Below are positions 1 to 64,000 of a DNA stretch of 64,000 nucleotides, piece by piece. The notes beneath the pieces are model-generated. The model ran no database searches and had not been told where the DNA came from. It was given only the letters and a program-made list of their open reading frames with translations. The stretch covers positions 62,001-126,000 of the forward strand of contig NZ_LUTS01000006.1 in assembly GCF_001597735.1 (NCBI RefSeq), read 5' to 3'. The position numbers and the translations under genes are program-made. The stretch is from Neptuniibacter pectenicola. Its GTDB lineage: Bacteria > Pseudomonadota > Gammaproteobacteria > Pseudomonadales > Balneatricaceae. Each line of letters opens with the position of its first letter. The stretch's first letter is position 1.

Positions 1-578
1 TAGCGAATTGGATTTTTTAGGTAATAATCTTGGTGGTAGTCTTCAGCCTTATAAAACTGAGTATAAGGGCTAATTTCTGTTGCCATCGGTTTATCAAATA
101 CACCGGACTGTTCCAGTTTTGCAATTGATGCTTCGGCGGCCTGTTTTTGAGCATCGTTGTGATAGAACACGGCAGGGCGGTACTGTTGTCCGCGATCGAC
201 AAATTGGCCGCTGCCATCTGTAGGGTTCATTCCGCGCCACAAACGCTCTAGCAGGCCCTCATACGAGATGACATTAGGGTCATAGAAGACTTGAATGGCT
301 TCAGTGTGTTTTGTTTGTCCTGATGATACTTCTTTATAGGTGGGGTCTTTTTTAACACCACCACTGTACCCCGAAATAACCTGTACAACGCCCTCTAACT
401 TCTCAAAATCAGATTCCGTACACCAGAAACAACCGCCGGCGAATGTTGCAACCGCCAGACGAGTCGATGTTTTGACGGGATGGGCGCTCTCTGTAGCATC
501 ATTTTCCGTGCCGGTCACAAGGGTGCTAAGGCCGAATCCACTTAGGGCGATAATCGAGGCCACTATCATTTTATTCAT
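1..578 (-). CDS. msrA: Peptide-methionine (S)-S-oxide reductase MsrA, exported form, C-terminus cut by window edge
   Basis: Reading the minus strand from an ATG at 578 gives an open frame running off the left edge (192 complete codons). It begins with a hydrophobic leader, so the protein is probably exported or anchored. The MsrA signature GGCFWCTESDFEKLEGV follows, with the catalytic Cys in GCFW. Further family blocks are SGYSGG, the YEGLLERLWR region, GQFVDRGQQYRPAVF and a terminal YYLKNPIRY, so only a few residues are missing. MsrA reduces methionine-S-sulfoxide in oxidised proteins using thioredoxin-type donors. No MsrB domain is visible in this part. Confidence 0.93.
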   Translation of the reverse strand, partial: MNKMIVASIIALSGFGLSTLVTGTENDATESAHPVKTSTRLAVATFAGGCFWCTESDFEKLEGVVQVISGYSGGVKKDPTYKEVSSGQTKHTEAIQVFYDPNVISYEGLLERLWRGMNPTDGSGQFVDRGQQYRPAVFYHNDAQKQAAEASIAKLEQSGVFDKPMATEISPYTQFYKAEDYHQDYYLKNPIR

Positions 579-739
579 AGCTGTTCCTAATCTTTACAAG
601 GATGTCTTGCATGATTAGATGCACTAAGGCTCACTAGGTTCCTTAGTATTGAAAAAATGATCTGTTTTAAGAGATATCTGATTTCTTTGCTATGCTTAAG
701 GCGTCGTTATAAGCGTGAGTTAAAACATTGCAGGATAAA

Positions 740-973
740 ATGTCAAAGACACCCTCAGGCGTTACCCATCAGCGATCACGTTCCCCTTGTGTCCGAAATT
801 GTTGCTTGGATGACAATGATATCTGTATGGGGTGCTATCGGTCGATTCAAGAGATTATGCAATGGACGGCTATGTCGGATGATGAGCGATCAGTCATAAT
901 ACTGCGGACGCAAACACGTAAGGGCTTGGCTGAGAAAAAGCTGGCTGATGTGATGAATAGTAGACGATCTTGA
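740..973 (+). CDS. DUF1289 domain protein (small Cys-rich, putative metal-binding)
   Basis: A 77-residue protein. The ATG at 740 is preferred over an upstream TTG at 728 because AGGA lies 5 bases before it. It matches the DUF1289 pattern: SPCVRNCCLDDNDICMGCYR followed by the EIMQW and DDER blocks, with five cysteines spaced like a small metal site (C-x3-CC-x6-C-x2-C). The function of the family is not established; many members sit beside unrelated genes. It is divergent from msrA. The basic C-terminal tail ends MNSRRS. Confidence 0.82.
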   Translation: MSKTPSGVTHQRSRSPCVRNCCLDDNDICMGCYRSIQEIMQWTAMSDDERSVIILRTQTRKGLAEKKLADVMNSRRS

Positions 974-1049
974 TCTATAGGCTTAACGTGCTGGTAGTAA
1001 GCGGAACGGATACCTAGTGTCAGCGGTGGATGTTTTTCGACCTAGACAC

Positions 1050-1817
1050 TTACGGGGTGGATTTTTTTGCTATTAATAAAAATTCTGTATTGCCATCACC
1101 GCCTTTAATTGGACTCTCAAAATAATCGCATAGGGTGAGGCCTAAATCGGCACAGCAGTCACTCATGTTGCTTTTTACTTGCGGGTATAAACGCTCGTCG
1201 CGAACGATTCCACCTCGGCCTACACCGGCTTTTCCAACTTCGAATTGGGGTTTCACTAAGCTAATTAAGTAGCCATTTTCTTTAATGAGTGGGGCCAGTG
1301 ATGGCAATATTTTTAGCTGTGATATAAATGAAACATCCATTACCGCGATATCAAAGCCTTTTCCCTCTAGGGTGTGCTTTAACAGCATCTCCGAAGGCAG
1401 TTCTCTCGCGTTGATTCCCTCGTAGCATATCACGCGGCTATCATCGGCTAGCTTTTTGGCGAGTTGGCTATGGCCTACCTCAATTCCGACGACACAGCGT
1501 ACACCGGCTTGGATAAGGCAGTCGCTAAAGCCTCCGGTTGATTGCCCAATATCAATGGCGATGGCATCCTTTACCGATACATGTTGTTTTTCTAACGCAG
1601 CCAAAAGCTTAAAGGCTCCGCGCGATACGAAACGGTCGGCCTCATCCGCTTCTATTTTAAATTCTGTATCATCTTCAAGTTTAAGGCCCGGTTTTGTAAT
1701 AAGGTGCCAGCCACCTTTGTAAAAAGCGGTGACTTTACTATTCTTGATTAAACGCTGGGCATGGGTACGTGTGCTTGCTAAGGCGTTATTAACAAGAAGA
1801 AGGTCTACTCGTTGCAT
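1050..1817 (-). CDS. tlyA: TlyA family rRNA (cytidine-2'-O)-methyltransferase
   Basis: A 255-residue protein. The N-terminal S4 RNA-binding domain (MQRVDLLLVNNALASTRTHA, about residues 1-60) precedes an FtsJ-like SAM methyltransferase domain with the glycine motif IDIGQSTGGFSDCL, then AVMDVSFIS and LVKPQFE. TlyA proteins 2'-O-methylate cytidines in rRNA and were historically called hemolysin A. The start at 1817 is chosen because GGA lies about 7 bases upstream. A longer reading from 1856 would put a TATAAT-like -10 hexamer (1846-1851) inside the coding region. Confidence 0.92.
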   Translation of the reverse strand: MQRVDLLLVNNALASTRTHAQRLIKNSKVTAFYKGGWHLITKPGLKLEDDTEFKIEADEADRFVSRGAFKLLAALEKQHVSVKDAIAIDIGQSTGGFSDCLIQAGVRCVVGIEVGHSQLAKKLADDSRVICYEGINARELPSEMLLKHTLEGKGFDIAVMDVSFISQLKILPSLAPLIKENGYLISLVKPQFEVGKAGVGRGGIVRDERLYPQVKSNMSDCCADLGLTLCDYFESPIKGGDGNTEFLLIAKKSTP

Positions 1818-1952
1818 GCTTATTCCGGGTAAGATAAAACGCGTTATTATACGCATTCTACGATAGGTCAGTTAGAATTTTTGTAAACTAGGAAGCAACT
1901 TCGTGGCGGTGTAAACTGCTCAGTTAAAAGGGGTTGGAGTATGGAAGGGACT

Positions 1953-2375
1953 ATGCGCAAGATTATTGGGATTTTATTTTTTTTACTGGCCTTACCCGTT
2001 TATGCGGTGAATGATGCTGAGCTTGAAAAGTGCCGTGAATACACTGATCCGAGTGTTAGAGGAAAATGTGTTCAGATGTATAAAAGAACAGATACACGGG
2101 CGGCCTCAGCTAGCTGTAAAAAGAATCTCGAATGCTGGAGCCAGCGTTATAGAGAGCAAGCGGAAAAGTATTGCGGTATCGCTTTTGAGCGACGGGCGGC
2201 AAGCTCCCGTTTATGGGCCCAGCATTGGGACGGGCAGGACTTTGATCAAGTACGCTGGTTGGACCGAGGTAAAGGTGTAATGGTGTATTTTGAGAGAGAA
2301 TCGAACGTTGTTTTGCAGTGTATTTTCTTCCCTCATGCGCCCGCTAGAGTGCGGGTAAGTTTAGCGGCACCTTGA
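1953..2375 (+). CDS. Hypothetical secreted Cys-containing protein
   Basis: About 140 residues. A clear signal peptide (MRKIIGILFFLLALPVYA) predicts export. The mature part has six cysteines: three early (KCREY, GKCVQM, ASCKK), then ECWS, KYCGIAF and a late VLQCIF, compatible with disulfides in the periplasm. I recognise no family. The start at 1953 is preferred for the signal peptide and an AAGGGA run 4 bases upstream; an in-frame ATG at 1941 would add four residues. It lies between tlyA (divergent) and ridA with its own spacing, so probably a single gene. Confidence 0.7.
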   Translation: MRKIIGILFFLLALPVYAVNDAELEKCREYTDPSVRGKCVQMYKRTDTRAASASCKKNLECWSQRYREQAEKYCGIAFERRAASSRLWAQHWDGQDFDQVRWLDRGKGVMVYFERESNVVLQCIFFPHAPARVRVSLAAP

Positions 2376-2495
2376 TCGTTGGTTAAATAGGAGTGCATTA
2401 CGTGTGATGGGGGGTTAAAAACCGTTGACGAGCATGACGCACTGATTCTTGATGATATAAAATAGATCGAATACATTATTTTGATAGGAATGATT

Positions 2496-2882
2496 ATGAA
2501 TAAAAGCATCATCAGCACTGAAAATGCACCTTCCGCCATAGGCACTTATTCTCAGGCGGTACGTGTGGGCAGTACCGTCTATTTATCAGGCCAAATTCCA
2601 CTTGTCCCTGAAACTATGGCGTTGATTACGGAGTCTTTTTCAGCACAAGCTGAGCAGGTGTTTAAAAATTTACAAGCGGTTGCTGAAGCGGCGGGTGGTT
2701 CCCTGTCGGACATTGTGAAGGTCACTATCTTGTTATCCGATATGAAATACTTTGCTGAGGTAAATGAAATGATGGCTAAGTATTTCTCCGAGCCTTACCC
2801 TGCACGGGCTGCCTTTGCGGTTAAACAGATACCTAAAGATGCGGATATTGAGGTTGAAGCTATTATGGTGGTAGGCGAGTAG
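2496..2882 (+). CDS. ridA: RidA family reactive enamine/imine deaminase
   Basis: A 128-residue protein of normal length for RidA. It has the family's N-terminal block APSAIGTYSQAV, then VYLSGQIPL, the helix AEQVFKNLQAVAEAAGGS, and the C-terminal PYPARAAFAVKQIPKDADIE with the conserved Arg that binds the substrate carboxylate. RidA hydrolyses 2-aminoacrylate and related enamines released by PLP enzymes. The start is the third candidate codon (2496) because AGGA sits 6 bases upstream. An intrinsic terminator follows about 40 bases after the stop. Confidence 0.95.
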   Translation: MNKSIISTENAPSAIGTYSQAVRVGSTVYLSGQIPLVPETMALITESFSAQAEQVFKNLQAVAEAAGGSLSDIVKVTILLSDMKYFAEVNEMMAKYFSEPYPARAAFAVKQIPKDADIEVEAIMVVGE

Positions 2883-2923
2883 TAGAGTACGTTTGCCGAG
2901 CGATGTTCAAGGTTGATCTGAAA

Positions 2924-2949
2924 AAGTAAGCATCTTGCTTGCTTTTTTT
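2924..2949 (+). terminator. Rho-independent terminator after ridA
   Basis: An 8-bp stem (AAGTAAGC paired with GCTTGCTT, one G-U) with a five-base loop is followed at once by a run of T on the plus strand. It lies just downstream of the ridA stop. Confidence 0.75.
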
Positions 2950-2975
2950 ATATGCGGGCTTTGTAATACCGAGGC

Positions 2976-3026
2976 AAAAATAAAAACACCAGATATTTTG
3001 CGAAGGGGATGCAAAATATCTGGTGT
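2976..3026 (-). terminator. Rho-independent terminator of deaD
   Basis: A perfect 16-bp inverted repeat (2986-3001 and 3011-3026) encloses a 9-base loop. Read on the minus strand the hairpin is followed by TTTTTATTTTT. It lies about 90 bases past the deaD stop, so it ends the minus-strand helicase transcript. Confidence 0.85.
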
Positions 3027-3114
3027 GTAAGGGCATTTCCTTATTGGTAAAGTCCTTGTTCAGCGAAAAGCTTTAAGCTAATGAGGTATTAGCGGAAAGA
3101 GGGGGTTAGCCCTC

Positions 3115-4920
3115 TTAGCTTTCTTTGCTTTTTCTTGTATCTTTCTTCGCACGACGAGGCGGACGGTTACGGCTATTGCTATTAGCGCCACCACCACTTC
3201 GCTTACCACGGCCACCACTTGGTGCGCCTGCAGAGTCGCTTGATAAGTCTTTAATGTTTAGACGTTGTCCGCACACAATCGCTTTACGAAGTTGCTGTAC
3301 AACGGCTTTAGGCATACCTGCAGGTAGATCTACCGTAGAACAATCATCATAAATTTCGATTGAACCAATAAGGTTGGCATCTAAGTCAGCTTCGTTGGCG
3401 ATAGCGCCGACGATGTTTTTAGGTGCAACCCCATGCTCATGACCCACAGCGAGCATATAACGCTGCATTTCAACGTTTGGGTTGTCTTTAAGCGGCTTCG
3501 CTTGAGTCGACATGCCTTGAGGCTGACGACGCGGTTTTCTGTCGTTACGTTCGTTGCGATCACCACGCTCTTCTCTTTCACGACGAGGTGCACGAACCTG
3601 GTCTTTCATTAGAAGTGGTGTTTCACCTTGTAATAGCTGGGCCAGTGCTGATGCAATAATAAGTGGATCAGCATCATGCTCTTGCTGGTATTCTGTAAGT
3701 AGGTTCTTATAGAATTCAAGGTCTTGGCTTTCAATCGTCTCTGTAATGCGCTCAACAAAACGTTTTACACGTTTTTCGTTGATGTCATTAGTCGATGGAA
3801 GCTGCATCTGCTCAATCTGCTGACGTGTAGCACGTTCAATTGATTTAAGCATACGTTGTTCGCGTGGAGAAACGAATAGGATCGCTTCACCTGAACGTCC
3901 CGCACGGCCTGTACGACCAATACGGTGAATATAGGATTCAGTATCGTATGGGATATCATAGTTTAATACATGGCTAATACGTTCAACGTCTAGCCCACGT
4001 GCTACAACATCGGTTGCGACAAGAATATCAATTTGACCGCGTTTTAGCTTTTCAACGGTACGTTCACGTAAGTTCTGTGAGATATCACCATTAAGCGCTT
4101 CAGAGGCATAACCGCGCGCGGCTAGTTTTTCTGATAACTCAACGGTAGCTGATTTTGTGCGAACAAATACAAGCATCGCATCAAAGGTTTGCATCTCTAA
4201 AATACGTGTCAAACCATCTAGCTTTTGATTGCCTGAAACACGTAAGTATTTCTGTGTAATCGTTGTCGCCGTTGCTGTTTTCGATTGAATACGAATCTCA
4301 GCAGGGTTGTTTAGATGTGTTTGAGCGACTTTTTTGATTTGAGCCGGCATTGTTGCAGAGAACAATGCGATCTGTCGGTCATTCGGTGTATGTTCAAGTA
4401 CCCATTCAACATCATCGATAAAGCCCATACGAAGCATTTCATCGGCTTCGTCAAGTACAAGCGCTTGAAGGTTGTTGAGCTTAAGTGAACCGCGACGCAT
4501 ATGGTCCATAACTCGACCGGGTGTACCAACAACAACTTGTGCGCCGCGTTTTAGCTGACGTAGCTGGCTGTCATATGCCTGACCGCCGTATATCGGTAAT
4601 ACGTGGAAGTCGGGTAGGCTGCGCGCATAAGTTTGACATGCTTCGGCCACTTGGATAGCTAATTCACGAGTCGGCGCCAGAATCAGAAGCTGCGTATTAC
4701 GGCTTTTTAAGTCAAGGCGAGATAGCAATGGCAATGCGAACGCGGCTGTTTTACCGGTACCTGTCTGAGCGACACCTAAAAGGTCACGACCTTCTAGCAA
4801 GTGTGGGATAGTGGCTGCCTGGATTGGGGACGGCGTTTCATAGCCAATTTCGTCTAGCGTTTTAAGCACGGGAGCCGCAAGGCCAAGCTCAGCAAAAGAT
4901 AGCTGATCTTCTGAATTCAT
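3115..4920 (-). CDS. deaD: ATP-dependent DEAD-box RNA helicase DeaD/CsdA
   Basis: A 601-residue helicase close to the usual DeaD length. In order: Q motif (about 9-37), Walker A AQTGTGKT (51-58), APTRELA, GTPGRV, DEAD (157-160), SAT, then the second RecA fold with ATDVVARGLD and HRIGRTGRAGR. After it come a DbpA-like RNA-binding domain (about 490-560, ending near GQRLNI) and a Lys/Arg/Gly-rich tail. DeaD unwinds RNA in ribosome assembly and mRNA turnover, especially in the cold. It stands alone with its own promoter and terminator. Confidence 0.96.
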   Translation of the reverse strand: MNSEDQLSFAELGLAAPVLKTLDEIGYETPSPIQAATIPHLLEGRDLLGVAQTGTGKTAAFALPLLSRLDLKSRNTQLLILAPTRELAIQVAEACQTYARSLPDFHVLPIYGGQAYDSQLRQLKRGAQVVVGTPGRVMDHMRRGSLKLNNLQALVLDEADEMLRMGFIDDVEWVLEHTPNDRQIALFSATMPAQIKKVAQTHLNNPAEIRIQSKTATATTITQKYLRVSGNQKLDGLTRILEMQTFDAMLVFVRTKSATVELSEKLAARGYASEALNGDISQNLRERTVEKLKRGQIDILVATDVVARGLDVERISHVLNYDIPYDTESYIHRIGRTGRAGRSGEAILFVSPREQRMLKSIERATRQQIEQMQLPSTNDINEKRVKRFVERITETIESQDLEFYKNLLTEYQQEHDADPLIIASALAQLLQGETPLLMKDQVRAPRREREERGDRNERNDRKPRRQPQGMSTQAKPLKDNPNVEMQRYMLAVGHEHGVAPKNIVGAIANEADLDANLIGSIEIYDDCSTVDLPAGMPKAVVQQLRKAIVCGQRLNIKDLSSDSAGAPSGGRGKRSGGGANSNSRNRPPRRAKKDTRKSKES

Positions 4921-5007
4921 CTGTTTGTGTTACCTGTTTGGAATTAGGGCAGGACTGCATCATCAGTAGTTGATAACAGTATAAGCTGCTCTGGTGGGAA
5001 AGGGCGC

Positions 5008-5035
5008 ATTATACACTGTAAGCAGTTTAGAGCAA
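5008..5035 (-). promoter_or_regulatory. Likely sigma-70 promoter of deaD
   Basis: On the minus strand TTGCTC (5030-5035) lies 16 bases before a perfect TATAAT (5008-5013), about 90 bases upstream of the deaD start. The gap 4921-5229 otherwise holds only the deaD leader and AT-rich spacer. A short open frame at 5038-5241 shows no family features or ribosome binding site. Confidence 0.5.
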
Positions 5036-5229
5036 GTTTGGAAGGGTTTTTATCATATTTATACCGTTATCTTATGGCGTTTACGATAAATAAAGGTTGT
5101 TTAATTAGTAAACAGTTGTTGGGGTGGGGAGCGGGCGTTTACTCATGCTCCCTTTTGTCGCTGACTATTGATGATGACCATATCTATCGAGGAGGCGACA
5201 GAGGTTATCTAGAGGAGCCATGTTTATCG

Positions 5230-6024
5230 CTACTCTTCTAAAATACGCGCTAATAGCTGTTTAATCATCGCGGGCTCAAAGGGCTTGTCCGCCATTGCAT
5301 TAACGCCCGATTTAGCTACGTTACTCAAATGGGTATGGGTAGATTCACTGGTCACCATCAGAATAGGGAGGTGAGAATATTCTGAGCTGTTCCTTACATG
5401 CTCTGTTAACTCTAACCCATTGACGATCGGCATATTATAATCGGTAACAATAAGGTCAAAGCCTTGAGGTAGTAATGTAATGGCTTCTGATCCATCGATG
5501 GCTTGGGTGATTTGTGATATGCCTAGATTAGCCAAAACGTTGACGATAATTTTGCGCGCCATTTTGCTGTCATCTACAACCAGTACTCGCAACTCAGCGG
5601 GATCGTAATATTCGAGTTCTAACTCATCGTTTGAAAGTAGATCTAACGTAGAGTTAATCGCTGTGGTGAGATGGGCATGGGTAAAAGGCTTAGGTAAAAT
5701 TGCGATAACGCCTGATTGTTTGAACTGATCTAATTCGTGGTGACGGGTTTCACTTGATATCAACATGAAGGGCAGGTCAGTTGTCTGGCTGTTTTGGCGT
5801 ATATTCTGCAAGAGATCCATTGCGGAGCCATCCGGAAGGTGGAGGGCGCTGATGACTAAGTCGGGTTTAACCGTACCAATGCGCGTGATGGCCGCTTCTA
5901 TGGTTTGAACTTCATCTATCGATTCAATAAGTGCTTTATTGAGCTCGTTTTTAATGATTTTTCGCTGTGTTGTTGAGGGTTCAACGAGCAGTATATTTAA
6001 GTCAGATGATGTAAGTTCTGTCAT
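5230..6024 (-). CDS. Double receiver-domain response regulator (first receiver degenerate)
   Basis: 264 residues made of two CheY-like receiver domains and no output domain. The second (about 145-264) is complete: acidic pair D151-D152, phospho-acceptor D195 in TDYNMP, T225 and K247 in DKPF. The first (about 9-130) keeps the fold and a PKPF lysine but lacks the acidic pair (LLVEPS) and has Ala60 where the acceptor Asp should be (VISALHLP), so it cannot be phosphorylated normally. GGAATA precedes the ATG. No histidine kinase is adjacent. It is probably an adaptor-type regulator in a phosphorelay or chemosensory pathway. Confidence 0.9.
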   Translation of the reverse strand: MTELTSSDLNILLVEPSTTQRKIIKNELNKALIESIDEVQTIEAAITRIGTVKPDLVISALHLPDGSAMDLLQNIRQNSQTTDLPFMLISSETRHHELDQFKQSGVIAILPKPFTHAHLTTAINSTLDLLSNDELELEYYDPAELRVLVVDDSKMARKIIVNVLANLGISQITQAIDGSEAITLLPQGFDLIVTDYNMPIVNGLELTEHVRNSSEYSHLPILMVTSESTHTHLSNVAKSGVNAMADKPFEPAMIKQLLARILEE

Positions 6025-6218
6025 TTATATTCCATTATTATTGTATGAACATAGGGCATATATTATGCGGCTTAAACGTCTAAATCTTTAGTACTTGGGT
6101 CGTATGTTTGATGATAGTCTATTAATGTAGTTTAGTCTGTTGTTCGTTATAGACGGGTCTCATCTTTTTGTTTTATCTGTTATCACCGCATCGCCGCGGT
6201 TGTCTGCACAGAGGTCTC

Positions 6219-7076
6219 ATGATGAAAACGCTTATTTTTATAATAACGTGCTTGTTTAGCTACAGTACATTCGCTGAAACATCGCTATGGCGTGTAAGTA
6301 AAGAGGGTAAGCAGCTGTTCTTAGGAGGGACGGTGCACCTCTTGGCGAAGGAGGACCTCCCTTTCCCCGTCGCATTTGATCAGGCTTATGAGCGGGCCGA
6401 TACCGTTGTGTTTGAGACCGATATGGCGGCGCTCTCAGATCCCCAGATACAGATGCGGCTCATCTCTCTATTGTCGTATCAGGATGGGCGGCTGTTAAAT
6501 CAATTAATATCACCCGGTCTTTATGCCGCGTTAAATAGCTATTTAACCGAGCGCAATATGATGCCTAATATGTTTATTGCGATGAAGCCTGCGGGTGTTA
6601 TGTTGACGATGCTCGCGATTGAATTTAAGCGGTTAGGGATTTCGCAAGCTGGGGCTGATTCTTTTTATTATCAGCAAGCGATAGCTGATGGAAAGGCGGT
6701 ATTAGCGCTTGAATCTATAGATACACACCTTCGTTTTATTAGTCATATGGGGGAGGGTAATGAGGAGCAGTTTTTACGCCAAACACTGGATGATATGAAA
6801 GAAACAGAAATGATGATGAAGGCGATTGTTCAGCATTGGAAGCGTGGGGATGTACATGGTTTGGAACTGGATGTGATTCAGGATATGAAGCTTAACTACC
6901 CACACATGTATCAGTCCTTGTTAGTGGAGAGAAATCAGCAATGGCTCCCTCAGATCAAACGTATGCTTGATGATGATGACGTTGAGCTGGTTTTGGTGGG
7001 CGCGGGCCATCTTATCGGCGCCGATGGCATTTTAAAAACCCTTGTTGATCAAGGCTATCGCATAGAACAACAGTAA
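6219..7076 (+). CDS. TraB/GumN family protein
   Basis: About 285 residues with a signal peptide (MMKTLIFIITCLFSYSTFA). The TraB/GumN (COG3735) landmarks are present: LFLGGTVHLLAKED near the N-terminus, EFKRLG, LALESIDTHL, and the C-terminal VGAGHLIGADGILKTL. These GxxH elements resemble the two metal-site motifs of Tiki-like proteases, but bacterial function is not established. AGAGG lies just upstream of 6219/6222, deciding the start over an earlier in-frame ATG at 6168. The next gene follows after 10 bases. Confidence 0.88.
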   Translation: MMKTLIFIITCLFSYSTFAETSLWRVSKEGKQLFLGGTVHLLAKEDLPFPVAFDQAYERADTVVFETDMAALSDPQIQMRLISLLSYQDGRLLNQLISPGLYAALNSYLTERNMMPNMFIAMKPAGVMLTMLAIEFKRLGISQAGADSFYYQQAIADGKAVLALESIDTHLRFISHMGEGNEEQFLRQTLDDMKETEMMMKAIVQHWKRGDVHGLELDVIQDMKLNYPHMYQSLLVERNQQWLPQIKRMLDDDDVELVLVGAGHLIGADGILKTLVDQGYRIEQQ

Positions 7077-7086
7077 GGGACACTTC

Positions 7087-7623
7087 ATGTTAGGCACACG
7101 TATTATTTTACTCGGTATGGCGGGGGTTCCTAGTGGAGCAGGGGCGCAACCTAACGCAGAGATGATCTGTGCGGCCAACCACGCGATTCCACTTTTTTGG
7201 TTACTTCTCTTTTCCACTGATGAACTGGAACGCTTTGTGGTAGGGGAGAGTGATGAGGTATTCTTAACTCATGTTAAAGGGTCAACTTATCCTATATTGG
7301 TTGCTGAACGCTCATGCATTCAGGTCCGCTTGGAACTGCGTTATCAGCAGCTTAAAGGGCTTATTAGCCAAGAAGATGATGCGCTTTTACAGCGCTGGAT
7401 CGCTTTTATTACGGCGCTTAACTATCCGGTTTTGGCGATTGATACGTATGAATTGTGGAGCAGCATGGCTGAGCCTGACTCATTGTATGATGAGATTGCA
7501 GCGGTGCTTCGTGGTTTTGAGGCTTTGACGATGGAGGATGCCGACGTTCAGCTGCAGCATTGGATCGATGATAAACGTTGGCCGGTTAATAATAGTATCG
7601 CGCTGGCGGGTTTTGGTTGGTAG
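7087..7623 (+). CDS. Hypothetical protein co-transcribed with the TraB/GumN gene
   Basis: A 178-residue protein starting 10 bases after the TraB/GumN stop, with AAGGGA 6 bases before its ATG; the two are surely one operon. I recognise no family. The N-terminus is mildly hydrophobic but not a clean signal peptide. The middle reads as a soluble alpha/beta protein with an aromatic-rich segment around LWSSMAEPDSLYDE, and the C-terminus is RWPVNNSIALAGFGW. A cytosolic role in sensing or binding is possible, but nothing in the sequence decides. Confidence 0.75.
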   Translation: MLGTRIILLGMAGVPSGAGAQPNAEMICAANHAIPLFWLLLFSTDELERFVVGESDEVFLTHVKGSTYPILVAERSCIQVRLELRYQQLKGLISQEDDALLQRWIAFITALNYPVLAIDTYELWSSMAEPDSLYDEIAAVLRGFEALTMEDADVQLQHWIDDKRWPVNNSIALAGFGW

Positions 7624-7642
7624 AGCCCGCGCACGATGGCGT

Positions 7643-7676
7643 CCCCCAATCAGATTTAATCTGTATTACTTGGGGG
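7643..7676. repeat. Nested inverted repeat between convergent genes
   Basis: CCCCCAA (7643-7649) pairs with TTGGGGG (7670-7676), with an inner CAGATT/AATCTG hairpin (7651-7663). No T run follows on either strand, so it is not a textbook terminator. Its place between convergent genes suggests transcript-end protection. Confidence 0.5.
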
Positions 7677-7689
7677 GGTAAAGGCCCCC

Positions 7690-8328
7690 TTAGGCGGTAA
7701 CCCAAATGACTTCAGCGTCTTCTTTACTGGTCGAAATTAATGCATGGCCCATTTCGCAGTCATAATACGCGGAGTCGCCAGTAAAGAGCTCTAATGGTTC
7801 ATAGAGTTCGGTATACAGTAAAAGCGAGCCGCTCAGCACAAATAGAAATTCTTCACCGTCATGCCTAACCCAATCATTAAACTCGTCAAATGTGCGTGCC
7901 CTTACCGTTGTACGATAAGGAATCATTTTCTTTGTGCTTAGTTGAGTGGCGAGCAGTTCATGTTCGTAAGTCGGGGTCGGGTGTGGTTGGCCTTCGCCCC
8001 CTCGTGTAATATCCCGTCGCCCCCCTGTTCCCGCACCGCGTTTCGGTTGAGAAAAAAGTTGCGGAATATCGATGCCGAGTCCCTTAACGAGCTTGTTAAC
8101 GGCGGTAAAGGTCGGGGAGATTTGTTCATTCTCTATTTTTGATAACGTAGATCGAGCTAACCCTGTGCGTTTGCTTGCTTCTTCTAATGTCAGGTTTTGG
8201 CTTAGGCGGATCTCTTTAACCCGTTTGCCTAACATCAGAGGCTCCAGTGTCGCTTCGGTCTGAGCATTCGCGCGTTGCAGTCCTAATTTTTCTTTCTCTT
8301 CTTTTAGGAAAAATGGCTCATCAGACAT
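7690..8328 (-). CDS. XRE-family regulator with C-terminal cupin domain
   Basis: 212 residues. A helix-turn-helix of the XRE/Cro type lies at about 32-86 (VKEIRLSQNLTLEEASKRTG, LARSTLSKIENEQISPT). It is followed by a cupin sensor domain (about 140-210) with EEFLFVLSGSLLL and GDSAYYDCEMGHA. This HTH-cupin arrangement is found in regulators of amine, amino-acid and redox metabolism, with the cupin probably binding a small ligand. GGAG precedes the ATG by 8 bases. The target is unknown; the gene is not in an obvious operon and faces folE in tandem. Confidence 0.9.
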   Translation of the reverse strand: MSDEPFFLKEEKEKLGLQRANAQTEATLEPLMLGKRVKEIRLSQNLTLEEASKRTGLARSTLSKIENEQISPTFTAVNKLVKGLGIDIPQLFSQPKRGAGTGGRRDITRGGEGQPHPTPTYEHELLATQLSTKKMIPYRTTVRARTFDEFNDWVRHDGEEFLFVLSGSLLLYTELYEPLELFTGDSAYYDCEMGHALISTSKEDAEVIWVTA

Positions 8329-8423
8329 TAAGCTAGCTCCAATTTACGGTATATCATGTTGAGTGTGAGTCATCGTCACTTGACCCTGTGGGTGACGATG
8401 CTTATTCACCAATCATTGCGGAC

Positions 8424-9062
8424 TTAGGTTAAAAATTCGGCCCGTGTTCGAGGGTTTGACTTGAAAATGCCACCCAGTGCCGTGGTTTCTGTTTCAGAAT
8501 TGACATCCATGACCCCGCGCGACTTAACGCAGTAATGGGTTGCGTTAATCGATACCGCAACATTATCGGTATCGAGCAGGGTTTGTAAGGCGATCAATAT
8601 CTGTTTAGTCAGGCGCTCTTGGACTTGTGGGCGCTGGCTAAAGAAACGTACAAGTCGGTTTATTTTAGATAAACCGATAATCTTTTCATTGGGTATGTAG
8701 GCCACTTTTGCGGTGCCATCAATCGTAACAAAATGATGTTCGCATGAGCTCAAGACGCTGATATTGCGAACCTTGACCATCTCTTCAAGGTCCATTTTAT
8801 TTTCGATCATCGTGATCTTAGGGAAGTTCTCGTAATCTAAACCTGAGAAGATCTCATAAACATACATTTTGGCAATACGATGGGGGGTTTCGAGTAAGCT
8901 ATCGTCTTCTAAGTTCATACCTAATGTGCTGACAACGTCTGACATTAACCCTTTGATTTTCTCATAGCGCTGTTCTTGGTTCATACCATTATCGATGGTG
9001 GGTGTTTCCAATCCCTTTTCTATAAGCTGGTCACGTACTGCAGATGCTTCTGCTGAAATCAT
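8424..9062 (-). CDS. folE: GTP cyclohydrolase I
   Basis: 212 residues, the usual FolE length. It converts GTP to 7,8-dihydroneopterin triphosphate, the first step towards folate. Zinc and catalytic residues are visible: C107-E-H-H110 in [12 protein letters not shown] and C178 in [19 protein letters not shown] and the substrate-binding helix are also present. This is the zinc-dependent type I enzyme, not the metal-promiscuous FolE2. AAAGGTAA lies just before the ATG. No other folate gene is adjacent. Confidence 0.96.
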
Positions 9063-9178
9063 AGTGTTACCTTTAAATCGGTTAATACAGTAAATGCCTT
9101 ACATTATAACCAGAGAGTTGGATCACTTGGTTTGAACATAACGCCTTTTTATAAACTTTGCCCTAGAGCGCAAGTCCG

Positions 9179-9667
9179 TTAAAGTAGGCCAGGGAACGGG
9201 AAGTCGTCGCACATCATCCGTGGATGTTGTGTAACGTTAATCGCATGCTCTAAGTCGGAGCCTTCTCTCATGGCGTTAATAATAAGTGTTAGCACGAAAG
9301 TGATCGAGTAGTACTCAACGTGAGAGGTTAAAAATGGCAAGCTGATATCGTCATGTGCTTGCTTGCTTAAACGGGCGGCCAGTTGTGCGGCCTCACTATC
9401 ATCAAACCCTTCGTCAATATTATGAATAAGCTCATAGATCTCATTCGGAAGGTGTTCATATAGATAGTTATCAATCTTAATAATGATCTTGACTAAAACT
9501 GCGTGCTCTTTTTGCTCACTTAAAAAAGGTAAGCTGACTTTTTCGTTCAACCGCTCGGCAATTTGTATCGATTCTGTTTTGTTTAAAAGCTTTCGCTGGG
9601 AACGCTTTGCAAAATAGGCTTTTGTTAACGCGTTATATTGATCATCTTTAAGCGATATTTTAGCCAT
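9179..9667 (-). CDS. Hypothetical protein with an internal duplication
   Basis: 162 residues, no signal peptide, family not recognised. Two halves look related: AERLNEKVSLPFLSEQKEH followed by VKIIIKIDNYLY, and ARLSKQAHDDISLPFLTSHV followed by VLTLIINAM. Each has a helix, then a SLPFL turn, then a hydrophobic helix, suggesting a helical-repeat fold. It ends DDFPFPGLL. AGGAT lies just upstream of the ATG. It is monocistronic, between folE and a divergent chemoreceptor. Confidence 0.75.
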   Translation of the reverse strand: MAKISLKDDQYNALTKAYFAKRSQRKLLNKTESIQIAERLNEKVSLPFLSEQKEHAVLVKIIIKIDNYLYEHLPNEIYELIHNIDEGFDDSEAAQLAARLSKQAHDDISLPFLTSHVEYYSITFVLTLIINAMREGSDLEHAINVTQHPRMMCDDFPFPGLL

Positions 9668-9884
9668 GATAAATCCTTTAAATTACCGAGAGTCATAAAG
9701 CATAACAATTTTAAGTCAGTTTTATGGCTGGGGATAGGGGCGATAAGGATTGACGCTAAAAATAGGTATAGATATACGTGTATAAAGGGTCAGATCAAGA
9801 AATAATTACAATTTAAAACTAATCGATGAAACAGTGCATTAATCGATATATGATGCTAAATAAAAGTTGTCAGAGGGATTGTTG

Positions 9885-10979
9885 ATGTTTTTCTCGGGAA
9901 AATTGAACCTTCAATTAAAGGATTTACAGGCAGAGGTCGAGCAGCTCCGCAAAGAAAATCAAAATTTGATGAATGAAAATCAATTATTGACGCGCCGCTG
10001 TTACGATCAAGAAAATACGCACGCCAACCAGGATGATGGTAAACAAGATATTTGTGCCGCTTGGGTTGAAGGGGGCGATTTAATTACTCATGTCAGAGGT
10101 ACTATTTCTGAATCGGGTGAACGTTTAGAAAGTGAGAAAAACAACCTTAACAGTTCGTTTCATATATTTGATGAAACCCGTACCGCTGTAGAAACGATTT
10201 TGGAGCGTGTTCACGTTATCCAAAAGTGTGCTCAAGACGGTAATGAGCATGTACGGGGGTTAAAAACTGCGTCAGAAGAGATCGAAGTCTTTGTCGGTGT
10301 AACTCGCGACATCTCAGACCAAACAAATTTACTCGCGTTAAACGCAGCCATCGAGGCGGCGCGCGCAGGTGAGACCGGTCGAGGTTTTGCGGTTGTTGCA
10401 GATGAAGTTCGAAATCTCGCCCGCAAGGCCAGTGAAGCCAGCGATAAAATTGCAAACTTGGTGGGGCAGATTAGTGATCAAACCCTAACGGCATCAGAGT
10501 ATATAGGCCAAGTCGATATGCTCAGTAGCGAGGTTGTTGCATCGGCGGAGCAGATTAAAGGAGGCGTGCGTGACGTCGTTGGCCTTTCAGAGCGTATGGG
10601 GCAAGTGATTGACCATAGTGCCGCAGATTCGTTTATTGAAAGTGTGAAGTTAGATCACGTGATTTGGAAAAATGATGTCTATCGTGGCATTGTGACCAAT
10701 AAATTAGATAAGTTATCTGCGTTGGCTGATCATACATCGTGCCGATTGGGTAACTGGTACTTTAATGGGGTTGGTCGCGATAAATATAGCCACTTACCGA
10801 GTTTTAATAGCCTAGATGGGTCCCATGAACGAGTTCACTCTTCAGGGCTTGCCGCGGTTGAGGCTGCGCGTTCCGGTAATATTAAGTCGGCAGCATCTCA
10901 TTTGGCGCAGATGGAAAAGGCAAGTTTAGAGGTTGCGACAACCTTAGACCGCTTGAATACGGAATTTAAAAACGCTTAG
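9885..10979 (+). CDS. Soluble methyl-accepting chemotaxis protein with CZB zinc-binding domain
   Basis: 364 residues without membrane segments. An N-terminal coiled coil (about 8-45, heptad-like KDLQAEVEQLRKEN) leads to a chemoreceptor signalling hairpin with the conserved tip [17 protein letters not shown] (about 155-175). The C-terminal CZB domain has DHVIWKNDVY, CRLGNWYFNGVG and HERVH, the His/Cys zinc ligands. CZB receptors bind zinc and can sense oxidants such as hypochlorous acid through the Cys. AGAGGGA lies 6 bases before the ATG at 9885; an upstream TTG is rejected. Confidence 0.93.
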   Translation: MFFSGKLNLQLKDLQAEVEQLRKENQNLMNENQLLTRRCYDQENTHANQDDGKQDICAAWVEGGDLITHVRGTISESGERLESEKNNLNSSFHIFDETRTAVETILERVHVIQKCAQDGNEHVRGLKTASEEIEVFVGVTRDISDQTNLLALNAAIEAARAGETGRGFAVVADEVRNLARKASEASDKIANLVGQISDQTLTASEYIGQVDMLSSEVVASAEQIKGGVRDVVGLSERMGQVIDHSAADSFIESVKLDHVIWKNDVYRGIVTNKLDKLSALADHTSCRLGNWYFNGVGRDKYSHLPSFNSLDGSHERVHSSGLAAVEAARSGNIKSAASHLAQMEKASLEVATTLDRLNTEFKNA

Positions 10980-10989
10980 TTGTCGGTTG

Positions 10990-11040
10990 TTGCTAGCCTT
11001 GATCGTTTATTAACAATGCTCCGTTGATAAAGGCTAGCAA
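10990..11040. repeat. Inverted repeat after the chemoreceptor gene
   Basis: Perfect 11-bp arms (TTGCTAGCCTT at 10990-11000, AAGGCTAGCAA at 11030-11040) start 10 bases after the stop. There is no T run, so it may be a transcript-stabilising hairpin or a factor-assisted terminator. Confidence 0.5.
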
Positions 11041-11094
11041 TGGCTATACCTCCCTAGCCCCAAACCCTTTACTGTGATGGACGGATAGGCTTAC

Positions 11095-11676
11095 ATGAGT
11101 GCTCCACTTAATCGTATTGCTGTGTTTTGTGGGTCTAAAGGGGGTACTTCCCCTATTTATGTTGAGCAAGCGAAGGCGCTCGGCGTGTATTTGGCGCTTA
11201 ATAATATTGAGTTGGTTTATGGTGGTGCCTGTTCGGGGTTGATGGGGGCGGTTGCCTCTGGGTGTTTATCTGAGGGAGGAACAGTGATCGGCGTCATGCC
11301 TGTTGCTTTAGAGTCTCAAGACGCTATACAGCCAGGCTTAACGCAGTTTTTTGACGTTGATTCAGTCCAAGAACGTAAAGCTAAAATGTTATCGCTGAGT
11401 GATGGGTTTATTGCGTTGCCTGGCGGCAGTGGCACCTTAGACGAGTTATTTGAGGTCATTACACTCTCCCAAATGGGAGCGCACAACAAACCCGTTGCCC
11501 TGCTTAATGTTAATCACTTCTATACACCGCTTATGCAATTTATGGCAGGAGCAAAAGACCAAGGCTTTATTCATCCTGACTATTTCGACATGTTGATTGT
11601 TGCATCTGATATTGCGGCGATTGTTCAACAGATGAAAGCCTTTATACATCCCCACGCACCTACTCAAACGCCTTAA
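11095..11676 (+). CDS. LOG family (TIGR00730) nucleotide phosphoribohydrolase
   Basis: 193 residues with the LOG family's Rossmann-like layout: FCGSKGG near the N-terminus, LVYGGACSGLMGAVA, and the hallmark LPGGSGTLDELFEV (PGGxGTxxE). Such proteins cleave nucleoside 5'-monophosphates to base and ribose 5-phosphate; plant and actinobacterial members release cytokinins, and other bacterial members act as nucleotide-salvage enzymes. The gene stands alone, with the Sox regulator downstream on the same strand after about 145 bases. Confidence 0.9.
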   Translation: MSAPLNRIAVFCGSKGGTSPIYVEQAKALGVYLALNNIELVYGGACSGLMGAVASGCLSEGGTVIGVMPVALESQDAIQPGLTQFFDVDSVQERKAKMLSLSDGFIALPGGSGTLDELFEVITLSQMGAHNKPVALLNVNHFYTPLMQFMAGAKDQGFIHPDYFDMLIVASDIAAIVQQMKAFIHPHAPTQTP

Positions 11677-11821
11677 TGGCACAGGTTTACGTTACCTCCG
11701 CGCTATAATCAAAAAGTTGATTCGTTTAATTGAATTTAATGGTTTGCCCGTTCACACTGGTAAGTGACATTTTTGTCAGGCTGTTCTAACGCTGATAATT
11801 TAACCGAGATTGCCAATCTAT

Positions 11822-13162
11822 ATGAATGATTCTACGTTGTCCGATACCGAGTTAGCTGCAGTGCTTGATGCGTTTTCTGAGCCTGCCGCTGTGCTGTCGG
11901 CTGATTACTTAGTCATCGCCGCAAATCAGGCGTACCGAGATCATTATCTGCAATCGGACAGCGTTATTGGACAACACTGTTATCAAGTGTCTCATGGTTA
12001 TCAACGCCCTTGTGACCAAGAGGGTGAATCCTGTCCTTTGCAGCGCTGCAGGCAAACCGGATTACGGCAAAGGGACCTTCACTTACACAACACCCGTCAT
12101 GGGCAAGAACATGTGGATGTTGAGTTGGTACCTATTCCTGTCGGTGTTAAAGAGCCCTTGTACTTTCTTGAGGTGATGCACTTCGTTAAAGTTGCTAATG
12201 CGAAGCCCGAAGGGGAGGGGCTCGTGGGGAGCTCTAAAGTATTTAATCACATGGTTTCCCTGATTCAGCGCGCGGCACCTAGCATGATTTCTGTTTTGTT
12301 ACTGGGAGAATCGGGTACAGGTAAAGAGCTGGTGGCTAAAGCGCTTCACTCCGCAAGTAAGCGATCGAAGCAACCTTTTGTCACCGTCGAATGCTCAGGT
12401 TTAAGTGAAAGCCTGTTTGAAAGTGAGATGTTTGGGCATGAAAAAGGTGCATTTACAGGAGCGATCAATCGTAAAGAGGGGTTAGTAACTGCCGCGCGAG
12501 GGGGAACGCTTTTTCTCGATGAGGTGGGCGATATTCCGCTTAGCTTGCAAGTGAAACTCTTACGGCTTATTGAAACCGGTACTTACCGTTCAGTGGGAGG
12601 CGTCGAATTAAAACATGCTGATTTTAGGTTGATCTGTGCAACCCATCGCGATTTAACTGAAAGTGTTAAAGAGGGGCGTTTTCGGCAAGATCTGTATTAT
12701 CGAATCAGTCCCTTTCCGATAACCTTACCCTCATTAAGCGAGCGCGCTGAAGATATCCCGTTATTAGTGGAGATCTTACTTAAACGGCTTACTGACGAGG
12801 CCGATATACCTCATACTGAAGCGGTTAAGGTGAGCGCCGATGCGATGGCTTATCTTAAAGCTTACTCTTTCCCTGGTAATATCCGTGAGTTGAGAAATAT
12901 TTTAGAGCGAGCGCTCCTTCTCGCTGATTATCAAATTATTACACCTGAGCATCTGCCTGAAAATATACGACTACCCCAGCAGGTGAGCACGTTCCTTAGT
13001 ATAAACGCAGACAGTATTGATGGCCTGATTCCTTTAGCTGAGCTGGAATCTGTCTATTTAACACAGGTTAAACAAAACACCTCGCTTAAAAATAATGAGC
13101 TGGCGAGTAAGTTGGGTGTCAGTGAACGAACACTTTACCGAAAGCTACAAGGGTTGCCATAA
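11822..13162 (+). CDS. PAS-domain sigma-54-dependent transcriptional activator, likely Sox regulator
   Basis: About 446 residues. The PAS sensor (about 10-120) carries a cysteine/histidine cluster [20 protein letters not shown]. The AAA+ sigma-54 activator domain has Walker A GESGTGKE, the sigma-54 contact loop GAFTGA and Walker [11 protein letters not shown]. The C-terminus is a Fis-type helix-turn-helix ([19 protein letters not shown]). Such activators drive RpoN promoters. It ends 185 bases before soxC on the same strand, so control of the sox genes in response to a sulfur or redox signal is a reasonable inference. I could not find a convincing -24/-12 element. The ATG at 11822 has a weak ribosome site. 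Confidence 0.9.
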
Positions 13163-13290
13163 GCGAGGTGTTTGCGTTGTGTTAAGGCATAGTTCTATTT
13201 CTTAATATAAGTTAATTCTATATAAGTAATTATTATATTAGCTATATACGATGGTCGAATTCTTATATATGCGCTACTGGCATATGGTTA

Positions 13291-13329
13291 TACCTAAAAA
13301 CAATATAAGAATAAAAAGTGTTTTAGGTA
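13291..13329. promoter_or_regulatory. Inverted repeat in the soxC leader
   Basis: Perfect 9-bp arms TACCTAAAA (13291-13299) and TTTTAGGTA (13321-13329) separated by 21 AT-rich bases end just before the soxC ribosome binding site (GGAGG at 13338). It could be an operator or an mRNA hairpin. The upstream stretch 13180-13290 is very AT-rich. Confidence 0.45.
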
Positions 13330-13347
13330 CGCCAGTTGGAGGCATCA

Positions 13348-14682
13348 ATGTCGAAGATCATCAAAGGGCCCAACACGCGTGAATTGATGGAGCAGATGGT
13401 TCAAGAATCAGAACATCTGTCGATTAATGATCGTCGTGACTTTCTACGGAAGGGGGTGGTCGCTGCAGCGGGTATAGCGGCAACTACATTTGCAGGGCGC
13501 TCAATTTCCGCAGAAATCAATCCCGCCAACCTACCTCCCAATGAACCTGCATGGGGTAAACAGTTAGGTCATGGTGTTGTCGAACAGCCTTATGGTTTAC
13601 CGTCTACGTTTGAAAAGCAGGTCGTACGCCGAACCGTTCCATGGTTGACGGCGGACTCTATTGCATCTATCTCAATGACCCCCCTACAAGACCTGAAGGG
13701 AATCATCACCCCGAATGGGCTGGTTTTTGAGCGTTACCATGGTGGTGTGCCCCAGATTAATCCAGATGAACATCGTTTGATTCTTCATGGCTTAGTCGAG
13801 CGTCCTCTTATTTTTACCATGGAAGACCTTATGCGTTTTCCATCGGTATCAGAAATTAAATTCATCGAATGTCCTGCGAATGGTGGGATGGAGTGGAAAG
13901 GGGCGCAAATGGAAGCCCTGCAGTTTACCCACGGTATGCTGAGCTGTTGTGAATGGACCGGTGTTCCGCTTCGCGTTTTACTTGAGGAAGCGGGGGTTAA
14001 GCCTGAAGGTAAATGGATCTTAGCGGAAGGGGCTGATGGCGCACATATGAGTCGCTCTATCCCGTTAGAAAAAGCGTTAGAAGATACCCTTGTTGTTTAT
14101 GCCCAAAATGGTGAAATGCTCCGTCCAGAACAGGGGTACCCTTTGCGCTTATTAAACCCAGGGTGGGAAGGTAATACATCCATTAAATGGCTGCGTCGTT
14201 TAGAGGTGGGAGATCAGCCTTGGTACCATCGGGAAGAGACCTCTAAATATACCGATTTAATGCCTGATGGCCGCGCCCGTAAATTTACCTTTGTGCAAGA
14301 AACGAATTCCGTTATCACCAGCCCGTGCCCTGAAAAACCACTGGTTAAGCCCGGTTTCGTTGAGATCGAAGGGTTAGCATGGTCTGGGCGAGGAAAGATT
14401 AAGCATGTGGATATATCGTTTGATGGTGGTGTGAGTTGGGTACCTGCTAAGTTAAAGGGGCTTGTACTGGATAAAGCGTTAACGCGTTTTAGCCTAGTAA
14501 CTAAATGGACCGGACAGCCTTGGTTACTGCAATCGCGTTCAGTGGATGAAACCGGTTATGTGCAACCGACCTTAAGTCAGTTGCGTGAAGTACGTGGGGG
14601 CAACTCTATCTACCATAAAAACTCTATACACACGTGGAAAGTTGCACCAACAGGGGAGGTTACCAATGTTCAAATTACGTGA
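13348..14682 (+). CDS. soxC: Sulfane dehydrogenase subunit SoxC (molybdopterin)
   Basis: 444 residues of the sulfite oxidase family. A twin-arginine-type export region (RRDFLRKGVVAAAGIAATTF, about 30-50) carries a folded molybdenum protein to the periplasm. The Moco domain has the cysteine-containing block FIECPANGG and the dimerisation domain follows (HVDISFDGGVSW). SoxC with SoxD removes six electrons from the SoxY-bound sulfane sulfur, so complete thiosulfate oxidation without sulfur globules is predicted. GGAGG lies 5 bases before the ATG at 13348. It overlaps soxD by 17 bases. Confidence 0.96.
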   Translation: MSKIIKGPNTRELMEQMVQESEHLSINDRRDFLRKGVVAAAGIAATTFAGRSISAEINPANLPPNEPAWGKQLGHGVVEQPYGLPSTFEKQVVRRTVPWLTADSIASISMTPLQDLKGIITPNGLVFERYHGGVPQINPDEHRLILHGLVERPLIFTMEDLMRFPSVSEIKFIECPANGGMEWKGAQMEALQFTHGMLSCCEWTGVPLRVLLEEAGVKPEGKWILAEGADGAHMSRSIPLEKALEDTLVVYAQNGEMLRPEQGYPLRLLNPGWEGNTSIKWLRRLEVGDQPWYHREETSKYTDLMPDGRARKFTFVQETNSVITSPCPEKPLVKPGFVEIEGLAWSGRGKIKHVDISFDGGVSWVPAKLKGLVLDKALTRFSLVTKWTGQPWLLQSRSVDETGYVQPTLSQLREVRGGNSIYHKNSIHTWKVAPTGEVTNVQIT

Positions 14683-15703
14683 TACGAGAACCTCCTTGAT
14701 AGCACTTGGCGTTGGTGTAAGTGTTGCTATAATGGGCGCTTTTTCCCATGCGGAGCCATTAGGTCTGGGTGAAACAGCCACCGAAGAACAGATCGCAGGT
14801 TGGGATATTGATATTCGCCCTGATGGCAAAGGTCTTCCTGATGGCCGTGGAACGATTGAGGCCGGTGAAGCGCTGTATGAAGAGCGCTGTGCAACGTGTC
14901 ATGGTCTGTTTGGTGAAGGTGAGGGCCGTTGGCCTGTGCTCGCGGGTGGACAGGGTACGCTAAAAGATGAGCGCCCGACTAAGACTGTAGGGTCATATTG
15001 GCCATATGCGTCTACACTGTATGACTATATTCGTCGGGCAATGCCATTTACGGCACCACGTTCGTTGTCTGATCAGCAAGTATATGATGTTACTGCTTAT
15101 GTGCTCTATCTAAATGAGATCGTTGAAGAGGATTTTGTACTAACAAAAGAGTCTTTAGCCAGCATTGAGATGCCTAATAAGGATAACTTCTTCGTTGATC
15201 CTCGTCCTGATGTTAAAAATACACGCTGTATGGATAAATGTGCAGACCCTAAAAAACTGATGATCGCGGGAACACTCAAGGGGATTACCCCGGTGGGCCA
15301 CTTTGTTGAAGGTGCTGATGCACCCGCTGCGTCCCACGATGCACAGATGGAGAAAGAGCGAGAGGAAGAGAAACTGCGAAAAGCACATATCACAGGTGAA
15401 GCACTCTCAACGCAACATAAGGTAAAGGCTGCGTCGTTATCTGAATTAGCGTTGGCAGGTAAAGCCACGTATGAAGGTGCTTGTAAGGTTTGTCACGGCT
15501 CTGGGTTAACCGGATCACCTAAAGTGGGTGATTCAGACGCGTGGTCTGCGCGTATTAAAAAAGGGATGCCCCAGTTGCTGGATCACGCCATACATGGCTT
15601 TTCGGGTGACACCGGCGTGATGCCGCCAAAAGGCGGAAGAGTAGACCTTAGTGATAAGCAGGTTGAACAGGCTGTCGCTTACATGGTTGAATCTAGCCAG
15701 TAA
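14666..15703 (+). CDS. soxD: Sulfane dehydrogenase cytochrome subunit SoxD (diheme)
   Basis: 345 residues. A signal peptide ending FSHA precedes a periplasmic protein with two c-type heme sites, CATCH (75-79) and CKVCH (273-277). The intervening region has a Lys/Glu-rich linker (about 230-262). SoxD takes electrons from SoxC. The start at 14666 inside the soxC end has GGGGAGG 6 bases upstream, and the signal peptide fits this start and not an earlier in-frame one. The overlap indicates translational coupling of the two subunits. Confidence 0.95.
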   Translation: MFKLRDTRTSLIALGVGVSVAIMGAFSHAEPLGLGETATEEQIAGWDIDIRPDGKGLPDGRGTIEAGEALYEERCATCHGLFGEGEGRWPVLAGGQGTLKDERPTKTVGSYWPYASTLYDYIRRAMPFTAPRSLSDQQVYDVTAYVLYLNEIVEEDFVLTKESLASIEMPNKDNFFVDPRPDVKNTRCMDKCADPKKLMIAGTLKGITPVGHFVEGADAPAASHDAQMEKEREEEKLRKAHITGEALSTQHKVKAASLSELALAGKATYEGACKVCHGSGLTGSPKVGDSDAWSARIKKGMPQLLDHAIHGFSGDTGVMPPKGGRVDLSDKQVEQAVAYMVESSQ

Positions 15704-15811
15704 TACTTAATTAGTAAATAAAGTGTGGTTCTAAACTAAGCTTTATCGCCCAACAGGGCATTTTATAACAATAAAAATACTGTCGTTAGACAGAACTCCG
15801 GAGGAGAAATA

Positions 15812-16174
15812 ATGCGTAAGCTGAGCACCTCTCTTTGTGCTGCTGGGTTATTGGCGATGGTTACGGCGGGCTCCGCTATAGCTGATAACCATGATGACCA
15901 GATAGCATTGGGGAAAGCCGTTTATATGGATAAGTCACGGGGTAACTGTATCTCCTGTCATACCATCGCCGATCCCGATGCGAAATTGGCAGGAAATCAA
16001 GGACCACCGACCCTTTCAATGAAAACCCGTTTTCCAGATAAACATAAATTACGTGCCCAAATTTGGGATGCAACCAAAAATAATCCTCTGACAATTATGC
16101 CGCCGTTAGGTAAACACTGGATGTTGTCAGAAGAAGAAATTGATGCTGTCGTAGAGTATATCTACCAGTTCTGA
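15812..16174 (+). CDS. soxX: Thiosulfate oxidase cytochrome subunit SoxX
   Basis: 120 residues with a signal peptide (ending GSAIA) and one c-type heme motif C46-I-S-C49-H50. The Met-containing C-terminal block NPLTIMPPLGKHWMLSEEEI includes the distal heme ligand Met, typical of SoxX. It pairs with SoxA to link thiosulfate to the SoxY cysteine. A strong GGAGGAG lies before the ATG. The 108-base gap after soxD has small hairpins (CTGTC/GACAG at 15780-15793) but no clear terminator. Confidence 0.95.
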   Translation: MRKLSTSLCAAGLLAMVTAGSAIADNHDDQIALGKAVYMDKSRGNCISCHTIADPDAKLAGNQGPPTLSMKTRFPDKHKLRAQIWDATKNNPLTIMPPLGKHWMLSEEEIDAVVEYIYQF

Positions 16175-16210
16175 TCTCCCTAAATGGGTGAAAGAAAGAG
16201 GAAATTTAGA

Positions 16211-16669
16211 ATGAGCATAAATCGTCGTTCAGTAATAAAAGCGATTGCTGCAAGCGGTGCTTTGGTAGGTGCTAGCGTACTAATGCCACGTATCGCTATG
16301 GCTGCATGGACAAAAAGTGCCTTTAAAGCGGAAGATCAAGCCACTGCAATGCAAGAGTTACTCGGTGGTACCGCAGAAGAAAGTGCAGATGTAACGTTAA
16401 AAGCGCCCGATATTGCAGAGAACGGTGCGGTTGTGCCGGTCACGGTACGTTCAAGCTTAGCGGGTGTTGAATCCATCAGTATTTTTGTGGAACACAACCC
16501 TAACCCGCTGGTTGTTGAGTTTATTATTCCTGCAGGAACAGATGCTGATGTATCTACGCGTTTACGTATGGGTAAAACCTCTAAGGTAACTGCAGTAGTT
16601 AAGGCTGAAGGTAAACTTTATAGCGCTTCAAAAGAAGTGAAAGTTACCATCGGTGGTTGTGGCGGTTAA
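16211..16669 (+). CDS. soxY: Thiosulfate carrier protein SoxY
   Basis: 152 residues. A twin-arginine-like leader (INRRSVIKAIAASGALVGAS, cleaved after IAMA) precedes the SoxY fold. The C-terminus is VTIGGCGG, carrying the invariant Cys on a flexible GGCGG arm to which sulfur intermediates are covalently attached. The start at 16211 fits the leader, with AGAGG upstream; an ATG at 16184 would add nine polar residues. It sits between soxX and soxZ. Confidence 0.95.
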   Translation: MSINRRSVIKAIAASGALVGASVLMPRIAMAAWTKSAFKAEDQATAMQELLGGTAEESADVTLKAPDIAENGAVVPVTVRSSLAGVESISIFVEHNPNPLVVEFIIPAGTDADVSTRLRMGKTSKVTAVVKAEGKLYSASKEVKVTIGGCGG

Positions 16670-16699
16670 TCCAGTTAAGCGAATACAGAGGTATAGATC

Positions 16700-17017
16700 A
16701 TGGCTAAGGGAATTTTAAAAGTTAAAGCGAAAGTTTCTGGTGAAAAAACCAAAGTTAAGTTGATGGCTAAACACATTATGGAAAGTGGCCTGCGTAAAGA
16801 TAAAAAAACAGGCGAACTGATTCCAGCTAAGTTTTTACAAGAACTTAAAATAATGCATGCAGGTAAAGAGGTGTTTGTCGCGAACCTCGGCACTGCGGTC
16901 TCTAAAAACCCTTATTTTGCTTTTAACTTTGCGGGTGGCGCGTCAGGTGACGAGTTAACCATGACATGGGTTGAAAACACAGGTGAGACGGCTACAGAAA
17001 CTGCCAAAGTAAAATAA
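16700..17017 (+). CDS. soxZ: Thiosulfate oxidation carrier complex protein SoxZ
   Basis: 105 residues with no signal peptide, as expected because SoxZ is carried out with SoxY. Typical SoxZ blocks are the HIMESGLRKDKKTGELIPAK segment and GGASGDELTMTWVENTG near the C-terminus. SoxYZ is the carrier on which SoxXA, SoxB and SoxCD act in turn. AGAGGT lies upstream of the ATG. Confidence 0.95.
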   Translation: MAKGILKVKAKVSGEKTKVKLMAKHIMESGLRKDKKTGELIPAKFLQELKIMHAGKEVFVANLGTAVSKNPYFAFNFAGGASGDELTMTWVENTGETATETAKVK

Positions 17018-17058
17018 TTAGCAACTACCCGTTACTGGGTGGCGCTTTGGGGTGAATA

Positions 17059-17925
17059 ATGAAAATAATAAGAAAATTAGCGTTGGGCTTTGCTGTTGCG
17101 GCAGCAACACACATAACCTACGCAGCAGATACTGGATTTGATATGCAAACTGTCGATCCAGAGGCGGACAGAATAGCACTGCAAAACTATTACAAATCGC
17201 GCTTTCCTAACACGGAATTTGCAGATTATGTTAATGGTATCTATTCAGTGGATGCGGATTCACGAGAGCAATGGGTCGAGCTAGAAGAGTTTCCTCCCTA
17301 TGAGTTTGATGTGGAAAAGGGAGAGGAACTGTTCAATACAGCTTTTGCAAATGGCAAAGGTTATGCGGACTGTTTTGAAAATGGTGGCATAGGCATTCGC
17401 CATAAATACCCGTACTGGAACAAAGAAGAGGGGACCGTTAAAACCCTTGAGCAAGAGATTAATGAGTGTCGAGTAAAAAATGGTGAAGAAGCTTTTAAAT
17501 GGGGTAAAGGACCGATTGCTCAGGTATCCGCTTACATGGCATGGACCTCGCGTGACAAGGTTTTTGATATTCAAATTCCAGCGGATGACCCGCGAGCAAA
17601 AGCGGCCTATTTAGAAGGTAAAAAGTTTTTCTACTCTAAGCGTGGTCAGTTGAATTTGTCGTGTGCAAACTGTCACCTTCAAGGCTCGAATATTCGTATT
17701 CGTGCTGACTTGCCTAGCCCGCAGTTAGGGCATGTGACGCATTTTCCTGTTTTTCGCTCGAAGTGGGGTGAGTTAGGAACCTTGCACCGTCGTTACAGTG
17801 GTTGTCATAAAGACTCCCGTTCTAATCCATTAAAACCACAAGCTGAAGAGTTTCGTAACTTGGAGTATTTCCAAAGTTATATGTCTAATGGCTTAGTGGC
17901 CAATGGTCCCGGTGCACGCAAGTAA
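17059..17925 (+). CDS. soxA: L-cysteine S-thiosulfotransferase subunit SoxA (monoheme)
   Basis: 288 residues with a signal peptide (ending ITYAA). One c-type heme motif, C202-ANCH206, and a C-terminal Cys249 in RRYSGCHKD, where SoxA proteins carry the active-site cysteine that becomes a persulfide heme ligand. The N-terminal half has C105 and C137 but no CxxCH there, so this is the monoheme type and those two may form a disulfide. With SoxX it attaches thiosulfate to SoxY. soxK follows at once. Confidence 0.94.
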   Translation: MKIIRKLALGFAVAAATHITYAADTGFDMQTVDPEADRIALQNYYKSRFPNTEFADYVNGIYSVDADSREQWVELEEFPPYEFDVEKGEELFNTAFANGKGYADCFENGGIGIRHKYPYWNKEEGTVKTLEQEINECRVKNGEEAFKWGKGPIAQVSAYMAWTSRDKVFDIQIPADDPRAKAAYLEGKKFFYSKRGQLNLSCANCHLQGSNIRIRADLPSPQLGHVTHFPVFRSKWGELGTLHRRYSGCHKDSRSNPLKPQAEEFRNLEYFQSYMSNGLVANGPGARK

Positions 17926-17940
17926 TTGGAGGGTGGCAAC

Positions 17941-18363
17941 ATGAATAAAGGTTTAATTATTGCTGCTGTTCTGGCGCTTGCGCCAACATTTGCGGCGGCT
18001 GAAAGCTTTAAGGATGCGTTTGAGATGAACCGTGCGATGTATGGTAAAAATCATACATTTACATGGCAGGGTAAGCAGTACACAACGATGCACGAAGAGG
18101 AAGCCGAGGCGGCTGTCAAAGCGACTAAGGCTAATGCTGAGGCGTTGTTGGCGAAAGCTAAGGCCAAAAATGCTGAGGTCGCTAAATTAGGTTACGAGTG
18201 GAAGCTGACCCGAGGTATTTTAACCAATGCTCAAACTGCGATTGATAAGGGTGAGTACCGTAAAGCGCTTAATCTAGCGGCACAAGCTAAATATCACGCG
18301 CGTATGGGTATCCAACAGTATCATTATGCGCAGGCCAATTGGTACCTTGCCGTTCCTCAATAG
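17941..18363 (+). CDS. soxK: SoxXA-binding protein SoxK (SAXB)
   Basis: 140 residues. Signal peptide MNKGLIIAAVLALAPTFAAA, then an Ala/Lys-rich helical protein (about 45-80 strongly helical, EEEAEAAVKATKANAEALLA) ending in HARMGIQQYHYAQANWYLAV. This matches the small periplasmic SoxXA-binding proteins that form a third subunit of monoheme SoxXA and stimulate it. Its place right after a monoheme soxA fits. GGAGGG lies 8 bases before the ATG at 17941. Confidence 0.82.
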   Translation: MNKGLIIAAVLALAPTFAAAESFKDAFEMNRAMYGKNHTFTWQGKQYTTMHEEEAEAAVKATKANAEALLAKAKAKNAEVAKLGYEWKLTRGILTNAQTAIDKGEYRKALNLAAQAKYHARMGIQQYHYAQANWYLAVPQ

Positions 18364-18431
18364 GGGAAAACCGGACTAGGTTTGAGAGTACATACAACCT
18401 GTATGCTCTTTCATAATGTGCTTTTAAAAAT

Positions 18432-18464
18432 ACCTGCTGACGTTTAACGCAGCGGGTTTTTTTT
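18432..18464 (+). terminator. Intrinsic terminator between soxK and soxB
   Basis: ACCTGCTG pairs with CAGCGGGT (one G-U) around an inner CGTT/AACG, followed by eight T. An imperfect hairpin at about 18384-18410 precedes it. It lies inside the gene cluster, only about 20 bases before the soxB start, so it would lower soxB transcription or separate it from the upstream unit. Confidence 0.75.
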
Positions 18465-18486
18465 CCTCAAAAAGAGGTGATTATCT

Positions 18487-20265
18487 ATGTCGATGACACG
18501 CCGTGAATTTGCTCGTTTGTTAGGTATGGCTGGGGCTGCAGGAGTGCTACCCGCCGCAGGCTTTGCCGCACAAAAGCAGCCTTCTGACCTTTATGAAATT
18601 CCTAAAAGTGGCAATGTTCGCCTTCTACATATGACTGACTGTCATGCCCAGTTACTGCCTGTCTATTTTCGTGAGCCGAATGTTAATTTAGGTATTGGTA
18701 AAGCATATGGCCAAGCCCCGCACCTTGTTGGTGATAAATTACTACGTCATTTTGGTATTCGATCAGACTCCCTTGAAGCACATGCGTTCACCTATTTAAA
18801 TTTTGGTGATGCGGCGAGTCGTTACGGTAAAGTGGGTGGTTTTGCCCACCTTAAAACCTTAGTTGACCGCTTACGCCAAGATTACGGCTCAGAAAGTACA
18901 CTGCTGTTAGATGGGGGAGATACTTGGCAGGGCTCAGGTACCGCTTTTAAAACGCGGGGTATGGATATGGTGAACGCAACTAATGAGCTGGGTGTTGATT
19001 TTATGACCGGTCATTGGGAATTTACCTATCACCAAGAGGAGATTCTGAATAACATCAAAGCGTTTAACGGTGAGTTTCTAGCGAACAATGTGTTTGTGAC
19101 GGAAGATGCACTTTTTGACGGCGCCGATGAGTATATTTTTGATGAAGATAGTGGGCATGTATTTAAACCTTACTCAATAAAAGAGATGGGGGGCGCACGT
19201 GTTGCTATTATCGGCCAGGCCTTCCCTAGAACGAAGATTGCGAACCCCGCACGTTTTATTCCTGACTGGACGTTCGATATTTATGATAACGAGATGCAGG
19301 CCCTCGTAGATAAGATTCGGACGGAAGAGCGTGTCGATGCGGTTATTGTGCTGTCACATAACGGTATGGATGTGGACGTGGCGATGGCAAGTCGGGTGTC
19401 GGGTATCGATGTCATTCTAGGTGGGCATACCCATGATGGTATGCCGCAGCCGACAACCGTAAAAAATGCTACGGGACAAACGCTGGTATGCAATGTGGGC
19501 TCAAATGGTAAGTTCCTCGGCGTTATGGACCTCGATCTTCGCAACGGCAAAGTACATAGCTATAACTACCGATTGATGCCGATCTTCTCTGAAGTTTTAC
19601 CCGCAGACCCGAGCATGGCTAAATTAATCGAGGATATTCGGGCGCCTCACCTAGGCTGGTTGACTGAGGAATTAGCTTTAGCGGATGAAGTGATGTTCCG
19701 TCGAGGTAATTTTAACGGGACATTTGATCAATTGATCTGTAATGCTTTAATGGATGTGAATAACGCACAAATCTCATTATCTCCAGGCTTCCGATGGGGA
19801 ACCTCTGTGCTCGAAGGGCAGAAGATTACTATGGAGCATGTATTGGACCAGACCTGTCTGACCTACCCAGAGACCTATGTAAGGCCGATGAAAGGGTCTG
19901 AACTTAAGTTAATTCTGGAAGATGTTGCAGATAATATCTTTAACCCCGAGCCATACCTACAGTCAGGTGGTGATATGGTACGTGTTGGTGGATTTGACTA
20001 TATCTGTGATCCTATGCAGCCTATAGGTAAACGTATTAGTGAAATGACGTTGGATAATGGTGAGCGGATTGATGCCAATAAAACCTACACGGTGTCTGGC
20101 TGGGCAACCGTAGGGGCCCAATCTGAAGGCCCGATAATTTGGGATGTGGTGGCTGATCATTTACGTGATAAGCAAGTTGCACGGATTGATAAATTAAACA
20201 CGCCTATCTTGAAAAATGTTGGTGGTAACCCGGGCATTGCGGATTACGCTAAAATAGAATCTTAA
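18487..20265 (+). CDS. soxB: S-sulfosulfanyl-L-cysteine sulfohydrolase SoxB
   Basis: 592 residues. A twin-arginine leader (MTRREFARLLGMAGAAG) directs it to the periplasm. The metallophosphatase-like domain shows the dimanganese-site blocks MTDCHAQL, DGGDTWQGSG, VLSHNGMD and GGHTHDGM, followed by a 5'-nucleotidase-like C-terminal domain. SoxB hydrolyses the terminal sulfone of SoxY-bound intermediates to sulfate. A strong terminator follows. AGAGGTG is 6-7 bases before the ATG. Confidence 0.96.
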   Translation: MSMTRREFARLLGMAGAAGVLPAAGFAAQKQPSDLYEIPKSGNVRLLHMTDCHAQLLPVYFREPNVNLGIGKAYGQAPHLVGDKLLRHFGIRSDSLEAHAFTYLNFGDAASRYGKVGGFAHLKTLVDRLRQDYGSESTLLLDGGDTWQGSGTAFKTRGMDMVNATNELGVDFMTGHWEFTYHQEEILNNIKAFNGEFLANNVFVTEDALFDGADEYIFDEDSGHVFKPYSIKEMGGARVAIIGQAFPRTKIANPARFIPDWTFDIYDNEMQALVDKIRTEERVDAVIVLSHNGMDVDVAMASRVSGIDVILGGHTHDGMPQPTTVKNATGQTLVCNVGSNGKFLGVMDLDLRNGKVHSYNYRLMPIFSEVLPADPSMAKLIEDIRAPHLGWLTEELALADEVMFRRGNFNGTFDQLICNALMDVNNAQISLSPGFRWGTSVLEGQKITMEHVLDQTCLTYPETYVRPMKGSELKLILEDVADNIFNPEPYLQSGGDMVRVGGFDYICDPMQPIGKRISEMTLDNGERIDANKTYTVSGWATVGAQSEGPIIWDVVADHLRDKQVARIDKLNTPILKNVGGNPGIADYAKIES

Positions 20266-20288
20266 GCTCTGACCGGTAAGGTAAGATG

Positions 20289-20323
20289 AAGCCCCTTTTT
20301 AAATGTTAAAAAGGGGCTTTTTT
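20289..20323 (+). terminator. Rho-independent terminator ending the sox cluster
   Basis: Perfect 14-bp stem (AAGCCCCTTTTTAA and its complement) with a three-base loop, followed by T run, 24 bases after the soxB stop. Confidence 0.9.
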
Positions 20324-20420
20324 ATGTTGGGCGTTGTCATTGAAAAATAGCAGAATCTCTCCATTTTTGTTTAAATAGCCGCCAAGTGAAATAATTCAGA
20401 TCTGCTTCAGGGGATAGTCC

Positions 20421-21146
20421 GTGAAACCATTTAAGAGCATGCTTAGAACATCTGTATTATCTCTAGTTGTCATGGGGCTTACCGCGTGTAATGCCGCGGG
20501 CGTAAAAACGGATCCCGCTAATGAGACAGCCGTGGATAGTACACAGTCTTCCGATACGGCCAAGCCCAATAGTAAAAAACCAGCCGAGTCGTCCGTGTTA
20601 GGTGCTAATGCGAGCGAGAAGATTGATGTTGTCGGTAATCGTTTAACTGCAGTGCAAGATCATTTACTGCAAATTAAGTCTCAAGCGGCTCAGCTACAAC
20701 AGCAGAACCAAGCGTTGTCGTTGCAATTACAAAGCTTGAAAACCGACCTTCAAGGCGCTTTTACTGCGCAGCCTGAACAGGCGGCGGTACAACAAGCGAC
20801 CCCCGATTCATTTAATGGGGTGTTAGATCAGATTACGATGATGGCCAATGAGCTGAGTAGTCAGGTACAAGACGGTTCATTTCGGATTACCTCAGCCTAT
20901 ACGGGTAAGGAAGAGTGGATTCTCATTCGTTACCATCGCTATACAGGCGAAGCGTGGTTGGCAGATCAAGGTAAATGGAATTTATTAGAAGAGAGTAGTG
21001 CCACGGGAACCGCTGAGTACGAGGTTGTTTTACTGCGGGCCGATGGTGATGCTAAGGGCTATGTTGCTGCTCGAATTAACCGTATTACCGGTGAGGCATG
21101 GTGGTTAAAAGAGAATATGTGGCAGCCCTATGTGGTTGAGTATTAA
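20421..21146 (+). CDS. Hypothetical lipoprotein with coiled coil and two C-terminal repeats
   Basis: 241 residues from a GTG with AGGGGA 6 bases upstream. The leader ends in the lipobox LTAC, so lipidation is predicted at about residue 23. A low-complexity Ser/Thr/Lys linker is followed by a Gln-rich coiled coil (about 85-115, LQQQNQALSLQLQSLKTDL). Two related C-terminal segments contain RYHRYTGEAWLADQGKW and RINRITGEAWWLKENMW, so the domain is duplicated. Family not recognised. epmC follows after 6 bases, so they are probably co-transcribed. Confidence 0.85.
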   Translation: MKPFKSMLRTSVLSLVVMGLTACNAAGVKTDPANETAVDSTQSSDTAKPNSKKPAESSVLGANASEKIDVVGNRLTAVQDHLLQIKSQAAQLQQQNQALSLQLQSLKTDLQGAFTAQPEQAAVQQATPDSFNGVLDQITMMANELSSQVQDGSFRITSAYTGKEEWILIRYHRYTGEAWLADQGKWNLLEESSATGTAEYEVVLLRADGDAKGYVAARINRITGEAWWLKENMWQPYVVEY

Positions 21147-21152
21147 GGTAAA

Positions 21153-21707
21153 GTGTTAGTGCAAGCATATTGCGAACAAGAACCGAGTATAGACGCGTTA
21201 ATTGGCCTATTTAATCAATTGTTTCAAGGGCCCTTCAATACGGTTTTAATTAAAGGGGACGATGAACCTATCTATCTCCCTGCAGATCAAGAACATCCCC
21301 ATCACCGTGTTATTTTTGCCCATGGTTTTTATGCCAGTGCGCTGCATGAAATTTCACACTGGTGTGTGGCAGGTGAAAAGCGTCGACAGTTGGTGGATTT
21401 TGGTTACTGGTATAAACCTGATGGGCGTAGTGCAGAAGAGCAGGCCGAGTTTGAAAAGGTTGAAGTACGTCCCCAGGCGTTTGAATGGATTCTTTCTGTT
21501 GCTGCGGGGCACCGCTTTCATTTTAGTGCAGATAATATCGCCTCTAATATGAGCGCCAGTGATCTTTTTCAAAACAATGTATTGATGACCGTGCATGAAC
21601 TGCTGGATCAGGGGTTGCCTGAGCGTATGGCTATGTTAGTAGATGCGCTGCTCAAGCAGACGGGGCGAGGGGCCTTATCTAAAGCAGAGTTTAAGCTTAC
21701 GCCTTAG
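21153..21707 (+). CDS. epmC: Elongation factor P hydroxylase EpmC
   Basis: 184 residues matching the EpmC/YfcM family: HGFYASALHEISHWCVAG, QLVDFGYWYKPDGRSAEEQ and VEVRPQAFEWILSVAAG. EpmC hydroxylates the beta-lysylated lysine of EF-P, helping translation of polyproline stretches. The HEISHW segment gives putative metal-binding His/Glu residues. The start is a GTG with AAGG 4 bases before it, right after the lipoprotein stop; no EpmA or EpmB is in this window. Confidence 0.93.
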   Translation: MLVQAYCEQEPSIDALIGLFNQLFQGPFNTVLIKGDDEPIYLPADQEHPHHRVIFAHGFYASALHEISHWCVAGEKRRQLVDFGYWYKPDGRSAEEQAEFEKVEVRPQAFEWILSVAAGHRFHFSADNIASNMSASDLFQNNVLMTVHELLDQGLPERMAMLVDALLKQTGRGALSKAEFKLTP

Positions 21708-21712
21708 CCGTG

Positions 21713-22708
21713 TTAATGGTTAGATGAAGAGATATGGCAGCTATTGGACGTGCCGTTTTCTCTACCATTATTTTTTTGTAATACCCGTTTATCAAGCACA
21801 CCTTTCTCTATTAATTGCTTTAATAACGCAGCACACTTCTCTCTCATCTTATCCCGTAGTAGACGTACTGCAGGGGTTATTGACTGGCGGGTTGGACACA
21901 CTAACCATAACTCAGTCTCTCTAGGTTTAAAGCTAGGCATGACATTAACAACACGGTCATTGAGTAAATCATCTGATATATCTAGGCACGATTTAACGGC
22001 GATCCCTTTCCCAGCTAAACACCAGCGGCGGACAAGTTCACCATCATTGGACGCTCGGTTTCCACTCATCTTAATTTTGTAATTATTTTTGTGGTCATGG
22101 AATGTCCAAACGTTATGAATGACATCGTTTAATTGGTAAAAAAGTCCATTATGAGACACTAAGTCATGGGGATGGGTAGGCTCGCCATACTCCTTTAAAT
22201 AAGCTGTAGTGGCACATAATAATCCGGGTACATTACAAATTTTGAACCCATAGAGGTTACTATCTTCCGGTGATCCGTAGCGCAGCGCCATATCAACCGA
22301 GTCGCGGTAAAAATCAACATTACTGTCACTGATATTGGTACGGATGCTTAGGTCGGGATAAGTATCCATAAACTCATCCAGCCATGGGGTTATGAGGTTG
22401 CGGCCTAGATCTGATGGAATCGCGATGCGTAGCTCCCCATCAATAATATCAAGATCACCTTTTACATTTTGTCGTGCGAGTTCAAGTAGTCCCATCGCCT
22501 GTTCGCACTGAGGTAGATATTTCTCCCCCGCGTTGGATAGACGCAAACTGCGGGTGGTGCGTACAAAAAGCTCTACGCCCAGTGATGCTTCTACCCGCTT
22601 TAACGCTGCGCTGGCTGTTGCTATGCGCATATCGAGGTGTGTGGCAGCGGCAGTAATACTGCCAAACTCAGCGACTTTAAGGACAACATTCAGATCTTGT
22701 AAAAGCAT
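21713..22708 (-). CDS. LysR-family transcriptional regulator
   Basis: 331 residues. The N-terminal winged helix-turn-helix (ITAAATHLDMRIATASAALK, about 18-37) and substrate-binding domain (about 90-295) are complete. The C-terminal ~25 residues (Asn/Ser/His-rich) are longer than usual and probably disordered. It is divergent from an MDR-type dehydrogenase, with 164 bases between the starts, so control of that gene and the following SDR gene is likely; quinone, aldehyde or electrophile stress would be typical signals. Confidence 0.92.
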   Translation of the reverse strand: MLLQDLNVVLKVAEFGSITAAATHLDMRIATASAALKRVEASLGVELFVRTTRSLRLSNAGEKYLPQCEQAMGLLELARQNVKGDLDIIDGELRIAIPSDLGRNLITPWLDEFMDTYPDLSIRTNISDSNVDFYRDSVDMALRYGSPEDSNLYGFKICNVPGLLCATTAYLKEYGEPTHPHDLVSHNGLFYQLNDVIHNVWTFHDHKNNYKIKMSGNRASNDGELVRRWCLAGKGIAVKSCLDISDDLLNDRVVNVMPSFKPRETELWLVCPTRQSITPAVRLLRDKMREKCAALLKQLIEKGVLDKRVLQKNNGRENGTSNSCHISSSNH

Positions 22709-22872
22709 ATTCTCAAATACTATTTGATAATGATTAAATTATTATGCTGTTTAATGGTGATTAATCAAGGCCTACACTTGTTTCCAGTGATTTCAATCTA
22801 ACGGCGTCTTTTGATGTGCCGGTAGATTTAACCGAATGATATCCCCTAAGGGGTGACGTGGAGAAACAACAG

Positions 22873-23901
22873 ATGAAAGCTATTGGCTATATTAAAAACT
22901 TACCGATTACTGATGCGGCATCCTTAACCGATATTGAGTTGGCGCAACCGATTGCAACGGGTAAAGACCTTCTTGTTAAAATCAAAGCGATCGCGGTCAA
23001 TCCTGTTGATTGTAAAATTCGTGCTAATGTCCCTTCCGCGGATGATAGCTACAAAGTGATTGGCTGGGATGCGGTCGGTGAAGTTGTTGCCACAGGTGAG
23101 TTAGTAACTGAGTTTAAAGCGGGTGACGTTGTATATTATGCTGGTGATTTAAACTGCCAAGGCAGTAATGCTGAATATCAATTAGTGGATGAGCGTTTAG
23201 TGGGTCATAAGCCTAAAAGCTTATCCGATGCTGAAGCAGCCGCATTACCTCTTACCACCATTACCGCATGGGAATTGTTATTTGAGCACCTTAATATCGT
23301 TCAACTACCTGTGGGCTCTACAGATACGTCTAACGATGTGATTCTGGTGATTGGTGCAGCGGGTGGTGTTGGCTCTATCCTCATTCAGTTAGCAAAAACA
23401 TTAACGGGTGCGACAGTAATAGGTACAGCATCCCGTGAAAGCTCTCAAGCATGGGTTAAAACCTTAGGTGCGGATTATGTTATTGATCATACGCAGCCGT
23501 TAGGCCCGCAGATTGAAGCGCTGGGCGTGGGTCAGGTGTCCCATGTGGCGAGCTTGAATAGCACGGGATCTTATTTTGAGACTTATATCGAGCTACTTAA
23601 ACCGTTTGGTAAAATAGCGATGATAGATGATCCAGCCACACCGCTTGATGTGATGAAAATGAAACCTAAAAGCTTATCTTTGCACATTGAGTTTATGTAC
23701 GCTCGCTCGATGTTCCAAGCAGATGATATGTTTGAGCAGGGCCGTTTATTGACGGCGGTTGCCAATCTGGTTGATCAAGGAAACATTAAAACGACCATAG
23801 GTAAGCACTTAGGTAAGATTAATGCGACTAACTTAAAGCTTGCACATGAAACCTTAGAGTCGGGCCGCTCAATCGGTAAGATTGTATTAGAAGGCTTTTA
23901 A
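22873..23901 (+). CDS. Zinc-type alcohol dehydrogenase-like MDR oxidoreductase
   Basis: About 342 residues of the medium-chain dehydrogenase superfamily. It starts MKAIGYIKNLPITD, then has the GroES-like substrate domain (VNPVDCKIR, IGWDAVGEV) and an NAD(P)H Rossmann fold with VIGAAGGVGSILIQLAK. No structural-zinc Cys quartet is seen, so it is of the quinone oxidoreductase/zinc-free type. The ATG at 22873 (GGAG 9 bases upstream) fits the family start; a GTG at 22858 is the alternative. It is probably regulated by the divergent LysR gene and co-transcribed with the next gene. Confidence 0.9.
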   Translation: MKAIGYIKNLPITDAASLTDIELAQPIATGKDLLVKIKAIAVNPVDCKIRANVPSADDSYKVIGWDAVGEVVATGELVTEFKAGDVVYYAGDLNCQGSNAEYQLVDERLVGHKPKSLSDAEAAALPLTTITAWELLFEHLNIVQLPVGSTDTSNDVILVIGAAGGVGSILIQLAKTLTGATVIGTASRESSQAWVKTLGADYVIDHTQPLGPQIEALGVGQVSHVASLNSTGSYFETYIELLKPFGKIAMIDDPATPLDVMKMKPKSLSLHIEFMYARSMFQADDMFEQGRLLTAVANLVDQGNIKTTIGKHLGKINATNLKLAHETLESGRSIGKIVLEGF

Positions 23902-23978
23902 ACAACAACGACTGTGGGGTGGCTACTGCGAGTCAAGCTCATCCCTAGTACTCGCTTCTTTACTGGAAGGCTCTTATT

Positions 23979-24788
23979 ATGCAAAAAACGATTCTTATCA
24001 CGGGTTCTACTGACGGGATTGGCCTTGAAACGGCGCGGATGTTGTTGGCTCAAGGGCACCATGTCTTACTGCATGGCCGTAATTCGGCGAAATTAGATGC
24101 GACAAAACAGAGCCTTTTAGCAGAGGTCGGACCTGACTGTCATCTCGGTAGTTATGTTGCCGACCTGTCGAGTATTGAGTGTGTTGATGCTTTGGCTGAT
24201 GCCGTACAAGCGGACCATCAAGCCTTGGATGTATTGATCAATAATGCAGGTGTCTTTCGGGCGCCGAACGCCATGACCGATGATGGGCTAGATATACGCT
24301 TTGCGGTGAATACTATAGCACCCTATCGACTGACCCAACGCTTGCTACCTTTACTGGGGCCTAATAGCAGGGTTATTAACCTCTCATCGGCCGCTCAATC
24401 GCCGGTAGACTTAGATGCATTGGCCGGTAACACCAAGCTAGCAGAAGACTTTGCTGCCTACGCACAAAGCAAACTAGGTATTACCATGTGGTCGCGTGCG
24501 TTGGCTAAAGATCTAGGAATGCCCGTTATTATCGCCGTTAATCCGGGGTCAATGTTGGGCAGTAAAATGGTTAAAGATAATTTTGGTGTGCCAGGCCATG
24601 ATATTGGAATAGGCGCTAAAATTCTTACCGATTTAGCCTTGAATGCAGGGTTTGAAGCGCATTCCGGTGATTATTATGATAACGATATAGGTCAATTCTC
24701 GTCGCCACACCCTGATGGGCTCGATGAGGCTAAAAATAATGTACTGGTCCAAGCGATAGAGCAGGTGCTCACTCAACATGTAAGTTGA
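23979..24788 (+). CDS. Short-chain dehydrogenase/reductase
   Basis: 269 residues with classical SDR landmarks: ILITGSTDGIGLETARML (cofactor-binding TGxxxGIG), the NNAG block in VLINNAGVFRAP, catalytic Ser in INLSSAAQSP and Y-x3-K in YAQSKLG. Substrate not predictable. It lies 77 bases after the MDR dehydrogenase with its own GGAAGG site and ends at a bidirectional terminator. Confidence 0.92.
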   Translation: MQKTILITGSTDGIGLETARMLLAQGHHVLLHGRNSAKLDATKQSLLAEVGPDCHLGSYVADLSSIECVDALADAVQADHQALDVLINNAGVFRAPNAMTDDGLDIRFAVNTIAPYRLTQRLLPLLGPNSRVINLSSAAQSPVDLDALAGNTKLAEDFAAYAQSKLGITMWSRALAKDLGMPVIIAVNPGSMLGSKMVKDNFGVPGHDIGIGAKILTDLALNAGFEAHSGDYYDNDIGQFSSPHPDGLDEAKNNVLVQAIEQVLTQHVS

Positions 24789-24813
24789 GCGGCAACCTTT
24801 AAGCCCTGTGCAC

Positions 24814-24844
24814 AAAAAAAGCCCTGTATTTTCAGGGCTTTTTT
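24814..24844. terminator. Bidirectional terminator between the SDR gene and the copper genes
   Basis: AAAAAGCCCTG and CAGGGCTTTTT form an 11-bp stem around a six-base loop with A before and T after, so it can end transcription from both strands. The converging genes end at 24788 and 24870. Confidence 0.85.
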
Positions 24845-24869
24845 ACATGTGTCAGTATTGGATAGCTGA

Positions 24870-25367
24870 TTAATTGTGGTGCATATGCTCATGTTCGTTT
24901 TTAGGCATGTTTTCAGACGCGTGGTGCATCATACCGCTCATGACTTTTTTCACGGGGAGTGTCAACACGTGTGAGCTGCCATCGGAAAAGTCCAAGGTTA
25001 GGTCAACCTCTTGCCCTTCGATTAGGTCTTTATTTAAACCAATCAGCATTATATGAAAACCACCGGGCTGAAGCGTTGCGGTGCCGTTAGCGGGGATATC
25101 CACTTTATCCACTTGGCGCATCTGCATCACACCGTCATTATTTGTATGGGTGTGCAGCTCCACGCTTTTTGCTATCGATGAACGACCCGCAATAAGCGAA
25201 ACCGATTCTGGTGCATCGTTTTTAAGGATCATAAATGAAGCGCTCATCATCTGGCCGGGCGGGATAGCACGGACATAAGCATTTTCAACCGTCACCTCTG
25301 CAGCGGCACTCATTGCCGTTAGGCCTAATAGGGCGGTTAAGCCTAGTTGTTTAATTCGCGTATTCAT
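24870..25367 (-). CDS. Periplasmic copper chaperone PCu(A)C
   Basis: 165 residues with a signal peptide. The copper-binding signature H-x10-M-x21-H-x-M is exact: H72, M83, H105, M107. The C-terminus is a Met/His-rich tail (KNEHEHMHHN), which may add copper binding. PCuAC passes Cu(I) to the CuA or CuB site of cytochrome oxidase, usually with Sco. It is the last gene of a minus-strand run with sco, separated by 15 bases. Confidence 0.93.
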   Translation of the reverse strand: MNTRIKQLGLTALLGLTAMSAAAEVTVENAYVRAIPPGQMMSASFMILKNDAPESVSLIAGRSSIAKSVELHTHTNNDGVMQMRQVDKVDIPANGTATLQPGGFHIMLIGLNKDLIEGQEVDLTLDFSDGSSHVLTLPVKKVMSGMMHHASENMPKNEHEHMHHN

Positions 25368-25382
25368 TATGAATGGGTTCCT

Positions 25383-25973
25383 TTACAGTAAATTACGAAT
25401 TTCGGACGTGAGCTTATTAGGATTGGTTGCATGGGCGAGGACTTTTGCAAGCTTGCCATCAGGGCCAATGAGATACAGTTTTGATGAATGATCTACAGCA
25501 TAACCCATGACTGAGTTTTCTAAATCAACCATGCGGTAAAAGGCACCATACTGTTTTACCACGTGGTCTATTGTGGCTCTATCTGCCGTCGCGCCGTAGA
25601 AATTATCATGGAAATAATGGGTATATTTGGCAAGTTTTTCCGTTGAATCCCGGTCGGGATCAACGCTCATAAAAATACCCACCACCTGTTTTTGTTCATC
25701 TTCAGACAGGTTATTTAAACCTTGGGCAGCGACGGACAGAGCGGTAGGGCATATATCGGGGCAGGAGGCGTAACCGATAAAAAACAGAACCACTTTGCCT
25801 TTGAAGTCTTCAAGTTTTATTTCGCCTTTAGCCGATTGCAGTGTGAAGTTACCACCAAGCTGCTCGCCTAGGGCGACTCTATCTTCAATGGGTTGAGGAC
25901 GGAAATAAAACGCTATTACAACACCCGCTAGCATAACGGCGGTGAGTAAAAGAAGGTTACGGAGGGTTTTCAC
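25383..25973 (-). CDS. SCO1/SenC family copper chaperone
   Basis: 196 residues. One N-terminal membrane anchor (about 6-24) then a thioredoxin fold with the copper-binding pair C71-x3-C75 (GYASCPDICPT) and H162 (VDHSSKLYL). SCO proteins deliver copper or reduce the cysteines at the CuA site of cytochrome c oxidase subunit II. Neighbours on the same strand are PCuAC downstream and a Cys-containing membrane protein upstream. Confidence 0.95.
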   Translation of the reverse strand: MKTLRNLLLLTAVMLAGVVIAFYFRPQPIEDRVALGEQLGGNFTLQSAKGEIKLEDFKGKVVLFFIGYASCPDICPTALSVAAQGLNNLSEDEQKQVVGIFMSVDPDRDSTEKLAKYTHYFHDNFYGATADRATIDHVVKQYGAFYRMVDLENSVMGYAVDHSSKLYLIGPDGKLAKVLAHATNPNKLTSEIRNLL

Positions 25974-26012
25974 TATGGGTTACCTATACTTAACATCATT
26001 TAAACGCGTATT

Positions 26013-26498
26013 TTATTGGGCGTCGAAGAAAAAATCGGCTTGGGTTAATCTACCTTGATGCTCGGTAATAACCGATGTTACCCACGTCATTTTACCGGTA
26101 GTACACACGCCTAGGACCACTTCACCTTGCCATAGGTCATCCTGTCCCGCGACTTTACTCAGCATAACTTGATTGAGCCCCATGAACATGTCTCGCCCTT
26201 TTAAATCTAACATCACTTGATCCGCCGCAATATTTTCAAGCTTCACCTCAAAGGTTAAAGGGGTGGCTGCGCTAATCGCCTGATTGTTAATTTTAAGACT
26301 AATTGCGCTCAGGTTATCACGGGCTTCACAGAATGATTGGGTTAGTTCGCATTCGGGTGTTGACTGTAAAATACGCGTTTGTGGGGGTGTATTTTGCAGT
26401 AACTTGGGTACATATATGATGGAACCTAAGCCGAGGATGATTGCGAGTATAATCACCACTTGAAGGAGATGAGGGCGCTTACCCTTGGTTTGATTCAT
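26013..26498 (-). CDS. Membrane-anchored conserved hypothetical protein of the copper-delivery cluster
   Basis: 161 residues. A single N-terminal transmembrane helix (about 12-32) anchors a periplasmic beta-rich domain. It has three cysteines, CELTQSFC near residues 50-57 and a late VLGVCTTGKMTW, plus a Met-rich stretch KGRDMFMGLNQVML. The layout resembles FixH-like small proteins, but I cannot assign a family with certainty. Position in tandem with sco and PCuAC and the Cys/Met content suggest a role in copper handling for cytochrome oxidase assembly. Confidence 0.78.
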   Translation of the reverse strand: MNQTKGKRPHLLQVVIILAIILGLGSIIYVPKLLQNTPPQTRILQSTPECELTQSFCEARDNLSAISLKINNQAISAATPLTFEVKLENIAADQVMLDLKGRDMFMGLNQVMLSKVAGQDDLWQGEVVLGVCTTGKMTWVTSVITEHQGRLTQADFFFDAQ

Positions 26499-26585
26499 TA
26501 TATAACCTGTCCCGAGTGCTGCTATATTTTACTGAGTGAATGGAGTGTAAGAGAAGTGACAAATTGTCGCATAAAGGGTTCAACT

Positions 26586-27614
26586 TTACTGCGTAGAAAT
26601 ATGCAGGCAGTTAATTAGCTTTTGTTGGATCTCATCTTTTTCAAATGCACGGGTTGTGATTATCTCTACACGGGAGTCGCGACGGTAAGTGATAGGGGAT
26701 ACCGTGGTCTCATGGATCGCCTGATTATATAGCACCCATCCCTCTTGAGTATGAAAAACCCCTTTAATTCGCTGAATGTTAGGTAGGCTTTGTAAGTAGG
26801 GGATGAGTTTGTCGGCGATGAAAATATCGCTTTTATTAAACACCCAGCCGCAACTATAAAGGCCGTGGTTACTCCCTTCTTTAGATAAAGGGAGACCCGC
26901 TTTAGGTTGAAGCTGGAACAGCGGTTGAGCTTGGGGCGCGGTTGGGTGTTCGGCTTGATCAGGGATTGTATGCGCGTCTGGAAACAGGGCCTGACACTCA
27001 TCTTTTCGAATAAGATCAAGCAGACTAAGTGATATCTGCCCAGCGATGCTTTTGACCACCGCTTGTTTCGGTGGGAATAAGCTGTTCGATCGTTCCTCCG
27101 CGAATGAGGTTTGTGCCTCGCTGGCTAAATCAATTTTATTGAGCACGATAACATCGGCTAAATTAATCTGGTCTTGGAAGGTTGGGTTACTGATCACTTC
27201 AGGGTTATCTAAGGCCCTAGGGTCAAGTAAGCAAATAACCGAACGCAGATCTAAAACCTCTTTGAAATTGTCATTTTGCAACGTATCAATAATGCCCGCT
27301 GGATGACCAATTCCTGTAGGTTCAATCAGTAAACGGTCCGGTTTTGATCGGCGCAGTAAGAGCGCAAGAGTGGATGTTAACGCTGGGCCTAACGCGCAGC
27401 AGATACATCCGCCCGCCAGCTCTTTAATAGCGACCCCTTCAGTCTGGTTCTCCATGACCGCTTGATCAATACCAATCTGCCCAAACTCGTTCACTAAGAT
27501 CGCCCATGTTTCATCGGCAGGTTTTTGGGCTAACAGTGAGTTGATTGCTGTTGTTTTTCCTACACCAAGGAAGCCGGTAATGATATTCGTAGGGATATTG
27601 GCTAATTTAGACAT
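26586..27614 (-). CDS. CobW/COG0523 family GTPase (G3E metallochaperone)
   Basis: 342 residues. Walker A GFLGVGKT (14-21), the metal-binding CxCC motif in GGCICCALG (C70, C72, C73), LIEPTGIGHP and the GTP-specificity motif NKID. A CobW C-terminal domain follows (about 240-340), without a long His-rich linker. COG0523 proteins move zinc, cobalt or other metals into enzymes. The start overlaps the upstream DMT transporter end by 8 bases, so they are translationally coupled. No Zur box is evident upstream, unlike the DUF1826 gene at 39990. Confidence 0.92.
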   Translation of the reverse strand: MSKLANIPTNIITGFLGVGKTTAINSLLAQKPADETWAILVNEFGQIGIDQAVMENQTEGVAIKELAGGCICCALGPALTSTLALLLRRSKPDRLLIEPTGIGHPAGIIDTLQNDNFKEVLDLRSVICLLDPRALDNPEVISNPTFQDQINLADVIVLNKIDLASEAQTSFAEERSNSLFPPKQAVVKSIAGQISLSLLDLIRKDECQALFPDAHTIPDQAEHPTAPQAQPLFQLQPKAGLPLSKEGSNHGLYSCGWVFNKSDIFIADKLIPYLQSLPNIQRIKGVFHTQEGWVLYNQAIHETTVSPITYRRDSRVEIITTRAFEKDEIQQKLINCLHISTQ

Positions 27615-28497
27615 GGTGTTTATCTCTTTTATATAACGAGGGTAGTTGTGATAACAGCATACCCAACAGCATTAAACTGCAGCCTAACAGGCCAAACAGG
27701 GTAAAGCCTTCATTGAGGATTAGCCAACCGCCAAAGGCGGCGGCGACCGCTTCTAAACTCATAATAATTGCGGCGTGCGCCGGTGGCGAATGCTTCTGCG
27801 CTACAATTTGTAGGGTATAAGCAATCCCAACAGAAATGAGGCCAGCATAAGCGATTGGTGCCCATGAGTTAAGAGCATTGTGTAGCGTTAATTGTTCAGT
27901 TTCTAAAATAAGTGCAACAAGAGCGCTCAGTGCAGCACAGACTAAAAACTGGGTAATGGCTAAGCGTAGGTTATCAACCTTGGGAGCGAGTTTAGCAATT
28001 AATAGTACATGGGCAGCCCAGCAAAGTGCTCCACAGATTTCCAACACATCCCCTTGGTTGACCTGAGTGAGTTGGTGAAAACTTAATAGATAGAGTCCAA
28101 TCACCGCTAGGCTACCACCGATCCACGTATTTATATTGGTTTGCTGGCCGAACCACAACCCAAGCAATGGGACAAAAATAATATAAAGGCCTGTAATAAA
28201 ACCCGCATTGCCTGCGGTGGTATAAACGAGCCCCGCTTGTTGAAACGAGGCACCGGCAAAAAGTACGCCCCCCGCCATTAATCCACTGACGAATAAACGT
28301 TTATGGCAATGATCTGCTGGGGCTTTAAAGAAAAAAAGTAAAGGTAGGAGGGAGAGTGCGCCGAGCAAAAAACGTAAGGTATTAAAACCAAAAGGCCCAA
28401 GCAGTTCGAGGCCTAAACGCTGCGCAACAAAAGCAAACCCCCAAATAATGGCGACAAGTAATAAAAGAACGTCAGCTTGTAGTTTTTTAGCGTGCAT
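27607..28497 (-). CDS. EamA/DMT-family transporter
   Basis: 296 residues with about ten predicted membrane helices arranged as two EamA halves, each with the typical N-terminal WGFAFVAQR-like and later helices ending LGMLLSQLPSL. DMT carriers export or import small metabolites; the substrate cannot be read from sequence. Coupling with a COG0523 GTPase suggests metal or cofactor homeostasis. Its start is about 125 bases from the Fur-box promoter that fires in the opposite direction. Confidence 0.92.
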   Translation of the reverse strand: MHAKKLQADVLLLLVAIIWGFAFVAQRLGLELLGPFGFNTLRFLLGALSLLPLLFFFKAPADHCHKRLFVSGLMAGGVLFAGASFQQAGLVYTTAGNAGFITGLYIIFVPLLGLWFGQQTNINTWIGGSLAVIGLYLLSFHQLTQVNQGDVLEICGALCWAAHVLLIAKLAPKVDNLRLAITQFLVCAALSALVALILETEQLTLHNALNSWAPIAYAGLISVGIAYTLQIVAQKHSPPAHAAIIMSLEAVAAAFGGWLILNEGFTLFGLLGCSLMLLGMLLSQLPSLYKRDKHHV

Positions 28498-28620
28498 AAG
28501 GTCTGCTGTGCTCGTTAAAGCCTTTAAGGTTATGTGGGGTTGTACCGTATTGGAGTAGCGAGTGTACAGATTGTATGGATAAGGTTGAATGCTTAATAGG
28601 TAAGGGAATAAATTTATTGT

Positions 28621-28657
28621 AAATAGTGTTGCAAATCATTCTCAATTGCAATAATAT
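28621..28657 (+). promoter_or_regulatory. Fur-box promoter of small RNA 1
   Basis: TTGCAA (28629-28634), a 17-base spacer and TAATAT (28652-28657) form a good sigma-70 promoter. On the opposite strand the spacer reads TGAGAATGATTTGCA, matching the Fur 7-1-7 consensus TGATAATnATTATCA at 11 of 14 positions (28630-28644). The same 24-base block recurs exactly at 28914-28937. Iron-bound Fur would cover the -35 element. Confidence 0.8.
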
Positions 28658-28663
28658 CGAACT

Positions 28664-28853
28664 CGCTCATAAGTGATAAGCAGTGGACGACCTCACCTCA
28701 CAACACTGCTTTAGCTTGCTGAATTAACTATCGCTCACATGGTTAATTTAGCGAACATTGATACTCCCCCTCGATTATCAATGTCTTAAACTGAAAAGTG
28801 CTCACCAATTCAGTTTAAACCGATAAGCCGGACCTTTAGGTCCGGCTTTTTTT
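28664..28853 (+). ncRNA. Putative Fur-repressed small RNA 1 (four stem-loops plus terminator)
   Basis: About 190 nt from the predicted start (7-8 bases after the -10) to an intrinsic terminator. No open frame of note. Stem 1: 28678-28685 with 28704-28711, 8 bp, loop GACGACCTCACCTCACAA. Stem 2: 28718-28728 with 28742-28752, 11 bp with one G-U, loop TATCGCTCACATG. Stem 3: 28755-28763 with 28776-28784, 9 bp, loop CTCCCCCTCGAT. Stem 4: 28786-28795 with 28809-28818, 10 bp, loop AAGTGCTCACCAA. Every loop carries a CUC or CUCAC motif able to pair with G/A-rich ribosome sites. By promoter and layout it resembles iron-responsive sRNAs such as PrrF or RyhB, but I see no clear sequence homology. Confidence 0.78.
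28825..28853 (+). terminator. Terminator of small RNA 1
   Basis: AAGCCGGACC and GGTCCGGCTT form a perfect 10-bp stem with loop TTTA, followed by a T run. No protein gene lies upstream within reach on this strand, so it must end a noncoding transcript. Confidence 0.93.
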
Positions 28854-28913
28854 ATGGGCGGGGTTTAAGGTAAGGGATATTCATGGATAGAGACGCTTAT
28901 AAATAATTATTGC

Positions 28914-28949
28914 AAATAGTGTTGCAAATCATTCTCATTCGTATATTAT
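28914..28949 (+). promoter_or_regulatory. Fur-box promoter of small RNA 2
   Basis: The 24-base block AAATAGTGTTGCAAATCATT plus CTCA (28914-28937) is identical to that at 28621-28644. TTGCAA (28922-28927) is followed after 16 bases by TATTAT (28944-28949). The Fur-box core TGCAAATCATTCTCA is at 28923-28937. Confidence 0.8.
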
Positions 28950-28956
28950 CTATCTT

Positions 28957-29167
28957 AACACGTCAGACGGCAGGCTCCCCTCACAAGTTGTGCCGTCGTG
29001 CTTTAGTAATATTGCATACGCGTGTGTGCATTCCACGTTAGCGTTGTGTTCAGGCCTCAACGCTATACGTTGGAAGCGGAGAATCGATTTGGATGCTCCA
29101 AGCACAAGGCTCTTGTCATTAAAGCAAATTGCTTAACCGGACCCCTAAGGGGCTCCGGTTTTTTTTT
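28957..29167 (+). ncRNA. Putative Fur-repressed small RNA 2
   Basis: About 210 nt, from the promoter to an intrinsic terminator. Stem 1: GACGGCA (28966-28972) with TGCCGTC (28991-28997), loop GGCTCCCCTCACAAGTTG; this loop shares the octamer CCTCACAA with loop 1 of small RNA 1 (28979-28986 and 28696-28703). Further hairpins: TGCATAC/GTGTGCA (29013-29030), TAGCGTTG/CAACGCTA (29039-29065), TTGGA/TCCAA (29089-29101) and ACAAG/CTTGT (29104-29116). Both RNAs have TGCTTTAG just after stem 1. Shared promoter and seed-like loop with a diverged body suggest a tandem pair with partly different targets. Confidence 0.75.
29135..29167 (+). terminator. Terminator of small RNA 2
   Basis: AACCGGA/TCCGGTT and CCCC/GGGG form an 11-bp stem with a single bulged C and loop TAA, followed by T. 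It precedes the stop of the convergent LysR gene by about 35 bases. Confidence 0.92.
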
Positions 29168-29200
29168 GCTAAAAATTGTTAATAGGCTACGTTTTGCGCG

Positions 29201-30139
29201 TTAATAGGGTGGGGCCATTTCAGCATCTTTGTGGCAGTTTCTTATAACATTTAAAAAGAGTTCCCGTGCCCGATTGGGTTGTGTCGAAATTTTACTGATG
29301 ACAGCCATGCCTAAACGGAAATGTCGGCAGGATGTGGCAACGGGTTTGAGTTCCCCTTTTTTTACATAGGGCAGTGCAACCGCTTCAGGCAGAAAACCGA
29401 TGTAGCATCCTGATAATAGAAGCGAAACCCTAGCCTCGTAATGATAGGAGCTTGCACTGAGGTTCATCTGCGCTAACTGGTGGTAAACCTCATCATGGGG
29501 GGTTAAACCCGCATGGATCAATTTGTATTGGTTGATCACCTGTTCAGTGATCTCTTTCTCTTCCATTGTAAATAATGGGTGTTGGTTGCCACAGTAAATG
29601 TAATGTTGATCACTAAATAGGTGGATATAGTTGAGGCTGGCAAACTTTCGGTGGTAGGGGATAATCGCTATATCAATTTGGTTGTTCATCACCATCTGTT
29701 CCATTACTTTCATGTGTTGTACTTCTACATGAAGTTGCACTTCCGGCGCTTGCATATGAAATTCACGATAAATTTCAGGCAGCTTACAACGATCATCCGT
29801 ACTTAATGTGTCACTTAGTGCAATCTTTAAGTTGCCCGCAGGATGTTCCCCTAAATTATTGAGGGTATTTCTGAATAGCTCCATACGTTCTAATAATTGA
29901 ACGGTTTGGTCGTAAACAACATGTCCCTCTTCGGTCAGAGAAAAGCCTGCGCGTCCACGTTTACATAAACTAATATTAAGGCGGTTTTCTAAGGCGGCAA
30001 TATGGTTGCTGATGGTGGGGCGGCTTATATTCAGCTCGGCTTCGGCAGCGGAAAACCCGCCACATTCAACAACGGCTTTGAATATTTTAAGCTGCTTAAT
30101 TTCAATGTCGCCAAGTTGGCCTAACGCGAATTTAACCAT
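29201..30139 (-). CDS. LysR-family regulator, paralogue of the one at 33779
   Basis: 312 residues. LysR helix-turn-helix FSAAEAELNISRPTISNHIA (about 29-48) and substrate-binding domain (about 105-300). It closely resembles the regulator at 33779-34702: both read FKAVVE-GGF, then CKRGRAGFSLTEEG/CERGRAGFSLTEHG. It is divergent from the TRAP transporter genes (250-base gap) and so likely controls them in response to the imported compound. Its stop is about 35 bases from the convergent small RNA 2 terminator. Confidence 0.93.
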   Translation of the reverse strand: MVKFALGQLGDIEIKQLKIFKAVVECGGFSAAEAELNISRPTISNHIAALENRLNISLCKRGRAGFSLTEEGHVVYDQTVQLLERMELFRNTLNNLGEHPAGNLKIALSDTLSTDDRCKLPEIYREFHMQAPEVQLHVEVQHMKVMEQMVMNNQIDIAIIPYHRKFASLNYIHLFSDQHYIYCGNQHPLFTMEEKEITEQVINQYKLIHAGLTPHDEVYHQLAQMNLSASSYHYEARVSLLLSGCYIGFLPEAVALPYVKKGELKPVATSCRHFRLGMAVISKISTQPNRARELFLNVIRNCHKDAEMAPPY

Positions 30140-30392
30140 AATGATGTACCTAAGCGTGCTATTACCGAGCTAGATAGCGTTGTTTTGTGTACTAATGATA
30201 GGCGGTAGAGCCTATTTGGACTATGTAATCTAACCATAGGGTTTGTTTATTTGCTATTAATTGTCAGTGTTACGTAAAGTTTTCCAAACCTTTAAGTGGA
30301 CTTTTGTCGATTTAACATACAGTTCACATCTGTAAATATAAAAGTTCAGAGCTTGTAACTAATAAATATGATTAATAATACAAGGACGAGTT

Positions 30393-31415
30393 ATGTTTAA
30401 AAATATTAAGAAAAAGTTCACCACTTCCGCGCTTGCGGTAACGTTGGGGTTATCCGCTGTAGCAACTGATTTATCAGCTGCTGAGCACAATTGGCGTTTT
30501 AGTAATCTTTATGCTCGAGGCACCGCTTTTGGTGCAGTTTATGAGGGCTTAGCTAAAGATATTGAAACGAGTTCTGAAGGACGTATCAAAGTACAGGTTC
30601 TATATTCGGGTGAGGGTGTTGGCGCTGCGGGTCTACTGGGTGCCGTTAAGTCGGGTCTGGTTACTATGGGCGCGCCTTTTCAGTCGATGCATGCAGGTGA
30701 GCTACCCGCCGGTATTGTAGAGATTGGTTTGCCTGGTGGTACAGATGATCCCGCTGAGCTTCAAGCACTGTTCCATGATAAAGGGTGGGATAAGGTACTG
30801 ACTAAAGCGTATGGGTCCCAGGGTTTAGTATGGTTAGAACCTTATATTCAGCCGCCTGTCTATGTTTTGACTAAAAAGCCGATCAACTCGATTGCTGACT
30901 TTGAAGGTCTAAAAATTAGAGCACCCGGTGCATACGGTAAATTTCTTCGCCACTTAGGGGCGTCTCCGGTTTCTTTAGCTTGGAGTGAGATCTATACCAG
31001 CTTGGCAACAGGCGTTATCGACGGTTCGATCGGTAGTAATATGATTGACCACCGTGATGGTAACCATGTGGAAGTGGCCAAGTACATGTATAAATTACCG
31101 CTGGCGGGTGCACAAGTATTACCGATTATTGTTAATCGCAGTGCTTGGAAAAAGCTACCTGAAGATCTTCAAGTCGTGGTGCGAAAAGCGACCGAACGTC
31201 ATGCTGCAGAGCAATTACGCTTATCGCGTCAATGGGAATCTGAAGCGGTCGCTGAAATGGAAGCGAAAGGTCTTTTATGGAGCCCAGAGCCAAGTGAGGC
31301 CGATCGTGCCGCATGGAAAGAAGCCGGTGCCGGTTTATGGGAAGAGTATGCTTCTCAGGACAAATTCAGCAAACAGCTAATCGATATTCTTCGTGATAGC
31401 CAAGCCAGTAAATAG
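30393..31415 (+). CDS. dctP: TRAP transporter substrate-binding protein DctP
   Basis: 340 residues with a signal peptide (cleavage near LSAA). DctP-family landmarks: WRFSNLYARGTAFG at the N-terminus, the conserved Arg-containing FEGLKIRAPGAYGKFLRHLG that binds a substrate carboxylate, and WSEIYTSLATGVIDGSIG. It captures an organic acid or similar ligand in the periplasm for the DctQM permease. Ribosome site AAGGACGAG. It is the first gene of a dctP-dctQ-dctM-usp operon. The exact substrate is not readable; neighbouring enzymes suggest a compound degraded via an aldehyde or amino acid. Confidence 0.95.
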   Translation: MFKNIKKKFTTSALAVTLGLSAVATDLSAAEHNWRFSNLYARGTAFGAVYEGLAKDIETSSEGRIKVQVLYSGEGVGAAGLLGAVKSGLVTMGAPFQSMHAGELPAGIVEIGLPGGTDDPAELQALFHDKGWDKVLTKAYGSQGLVWLEPYIQPPVYVLTKKPINSIADFEGLKIRAPGAYGKFLRHLGASPVSLAWSEIYTSLATGVIDGSIGSNMIDHRDGNHVEVAKYMYKLPLAGAQVLPIIVNRSAWKKLPEDLQVVVRKATERHAAEQLRLSRQWESEAVAEMEAKGLLWSPEPSEADRAAWKEAGAGLWEEYASQDKFSKQLIDILRDSQASK

Positions 31416-31484
31416 CACGGATTAAACAAAGGGGTCTTTCATCAAGTAAACGATGGGAGCCCCTTGTTTGTTGAAGGTATCCTT

Positions 31485-32027
31485 ATGTTTGAGATAATCC
31501 TCATAAAACTCTGCTCGTTCATCGATGTTATTGTGATGATAGCGGGCCGACTGGCTTCGTTACTTATGCCTTTGTTGGCGTTTGTTGTTGCATACGAAGT
31601 TTTTTCACGTTACGCGCTGGGTAGCCCAACTGTTTGGGCGTTCGATCTATCTTTATTTATGTTTGGTTATATGGCTGCGTTAGGTGGTGCTTATGCACAG
31701 CAAAAACGCGCTCATATCAATGTAGATATTTTGTACCTTAAGGTTTCACACAAAACCCGTTCAGTGTTCAATCTGATCTCCTTTTCGCTCGGTATTTTCT
31801 TTCTTGTCATTATTATCATGGTCAGTGTTGGAAAGTATGAAGAGGCTATCGAGTTTGACTATCGTCGTCAGACAGAGTGGGCACCCCCAATGTTCCATTT
31901 TTGGGTCATGATGATCATTGCTGCTGGCCTTTTTATTGCTCAACTGTCTCGTGATTTACTCAATGAACTTTTCTATATCGTGACAAGCCGAGTGTTAATT
32001 GAAGAGGAGAACCGTGATGGGAATTGA
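31485..32027 (+). CDS. dctQ: TRAP transporter small permease DctQ
   Basis: 180 residues with four predicted transmembrane helices, the DctQ size and pattern (VVAYEVFSRYALGSPTVWAF and GGAYAQQKRAHINVD are typical). It pairs with DctM. The ATG at 31485 has AAGG 7 bases upstream; a TTG upstream is rejected. The stop overlaps the dctM start by 11 bases. Confidence 0.93.
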   Translation: MFEIILIKLCSFIDVIVMIAGRLASLLMPLLAFVVAYEVFSRYALGSPTVWAFDLSLFMFGYMAALGGAYAQQKRAHINVDILYLKVSHKTRSVFNLISFSLGIFFLVIIIMVSVGKYEEAIEFDYRRQTEWAPPMFHFWVMMIIAAGLFIAQLSRDLLNELFYIVTSRVLIEEENRDGN

Positions 32028-33339
32028 ACTCTTAACACTGGTGTTGCTGTTTTGTATTTTAGTATTTTTCGCCTTAGGTGCGCCGGTTGGTTTAGCCCTA
32101 GGTGGTATCGCGATGATGATCGGTTATATGACGTGGGGGGATGGCATTTATAATGTGATACCTACGACGTTAGAGGCGACCTATTTCAGTTTTATTCTGC
32201 TGGCTATACCGTTGTATATCTATATGGGGCAGTTACTGACCAAGTCAGGGATTGGCGACGCCATGTTCAATTTCAGCCAAATGTTGATTGGTCGTGTTCG
32301 CGGCTCGCTAGCGGTTAGTGTCATCGGCGTCTGCTCTATGATTGGTGCTATGGTGGGTATTATTGGCGCGGGTATTATGACCTCCGGCAGTATTGCTTTA
32401 AGGCCAATGCTTGAGCGTGGCTATAATCAGCGGTTGGCGCTAGGCGTTATTATGGCCGGCGGTGGTTTAGGTATCCTTATTCCGCCCAGTATCCCTATGA
32501 TTATGTTCGCTGCATCGACTCAGAACTCGGTCGGTCGCATGTTTTTAGGGGCGATGATGCCGGCATTACTGACGGTGGTAATGATGGTTCTATACGTTGT
32601 CATTAGTTGCCGTATCTACCCAGACCGTGCACCAAGGGATATGGATAACGCTGATTTTCCTACACTAAAAGGCGCTGAAAAATTCAGGGTTGCCCGTGAT
32701 GGTTTATTTTCGATGCTACTTATTGTGGTGGTATTGGGCAGTATTGTTACAGGGATCGCAACGCCGACAGAGTCAGGTGCTATCGGCGTGGTCGGTGCTA
32801 TTGTGTTGGCGATATTGTTTAAACGTTTCAAAGTTGAGATGTTTATGACCGCCGGCTTCCAGACAGCTACCTTAGTCAGTGTTGCGATGTGGATTATTTT
32901 TGGTGCATCGGTATTCAGTAATTTCCATCTCTTGATGGGGGTTCAGAGTATGGTGGCAGGCTTTACCGCTGAGTTAGACCTCCCTCCGATTATGATTATC
33001 ATCATGTTTCAGCTCATTATGCTGTTACTGGGATTTATCATTGATGAGTTCATTATCGTACTGATGTGCGCACCTTTATTTACACCGATCGCGGTTTCAC
33101 TGGGTTATGACCCGATCTGGTTTGGTGTCTTAATGATACTTAATATTTTGATTGCTGTTCAAACACCTCCTTATGGTTTTGCGCTCTTTTACCTGAAAGG
33201 CATTGCGCCGCCAGGCATCGGTATGTCTGAGATCTATAAATCGGTGACACCGTTTATTGTACTCAACCTTACCGTTTTGATTCTGTGCATGGTTTTTCCA
33301 GAAATTGTGTTGTGGCTACCTAATAAAGTGATGAGCTAA
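32017..33339 (+). CDS. dctM: TRAP transporter large permease DctM
   Basis: 440 residues, about 12 membrane helices. DctM motifs include VIGVCSMIGAMVG, GGGLGILIPPSIPMI, GSIVTGIATPTESGAIGVVG and the late QTPPYGFALFY. It carries the sodium-coupled transport channel. GAGGAG lies 7 bases before the ATG at 32017, within the end of dctQ. Confidence 0.95.
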   Translation: MGIELLTLVLLFCILVFFALGAPVGLALGGIAMMIGYMTWGDGIYNVIPTTLEATYFSFILLAIPLYIYMGQLLTKSGIGDAMFNFSQMLIGRVRGSLAVSVIGVCSMIGAMVGIIGAGIMTSGSIALRPMLERGYNQRLALGVIMAGGGLGILIPPSIPMIMFAASTQNSVGRMFLGAMMPALLTVVMMVLYVVISCRIYPDRAPRDMDNADFPTLKGAEKFRVARDGLFSMLLIVVVLGSIVTGIATPTESGAIGVVGAIVLAILFKRFKVEMFMTAGFQTATLVSVAMWIIFGASVFSNFHLLMGVQSMVAGFTAELDLPPIMIIIMFQLIMLLLGFIIDEFIIVLMCAPLFTPIAVSLGYDPIWFGVLMILNILIAVQTPPYGFALFYLKGIAPPGIGMSEIYKSVTPFIVLNLTVLILCMVFPEIVLWLPNKVMS

Positions 33340-33349
33340 GGAGGGATAC

Positions 33350-33790
33350 ATGTACCAAAATATTCTGATACCCCTGGATTTATCCCATAAAAGTCAGGCT
33401 GTTGAACTCGCTAATGTGGCAATAGCCTTGACGGCAGGGCAGCCTGCGACGGTTCATCTACTTTATGTTGATCAAAGCTTTGTTCATCGCGCGGCCTATC
33501 CTAACTTTGAACAGAGCAATTTAGCGCTGCACAAAGAGGAAGCCTTGAGTGAAATGTCACAACTACTGGTGGATGTGCCTGACAACGTGGTGGTTAAAAC
33601 GCACTGCCGAAGAGGGACCGCCCATGATCAGATTCTTGAGGTGGCATTAGAACTAAAAAACGACGCCATCGTGATGATGGCAAAGAAGCCGGGGATTAGT
33701 AGCTACTTTATTGGCTCTAATGCGGAGCGGGTGGTACGCCATGCCGCGTGTTCTGTTTTTGTCGTACGTGACAACGAATCACATCAGTGA
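33350..33790 (+). CDS. Universal stress protein (UspA family) of the TRAP operon
   Basis: 146 residues, UspA fold: ILIPLDLSHKSQAV, VHLLYVD and the C-terminal nucleotide-loop region YFIGSNAERVVRHAACSVFVV (Gx9G-S/A-type). It starts 10 bases after dctM with AGGAGGG. A Usp gene in the same operon as a TRAP transporter is known from the ectoine carrier TeaABC-TeaD, where it tunes transport; a similar role is inferred. Its last 12 bases overlap the convergent LysR gene end. Confidence 0.92.
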   Translation: MYQNILIPLDLSHKSQAVELANVAIALTAGQPATVHLLYVDQSFVHRAAYPNFEQSNLALHKEEALSEMSQLLVDVPDNVVVKTHCRRGTAHDQILEVALELKNDAIVMMAKKPGISSYFIGSNAERVVRHAACSVFVVRDNESHQ

Positions 33791-34702
33791 TTCGTTAAGG
33801 CACTGCCGGAAGAGCTTAATAATAATCTGCTTACTTTGGCTGCTTCGCCATAAGGCTTTAAAGGTGTTGCTATAACCATAACGATCAGCCAACAACGGTT
33901 TGAGTTGTTTATCTAAGTTCCAGCTTGTTACTAAATGGCTGGGGAGAAAGCCAAGATAATGACCGCTGAGAATCAGGGACGCACGGGCTTCCTGATGGTG
34001 AGCTTTTGCTTGAGTATTCCATTGTTGACTATCAGGGTGCACTTCACGGCCAGGTAGTAGGCGAGGTGATTCGACAAAGCGGTAGTGACGTAGTTGGTCA
34101 TAACTTACGGTTTCGGCCTGTTCATACAAGGGGTGGCTTTCTGCGCAATAGAGAAGCATCTCCTCGTCGAAGAGTTTCAGGCTAGATAGCTCAGAGTAGG
34201 TCTGACTCATTACGGTGATACCAATATCAACCTTATGGTCAAGTAAGGATGAGATAACCTCATCTGCACCCATCGTGCTGATGCGGATATTAACCTCAGG
34301 CGCCTGTGTTGAAAACAGCGCGAGTGCTTTAACGATGCACGATTTATGGGCGCCCAGCATATGCTCGGCAAAACCCAGATGTAGATCACCCATAATCCGG
34401 TTATGAGAGCGGTTAATACTGTTCTTAAATTGCTCGACAGCATTAAGCAGTTCCAAGGTTGCACGGTAAACCGACTGTCCATGTTCTGTTAATGAAAAGC
34501 CCGCGCGGCCCCGCTCGCAAAGGCGCATATCAAGGCGCTTTTCAAGATCGGAGATGTAATTGGATATGGTTGAGTTAGCAAGATTGAGTTGGATCTCAGC
34601 AGGGGTAAACCCACCCGCTTCAACGACGGCTTTAAAAACCCTCAGAAGCTTTAGATCCATATCAGCGAGTTGCCCAGAGAGCGCTGCTTTTTTACGTCCC
34701 AT
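33779..34702 (-). CDS. LysR-family regulator, paralogue of the one at 29201
   Basis: 307 residues with helix-turn-helix FTPAEIQLNLANSTISNYIS and a full effector domain. It is divergent from the gabD-aminotransferase pair (131 bases between starts), while the other paralogue is divergent from dctP. The duplicate regulators frame one catabolic unit. Its intergenic region contains AT-rich sequence with TTATAAATAA-type repeats (34712-34790). Confidence 0.92.
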   Translation of the reverse strand: MGRKKAALSGQLADMDLKLLRVFKAVVEAGGFTPAEIQLNLANSTISNYISDLEKRLDMRLCERGRAGFSLTEHGQSVYRATLELLNAVEQFKNSINRSHNRIMGDLHLGFAEHMLGAHKSCIVKALALFSTQAPEVNIRISTMGADEVISSLLDHKVDIGITVMSQTYSELSSLKLFDEEMLLYCAESHPLYEQAETVSYDQLRHYRFVESPRLLPGREVHPDSQQWNTQAKAHHQEARASLILSGHYLGFLPSHLVTSWNLDKQLKPLLADRYGYSNTFKALWRSSQSKQIIIKLFRQCLNESLM

Positions 34703-34833
34703 AATAACCTTTTATACATTTATAAATACAAATATAAGCTTTTATAAATAATTATATAAGCAAAAGTATATGCAATCTATAAATAGCTATGTACGACGAC
34801 ATAACGCATAGAGCGTATGCAGGAGAATAAGAA

Positions 34834-36291
34834 ATGACACTGAATTTAAAGGATCCATCCCTGTTAAAAAACAAAGCCTATATCGATGGCGCTTGGGTTG
34901 ATGCTGATCAAGGGCAGACGTTTTCCGTTATTAACCCAGCGACAGGTGACGTGATCTCCGACGTGGCGAGTGTTGGTGTTCACGAAACAAAAAGAGCCAT
35001 TGCCGCGGCAGACAAAGCGATGCAGACATGGAAGCAAGTACCCGCTAAAACGCGTTCAGAGGTGTTAGAGCGTTGGTATCAGTTGATTCTGGATCATCAA
35101 GAAGACCTCGCTGTGATTATGACTGCGGAGCAGGGAAAACCGCTTTTTGAATCGCGTGGAGAGGTGCTTTATGGCGCTTCATTTTTGAAGTGGTTTGCAG
35201 AAGAGGGTAAACGTGTTTATGGCGATGTGTTGCCATCGACTGCGGATCGCAGAAGTATTGTGATCAAACAACCGGTAGGTGTTGTTGCTGCAATTACGCC
35301 GTGGAACTTCCCTAACGCCATGATTACACGAAAAGTTGCACCAGCGTTAGCGGTGGGCTGTGCCATGGTGTTGAAACCCGCTGCGGAGACACCTTTATCT
35401 GCCTTGGCGTTAGTCGAACTGGCAGAACGTGCAGGTGTACCTGCTGGCTTATTTAGTGTACTGCCTACGCTTGATGCTCCGGCTGTCGGTGGAGAGATGA
35501 CCTCAAATCCCGTTGTTAAAAAAGTAACATTCACCGGCTCCACTGGGGTGGGTAAATTGTTAATGAAACAATGTGCCGACACAGTAAAACGCACCTCAAT
35601 GGAATTGGGCGGCAATGCCCCCGTTATTATTTTTGATGATGCCGACCTTGAAAAGGCGGTCGCAGGTGCCTTGGTTTCTAAATACCGTAACTCAGGGCAA
35701 ACCTGTATCTGTGCTAATCGTTTTTTAGTGCAGGCAGGGGTTTACGATGCGTTTGTTGAGCGGTTCTCTGCCGCCGTCAATCAGTTTCAACTGGGGAATG
35801 GATTGGATGAAGCATCAACCCACGGTCCTGTTATTACTGAAAAAGCGGCCACTGAAATTCACGCCAAAGTTTTAGCGGCTGTGGCGGAAGGGGCTCATGT
35901 TGTTACCGGCGGAAAGGTCAGTAATCAGGGTTCACACTTCTACGAGCCAACGGTATTAACCCATGTCACACAGGCCATGCGCTTATTTAAGGAAGAGATC
36001 TTTGGTCCTGTGGCGCCGATCTTCAAGTTTGATACTGAGGAGGAGGCGATAGCGATGGCTAATGATACAGAGTTTGGTTTGGCATCTTATGTTTATACCA
36101 ACGACCTTGGGCGGATCTGGCGAGTATCTGAAGGTATTGAGTACGGCATGGTGGGTGTGAATGAAACCATGATCAGCTCCGAGATTATTCCATTCGGTGG
36201 CGTTAAAGAGTCTGGCCAAGGGCGTGAAGGTTCAAAATATGGCTTAGATGATTATCTAGAAACTAAATATATCTGCATGGGCGGTCTATAA
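34834..36291 (+). CDS. gabD: NAD(P)-dependent succinate-semialdehyde dehydrogenase-type aldehyde dehydrogenase
   Basis: 485 residues, the normal GabD length. Aldehyde dehydrogenase motifs: TPWNFPNAM, the cofactor loop FTGSTGVGK, catalytic Glu in MELGGNAP and catalytic Cys in GQTCICANRF, the class variant typical of succinate- and glutarate-semialdehyde dehydrogenases. It would oxidise the semialdehyde made by the neighbouring transaminase. AGGAGAATA lies before the ATG. The next gene starts after 10 bases, so they form one operon. Confidence 0.93.
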   Translation: MTLNLKDPSLLKNKAYIDGAWVDADQGQTFSVINPATGDVISDVASVGVHETKRAIAAADKAMQTWKQVPAKTRSEVLERWYQLILDHQEDLAVIMTAEQGKPLFESRGEVLYGASFLKWFAEEGKRVYGDVLPSTADRRSIVIKQPVGVVAAITPWNFPNAMITRKVAPALAVGCAMVLKPAAETPLSALALVELAERAGVPAGLFSVLPTLDAPAVGGEMTSNPVVKKVTFTGSTGVGKLLMKQCADTVKRTSMELGGNAPVIIFDDADLEKAVAGALVSKYRNSGQTCICANRFLVQAGVYDAFVERFSAAVNQFQLGNGLDEASTHGPVITEKAATEIHAKVLAAVAEGAHVVTGGKVSNQGSHFYEPTVLTHVTQAMRLFKEEIFGPVAPIFKFDTEEEAIAMANDTEFGLASYVYTNDLGRIWRVSEGIEYGMVGVNETMISSEIIPFGGVKESGQGREGSKYGLDDYLETKYICMGGL

Positions 36292-36301
36292 GGGGCATTT
36301 T

Positions 36302-37654
36302 ATGAGCACAATTATTTATCCTACAACAAACCTCAAAGCGACAGAAACTCTGACACTAGAGCGTGGTGACGGTGCTTACGTTTATGATAATCAGGGTAAG
36401 CAGTATTTCGAGGCGCTAGCTGGTTTGTGGTGTACCTCTTTAGGCTACAACAACCGTGAGTTAATTGAGACGGTTAATGAGCAGGTGGGGAAACTCTCAT
36501 TCTCCCATATGTTTGGTGGTAAAACGCATCAGGTGGGTATGGACTTAGCTGATAAGTTAACTTCCATGGTGCCAGTTGAAAACGCAAAAGTGTTCTTTGG
36601 CAACTCAGGTAGTGATGCGAATGATAGCCATATAAAAATGCTGCGTTACTATTTTAATGCCATCGGTAAACCTGAAAAGTTTAAGATTATTGCCCGTGAT
36701 CGTGCCTATCATGGAGTGACGGTAGCTTCAGCCTCTTTGACAGGTTTAGTACCTAACCATACCCACTTTGACCTTCCATTTGAGGCATTAGGTATTTTGC
36801 GTACGGATGCACCCCATTACTACCGTGGTGCCTTGGCGGGTGAATCCGAAGCGGAGTTTGTTGATCGCATTACCCATAATCTAGAGCAGCTTATTTTAAA
36901 AGAGGGGGCAGATACCATTGCAGCCTTTATCGCTGAACCGATTACGGGTGCCAGTGGTGTTATCGTGCCGCCCGCAGGTTATTACGAAAAAATTCAGGCG
37001 ATTCTTAATAAGTACGATATTTTATTTTGGGCGGACGAGGTGATAACGGGCTTTGGTCGTACGGGTAACGATTTCGGCTGTACCACCATGAATATTGAAA
37101 AGCCCGATATGATGACATTAGCTAAACAGCTATCGTCTGCTTACATGCCCATTAGTGCGGCGGTCATTAAGGGTGATATGTATGAAGCGATGATTGAACC
37201 GAGCGCCCAAGTGGGCGTGTTTGGACATGGCTATACCTATTCAGGCCATCCAGTCTCATGTGCTGTTGCGCTGAAAACATTAGAGATCTACGAGCGTGAT
37301 AACATTTTTACGCATGCTGCTGAAATCGGTGATTACATGCAAAAACGACTCCGTGAATTCCAAGATCACCCATTAGTTGGTGAGATTCGGGGTAAAGGGA
37401 TGATCGCAGCGGTTGAGTTAGTCGCGAATAAGCAAAGCGGTGAAGCGTTTAACGGAGGGGCTGTAGGTGGCTTTGCTATGCAAGCGTGTCAAAACCACGG
37501 CATGATTACCCGTGCGGTTGCGGGATCGTCATTAGCCTTCTGTCCGCCACTCATTATTGACCGAGCACAAGTAGATGAGATGATTGAGAAGTTCTCATTA
37601 GGCTTAAACGACACGTTAGATTTTGTGACACGTGAAAACTTATTGAAAAACTAA
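36302..37654 (+). CDS. Class III omega-amino acid/diamine transaminase (SpuC-like)
   Basis: 450 residues, PLP fold type I. Motifs: AGLWCTSLGY, FFGNSGSDANDSHIKMLRYY, YHGVTV, FIAEPITGASGVIVPP, ADEVITGFGRTG and the PLP lysine in MTLAKQLSSAYMPIS. The pattern resembles pyruvate-dependent SpuC/omega-aminotransferases, which act on putrescine, GABA, beta-alanine or taurine-like substrates. Next to gabD, a GABA-type or omega-amino acid substrate entering through the TRAP system is the simplest reading; homotaurine would also fit. Confidence 0.9.
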   Translation: MSTIIYPTTNLKATETLTLERGDGAYVYDNQGKQYFEALAGLWCTSLGYNNRELIETVNEQVGKLSFSHMFGGKTHQVGMDLADKLTSMVPVENAKVFFGNSGSDANDSHIKMLRYYFNAIGKPEKFKIIARDRAYHGVTVASASLTGLVPNHTHFDLPFEALGILRTDAPHYYRGALAGESEAEFVDRITHNLEQLILKEGADTIAAFIAEPITGASGVIVPPAGYYEKIQAILNKYDILFWADEVITGFGRTGNDFGCTTMNIEKPDMMTLAKQLSSAYMPISAAVIKGDMYEAMIEPSAQVGVFGHGYTYSGHPVSCAVALKTLEIYERDNIFTHAAEIGDYMQKRLREFQDHPLVGEIRGKGMIAAVELVANKQSGEAFNGGAVGGFAMQACQNHGMITRAVAGSSLAFCPPLIIDRAQVDEMIEKFSLGLNDTLDFVTRENLLKN

Positions 37655-37803
37655 GGGTTAAGCGCGTGGGTGTTTTGAGGGAGATGCCCGCGTAGATGGG
37701 GTTACTCATTTGAGTGATTTGTAAGTTATCCCTCGATTGACCCCTGAGCGTGATGTTTACGTTTTATTGCTTCCATCCTCATGTTAATTGAGGACCTGCA
37801 TTT

Positions 37804-37830
37804 AGGGGGGGCGTTGTCCCCCCTTTTTTT
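37804..37830 (+). terminator. Rho-independent terminator after the transaminase
   Basis: AGGGGGG pairs with CCCCCCT around a short loop, followed by seven T, about 150 bases after the transaminase stop and just before the convergent chemoreceptor end. Confidence 0.8.
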
Positions 37831-37838
37831 CTAGGCGC

Positions 37839-39470
37839 TTAACTAACGGTGAAGCGTTTCATTTTATTAAACAGATCTTCAGCCATATTCTTAAAGCTAG
37901 TGGCAATGCCTAATGAGTTTTGTGATAGCTCTTTAGCTATTTGGTTTTGATCATTAAGGTGGGTTAAGTTCTGATTGATCTCATCGGTGACTTGGCTTTG
38001 TTGCTCGGTTGCGGTGGCAATCTGTGTCGCCATATCATTCACTTGGTTCGCTGAGCCCCCAATGTTATTTAAAATATCTTGTGTGCTTTCTACTAACTCC
38101 ACAGACGTCGAGACTTGTGAAGATCCATCTCTAATGGATGACACCGCCTGACTGACACCCGATTGAAGTCGCTCAATCATTGATTGGATCTCTTCAGTGG
38201 AGGCTTGGGTTTTACTGGCAAGTGATCTCACCTCATCGGATACCACCGCAAAGCCACGTCCATGGTCTCCCGCGCGCGCTGCTTCAATAGCTGCGTTTAG
38301 GGCAAGCAGGTTTGTTTGATCGGCTATTCCCCTAATCACGTCCAACACCGAGGCGATGTTTTCAGATTCTAATGCAAGTTTTGAAATGACCTCTTCGGCA
38401 TTGGATACTGAGCGTGACAAGTGTTGAATTTGGATGACGGAGTCATCAATAATGCTCCGGCCTTGACGGCTGATCTCAACCGTTTTAGCTGATTCTGACG
38501 ACGTTTGCTGTGCATGCTCCGCAACTTCTCGTATCGCTGTATTGAACTCGTATACAGCAGAGGCGATCATCTCAACACCATGGCTTTGTTTATTGACGAT
38601 ATCCATGCTGCTGTTGGCCGAGTCTTGTAGGGACTTCGAGTCGGCATTCATAAGTGATGCTCGCTGACGAATATCTGTGATCAGTGTTTCTAAATTGGCA
38701 ATAAAATTATCAAACGCATTGGCGAGTTCACCTAACTCATCCTTACGTTCGGAGTTTATGCGTAGTGTCAGGTCACCATTACCTTGGCTGATCTCTTTAA
38801 TATTGGCGGTTAATCTTGTGATGCTATTAACCAACAGCTTAGGTGTGAAATAAGTGAGGGCGCCTGCAATCACTAAAATAACTAGAATAAAGAGGCTTAA
38901 GCCAAGCGTGACCTCCTCAATTTTTTCGGCCAATTCCACGCGTTTATTATGTGATTTGGTATCGAGCTCTTCCCCTGCCAGGTTATAGAGATCACGGAGG
39001 TGTTGAAATGCAGGGTTGGTTTCTTCACTGCTCAAACGCTGAGCTGCGTCTAGGCGTCCACTATCAACTAAGTCGAATACTTTATCTGCTTTTACCTTCC
39101 AATCATTAAATGCGGTATCAAATGTATTTAACTGACCCATAATATCAGGGTATGCCCGCATCAACTCTCTGTATTGGTTCATACGGTCAAATGCTTGCTG
39201 CGCATTCTCTTCAAAACTATCTTTTACCGACTTATCGCGTGTGCCCAGTAGGTAGTTTAATTCTGCTTCTTTTGCTTGATAGAGATCCCTATCGGCATTA
39301 AGTATGGCGGACATCGCGGGTAAGTAGTTTGTACCAAAGCGATTGATCCCTGCTTTTAGTTCATCGGTGAGTAATTTTGCTGAACAGGTAATCAATACTA
39401 TGGCTACCATGAGGACGACCATAGCGGTCGATAATTTAAACCTAATGCTATGGAATAGACTTGTTTTCAT
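37839..39470 (-). CDS. Methyl-accepting chemotaxis protein with four-helix-bundle sensor
   Basis: 543 residues. TM helix 1 at about 14-34, a periplasmic helical domain (about 36-185, four-helix-bundle type), TM helix 2 at about 187-210, HAMP (about 211-265) and the signalling hairpin with [17 protein letters not shown]. It senses small ligands outside the cell and signals to CheA. No cheY or cheA is adjacent. It lies between the amino-compound catabolic genes and DUF1826, so it could sense the same nutrient, but that is only context. Confidence 0.94.
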
Positions 39471-39696
39471 TATTTTATTGTCCCTAAAACTATAATTACA
39501 ACTTCAATATAGAGCATAAGCTGTGAAAGCGAAATGTATAAAGATTTAGGGAGATCGCACAGAAGTGTCTGATTGTGTTGCTGTTTAATTGTGCAGTTTT
39601 AAGGCGCTACGCCTTTGTCCATTAATGCCTGACCTGGTTATTCCGTCTATATAGATTATTTTTATTGGCCCGAAAAATGATCTGGTCTAAACCAAT

Positions 39697-39879
39697 ATGA
39701 ACTTAAATGATAAAGTGGACCAAGCGGCATTTATTCGTGCACGTAATCGCCGTGATAAAACCTTAGAGGCGCCGCAACTCCTGTTTCCCTCTGTTCAAGT
39801 GAATATCCGAGCAGGGGAGCTCCCTAAAGCTGAAAGTAACGGGATGCAATATTTAAAAATCCCCCTTAACTTTTTATAG
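39697..39879 (+). CDS. Possible small protein, 60 residues
   Basis: A 60-residue frame from an ATG, polar and protein-like (FIRARNRRDKTLEAPQLLFP; ends YLKIPLNFL), between two minus-strand genes. The ribosome site is poor and no family is recognised. It is not an obvious shadow of another gene because no gene overlaps it. Confidence 0.35.
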   Translation: MNLNDKVDQAAFIRARNRRDKTLEAPQLLFPSVQVNIRAGELPKAESNGMQYLKIPLNFL

Positions 39880-39989
39880 GCCGTTTATTTTTAATCTTTA
39901 AAAGAGGGGGCGGTTGTATTTATCCGCCCATGCCTATAACCATGATAATGGCACTGCATCGCCTAGTGGGCGCAGTGGGTTATCTTTAC

Positions 39990-40679
39990 TCAGGCAAAAT
40001 CCATTGTGAGCACGACGCGTTTCTCACCTTGCTTTACCGCAGGAGATCGATGAACGGCTCCTAACCCTTCATTGCCATACCAACCTTCGCCCTTTAGAAG
40101 AACAATATCACCTGTGTTTACTTGTTGAATGTCAACTGCTTGGGAGTATAGACCTGAGGCATCATCGCTTAATCCCATGTTACCTGCTCCGAGTTTGCTA
40201 CGATCCACATCACTATTGCGCAGCCATTCGGTGCCCGGTCCTTGATAAGTGCTAACGAGGCGACAGCCTAATTTATCTATATGAAAGCGAGGGCACATAG
40301 CACGATCTAACACCTGTAATCTTAGGCCTACCTCATCAAGCTCGAACAGGCAGCTATACATCTCTACTAATAAAACGAGATCGTCTAAAAATGCTGTGTG
40401 GCCCGACACGTTCGGTAGTGAGGATTTGAGTGATGCTTCTGCGGTCTTAGGGTTTATTACTGAGCGCAGATTAAAATGAGGCTGGCACTCGATGAGCGCT
40501 TGGCAATAGCGCGCGATCTCATCAGGTAGTGACCGTTGTACGACAACTATATTGATCTGTTCTTGGTAAATTGCTGTCATCGCTTCAGGCGTGTCTCCTG
40601 TCACATGATTATGTTCACACAGGTCATGGCTTAAATAAGTTGTATTGTTGACTGGCTCTGCGGCACCCACTGAAATCAC
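39990..40679 (-). CDS. DUF1826 family protein, possible Fe(II)/2-oxoglutarate-type fold
   Basis: 229 residues from a GTG. DUF1826 landmarks: PRFHIDKLGCRLVSTYQGPG, then GTEWL and, near the C-terminus, LLKGEGWYGNEGLGAVHRSP. The H-x-D (RFHID) and distal H (VHRSP) with a nearby Arg resemble the HxD...H facial triad of Fe(II)/2-oxoglutarate dioxygenases, which is inference. The family is known to occur with zinc-responsive COG0523 genes. A strong Zur-box match lies right upstream, so expression under zinc starvation is likely. A second in-frame GTG at 40670 is a possible start. Confidence 0.88.
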   Translation of the reverse strand: MISVGAAEPVNNTTYLSHDLCEHNHVTGDTPEAMTAIYQEQINIVVVQRSLPDEIARYCQALIECQPHFNLRSVINPKTAEASLKSSLPNVSGHTAFLDDLVLLVEMYSCLFELDEVGLRLQVLDRAMCPRFHIDKLGCRLVSTYQGPGTEWLRNSDVDRSKLGAGNMGLSDDASGLYSQAVDIQQVNTGDIVLLKGEGWYGNEGLGAVHRSPAVKQGEKRVVLTMDFA

Positions 40680-40695
40680 CTGTTCTCATTAAATA

Positions 40696-40716
40696 AATCA
40701 TTATAATATAACATAA
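40696..40716 (-). promoter_or_regulatory. Zur box upstream of the DUF1826 gene
   Basis: On the minus strand ATGTTATATTATAA fits the gammaproteobacterial Zur consensus GAAATGTTATAnTATAACATTTC over its whole central part; only the last few bases differ. TATAAT within it (40700-40705) can serve as the -10, so Zur-zinc would block the promoter. It is about 20 bases from the start codon. Confidence 0.75.
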
Positions 40717-41304
40717 CTTATAATTTTGTAGGCATCGCACTAAAAGAGTGATGGATTATTGTTTTTTCTGATGTTGGCTTTTGTCGCTGGGGTATGTGGT
40801 CGCTGATTCTCAATAAGGGGTTACACGGAATGGAATAACTGCGGGCACCGCTTAGTCTGTATGATAAATAGGGGTTTGAATCTTAAATTTGGCTATGCTA
40901 ATTTAGTTTTTACTGTCCGTTCTGGATTAATGGGTGTGGAGCCTGCTTACATAGCGGCGAATCGGATACTTCCCTTACTGTGTTTTACCCACGCTGTGGC
41001 TGAATATGCCATCTGCTGTGTCGCAGGGTTTAGCTGTTAGATTTTCAGGTGATTGAAATCAAGGAAATGCCAGCCCGTTCGTTTGATACTACTTTTAGGT
41101 TAATTTTTCGATAAAACGTTTCAATGAAGCTTTTTTCGATGACACGACATGTGAAATCACTACGCACTCAATGTAACGATTGATGAGTTTGCGTATTCCT
41201 TCCTGATGATCAAATATGCCGATTATAGAAAATAGCGGTACTGAAATGATTGGTAATTGACGCACACAACGATTCAACAATAATCAGTTGACGAATTTTG
41301 GATA
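40717..41304. other. Noncoding interval between DUF1826 and the HlyD gene
   Basis: About 590 bases with no convincing gene. Short frames (for example 61 residues at 41095-41280 on the minus strand) lack family features and ribosome sites. I see no hairpin or repeat that I can name. It must contain the promoter of the cluster starting at 41305. Confidence 0.6.
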
Positions 41305-42330
41305 ATGGAGAAAAGCGTGAAGCGAATAATAATTGTCGTGGCTCTTATACTGGTCGCTGCTGGCGGTGGGCTTTTGTGGCAGTATTTTCAAGCACCTGCG
41401 CTACCGGCAGATATTGCCTCGGGTAATGGTCGGATCGAAGCTGTACAAGTGGATATCGCAACAAAGATCGCTGGACGAGTGGAATCAGTGGTGGCACAAG
41501 AGGGGGATCTTGTGACCGAAGGTCAGGTTGTGGCAACCATTGATACCGCGCAATTAAAGGCCCAGTTACTACGTGCCGAGGCGGTGATTGCGAGTGCTGA
41601 AAGTCAAGTTGCAGCAGCGGAGGCTTCTATTGCCCAAGCTAAGGCTAAGCTCATTTTAGCCGAACAGGAGTTAAGCCGCGCACGGGAACTTGTTAAGAAA
41701 GGCCATACCAGTAAAGAGGCTTATGATACCCATGTGAGTGACGTTGCCGTTGCTAAGGCTAATTTAAAAGCTGCTGAGGCGACACTGATATCCCAGCAAC
41801 GCAATGTTGATGCTGCACGTGCGGATGCCCAAGGTATTCAGACACAGATTGATGATGCCACGTTAGTGTCTCCTAGTTTAGGACGGGTGTTATATCGCCT
41901 TTCTGAACCCGGCGAGGTGTTAGGCAGTGGGGGTAAAGTTTTAACGCTGGTGAATCTGTCGGATGTTTACATGGAAACATTCTTGCCATCATCCCAAGCC
42001 CATCGTGTATCGATCGGTGCTGAAGCACGGGTGAAACTTGATATTCTTGATGTTGCTATTCCTGCCACTGTGAGCTTTGTGTCGCCGGAATCTCAATTCA
42101 CACCAAAAGAGGTTGAGACTGCGAGCGAACGGGAAAAATTGATGTTCCGAGTTAAGGTGCGCGTACCCGAAACCTTAGTGCAGGCGTATATCGACCGTGT
42201 TAAAACGGGGGTCCGAGGTGTCGCTTATATTCGTCTTGCTCCATTGCCAGGTGATGAACTATCAGCGTGGCCAGAATTTCTCCAGAAACTGCCAACAAAA
42301 ATGAATCCAGCCAACACCAGTACGCATTAA
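41305..42330 (+). CDS. HlyD-family membrane-fusion (periplasmic adaptor) protein
   Basis: 341 residues. One N-terminal membrane anchor (about 7-26), a biotinyl-lipoyl-like half (IEAVQVDIATKIAGRVESV, GDLVTEGQVVATIDTAQL), a long coiled-coil hairpin (about 85-175, Ala/Glu/Lys-rich), and a second lipoyl half (VSPSLGRVLYRLSEPGEVL). It links an inner-membrane pump to an outer-membrane exit. With the next two genes it matches the E. coli yhiI-rbbA-yhhJ arrangement. A GTG at 41317 with GGAG is an alternative start. Confidence 0.93.
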   Translation: MEKSVKRIIIVVALILVAAGGGLLWQYFQAPALPADIASGNGRIEAVQVDIATKIAGRVESVVAQEGDLVTEGQVVATIDTAQLKAQLLRAEAVIASAESQVAAAEASIAQAKAKLILAEQELSRARELVKKGHTSKEAYDTHVSDVAVAKANLKAAEATLISQQRNVDAARADAQGIQTQIDDATLVSPSLGRVLYRLSEPGEVLGSGGKVLTLVNLSDVYMETFLPSSQAHRVSIGAEARVKLDILDVAIPATVSFVSPESQFTPKEVETASEREKLMFRVKVRVPETLVQAYIDRVKTGVRGVAYIRLAPLPGDELSAWPEFLQKLPTKMNPANTSTH

Positions 42331-42342
42331 CGGGAGCCTATC

Positions 42343-45141
42343 ATGGCTGAACAAGGTTGCCCGATCGCCCGTATTCAGGGTGTTACACATGTTTATAAAA
42401 AGACCCATGCGGTTGATAATATAACGCTGGATATCCCAGCGGGCCTTATGGTTGGGCTGTTAGGGCCCGATGGTGTTGGTAAGTCAACGCTGATGGGGCT
42501 CATCTCTGGGGCGCGAAAACTGCAAAAAGGCCAGCTTGAAGTCCTCGGTGGCGATATGGCGTCAGCAGCCCACCGTAAAGCGGTGGGGCCGGGGATTGCC
42601 TATATGCCGCAAGGGCTAGGTAAAAACCTCTATGCGGAGCTGAGCGTTGAGGAAAACCTCGACTTTTTCGGTAAGCTTTTTGGGCAGACGTTATCTGAGC
42701 GTAAAGCGCGGATTGAGCGGTTAACGAAAGCAACAGGGCTACACCCCTTTTTATCGCGACAGGCGGGTAAATTATCTGGGGGGATGAAACAGAAGCTAGG
42801 CCTTTGCTGCTCCCTGATACATGATCCTGACCTATTGATATTAGATGAGCCAACAACCGGTGTAGACCCTCTGTCACGCCGCCAGTTCTGGGCATTAATC
42901 GCTACGATCCGTAAAGAACGTCCTACGATGAGCGTGCTGGTGTCTACGGCTTACATGGATGAAGCGGAAGGGTTTGACTGGCTCGTTGCGATGGATGCGG
43001 GCCAAGTGCTTGATACTGGTACGCCAGAGGCGCTCAAAGCGAAAACCGATGCCGCTGATCTGGAAACGGCTTTTGTACGTTTGTTGCCTGAAAGTAAACG
43101 GGGCGACATGAATGAATTAGTGATTCCTCCTTTGGAGGCGCGGGAGGGCAAACCTGCCATTGTTGCTAAGGGGCTCACTCGACGGTTTGGGGATTTTACG
43201 GCCGTTAATAATGTTAGTTTTGAGATACAAGCAGGGGAGATCTTTGGTTTTTTAGGATCGAATGGCTGTGGCAAAACAACAACCATGAAGATGCTGACTG
43301 GTCTGCTGCCGGTCTCTGAAGGCGAAGCCTTTCTATTTGGTCAGCCCGTCAATGCCGGTGATTTGGAAACGCGTAAACGTGTTGGATTTATGACTCAGGC
43401 GTTTTCTCTGTATGGTGAGTTGACGGTGGCACAAAACCTGACGTTACATGCGCGCTTATTCCATTTAACAGCGGAAAAAACTGTTGAGCGTATTGACGCC
43501 TTGGTCGAGCGTTTTAGCTTAGGTGAGTATATGGATGCCCTTGCGTCCTCTCTTCCTTTAGGTATGCGCCAGCGGTTGTCGTTAGCGGTTGCGGTTATTC
43601 ATGAGCCGGAAATGCTGATTCTTGATGAGCCTACATCGGGTGTTGACCCCGTTGCACGTGATGGCTTTTGGGAGCTTTTAGTACAGCTGTCACGGGAAGA
43701 CAACGTGACCATCTTCATCTCCACCCACTTTATGAACGAAGCGCTGCGCTGTGATCGTATCTCACTGATGCATGCCGGTCAGGTGCTGGTCTACGATAAA
43801 CCTCAACACTTAGTTGAGGCTAAAGGAGCAGCGTCATTGGAAGAAGCCTTTATCGGCTACCTTGAAGATGCGATTGGCGAAAAGGATAAGGACGATAAAG
43901 GCGTTGAGGCCGCCGAGCCTGCGGACGTAGTGAGCACTGATAGCGCGTTAACCGAGGAATCGGCTGTTATCACGGGTGCAGCGGACCATGTTAGGGTTAA
44001 TAAAAAGTCCCAAGGGTTTAGTCTGAATCGACTACTGGCATACAGTTATCGAGAGATCATGGAGGTGATGCGTGACCCCGTGCGTATGGCCTTTGCCTTT
44101 CTGGGTAGCTCACTGTTATTAATCGTGATTGCCTATGGTATCTCGCTTGATGTGGAGAACCTGACCTATGCTGCACTTGATAACGACCGTACACCGGAAA
44201 GTCGTGAGTATTTAAGTAATTTTGAGGGCTCCCGTTATTTTAGTGAACAGCCCGCATTAACGAGTAAAGATGAGCTTGAACGGCGCTTGAAGTCGAACGA
44301 CATTACGTTGGCGATTGAGATCCCATCGGGCTTTGGCCGTAACCTTAAAAAAGGTGAAACACCGAGTGTATCCGCGTGGATTGATGGTGCAAATACCACC
44401 CGTGCAGGAACCATTGCCGGTTATGTAAGCGGTGCACATATCCATTACTTAACACAGTTGGCGACTAATGCGGGTGTGGATGCGAGTGCAGTATCAAAGG
44501 TCACACTTGAGCCACGTTACCGTTATAACCCATCATTTGAGACGATTTACTCTATTGGCCCTAAAACGCCGGCCATGCTGCTATTACTGTTCCCCGCGAT
44601 ATTAATGGCGGTCAGTATGGCGCGTGAAAAAGAGATCGGCACAATTACCAATTTTTATGTAACGCCAACAAACCGGATTGAATTTCTGATCGGTAAACAG
44701 CTGCCCTATATCGGAATAGGTATGGTTAACTTTGTTATCCTCACGTTGCTGGTGGTGTTTCTATTAGGGGTGCCGCTAAAAGGGAGCTTACTCGGGTTGG
44801 GATTAGGGGCGTTGCTCTATGTTTTTGCGGCGACCAGTTTTGGTTTGCTGATCTCTACTGTGACTAAATCACAAGTGGCGGCTGTTTTTGCCACTGCGAT
44901 TCTGTCTATTATGCCCACCATTAACTTCTCGGGATTAGTCCAGCCAACATCAACTATGGAGGGGGGCGGATACCTGATTGGTCTGCTCTGGCCGGCGACA
45001 TACTACATGCACCTGAGTGTTGCTGCCTTTACTAAAGGGTTAGGCCTTTCCGAGCTCATGGGGGATGTTGTTGTACTCGCCTTCTTTGGACCTGTTCTGG
45101 TTGCCATTGCAGCTGTGTTCCTGAAAAAGCAGGAGGCCTGA
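42343..45141 (+). CDS. RbbA-type ABC transporter fusion (two ATPase domains plus permease)
   Basis: 932 residues, close to RbbA (about 910). ATPase 1 (about 10-240): Walker A GPDGVGKS (41-48), signature LSGGMKQK, Walker B LLILDEPTTGVDP. ATPase 2 (about 265-495): Walker A GSNGCGKT (305-312), degenerate signature LPLGMRQR, Walker B MLILDEPTSGVDP. An ABC-2 permease domain follows (about 565-930, six helices). In E. coli RbbA is described as ribosome-associated ATPase, but with HlyD and permease partners an exporter is more natural. 12 bases after the adaptor gene; the ATG has GGGAG upstream. Confidence 0.93.
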   Translation: MAEQGCPIARIQGVTHVYKKTHAVDNITLDIPAGLMVGLLGPDGVGKSTLMGLISGARKLQKGQLEVLGGDMASAAHRKAVGPGIAYMPQGLGKNLYAELSVEENLDFFGKLFGQTLSERKARIERLTKATGLHPFLSRQAGKLSGGMKQKLGLCCSLIHDPDLLILDEPTTGVDPLSRRQFWALIATIRKERPTMSVLVSTAYMDEAEGFDWLVAMDAGQVLDTGTPEALKAKTDAADLETAFVRLLPESKRGDMNELVIPPLEAREGKPAIVAKGLTRRFGDFTAVNNVSFEIQAGEIFGFLGSNGCGKTTTMKMLTGLLPVSEGEAFLFGQPVNAGDLETRKRVGFMTQAFSLYGELTVAQNLTLHARLFHLTAEKTVERIDALVERFSLGEYMDALASSLPLGMRQRLSLAVAVIHEPEMLILDEPTSGVDPVARDGFWELLVQLSREDNVTIFISTHFMNEALRCDRISLMHAGQVLVYDKPQHLVEAKGAASLEEAFIGYLEDAIGEKDKDDKGVEAAEPADVVSTDSALTEESAVITGAADHVRVNKKSQGFSLNRLLAYSYREIMEVMRDPVRMAFAFLGSSLLLIVIAYGISLDVENLTYAALDNDRTPESREYLSNFEGSRYFSEQPALTSKDELERRLKSNDITLAIEIPSGFGRNLKKGETPSVSAWIDGANTTRAGTIAGYVSGAHIHYLTQLATNAGVDASAVSKVTLEPRYRYNPSFETIYSIGPKTPAMLLLLFPAILMAVSMAREKEIGTITNFYVTPTNRIEFLIGKQLPYIGIGMVNFVILTLLVVFLLGVPLKGSLLGLGLGALLYVFAATSFGLLISTVTKSQVAAVFATAILSIMPTINFSGLVQPTSTMEGGGYLIGLLWPATYYMHLSVAAFTKGLGLSELMGDVVVLAFFGPVLVAIAAVFLKKQEA

Positions 45142-45144
45142 TCG

Positions 45145-46269
45145 ATGAAAACGTGGATCAATATCGTCTGGTTAGGCACTAAAGAGCTACGCAGTGTTTT
45201 TAGCGACGTGGTGATGGTCATGCTGATCATCTATTCGTTTAGCTTAGCGATCTATTCGCAGGCCACCGCGACCAGTGAGTCCGTCAATAACGCCTCTATT
45301 GCCATCGTGGATGAGGATCATTCGACACTCTCGCGGGCGATCGCAAACGCGCTCTATCCTCCGTATTTTAAAACGCCGGTGCTTATTTTAGCTGACGAAG
45401 TGGATGCATCAATGGACCTGGACCGCTTTATGTTTGTGGTTGAGATTCCCCCAATGTTTGAAGAGGATGTACGTCGAGGCCGTCAGCCAAGTGTGCAGAT
45501 CAATATCGATGCGACAGCGGTTACACAAGCCAGTCTGGGTAACAGCTATATTCAAAATATTATCGTGGATGAGGTAAACCATTTTATAAACCGCTCGGAT
45601 GAAACAACCGCTTATCCGGTGACCTTAGTGCAGCGTCGCGCGTTTAATCCGAATGGCACCGGCATGTGGTTTGGTGCCATGAATGCCCTGATTAATCAAA
45701 TCTCGATGATTACGATTATCTTGACGGGGGCTGCACTACTGCGCGAACGTGAACATGGCACCATAGAGCATCTGTTGGTTATGCCGCTTAGCTCATTTCA
45801 GATTGTGATGTCTAAGGTGTGGGCCAATGGGCTGATTATTCTGGTCGCGTTCTCATTGTCCATGCTCTTTGTGGTCGAAACGATTTTGGACGTGCCGATC
45901 AGTGGTTCTCGCTTATTGTTAGTAGGGGGGACAACACTTTATCTGTTTGCGGCCGCGGCTATCGGTATTTTCTTGGGTACGATTGCACGCACAATGGCGC
46001 AATTCGCCCTGTTGATGATCATGGTCATCATACCCATTACGATGCTTTCCGGTGGTTTGACGCCGATTGAAAGCCAGCCTGAAATTATTCAGCCAGTGAC
46101 ATGGTTTTTACCGTCGCGTCACTATATGTCATTTGCTCAGGCAGTGGTGTTTAGGGGGGCTGATATCACGATTATATGGCCGCAGTTGCTCACAATTATT
46201 GCACTCGGTGGGATCTTCTTCAGTGCTAGCCTAGCACTGTTTCGCCGTTCTATCGCGGTGAGCCGCTAG
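45145..46269 (+). CDS. ABC-2 type permease (YhhJ-like)
   Basis: 374 residues. One N-terminal helix, a large periplasmic loop (about 45-175), then five to six membrane helices, with the ABC-2 motif EREHGTIEHLLVMPLSSFQI before helix 2 and MLSGGLTPIESQPE near the C-terminus. It pairs with the fused permease of the preceding gene to form the channel. It begins 3 bases after RbbA with GGAGGC upstream. Confidence 0.93.
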   Translation: MKTWINIVWLGTKELRSVFSDVVMVMLIIYSFSLAIYSQATATSESVNNASIAIVDEDHSTLSRAIANALYPPYFKTPVLILADEVDASMDLDRFMFVVEIPPMFEEDVRRGRQPSVQINIDATAVTQASLGNSYIQNIIVDEVNHFINRSDETTAYPVTLVQRRAFNPNGTGMWFGAMNALINQISMITIILTGAALLREREHGTIEHLLVMPLSSFQIVMSKVWANGLIILVAFSLSMLFVVETILDVPISGSRLLLVGGTTLYLFAAAAIGIFLGTIARTMAQFALLMIMVIIPITMLSGGLTPIESQPEIIQPVTWFLPSRHYMSFAQAVVFRGADITIIWPQLLTIIALGGIFFSASLALFRRSIAVSR

Positions 46270-46554
46270 AGATTTCCGGCCACCTTAATGATGGGGGGCG
46301 GCGGTACTCACCGCTTAACAGCCTCCCTTCCGTGTCGTTGCCTCCATCACTATGTTTATAGCTATTTCTATAACCTCTCCCCACCCATAAGCGCCTCCAT
46401 CAGAACCACCGATAATGCGCGTTACGCTAAATACTTTACATGTTAAGTAATAAAGCTTATAAACTTAACTTATCTCAATGTTGCGATGCAGCATTTCTAC
46501 TACAATGAAGATAGATAGAGAACAGAATATTCCATAAAAGAAGAGGAATTTAGG

Positions 46555-48465
46555 ATGGACTCGCACTCGTTAAAATCGGTTGGCGCTACTGATACTCACT
46601 CAACAGAGGATAATCATAAAGTGAGTGAAGAGGGGGCGGTGACGGATATTACCCGTCACGCCAATGCTGCTCATCAGTCTCCCGTGAACAGCAGGCGTCA
46701 TTTAACGCCGCTGTTAGGTAAAGAGACATATTCCCCGCTTTCGTTTCAGGAAACCATGGATAAAAGTGTCAACGCAGCTATGTCCCATATAACGGGAGGC
46801 CTGTCACCGAGTGGTTTGTCAGCGGCGTATACGGATTGGGCTGCACATCTGATGACAGCGCCGGGTAAGCAGATTCAGTTGGTCGAAAAGGCCGCTAAAA
46901 AAGCGATACGTCTAGCTAATTATGCTGGTTTTTGTGCACCGGGTGTTAATCCTGAAACCGCGTCTCCTTGCCCTTGTATCGATCCATTACCGCAAGATAA
47001 GAGGTTTAGCGGAGAGGCGTGGCAGAAATGGCCATACAATCTTTTTTATCAATCCTTTCTGTTAAACCAACAGTGGTGGTACAACGCAACGACCGGTGTG
47101 CGAGGGGTTACTAAGCAGCATGAGAATGTGGTGGAGTTCGCAACACGCCAGATCCTAGATCTTTTCTCGCCCTCTAATTATCTGTTCACCAACCCTGAAT
47201 TGTTAGAACAAACACAAAAAGAGAGCGGGCAGAATTTACAGCGCGGAATGCAAAACTTCCTAGATGACTTGCAGCGCACGCTTAATGATCAAAAACCTGC
47301 GGGGACTGAAGGGTTTCAAGTCGGTAAAAACCTCGCGGTCACACCGGGCAAGGTGGTTTATCGCAACCGTTTAATCGAGCTTATTCAGTATGACGCGGTT
47401 ACGGAAACGGTGCACCCTGAGCCTATTTTCATCGTGCCGGCGTGGATTATGAAATACTATATTCTTGACCTATCGCCAGAAAACTCACTGGTTAAATACC
47501 TGACGGAGCAGGGCTTTACCGTGTTCATGGTGTCATGGAAAAACCCCGATTCTGATGATCGTGACCTAGGCATGGATGACTACCGAAACCTCGGTATTAT
47601 GGACGCACTGGATCAGATCGACAGGATTACGGGAGGGCAGCGGGTTCATGGCGTTGGTTACTGCTTAGGCGGAACACTCCTTTCTATCGCGGCGGCAGCC
47701 ATGGCGCGTGACGCTGATGAGCGTTTTAAAACCCTCTCATTATTTGCGGCTCAAACTGATTTCACCGAAGCGGGTGAATTGATGCTCTTTATCAATGAAA
47801 GTCAGGTCACTTTCCTTGAAGACATGATGTGGGAACAGGGCTACTTAGATACAAAACAGATGGCCGGAGCCTTCCAGCTACTACGTTCCAATGACTTGAT
47901 TTGGTCACGTATGGTGCATGATTACCTTATGGGGGAGCGGGCGAAAATGAACGACCTCATGGCATGGAACAGCGATGCGACCCGTATGCCTTACCAGATG
48001 CACTCGCAGTATCTACGTCAACTCTTCTTGAATAATGCACTGGCTGAAGGCCGATACATTGTCGATAACCGGCCGATTGCGGTCTCGGATATTCGGGTGC
48101 CTGTTTTTGCCGTGGGTACAGAGCGAGACCATGTCGCGCCTTGGCGTTCGGTTTACAAATTACACCTACTTGCTGATACCGATGTGACGTTCCTATTGAC
48201 CAGCGGTGGACACAATGCCGGTATCGTTTCCGAGCCAGGCCATCCCCGTCGCCGTTATCGAATGGCCACCCGTAAACATGATGATCGTTATCAAGATCCT
48301 GATACGTGGTTTGCTGAACATGAAGCACAAGAAGGATCGTGGTGGCCTGAGTTGGCCGGTTGGTTGAAGGATCGCTCTGGCGACTTAATCGAGCCGTCTT
48401 TTAGCGGAGACGAGGCGTTGCAACCTATTTGTGATGCACCAGGTACCTACGTGTTGCAAGACTAA
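46555..48465 (+). CDS. phaC: Polyhydroxyalkanoate synthase (class I PhaC-like)
   Basis: 636 residues. A long polar N-terminal part (about 1-60) precedes the PhaC domain with the alpha/beta-hydrolase core. The lipase-box Cys is in GYCLGG (C370), with D525 in TERDHVAPW and H553 in SGGHNAGI completing the triad. SWKNPDSDDRDL and TVFMVSWKN are typical blocks. It polymerises 3-hydroxyacyl-CoA into storage polyester. GAGGAA lies before the ATG. No phaA, phaB or phasin is adjacent; a proton ATPase gene follows after 11 bases. Confidence 0.92.
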   Translation: MDSHSLKSVGATDTHSTEDNHKVSEEGAVTDITRHANAAHQSPVNSRRHLTPLLGKETYSPLSFQETMDKSVNAAMSHITGGLSPSGLSAAYTDWAAHLMTAPGKQIQLVEKAAKKAIRLANYAGFCAPGVNPETASPCPCIDPLPQDKRFSGEAWQKWPYNLFYQSFLLNQQWWYNATTGVRGVTKQHENVVEFATRQILDLFSPSNYLFTNPELLEQTQKESGQNLQRGMQNFLDDLQRTLNDQKPAGTEGFQVGKNLAVTPGKVVYRNRLIELIQYDAVTETVHPEPIFIVPAWIMKYYILDLSPENSLVKYLTEQGFTVFMVSWKNPDSDDRDLGMDDYRNLGIMDALDQIDRITGGQRVHGVGYCLGGTLLSIAAAAMARDADERFKTLSLFAAQTDFTEAGELMLFINESQVTFLEDMMWEQGYLDTKQMAGAFQLLRSNDLIWSRMVHDYLMGERAKMNDLMAWNSDATRMPYQMHSQYLRQLFLNNALAEGRYIVDNRPIAVSDIRVPVFAVGTERDHVAPWRSVYKLHLLADTDVTFLLTSGGHNAGIVSEPGHPRRRYRMATRKHDDRYQDPDTWFAEHEAQEGSWWPELAGWLKDRSGDLIEPSFSGDEALQPICDAPGTYVLQD

Positions 48466-48476
48466 GGGGAAGAATC

Positions 48477-50867
48477 ATGCTTAATGATCTGCATACGGCT
48501 TCCGAATCGGCTCCAGTTAACGGCGGGCTCTCATCAGACGAGGCGAATCGCCTGTTGACGGAGCATGGCCCAAACGAAATTATCGAACAGAAAGAGAGTC
48601 CGCTGCGGAAAATCCTCTCTTACTTCTGGGGGCCTATCCCTTGGATGATTGAAGCGGCGGCCGTACTCTCTGCACTGGCTCAGGACTGGCCTGACTTTTT
48701 GATTATTCTTACCATGCTTGCTGTGAACGCCGGGGTCGCCTTTTGGCAGGAGCGTAAAGCAGATAATGCAGTTGAACTGTTAAAGAAAAAACTTGCTACG
48801 TCAGCGCGGGTGCTGCGTGATGGTCGTTGGCATGATCTACCTGCGCGCGAGCTTGTTCCCGGTGACCTCATCCATCTAAAACTGGGTGATGTGGTTCCCG
48901 CCGATGTTGAGTTACTGAAAGGTGCAGGGCTTTCCATTGACCAATCCGCCTTGACGGGTGAATCACTGCCTGTTGATAAAGCGGCCAAAGATGTAGCGTA
49001 TTCTGGCTCCATTGTACGTTTAGGTGAGATGACAGCGGTGGTCACCGCGACAGGGATGAGAACCTATTTTGGTAAAACGGCCGCACTGGTCGAACAGGCG
49101 GGCGCACCATCACATTTTCAGCAGGCGGTTTTAAAGATCGGTAATGCCTTAATTGTGGCGACACTTGTGCTGGTAGCCGTGATCTTGATCTATGGCTGGT
49201 TCCGGGGTGATCCGCTGCTTGAGACTCTGCAGTTCTCGCTTATTTTAACGATAGCCGCGATTCCTGTGGCACTGCCTGCTGTGCTGTCGGTGACTTTAGC
49301 CGTTGGTGCGATGACATTAAGCCGCTTAGGCTCCATCGTTTCTCATCTTGCTGCGATTGAAGAGTTGGCTGGGATTGATGTGCTCTGTTCAGATAAAACA
49401 GGGACATTAACCCAAAATCGATTAGTTGTGGGAACGCCCGCATTGGTTGAGGCTGAACAGGCCGAGCGGGTGTTATTTGCCGCCGCGCTAGCCTGTGAGC
49501 CAGAGAGTAATGATCCAATCGATAGCTCTATTCTTAGCGCCCTAGATCATGCCGAAAATTTAGATCAGGCTCGGATTGATCTCTTCACGCCGTTTAACCC
49601 CGTGAGCAAAATTGCGGAGGTCGAGGTAACACTGGAGGGGGAAAAACGTTATATCGCTAAAGGGGCACCCCAATCTATTTTGGCGTGGGCGCAGGCATCG
49701 GCCGAGACGCAATCCGCAGTAGAAAAGCAGATTGATACACTGGCCACAGAGGGGTATCGCGCTCTGGCGGTTGCCGAACGTATAGGTGATGCACCCGCGC
49801 AGGTACTGGGTTTGCTGCCACTCTATGACCCACCCCGTGAGGATAGCGCGACAACCATTTCTGCCCTTAAGAAACTCGGTGTAGCGGTTAAAATGGTCAC
49901 CGGTGATCATATTGCTATTGCCCGGCAGATTGCAGGTAAGTTGGGGATCGGTAGCCACTTTATTACGGCTGACAAGGCCTTTTCTAAAGAACACAAAATG
50001 ACAGCAAGCGAGATCCTTGAGCGTGATGGCTATGCTCAGGTTTTTCCCGAACATAAATTTGAGATAGTGCAAACCTTGCAGTCCAGCGACCACTTAGTGG
50101 GCATGACGGGCGACGGTGTAAACGATGCCCCAGCACTGCGTCAGGCGGATGTAGGGATTGCGGTCAGTGGTGCCACGGATGCAGCACGCGCCGCAGCTGA
50201 CTTAGTGTTAACGGAACCGGGCTTAGGTGTGATTCGCAGTGCGGTAGAGGAGGCGAGACGTATCTTTGAGCGTATGACCGCCTACGCTATTTTTCGTATC
50301 AGTGAAACTGTGCGTGTATTGCTGTTTATGACACTCTCCATCCTTGTGTTTGATTTTTATCCTGTGACCGCCGCGATGATTGTATTGCTGGCGCTATTAA
50401 ATGACTTCCCGATCATGATGATCGCTTACGATAATGCTAAACCGGCACCGCACCCCGTACGCTGGGATATGCATCGGGTTTTAGTACTCTCTAGCGTCCT
50501 CGGTATCTTGGGGGTTATCTCTAGTTTTGGTCTGTTTTGGATTGCTGAGTCAATCTGGGAGTTACCGCGTCCGACCATTCAAACATTGATCTTTCTTAAA
50601 TTACTGGTTGCTGGCCATTTGACCATCTACCTGACCCGTAACAGCGGTCATTTTTGGGATCGTCCTTTTCCTAGCCTTAAACTCTTTATCACGACAGAAC
50701 TAACCCAAGTCGTTGGAACACTTGCTGCCGTTTACGGTTGGTTTGTTGAACCTATAGGTTGGTCGTTGGCACTATTGGTTTGGGGTTATGCGCTGGTGTG
50801 GTTCCTCATTAATAATATGGTGAAACGCTTAGTGTTGCGTAACTTTATAAAGCCTCATAAGGCTTAA
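48477..50867 (+). CDS. P3A-type plasma-membrane proton-exporting ATPase
   Basis: 796 residues, compact like bacterial and archaeal P3A H+-ATPases and without metal-binding N-terminal domains. TGES (160-163) in the actuator, phosphorylated D306 in DKTGTLTQN, the KGAPQSIL nucleotide-binding region and GDGVNDAPAL (D546 within). About ten membrane helices; the short C-terminus ends KPHKA. It pumps protons out at the cost of ATP. The start follows AGGGGA. It is the last gene of a same-strand run and ends at a terminator. Confidence 0.92.
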   Translation: MLNDLHTASESAPVNGGLSSDEANRLLTEHGPNEIIEQKESPLRKILSYFWGPIPWMIEAAAVLSALAQDWPDFLIILTMLAVNAGVAFWQERKADNAVELLKKKLATSARVLRDGRWHDLPARELVPGDLIHLKLGDVVPADVELLKGAGLSIDQSALTGESLPVDKAAKDVAYSGSIVRLGEMTAVVTATGMRTYFGKTAALVEQAGAPSHFQQAVLKIGNALIVATLVLVAVILIYGWFRGDPLLETLQFSLILTIAAIPVALPAVLSVTLAVGAMTLSRLGSIVSHLAAIEELAGIDVLCSDKTGTLTQNRLVVGTPALVEAEQAERVLFAAALACEPESNDPIDSSILSALDHAENLDQARIDLFTPFNPVSKIAEVEVTLEGEKRYIAKGAPQSILAWAQASAETQSAVEKQIDTLATEGYRALAVAERIGDAPAQVLGLLPLYDPPREDSATTISALKKLGVAVKMVTGDHIAIARQIAGKLGIGSHFITADKAFSKEHKMTASEILERDGYAQVFPEHKFEIVQTLQSSDHLVGMTGDGVNDAPALRQADVGIAVSGATDAARAAADLVLTEPGLGVIRSAVEEARRIFERMTAYAIFRISETVRVLLFMTLSILVFDFYPVTAAMIVLLALLNDFPIMMIAYDNAKPAPHPVRWDMHRVLVLSSVLGILGVISSFGLFWIAESIWELPRPTIQTLIFLKLLVAGHLTIYLTRNSGHFWDRPFPSLKLFITTELTQVVGTLAAVYGWFVEPIGWSLALLVWGYALVWFLINNMVKRLVLRNFIKPHKA

Positions 50868-50908
50868 CTCAGTCGGTTCATATTAACGCTAGATCGCGTT
50901 CTATAGAT

Positions 50909-50941
50909 AAAAAACCACCGTAGTACTGCGGTGGTTTTTTT
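50909..50941. terminator. Bidirectional terminator between the ATPase and ahpF
   Basis: AAAAAACCACCG and CGGTGGTTTTTTT form a stem of six G-C-rich pairs extended by A-T pairs, with an 8-base loop. It serves both converging transcripts. Confidence 0.88.
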
Positions 50942-50962
50942 ATGGATCAGCTGAGGGTTTAA

Positions 50963-52525
50963 TTAGTGACGAATCAGGTAATCAAATGCACCTAAGGCAG
51001 CGGTTGCACCCGCACCCATGGAGATGATGATCTGTTTAAACGGTACCGTTGTGACATCGCCTGCAGCAAAGACACCGGCTAGGCTGGTTTGACCACGGCT
51101 ATCAATCACGATCTCACCTCGATCACTTAACTCAAGGGTGTCCTTCAAAAAGTCGCTGTTTGGTACTAGGCCAATTTGGACAAAGATACCTGCAACATCC
51201 ACCACATGATTCTGATCTGTTTTACGATCTTGGTAGCTCAGTCCTACCACCTTGTTACCATCACCGAGAACCTCAGTGGTCATCGCATTTTTAATGATCG
51301 TAATGTTGGCTAGGGATTCCGCTTTTCTCACTAATACCGCGTCAGCACGTAAAGTATCAGCGAACTCCAAAACAGTGACATGCTCAACAATCCCCGCCAG
51401 ATCTATCGCTGCTTCTATACCGGAGTTACCGCCGCCAATTACTGCTACAGGTTTTCCTTTAAAGAGTGGGCCATCACAGTGAGGGCAGAAAGCAACGCCT
51501 TTCGTTTTGTACTGTTCTTCGCCAGGTACGTTCATCTCGCGCCAGCGCGCACCGGTCGCTAGAATGATTGATTTAGCGGTGAGAACAGCACCGTTTGCCA
51601 ATTCAACTTGCTTGATCTTTTTTCCGTGTTCATCGTCTATATCACGGATATCTACAGCACGCTGGTTCGTCATCACATCGATATCATATTCTTTAACCTG
51701 TTCTTCTAGACCCGCAACCAGCTTAGGGCCATCAGTGGCTTTAACCGAAATAAAGTTTTCAATCGCCATCGTGTCCATCACCTGACCACCAAAGCGGTCA
51801 GCAACAATACCGGTGCGAATGCCTTTACGCGCTGTGTAAATTGCGGCTGATGCACCTGCAGGACCCCCACCAACAACCAATACGTCAAACGGTGCTTTGG
51901 CGCTTAGTTCTGCGGCTTGTTTCTCCTCGGCACTGTCATCAACCTTATTCAGAATCTCTTCTAAGGTCATGCGGCCATTACCAAAGGGTTGGCCGTTTAA
52001 TAGCAGGGTCGGTACGGCCATAATCCCCAGCTCGTCTACTTCGTCAGGGAAGACGCCGCCGTCAATCATTGTTGCGCTGATGTTTGGATTAAGCACCGCC
52101 ATCAAGTTTATGGCTTGAACCACGTCCGGACAGTTATGGCAGGACAGCGAGATGTAGACCTCAAAGTTTAACGGCTTAGATAGGTGTTTTGCTTGCGTTT
52201 GTAACGCAGGGTCTTCCTTACTTGGGTAACCGCCGGCTTGTAGTAACGCCAATATTAATGAGGTGAACTCATGGCCCATCGGCACGCCAGCAAAGGTAAC
52301 GCGGGCCATTTCACCCTGTGGAGCAACGGTCATACGAGGCACGCGGCCTACGTCATCGGTTTTGATCGTTAGGCTAATTTTGTCTGAAATCTCAGCGATT
52401 TCTCGTGCGAGGTTTTCCAGTTCTTTTGACTTTGGCGTTTCATTAATAGACACCGTCAACTCAATCGGATTATCGATCTTCTGAAGGTAGGTGCCCAGTT
52501 GTTGTTTCATGTTGCTATCTAACAT
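50963..52525 (-). CDS. ahpF: Alkyl hydroperoxide reductase subunit F
   Basis: 520 residues, the usual AhpF length. The N-terminal domain has two thioredoxin folds with redox pair C129-HN-C132, then the FAD motif [12 protein letters not shown] (219-230), redox pair CPHC (347-350) and the NAD motif [13 protein letters not shown]. It passes electrons from NADH to AhpC. ahpC lies just upstream on the same strand (145 bases), so they form one oxidant-response unit. Confidence 0.97.
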
Positions 52526-52670
52526 AAATCACCACCCGGATTGAATTGAGTTAAAAATGTGTGAATTGCGGGGTAAATCCCACCACCAACGGGGTTACTC
52601 ACGTTGATGGTGGGTGTTTCTTTTGGGTTATGGCACGTCTTAGGTAAAGGCGCCCGTTACCGGTGTCGGA

Positions 52671-53228
52671 TTAGATTTTGCCAACAAGGTCTAGGGAAGG
52701 GGCCAGTGTTGCTTCACCCTCTTTCCATTTCGCGGGGCAGACTTCACCTGGGTGAGCCGCAACATATTGGGCCGCCTTGATTTTGCGCATTAGGTCATCA
52801 GCATCACGACCAATACCTTCAGCGGTGATCTCCATCGCCTGAATTACACCTTCTGGATCGATCAAGAAAGTCGCACGATCCGCAAGGCCTTGACCTTCAC
52901 GTAGCACGCCAAAGTTGTTCGTGATTGTCGCTGTCTGATCGCCCACCATGTAGTAGTTGATGGTGCCGATGGCTTCAGACGTGTCGTGCCATGCTTTGTG
53001 GCAGAAGTGTGTATCAGTAGAGACAGAAAACACTTCAACGCCCATTTTTTGTAGCTCTTTATACTTGCTAGCAAGGTCTTCTAGCTCAGTTGGACATACA
53101 AATGTGAAGTCTGCAGGGTAGAAAAAGAAAACAGCCCATTTACCGATAACATCCGCCTCAGTGATTTCGACGAATTCGCCTTGTTTAAAGGCAGTGGCTG
53201 AGAAAGGTTTAATTGTTGTGTTAATCAT
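52671..53228 (-). CDS. ahpC: Alkyl hydroperoxide reductase subunit C (2-Cys peroxiredoxin)
   Basis: 185 residues. Peroxidatic Cys45 in [10 protein letters not shown] and resolving Cys in GEVCPAKW near the C-terminus, a typical 2-Cys peroxiredoxin that reduces H2O2, alkyl peroxides and peroxynitrite. The ATG at 53228 has GGAG 8 bases upstream; an earlier reading would add 22 non-conserved residues. Together with ahpF. Confidence 0.96.
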
Positions 53229-53314
53229 TGTGGTAACTCCAGTCGTTAATATGTGGGCAAGCTCATCTGCTTGGGAACGAGATCTATGATGCATGACTGG
53301 ATCTGATAGGTTAA

Positions 53315-53351
53315 ATTGATTGTTTTTAATTATGTGATAGTAATATTCTAT
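53315..53351 (-). promoter_or_regulatory. OxyR-like operator upstream of ahpC
   Basis: On the minus strand ATAGAATATTACTAT, a 7-base spacer and TTAAAAACAATCAAT resemble the four-ATAG OxyR operator layout of 37 bp. The first half keeps ATAG and CTAT fully; the second is weaker. It sits about 90 bases before the ahpC start, right for activation. Confidence 0.35.
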
Positions 53352-53508
53352 GCATTGGTTTTGAGCTGTATTAGGTGAGGGGCTAGTGCTTATAGAAAAT
53401 GTGCGAACGTGTAGAAAGGTTTTTCAGGAGGATAGAAAGGACTAGATCTACCGTCAACCAGTAACTGATTGATAAAAAAGATTTAATCCTTTCTTTTTGC
53501 TTCAGATA

Positions 53509-54711
53509 TTACAGGCCCAGCTTCTCTGCCACGTAATCAGCATCTTTATCACCACGGCCCGATAGGTTGACTAAGATGGTTTTATCTTTTGACAGGGAGG
53601 GTGCTTTACGCATGGCCCACGCGACCGCATGGGCGCTTTCTAAGGCGGGGATAATGCCCTCTATACGAGAGAGTTCCATAAAGGCGTCTAAACATTCTTG
53701 GTCAGAAGCGCTTTCATACTGCACGCGGCCTAAGTCTTTTAAGTAGCTGTGTTGCGGGCCTACACCGGGGTAGTCTAGACCTGATGCAATAGAATGCACG
53801 GGCATAGGTTCGCCCTCTTCGGTTTCTAAAACGTAGCACTTCATGCCGTGTAGGGTGCTGGGTTTGCCGAGTGTGAGTGTGGCGGAGTGTTCTTGGGTAT
53901 CGAGGCCTTTACCGGCCGGCTCAATCCCCACAAGGTTGACGTTGTCATCGTTAAGAAAGGCGCTAAACATACCGATGGCATTAGAGCCACCACCGACACA
54001 GGCGGTGACATAGTCGGGTAGGTGGTTGGTTTTTGCTTGGAACTGTTCGCGCGCTTCGGTACCGATAATACTCTGAAAATCCCTAACCATTTTAGGGAAG
54101 GGATGGGGACCAACCACTGAGCCTATAGCATAGATGAAGTTCACAGGATCTTTTAGGTACTCTTCAAATGCACTGTCGACGGCGTCTTTAAGGGTAGCTG
54201 TACCTTGGGTGACGGACACTAATTTGCAGCCGAGTATCTTCATTTTAGTGACGTTCGGGTGTTCTTTTTCGATATCGACTTGACCCATGTGTATTTCACA
54301 CGGGATGCCGACAAGGGCACAGGCGGTTGCGAGTGCGACACCGTGTTGTCCTGCGCCGGTTTCTGCAATCACTTTGGTTTTGCCCATAAACTTTGCAAGT
54401 AAGGCTTCACCTAAGCAGTGGTTTATTTTATGCGCGCCGGTATGGTTTAAGTCTTCACGCTTTAAATAGATCTGAGCGCCTCCAAGTTTTTCACTTAACC
54501 GTTTGGCATGATAAATAGGACTTGGGCGGCCAACGTAGTCTGCGAACAGTAGGTCAAGTTCTGCTTGGAATTCTGGCTTTTGACGGATCTCTTCATAGGC
54601 GTCGTTTATTTCGTCCATAATCTGCTTGAGTTCCGGTGGAATGATCTGACCACCAAACTCACCAAAAAAACCGTCTTTATTGGGCATCTCTGCGTAAGTA
54701 AATTTACTCAT
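53509..54711 (-). CDS. trpB: Tryptophan synthase beta subunit (stand-alone)
   Basis: 400 residues. PLP lysine in [12 protein letters not shown] ([12 protein letters not shown]), phosphate loop [10 protein letters not shown] and C-terminal [12 protein letters not shown]. This is a TrpB1-type chain that joins indole and serine to tryptophan. trpA is not next to it; neighbours are ahpC and a chemoreceptor. It may be a second copy or part of a split trp pathway. The AUG begins [20 protein letters not shown], typical of the family. Confidence 0.95.
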
Positions 54712-54813
54712 TGTTTATCCTGTGGCTCTGCTGTGCGCTCATCGTTGGCATATGTTTATAAGCGTGATGCTGTGAACTAAATTATAAGTTGCTTTGTGTA
54801 TAGTTAAACCGCT

Positions 54814-54855
54814 AAAAAACAAAAAACCGCTGTGACATAAGGCCAACAGCGGTTT
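54814..54855 (-). terminator. Rho-independent terminator of the chemoreceptor at 54875
   Basis: AAACCGCTGT and ACAGCGGTTT form a 10-bp stem with a 12-base loop. On the minus strand it is followed by TTTTTTGTTTTTT, ending the transcript of the chemoreceptor gene 20 bases after its stop. Confidence 0.85.
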
Positions 54856-54874
54856 AATTGATCTAAACCTCTGT

Positions 54875-56524
54875 TTAGTGGTTTTCAGGCTTATACCCTA
54901 TTCGGATGCCGCCCCAATGCTGACCATTAACAAAGATAGGTACTGATAGGTCATGCATGATTTCACCTGTATCCCGTTTGTAAGTTTGCAGCAGCATCGT
55001 ATCGGTATGTGCCCCACAACGAGCGCCTGTGCGGTCGTTAAAAATACGTTTACTGCGGCTTTTAACGAGATCGGTTCCATAATCGCCAGTTAACGGGTGT
55101 GCGAACTGGTCATTGTGGGTAGGCACAAAGCCATTTATATCTGTGGCAATCACGTAGATAAGTTTTTCATGGCTGGTTAGGGCGGGCTCTTGAATGCTGG
55201 GTAGGATCTGGTCCGTTAACTTATCAAACTGGGTCGTATGCTTCAGCGGGTTGGAGCCCTCTACGGCAACATAGTCATGATCAAAAAGCGCAGATTGCGA
55301 GATTTGTCCTTGGGTGATGGCTTGCTCAAAGGCAGCGGAAACTTTGTCAGCGGTGTTCCGGGCAATATGATAAAAGGGTTGATGGTAGTTCTGTTCTGAG
55401 GAGGCGGCTAAAATGGAATTAGATTTCTCTGCGGCTTCCATCAGTGCTGAGGCTTGGCTGGCTAGCTGAGCAACTTCTGCATCACTGCCTTCGAGTTCAT
55501 GGCGCACTGTTTGTAATGAGCTAAAGATAACTTCAAGGTTTTGGCGGTTGTTTTTAGCGCCTTCTGCAATGGTCGAGATCTGTTCTTCAACATCCGAAGA
55601 TTGTTCGGAGATGTCGCCCAGCTGTTGGCTGATTTTTTCCATCGCTAAGGTGCCGTTTTCGACATCCGTCGATAAGGTTTGGATACGTGTCACCACTTGC
55701 TGTGTTTCGGAACGTATCTCGTCAATGATCTGTTCTACTTCGCCGGTGGCGCTGGCTGTACGTGATGCCAGTTGTCTTACCTCATCGGCAACAACCGAAA
55801 AGCCGCGCCCGTGATCACCCGCTCTAGCGGCTTCGATGGCGGCATTAAGTGCAAGGAGATTCGTTTGCTCGGCAATCTCTTCAATCACTTGGGTGACATC
55901 TTGGATTTTAAGTGACTTCTCATTGAGTTGTTCGATCAGTACTAAGGTTTCTGCCGCTTGCGCGTTAAGCTCACGAATATTGCTCATTGTTTCCGTTAAC
56001 GCTTGCTGACCTTCGGCACCGGTGGTCTTTGCGCGGACCGCCATCGTTGCGGCAAGTTCTGCTTGTTGTTCAGATTGCTGAACCGTGACGGTCATCTCTT
56101 CAGAGTTGGTCGCTATCTGCGCCACTTCTTGTACTTGGTTATCTAATTTTACTTTAAGGGTATCCGCTGAGAAGGAGACCTCTGCCGCTGCAATTGCATT
56201 CGCGTTAGCACTGCTAGAGAGCTTGCCACTAATGTCTTCGTTATTGGCTAGTTTTTTAAACAGATCGCCAAAAAAGTAGGGCAGTAAGACCAGTTGATCG
56301 ACCTTGGCTTCATTAACTAGGCGTATTTCATTTTTGAGAGGGCCCAACAGGACCTTATGTATGACGAAAAGTGAAATAAGAGAGGTTAAGAGTGCCGTTA
56401 TGGTGAGAAGCGTGAGTGATAAGCTATCAACGTCTAGGGCAAAAGCTGCGCCTGCAGCCAGTCCAGTGATAATAAGCGCGGATAGAAAACCTTTGAAGTA
56501 ATAACCAGACAAGGATCCGTTCAT
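54875..56524 (-). CDS. Methyl-accepting chemotaxis protein with C-terminal sensor-like domain
   Basis: 549 residues. Two membrane helices close together at the N-terminus (about 10-32 and 36-56) leave no periplasmic sensor. The signalling hairpin with [17 protein letters not shown] is at about 220-245. The C-terminal part (about 370-549) contains [22 protein letters not shown] and [13 protein letters not shown], a pattern seen in receptors with a cytosolic Cache/PAS-like C-terminal domain. So it should sense an internal signal rather than an external ligand. Confidence 0.9.
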
Positions 56525-56716
56525 TTACTTTCCCTAGTAGACTGTTGTTATTTAGGAATGTTATTGCTAATAAAACAATGATTAATAAGCAATATAACAC
56601 TAGGTATTATGGGTAAATGCTCTACTTTAGTATGAGTTTTTTGCCTGACGCCTGATGTAGATTAACAAAATGGTTTGGCAGGCTTGGAGAAGGGGGGTAG
56701 GGCTTTAAATTGTTGC

Positions 56717-56983
56717 TTAGTGATCGAATTCGAACCCAAGTTGGGTTTCCTTTCGTGCAACGTGGCGAAAGCCTTTACGTTTAAGCTGTTTACGAATTTC
56801 TCTGACCATGAGCCGCGCATCTTGATATGATGTGCTGACTGTTTGGTTGCAGGCACATTTGTTCTCGGTATAGTCCCCCCAGCTTTGGGTAACTATCCAA
56901 TCGCCTACCAGGTCTTGATACATCCTTACGATGTAGTATTCCTGATGTTTCTGCCAACGAATGATCAAGTGAATTAGGTCCAA
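56717..56983 (-). CDS. Small WGR-domain-like protein
   Basis: 88 residues from a TTG, with YYIVRMYQDLVGDWIVTQSW followed by GDY, close to the WGR pattern (W-G-x in the middle). The C-terminal half has YQDARLMVREIRKQLKRKGF. WGR domains in PARPs and YehF-type proteins bind nucleic acids. An alternative start is a TTG at 56968. The gene is isolated, between the chemoreceptor and pdxB. Confidence 0.65.
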   Translation of the reverse strand: MDLIHLIIRWQKHQEYYIVRMYQDLVGDWIVTQSWGDYTENKCACNQTVSTSYQDARLMVREIRKQLKRKGFRHVARKETQLGFEFDH

Positions 56984-57088
56984 TCAATATAAGTGGTTTT
57001 AGCCACTACTTCTTTGTTCATGTATAGAGAGTAAAGCCGCGAATTGAGCCTGAACTGAGCCTGTTTGTAAAGTCTGGAGATTGATAAA

Positions 57089-58225
57089 TTGCTCGACAGA
57101 AAACTAAATATTTTAGCGGATGAGAATATGCCCCAAGTTGAGGCTATTTTTTCCCGTTTTGGCCCTGTGACCTTAAAGCCAGGCCGAGACTTAACACCGG
57201 CTGATTTACAGGGTGTTGATGTGTTATTGGTACGCTCTATAACCCAAGTGAATGAAGCACTCTTAGCGGAGAGTCGAGTTAAATTTGTAGGCACAGCAAC
57301 CATAGGCACAGACCATATCGACCAATCGTATCTGGCCAGTCGCGGGATAGGGTTTAGTAATGCCCCGGGTTGTAATGCGGATGCGGTGGTAGAATATGTC
57401 TTGAGCTGCTTGTATTTAGTGGCGGAGCAACAAGGCTTTGATCCTAAAGAGAGAACTTACGGTATTGTCGGGGTTGGTAACGTGGGCGGTCGTCTTCAGC
57501 GTCGTTTACAGGCATTGGGTTATACCGTGCTGCTAAATGATCCCCCGCGAGCCCGTTCGGAAGAGGGGTTTGTATCCCTGGATCACCTACTCAAGCAGGC
57601 GGATGTGATCTGTTTACATACACCGCTCACAGAGACGGGTGAATATGCTACACAGCATTTGATCGCCGATCGCGAACTGGGTCAGTTACAAGATCATGCC
57701 ATTATCCTAAATGCAGGGCGAGGCCCGGTTATCGATAATGACGCTTTGTTGGCCATTGGGAAAACCCGTCCTAGCCTGACCTTTATTCTAGATGTGTGGG
57801 AACATGAGCCTGCGGTAAACGCCGACCTAGCCGAGCGATGCGCTATTGTATCTCCCCATGTTGCGGGTTATAGCTTTGATGGTAAAATTCGTGGCACTTT
57901 TATGCTTTACCAAGCGCTGTGTAACTATTTGAACCTGCCGTGTAGTGAGTCACTTGATCACTTTCTCCCTCAATCCGAATTAGCGTGTGTTGAACAGGGT
58001 GAGCTAACAACGTTAGAGTTAATGCAGAAAGTATTTGATCCGCGTATCGATGATTACCTGTTGCGTCAAACATTGGCGTTACCCGAAACCGAACAAAAAC
58101 AGGCGTTTGATCAGTTACGTAAGCAGTACCGTGTTAGGCGAGAGTTTTCGTCGCTCAGTGTTTCAGGTGCTAAGGATCCCAGCCAGATAGAAAGCATCGG
58201 CTTTAAACTCGCGGTTAAACGTTAA
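57089..58225 (+). CDS. pdxB: 4-phosphoerythronate dehydrogenase
   Basis: 378 residues, the usual PdxB length. The N-terminus reads LNILADENMPQVEAIF; then the NAD motif GIVGVGNVGGRL, ILNAGRGPVIDN and the DVWEHEPAVN catalytic-His region of D-isomer-specific dehydrogenases, with the PdxB-only dimerisation domain after residue 285. It makes 2-oxo-3-hydroxy-4-phosphobutanoate for pyridoxal phosphate. The start is a TTG, with GGAG 9 bases upstream. Confidence 0.94.
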   Translation: MLDRKLNILADENMPQVEAIFSRFGPVTLKPGRDLTPADLQGVDVLLVRSITQVNEALLAESRVKFVGTATIGTDHIDQSYLASRGIGFSNAPGCNADAVVEYVLSCLYLVAEQQGFDPKERTYGIVGVGNVGGRLQRRLQALGYTVLLNDPPRARSEEGFVSLDHLLKQADVICLHTPLTETGEYATQHLIADRELGQLQDHAIILNAGRGPVIDNDALLAIGKTRPSLTFILDVWEHEPAVNADLAERCAIVSPHVAGYSFDGKIRGTFMLYQALCNYLNLPCSESLDHFLPQSELACVEQGELTTLELMQKVFDPRIDDYLLRQTLALPETEQKQAFDQLRKQYRVRREFSSLSVSGAKDPSQIESIGFKLAVKR

Positions 58226-58279
58226 ACCCTAGTTTATAAACATAGTCATCATCTCTAATGAGACTCAGTAAATACCTTA

Positions 58280-58984
58280 ATGACAAAAGCTCTCGAATCA
58301 CTTGATAGGTCACGCTCTCTTTCCGAACTTAACCCGCGTATAGGGGAAAAAGTTCAGATTGAAACCCGTGCACCACGAACGCGCTACTCTGTTCAGCTAT
58401 TAGGCTATCGTGAAAACGGTAGCATGATGGTTTCAGCCCCTAAAAATGCGGCGGTCAATGCCGGTGCCCAAGTCACCGTGCGCTTAATGACCGGTAACTT
58501 TATCTGTGCATTCAGTGCGCGGATCTTAAAAATCCAGACCACCCCTTTTGGTTATTGGCATTTAGAATACCCCAAGGAAACAGAGATTAGACGGATCCGT
58601 AGCCATACGCGGGTGCCCGTCAATTTACTGGTCTCGGTGGATGAGTTTGAACAGGGGAAAGGACTTAGGCATGATTGGCCGGTCAGTGCCTATTGCACCG
58701 ATATTAGTTTAAGCGGCGCCTGTATTGATGCCTCTGTCGCGTTAGGAAAACAGGGCGATAAACTGTTCATTACAACCCGTTTTTCAGTCGCAGGGGTTGA
58801 CCAAATTATCTTAACGCCAGCACTGTTACGCAGCGTGACACCTCAAGAGGGAAGCGTGAGTAAAGTGGTGAGTCATGGCTTAGAATTTTTAGATATGGAT
58901 GATGACACTCATCTGATCTTGGCGGGCTTTGTGTACCAACAGTTTTTGATTGAAACCGGTAATTTGGAGATCTTAGGTGTTTAA
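58280..58984 (+). CDS. PilZ-domain c-di-GMP-binding protein (YcgR-like)
   Basis: 234 residues. The N-terminal YcgR-like domain (about 10-105) and PilZ domain (about 108-230) have RRIRSHTRVPVNL (RxxxR) and DISLSGACID (D/NxSxxG), the c-di-GMP-binding pair. YcgR homologues act as flagellar brakes. The gene overlaps the next one by 8 bases, so the pair are translationally coupled. Confidence 0.92.
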   Translation: MTKALESLDRSRSLSELNPRIGEKVQIETRAPRTRYSVQLLGYRENGSMMVSAPKNAAVNAGAQVTVRLMTGNFICAFSARILKIQTTPFGYWHLEYPKETEIRRIRSHTRVPVNLLVSVDEFEQGKGLRHDWPVSAYCTDISLSGACIDASVALGKQGDKLFITTRFSVAGVDQIILTPALLRSVTPQEGSVSKVVSHGLEFLDMDDDTHLILAGFVYQQFLIETGNLEILGV

Positions 58985-60089
58985 GTTAGGGCTGATTATT
59001 AATCCGTTGGCCGGTGTAGGCGGCAGTGTCGCCTTAAAGGGCAGTGATGGTGAAGACACCGCACGAACCGCCTTAGCCTTAGGTGCTGAGCCTAAAGCGG
59101 GTATCAGGACGCTACAGGCCCTTGACGTGCTAAAAGGGCTTGATATCGTTCTCATTACTTATCCCGCCGAAATGGGCGAAGCCGTTGCGCGCCAAGCGGG
59201 CTTTACTCCGCAGGTGATTGGCAGTATTCAGTCGGGTGCTACTTCGGCAAACGATACCATCCAAGCGGCCCAAGACCTGGTTAACTATGGCGTCGATCTT
59301 GTTTTATTTGCCGGAGGGGATGGCACTGCACGTAATATTTGTGCGGCGATTGCAGAGGAGGTGCCTGTATTGGGTATTCCTGCTGGGGTTAAAATCCATT
59401 CTGGGGTGTATGCCGTGACGCCGAAAGCCGCGGGCGAAATTATTGCCATGTTGGTTAAAGGTGAACTGGTCACGTTGGGTGATCAAGAGGTACGTGATAT
59501 TGATGAAGTTGCATTTCGTGAAGGGCGCGTGCGGGCTAAATATTACGGTGACCTGTTAGTCCCCCAAGAGCATCGCTACTTACAACAGGTTAAAAATGGC
59601 GGCAAGGAATCGGAAGCCTTAGTGCTTGATGACATAGCGGCGGATATTATTGAGCGAATGGAGCCTGATACCTATTATGTGATGGGCTCAGGTTCAACCG
59701 TTGCGGCCGTAATGGAGCAGCTAGGGCTGCCTAATACCTTGTTGGGTGTAGACCTCATCAAAGATAACCAGTTAGTGGCTGCCGACTGTACCGCAGCTCA
59801 ATTGTTAGACCTAACCGAAGGCGAACCCTGCCAAGTAGTGATTACCCTTATCGGCGGACAGGGGCATATTATTGGGCGGGGCAATCAGCAATTAAGTCCA
59901 GCACTGTTAATGCGGTTAGGTAAGCAAAACATCCATGTTATTGCGACTAAAACAAAGCTTAAAGCATTGGAGGGTAGGCCATTAATTGTCGACAGTGGCG
60001 ATCCTGAGCTTAATCACCAGCTGTCAGGAGTGATTCCTGTTATTACCGGCTACCATGACTCCGTTTTATACCGCGTGGCTGATTACTAA
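58977..60089 (+). CDS. ATP-NAD kinase family protein (COG3199)
   Basis: 370 residues from a GTG, with GGAG about 8 bases upstream. LGLIINPLAGVGG and FAGGDGTARNICAA match the diacylglycerol/NAD kinase-like fold, with the GGDGT loop. It also has a long middle segment not in classic NadK (about 180-230). COG3199 members are poorly characterised; the reaction is uncertain. The coupling to a c-di-GMP effector is unusual. Confidence 0.88.
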   Translation: MFKLGLIINPLAGVGGSVALKGSDGEDTARTALALGAEPKAGIRTLQALDVLKGLDIVLITYPAEMGEAVARQAGFTPQVIGSIQSGATSANDTIQAAQDLVNYGVDLVLFAGGDGTARNICAAIAEEVPVLGIPAGVKIHSGVYAVTPKAAGEIIAMLVKGELVTLGDQEVRDIDEVAFREGRVRAKYYGDLLVPQEHRYLQQVKNGGKESEALVLDDIAADIIERMEPDTYYVMGSGSTVAAVMEQLGLPNTLLGVDLIKDNQLVAADCTAAQLLDLTEGEPCQVVITLIGGQGHIIGRGNQQLSPALLMRLGKQNIHVIATKTKLKALEGRPLIVDSGDPELNHQLSGVIPVITGYHDSVLYRVADY

Positions 60090-60179
60090 ACGTTAGGGTT
60101 AAGCACGTAGAGCCCACCGTGAACGATGGAGGAAATCTCATCTATACTGATGATGTTTGGTCGTTCGCGGGGTATCTCA

Positions 60180-60428
60180 ATGTTTAAATATTTTGTTTTG
60201 TTCCACTGTTGGCTTGCTGCACCAAACTGGATGCGCGATCACACGCCAGATCAAGATCACTTTTATCGCCGTCTTTTTACCGCAAAGCATAAAGCCAAGC
60301 GGCGCAAGGTTAAGTCCATCTGGATTACTGCCCTTAGCGTATTACTGCTGTTTCCTTCTCCGCCCATCATTGTTGCAACGTTGCTGTTTACAACATTTCT
60401 CTCGTTTAGTTATTTAGATGAGTCTTAA
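60180..60428 (+). CDS. Small single-helix membrane protein
   Basis: 82 residues from the ATG at 60180 (upstream ATGs also in frame). MFKYFVLFHCWLAAPNWMRD is followed by a very basic segment (FTAKHKAKRRKVKS) and a C-terminal membrane helix (about 48-75, IWITALSVLLLFPSPPIIVA). Family not recognised. Confidence 0.6.
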   Translation: MFKYFVLFHCWLAAPNWMRDHTPDQDHFYRRLFTAKHKAKRRKVKSIWITALSVLLLFPSPPIIVATLLFTTFLSFSYLDES

Positions 60429-60500
60429 TGACATTCTTTTGTAATATTTCCTAAGTAAAGTGCCCATTAATTTTTTATTGATGAATTAATGAGGGTCTCC

Positions 60501-61070
60501 ATGAAAAAACTGATTGCGAGTGTTGTGGTTGCAAGTGCAATGTTCTCCCTAGCGGGCTGCCATACCCATCAAGTTAAACAGGAAGAAGCGAAGTCGGTTT
60601 CTGCCGCTCAGCTTAACAACGATGATCTATACGAAGTTATGCATGAAGGTCGTTATTATGTGTTTGATGATTACACAACGTATCAGTCTTTTTTAACCGT
60701 AGGTGAAACCTCCTTCCGTAAAGTTTTCATTGGTGGTGGGCCTAAAGGTGAAACGCTTGTTTATGGTTTAACGAGCGAAGATAAGAAAAAAACATCAGGT
60801 ATTGCCAGCATTGATATGTTTAATGGAAAACTTGAAGGTGCTGAGGATTTCTATGGTGAAATGCGTGGTGAAGATGGTCGCTTATACGTTTTTAGCACCC
60901 TCGAAGATATGGAAGATGTGCGCCTAGTGGGTGAAGCGCCTTACCGTTTTACGCAAATTGCGGCAGGCCCTCAAGGTCAAACAGTTGTTTATGTTTTAAA
61001 CAAAGATAACAAGAAAAAACAGCCAGTTGAATTGATGGCTAAGTTCAAATCTATGAACAACATGAAATAA
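60501..61070 (+). CDS. Hypothetical lipoprotein with duplicated domain
   Basis: 189 residues. Signal MKKLIASVVVASAMFSLAGC has a lipobox ending in Cys20. The mature protein has two related units: VMHEGRYYVFDDYTTYQSFL through GGGPKGETLVYGL, and MRGEDGRLYVFSTLEDMEDV through AGPQGQTVVYVL. Family not recognised. The ATG at 60501 has GAGGG upstream; an in-frame ATG at 60489 is possible. It lies before a terminator. Confidence 0.85.
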   Translation: MKKLIASVVVASAMFSLAGCHTHQVKQEEAKSVSAAQLNNDDLYEVMHEGRYYVFDDYTTYQSFLTVGETSFRKVFIGGGPKGETLVYGLTSEDKKKTSGIASIDMFNGKLEGAEDFYGEMRGEDGRLYVFSTLEDMEDVRLVGEAPYRFTQIAAGPQGQTVVYVLNKDNKKKQPVELMAKFKSMNNMK

Positions 61071-61195
61071 ATATAAAAATTGTTCCCTTACAGGGAACTA
61101 ATGCTTAGAACATAAGTCTACTCTTTATCCTGAAATACGGGTGACCTTGCAGCGATTAGTGGAATTTTTGTTTTGGTTAGTTGAGGGTCATTTTT

Positions 61196-61232
61196 AGCAC
61201 TACTTTCTATACAGAAAGTGGTGCTTTTTTTT
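61196..61232 (+). terminator. Rho-independent terminator after the lipoprotein gene
   Basis: AGCACTACTTTC pairs with GAAAGTGGTGCT (one G-U) around a 6-base loop and is followed by eight T. It lies about 125 bases past the stop; an inert stretch separates them. Confidence 0.82.
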
Positions 61233-61310
61233 GTCTGAAATAAACGAATCCATCGATTGTTACACTAGCGCCAGCACCGCAGGCGTTAACCATAAATTAT
61301 TTTTACCCAT

Positions 61311-61346
61311 AAAAAAGCCCGCATTGCTAAGTGTGCGGGCTTTTTT
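61311..61346. terminator. Bidirectional terminator before the YeeN-type gene
   Basis: AAAAAAGCCCGCA and TGCGGGCTTTTTT give a 13-bp stem with a 10-base loop, between converging genes (61070 and 61403). The interval 61071-61402 holds nothing else I can name. Confidence 0.88.
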
Positions 61347-61402
61347 ATTAGGTAAGTACAGACGAGGCGAACGTTAAGGTTTGCGCGCTGTGTGCGTCTT
61401 AC

Positions 61403-62119
61403 TTAGATCTCTGCGTTATGATAGATGTTCTGCACATCGTCTAGGTCATTAAGCATATCAATGAACTTTTCGAACATAGGCATATCATCTTCAGACACAG
61501 GGGACATGTTTTGTGGCACAAACTGGATCTCATCGACCTCTAGGTCAAGTCCTTCAATATTATCTTGCAGCGCTTTTTTCGCTTTAAAATAATCAGTATG
61601 AGGTGCGAAAACAGTAATTTTACCCTCTTCACATTCAATGTCAGTCACATCGACATCTTCCATCATAAGCGCTTCAAGTACCGCATCTTCGTCATCACCG
61701 GCAAACACAAAGATCGCACTGTGATCAAACATGTGGCTAACGCTGCCTTGGCTACCAATTTTACATTTGGTCTTATTAAAGCAGTTACGTACGTCACCAA
61801 ATGTACGGTTAGGGTTATCGGTTAGGCAATCAACAATCACCATGCAACCACCCGGACCAAAACCTTCGTAACGGGCAGGAGAGAAATCTTCACCGCCGCC
61901 GCCTTTCGCTTTATCGAGTGCCTTATCAATTACGTGGGCTGGGACTTGTGCTTTTTTAGCACGTTCAACCAGACCCAATAGCGCCAAGTTACCTTCTAAC
62001 TCGACACCGCCGGATTTAGCGCAAACATAAATTTCACGGCTGAATTTACTGTAAACCTTAGCCTTGGCGTCCGATGTTTTCGCCATTGACTCTTTACGGT
62101 TTTGATAGGCTCGACCCAT
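61403..62119 (-). CDS. YebC/PmpR family protein, YeeN subtype
   Basis: 238 residues. [15 protein letters not shown] at the N-terminus, [30 protein letters not shown], the [20 protein letters not shown] block and DDVQNIYHN at the C-terminus are typical; the MGRAYQNRK start marks the YeeN group rather than YebC itself. YebC proteins were described as transcription factors and more recently as translation factors relieving ribosome stalls. Cys in position of usual Ser/Ala (GGCMVIVDC) is a small oddity. Confidence 0.93.
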
Positions 62120-62363
62120 TGCGATATTCCATACACTGATAAAAAGAACAAAATTTTACAGATAAGCGCCGCGTTATTAAACCACCAATTATGATTTGGT
62201 TAGATTGATTGCCGAAATGGGAGGTAAATCCCCTCTGTTTTGGCCAATGATGGATTAAAATAGGTAGGGTTGAGGTAATACAAGGGCTTATCTCAGGATT
62301 GTGACACGGGCTGAATACATTATCTGGTATATTTCTGCTCAGGTTAGTTTATTTTCAACCCGC

Positions 62364-62381
62364 CGTTAAATGGATTTAACG
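62364..62381. promoter_or_regulatory. Palindrome before the RecQ-type helicase gene
   Basis: CGTTAAATGGATTTAACG is an 18-base inverted repeat with 8-bp arms, 14 bases before the ATG at 62396 and just before the ribosome site AGGA. It may be an operator. It is not a LexA box. Confidence 0.45.
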
Positions 62382-62395
62382 TATAGGATACTCAC

Positions 62396-64000
62396 ATGGA
62401 TCAACAACATTCGTTACACGCATCACTACAACACACTTTTGCGTTTGATGCCTTCAGGGAAGGCCAAGAGCAGACCATCACCCAACTGCTTGCGGGTCAA
62501 TCGACGCTTTCTATTTTCCCTACGGGGGCGGGTAAATCACTCTGCTACCAATTAACCGCGATACATCTTCCCCATTTGACGTTAGTGGTTTCGCCATTGC
62601 TGGCGCTAATGAAAGATCAGCTTGCGTTTCTTAAGTCGAAAGGGATCGCCGCTGCCAGTATTGATTCCACATTAACACCGCAAGAAAACCAAGCGGTGAT
62701 GGGGGATATTCGTCAAGGTAAGATCAAAATTTTAATGGTCTCTGTGGAACGCTTTAAGAATGAGCGCTTTCGAGAATTTATTAGTGGGGTTGAGATCTCC
62801 ATGCTGGTGGTTGATGAAGCACACTGTATCTCGGAGTGGGGTCATAACTTCCGTCCTGATTATTTAAAGCTTCCCCAGTATTGCCGTGACTTAGGGATTC
62901 CGCTGGTCCTTTTGCTGACCGCTACTGCGACCCGTAAGGTTAAAAAGGATATGGCGAAGCGTTTCGCCATCGCTCCAGAGCATATTGTGCAAACCGGTTT
63001 TTATCGCGATAACTTAGACCTTACAATCCTGCCGGTCACGAGTCAGGCGAAAGACGCCACCTTAGTTGAACTCATTAAACAGCAGCAAGGGTCCGGTATT
63101 GTCTATGTCACCCTACAACAAAGTGCTGAGCAGGTTGCTCGCTATTTAAGCCAACATCAGATTTCGGCAACGGCCTACCATGCGGGGCTAGATAACGATA
63201 TTCGCCATAACATCCAATCGGATTTTATGGCGGGCAAGATTCAGGTGGTCGTTGCAACCATCGCCTTTGGTATGGGAATAGATAAAGCCGACGTGCGTTT
63301 TGTGATGCACTATGACCTGCCTAAATCGATTGAAAACTATAGCCAAGAGGTCGGCCGTGCAGGTCGAGACGGGTTAAGGTCCAGCTGCATTACGTTAGCG
63401 AATTTAGATGGTATTAATACGGTTGAAAACTTTGTCTATGGCGACACGCCAGAGCCAGAAGGGATCGCTAAAGTAGTGGATAATATTCGTCATGAAGTGG
63501 CGAATGGGCAGTGGGAACTACAGATTAACAGCCTATCCAATGATGCCAATATCAGGCAGTTGCCACTAAAAACCTTATTAGTGCAATTAGAACTGCATCA
63601 AGTGATTAAGCCGTTGTATGCGTACTTCGCCGAATATCGCTATAAATTCCTGCAAGACTCAGACACTGTGCTAGGGCAGTTTAGTGGTGAGCGGCAGCAG
63701 TTTTTAAAAGCGATTGTTGATCACACTCAGTTTAAAAAGATCTGGGGAAGTTTAGACATAGAAAGCCTTTATCAACAGTACGGCTGTGAACGTAGCCGTG
63801 TGGTTGCTGCGCTAGACTATCTACAGACCCAGGGGGCTATCGTCCTTGAGAGTAAAAAGATTACTGAGGTCTTCGCCGTTAAGGAAGCGGCGCTGTCTCA
63901 ACCGGAGCTGGTGCAAACGTTAAGTGATTATTTCTTAGATAAAGAGGAAAAAGAGATCCAGCGGATCGCCGCACTGATCCGTTTCTTTGAACTAGATCGC
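62396..64000 (+). CDS. RecQ-type ATP-dependent DNA helicase, C-terminus cut by window edge
   Basis: Open to the right edge (535 codons). Superfamily 2 motifs: FREGQEQTI (motif 0), FPTGAGKSLCYQL (Walker A), VSPLLALMKDQ, DEAHCISEWGHNFRPDY (DEAH and the RecQ aromatic loop), TATATRK, then ATIAFGMGIDKADVRFVMH and SYSQEVGRAGRDG-like SQEVGRAGRDG. Cys residues of the zinc domain are not obvious in the visible portion, so it may be a shortened RecQ-like helicase. AGGA lies 7 bases before the ATG. Confidence 0.92.
   Translation, partial: MDQQHSLHASLQHTFAFDAFREGQEQTITQLLAGQSTLSIFPTGAGKSLCYQLTAIHLPHLTLVVSPLLALMKDQLAFLKSKGIAAASIDSTLTPQENQAVMGDIRQGKIKILMVSVERFKNERFREFISGVEISMLVVDEAHCISEWGHNFRPDYLKLPQYCRDLGIPLVLLLTATATRKVKKDMAKRFAIAPEHIVQTGFYRDNLDLTILPVTSQAKDATLVELIKQQQGSGIVYVTLQQSAEQVARYLSQHQISATAYHAGLDNDIRHNIQSDFMAGKIQVVVATIAFGMGIDKADVRFVMHYDLPKSIENYSQEVGRAGRDGLRSSCITLANLDGINTVENFVYGDTPEPEGIAKVVDNIRHEVANGQWELQINSLSNDANIRQLPLKTLLVQLELHQVIKPLYAYFAEYRYKFLQDSDTVLGQFSGERQQFLKAIVDHTQFKKIWGSLDIESLYQQYGCERSRVVAALDYLQTQGAIVLESKKITEVFAVKEAALSQPELVQTLSDYFLDKEEKEIQRIAALIRFFELDR

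Follow-up and report, generated by a model that had tools for sequence, protein, structure and literature searches.

Two small regulatory RNAs are very probably produced under iron scarcity from the stretch of Neptuniibacter pectenicola DNA examined in this study (hereafter the window, 64,000 nucleotides from contig NZ_LUTS01000006.1), judging from comparison of its sequence with related genomes. The two units, here termed sRNA A and sRNA B, probably form a pair of Fur-repressed, tandem, trans-acting sRNAs belonging to a family outside Rfam, in which B would block ribosome binding on the gltA and sdhC mRNAs and A would be a diverged sibling.

Organization of the locus

The two units are located in a 703-base gap (28498-29200) flanked by an EamA gene and a LysR gene, both identified by Pfam and both on the minus strand. 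Two promoter-terminator units lie inside this gap, both on the plus strand, each with an identical 24-base block. The sequence-only reading of this DNA had described duplicated blocks, a strong intrinsic terminator for each unit and no protein gene, and all three descriptions hold. The only open reading frame of at least 60 amino acids in the gap is a 60-residue frame opening with GTG (29022-29204), which extends beyond the terminator of unit B. A protein-coding reading of the gap was ruled out because this lone frame crosses the terminator and because indels abound in the nine-genome alignment, where unit B shows many between species. The features are as follows:

27607-28497, minus strand: EamA transporter gene (Pfam)
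28621-28644, plus strand: first 24-base block, putative Fur-type operator over the sRNA A promoter; identical to 28914-28937; 11/14 against the Fur heptamer repeat
28629-28657, plus strand: predicted sRNA A promoter; -35 TTGCAA (28629-28634), -10 TAATAT (28652-28657), spacing 17
28664-28854, plus strand: sRNA A, about 190 nt; five hairpins and a terminator; start placed from the -10
28690-28701, plus strand: loop ACCUCACCUCAC of sRNA A, anti-Shine-Dalgarno-like; ACCUCAC invariant in 9/9 genomes; mean unpaired probability 0.92
28825-28854, plus strand: sRNA A terminator, intrinsic; found by the terminator scan
28914-28937, plus strand: second 24-base block, putative Fur-type operator over the sRNA B promoter; identical to 28621-28644
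28922-28949, plus strand: predicted sRNA B promoter, TTGCAA-16-TATTAT; 9/12 in the promoter scan
28957-29167, plus strand: sRNA B, about 210 nt; start placed from the -10; nine-genome alignment; core model in 10/11 genus genomes
28975-28984, plus strand: loop CUCCCCUCAC of sRNA B; conserved in the nine-genome alignment; mean unpaired probability 0.82
29108-29119, plus strand: core GGCUCUUGUCAU of sRNA B, predicted to pair with the gltA and sdhC starts; near-invariant in 28 units
29135-29167, plus strand: sRNA B terminator, intrinsic with a bulged stem; unreported by the terminator scan and read by eye
29201-30139, minus strand: LysR regulator gene (Pfam)

The promoter-region repeat extends beyond the block, with 30 of 31 positions identical between 28614-28644 and 28907-28937. 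The -10 of sRNA A reads TATTAT in some relatives, and at the position of the sRNA B terminator a hairpin and T-run are present in all nine aligned genomes. Both units fold more stably than any of 200 shuffled sequences (z-scores of -9.2 for sRNA A and -4.6 for sRNA B). The core of sRNA B is about half paired in its predicted fold (mean unpaired probability 0.48). Upstream of the sRNAs, the window also holds PCuAC copper chaperone-like and SCO1-like genes, recognized by eye, and a CobW GTPase gene identified by Pfam (24870-27614).

Conservation and distribution

When the gap was used as a DNA query, matches were found in 20 of 96 genomes (its own included), among them nine of the ten other genomes of the genus. 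A covariance model of sRNA A recovered 10 of the 11 genus genomes at E values of 1.1e-13 or better, the unit of one genome (G007) being cut by a contig end. With the model of the sRNA B core and a limit of E < 1e-6, matches came from 19 of the 116 genomes of the family: 10 Neptuniibacter, five of genus group g8 (Pontibacterium and kin) and four of g9 (which includes Marinobacterium arenosum). One genome of the same genus, G005, gave no strong match to the gap query, the sRNA A model or the B core model. Reading of weaker matches added 12 genomes with a Fur-type block and core (five g12, five g16 and two g3), and related units, often in tandem, were read in six genera and at least 31 of the 116 family genomes, a minimum given the strict filters. 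Conservation in related genomes and detection by covariance models, both proposed with the sequence-only reading, were thus observed for A and for the core of B. In an order-wide sample of 293 genomes, which holds few members of Neptuniibacter's family, matches below 1e-6 came only from G000 and G009, two Neptuniibacter genomes.

Several classes of weaker match were also read. Twelve regions with weak matches to the sRNA A model comprised seven units of the family (L130-L134, L136 and L137) and five that were not, while none of 19 further weak regions (g2, g5, g7, g11, g13, g14 and g16) had a core or Fur box by strict patterns, to which variant cores would be invisible. In G016, in G233 and at G255:C64, the stretches with sub-threshold matches to the B model had no visible Fur-type block and are apparently coding; a single sub-threshold match was found outside the family, in G391. 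An 18-base core pattern found 32 loci, 17 of them belonging to this sRNA family; the other 15 look coding, and a loose pattern for a Fur-like block was absent from 14 of these and loosely matched in one (L048).

The pattern of change among relatives differs between the two units. In sRNA A, two-sided changes occur at 27 of 57 base pairs (14.6 in shuffles) and the covariation score is 0.399 (0.196 in shuffles), values that none of 500 shuffles reached, while the loop motifs ACCUCAC, GCUCAC, CCCCUCGA and CUCAC are invariant in all nine genomes. Invariant loops amid compensating stems would be as expected for displayed pairing sites. In sRNA B, two-sided changes occur at eight of 44 predicted pairs, and the middle of the unit is variable. 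Judged by comparison and fold stability, both units very probably represent real RNAs.

Architecture and proposed origin of the siblings

The units of the window are alike in their promoter block and 5' loop, yet they are neither near-identical nor equivalent, since the core that can pair with gltA and sdhC is present in B and absent from A. The earlier description of a pair therefore survives in the sense of two siblings, but not of equivalent copies, and the family to which they belong spans several genera. A single RNA in g16 and g3 has a 5' module of the A type, with CGCUCGUAAGUG and a hairpin loop (for example CUCACCUCAC), joined to a 3' core of the B type (GGCUCUUGUCAU or GGCUCUUAUCAC). 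In g8 and g9, two core-bearing units lie near each other in nine of nine genomes examined, usually in tandem. The simplest inference is that A and B of Neptuniibacter arose by tandem duplication, after which A would have kept the 5' module and exchanged the core for further hairpins.

Other arrangements were observed at related loci. One g16 genome (G210; loci L134 and L343; C191, around 12500-13650, minus strand) carries a row of four tandem units, the fourth with a variant core, AGCTCTTGTCAT. An A-like unit in a genome of the Pontibacterium group (L011, G043:C13, around 1625-1725) has about fifteen copies of CCGCTTA in place of its 3' part. At L016 (G018:C137, around 1890-2260), a CRISPR-like array with the repeat GTGTTCCCCGCACACGCGGGGATGAACCG lies between two core-bearing units, and at L019 (505-791, minus strand) group II intron domains (RF02001 and RF01998) are found close to a tandem sRNA pair.

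Probable regulation by iron

The sequence-only reading placed a Fur box over a sigma-70 promoter at each unit. Box and promoter are both present, but the box in the window is moderate, matching 12 of 19 positions of the 19-bp consensus and 11 of 14 positions of TGATAATNATTATCA, and the sRNA A promoter matches eight of 12 positions by hand count, which is below the threshold of the promoter scan and went unreported by it. Taken alone the box is weak, because 147 sites scoring at least 11/14 against TGATAATNATTATCA occur in 1.144 Mb of the window's genome; it becomes credible because related units have a 13-14/14 box over the same promoter. Boxes were scored in the window and in units of g8, g9, g16 and g3. 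At this promoter position, the box matches 14 of 14 positions in seven of the nine g8 units scored and 13 in the other two, 13-14 in seven of eight g16 units and 11 in the remaining one, 12 in all eight g9 units, and 11 in the single g3 unit scored. Fur control of both sRNAs is likely on this comparison.

A different regulator of genuine sRNAs, such as Zur or another metal-responsive protein, can also be considered. CobW-type GTPases are often under Zur, and a gene of this type adjoins the sRNAs in the window, where it is located two genes upstream of the pair, and a CobW-like frame flanks them in g9; the moderate Fur match of the window points the same way. Against this stand the near-complete agreement of related units with the Fur consensus TGATAATNATTATCA and predicted targets that are typical of iron-sparing RNAs, and we consider control by a regulator other than Fur very improbable. 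Under Fur control, a fall in iron would cause Fur to leave its operators, and A and B would both be transcribed.

Predicted targets of sRNA B

Ranking of the core GGCUCUUGUCAU drew on 1.254 Mb of sequence (one third of the genome, including the window), in which 1095 translation starts were predicted; identities were assigned by Pfam. The best-ranked start is that of gltA, encoding citrate synthase (-18.8 kcal/mol), where the computed pairing covers AUGAUAGGAGCC over the Shine-Dalgarno sequence a few bases before the AUG. The second is sdhC (-17.9 kcal/mol), where it covers ACAAGAGCC directly before the GUG. These are followed by a phosphonate-binding protein (third) and leuD, an aconitase-type small subunit (fourth). 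The two best-ranked genes are divergent neighbours on contig C122. Pairing by B at these ribosome-binding sites would be expected to block translation of both mRNAs. Contiguous pairs number 16 (two of them G-U) with gltA and nine with sdhC in the window's genome, and 13 and 14, respectively, in Pontibacterium. With 27 nt of B as the query instead of the core, gltA ranked second and sdhC 16th. The core of B thus pairs, by computation, with starts of iron-using or TCA-cycle genes, as in the class of iron-sparing sRNAs. The ranking gives no support to sodB, a classic target of such RNAs, as a target here (best rank 51 of 1095).

It is also important to consider whether this pairing could be a coincidence, the gltA and sdhC starts being conserved for other reasons and B acting elsewhere or otherwise. 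Both sites are indeed conserved in genomes that gave no sign of such an RNA: UGAUAGGAGCC, the gltA site, is kept in G005 and in the single genome examined from each of g7, g11 and g13, and the sdhC site is likewise present in G005 and g13. However, chance would have to place two neighbouring TCA-cycle genes first and second of 1095, whereas, with 250 sampled starts for comparison, not one of 400 shuffled cores gave both genes the top places (11 placed sdhC alone at the top, and none gltA alone), and it would also have to provide the unbroken 14-pair sdhC duplex of Pontibacterium. Coincidental pairing is accordingly an improbable explanation, if less so than control by another metal regulator.

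The distribution of the sdhC site bears on the proposed role of B as well. Among genomes whose sdhC start was read, the site is present in all 20 with this exact core (nine g1, four g8, three g9 and four g16) and in three of 14 without, counts that are not independent events because the genomes are related, and that leave out four second Sdh_cyt copies (G032, G018, G254 and G021) and the split gene of G213. Genome-wide, ACAAGAGCC occurs 13 times: at sdhC, in B itself, and at 11 places apparently away from gene starts. The gltA and sdhC sites of g12 fit the core poorly. In a first survey of gltA starts, that of G255 was not found and those of G005, G021 and G043 were mis-called; a later search looked for the site itself in those same loci. 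A search of eight genomes for near-perfect complements (AATGACAAGAGCC and GTGAGGTGAGG, one mismatch allowed) gave no clear excess over reversed-pattern controls among the matches listed; the sdhC site is missed by this pattern because a one-base bulge hides it, and it came to light only when the gene start itself was read. As a separate observation, a second Sdh_cyt gene was seen in four genomes (L270, L271, L272 and L273), and the ATG starts read there lack the ACAAGAGCC site.

Candidate targets of sRNA A

sRNA A retains the 5' module of the family without the core and carries a row of C-rich, anti-Shine-Dalgarno-like loops, which may act, probably on other mRNAs. The ten best-ranked starts for one of these loops include a DyP peroxidase, a PAPS-reductase-family protein, a GltD-like Fe-S protein, a FixG-type Fe-S protein and a cytochrome c, together with proteins that do not contain iron. 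A weak enrichment test for iron proteins, as defined by a crude proxy of cysteine motifs (25 of 1095 starts), gave p = 0.001 for A loop 5 and p = 0.008 for the B loop, but a low value (p = 0.028) for a 16S anti-Shine-Dalgarno control as well.

Relation to PrrF

The window has no Rfam match at gathering cut-offs, and neither PrrF (RF00444) nor RyhB (RF00057) matches up to E = 10 in 28500-29300, with no PrrF match in G000, in agreement with the earlier remark that the RNA bodies bear no evident likeness to either. All 18 weaker Rfam hits to this interval, MicC, isrP and MicF among them, were rejected, as all are below gathering scores and most are centred on terminators. Additionally, the PrrF model found nothing up to E = 5 in seven related loci from five genus groups. 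PrrF matches at E <= 0.01 occur in 27 of 145 genomes of the order, four of them above the Rfam cut-off, and in two of the 116 family genomes (G024 and G015), neither of which has the B core; no family genome (0/116) combines a strong core match with a PrrF match. The PrrF-like RNAs of these two genomes, three in tandem in G024 (L072, C8:351900-353200) and two in G015 (L105 and L107; C208), are below the Rfam cut-off and each carries the core TCTCATCAAAGCTAATCACGGTTCTT.

These results bear on the possibility that A and B are far-diverged PrrF1 and PrrF2, of common ancestry, with a seed changed past recognition by the model. The plan is the same, with a Fur box, tandem copies and a conserved stretch just before the terminator, and PrrF-like RNAs do occur in the same order and family. 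In addition, CACGGUUCUU is common to all five of the compact g12 units and the PrrF-like RNA of G024, in each case at an equivalent position ahead of the terminator, and the two kinds of RNA could base-pair with identical positions of sdhC; for the G024 RNA, an unbroken duplex of 14 pairs with the sdhC of its own genome is possible, at bases overlapping the B site. This shared 10-mer is no longer than those of shuffled controls (10-12); it therefore hints at ancestry or at convergence on sdhC, which a shared target could bring about, and proves neither. The PrrF core UCAUCARGCUAAUCACGGUU is absent from A and B, its 10-base fragment recurs in the g12 relatives only, and the similarity of other B units to PrrF does not exceed that of shuffled sequences. 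Together with the missing model matches and the separate distribution of the two RNAs, this makes PrrF ancestry unlikely, although the 10-base fragment gives it the weight it has here.

For the favoured reading, a distinct family with B acting on gltA and sdhC, the iron-sparing role proposed for the tandem pair in the sequence-only reading is supported as far as sequence can show. A bolder version can be put forward only tentatively: that in a marine family a new sRNA family stands in for PrrF in most of the genera covered, that one seed strikes both genes of the divergent gltA-sdhC junction, and that the Neptuniibacter siblings arose by duplication and divide the labour, with B keeping the TCA-cycle seed and A, having lost it, being a multi-loop anti-Shine-Dalgarno RNA with its own iron-enzyme targets.

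If the favoured reading is true, these RNAs would provide another case of iron-sparing sRNAs, one in which the predicted seed is clean and its two targets are adjacent genes, and this in marine heterotrophs, whose growth is frequently limited by iron. Such sRNAs seem to have had several separate origins without a common sequence. PrrF-like RNAs and the family of the window appear to replace one another within one bacterial family while addressing the same few bases of sdhC, which would make the turnover of regulatory RNAs directly testable, and the unequal siblings would be an example of an sRNA that duplicated and then diverged.

Comparison with known iron-sparing and related RNAs

No description of these RNAs was found among the open-licence papers listed for Neptuniibacter, Oceanospirillales/Oceanospirillaceae, Marinobacterium, or PrrF together with Marinobacter. 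Among known systems, FsrA of Bacillus subtilis is Fur-repressed and uses C-rich segments to pair with Shine-Dalgarno regions, sdhC being one of its targets; unlike the RNAs described here, it belongs to an unrelated lineage, and the window has no match to it through Rfam. PrrF1/PrrF2 (RF00444, Pseudomonas) resemble the present pair in having a Fur-type box per unit, tandem copies and a conserved stretch before the terminator. They differ in their core, in their length (about 150 model positions, compared to about 190-210 nt for A and B) and in their similarity to each other, since the P. aeruginosa copies are tandem and 95% identical (PMC4211561), while A and B lack such near-identity and the core is confined to B. 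The likeness to RyhB (RF00057, enteric bacteria) is one of role, as it is Fur-repressed and lowers iron-using enzymes, with sdh among its targets (PMC7377471); its length and seed are different, and its model gave no match. BrrF of Burkholderia cenocepacia is described in the same paper as a low-iron sRNA unrelated in sequence to PrrF or RyhB that acts on sdhC and other TCA-cycle genes; unlike A and B, it is presented there as located with hemP, without a Fur box of its own and not in tandem (PMC7377471).

The nearest analogue in mode of action is NmsRA/NmsRB of Neisseria meningitidis, to judge from PMC5362039, in which these RNAs are tandem siblings with UC-rich anti-Shine-Dalgarno segments whose direct targets include gltA and sdhC. 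They are linked to the stringent response rather than to Fur, and the siblings are 70% identical and structurally near-identical (PMC5362039); their sequence was compared with A and B via Rfam alone. On present evidence, the best reading is that A and B represent an analogue of PrrF and RyhB from a new family, which, when iron is limiting, would keep ribosomes from binding TCA-cycle mRNAs.
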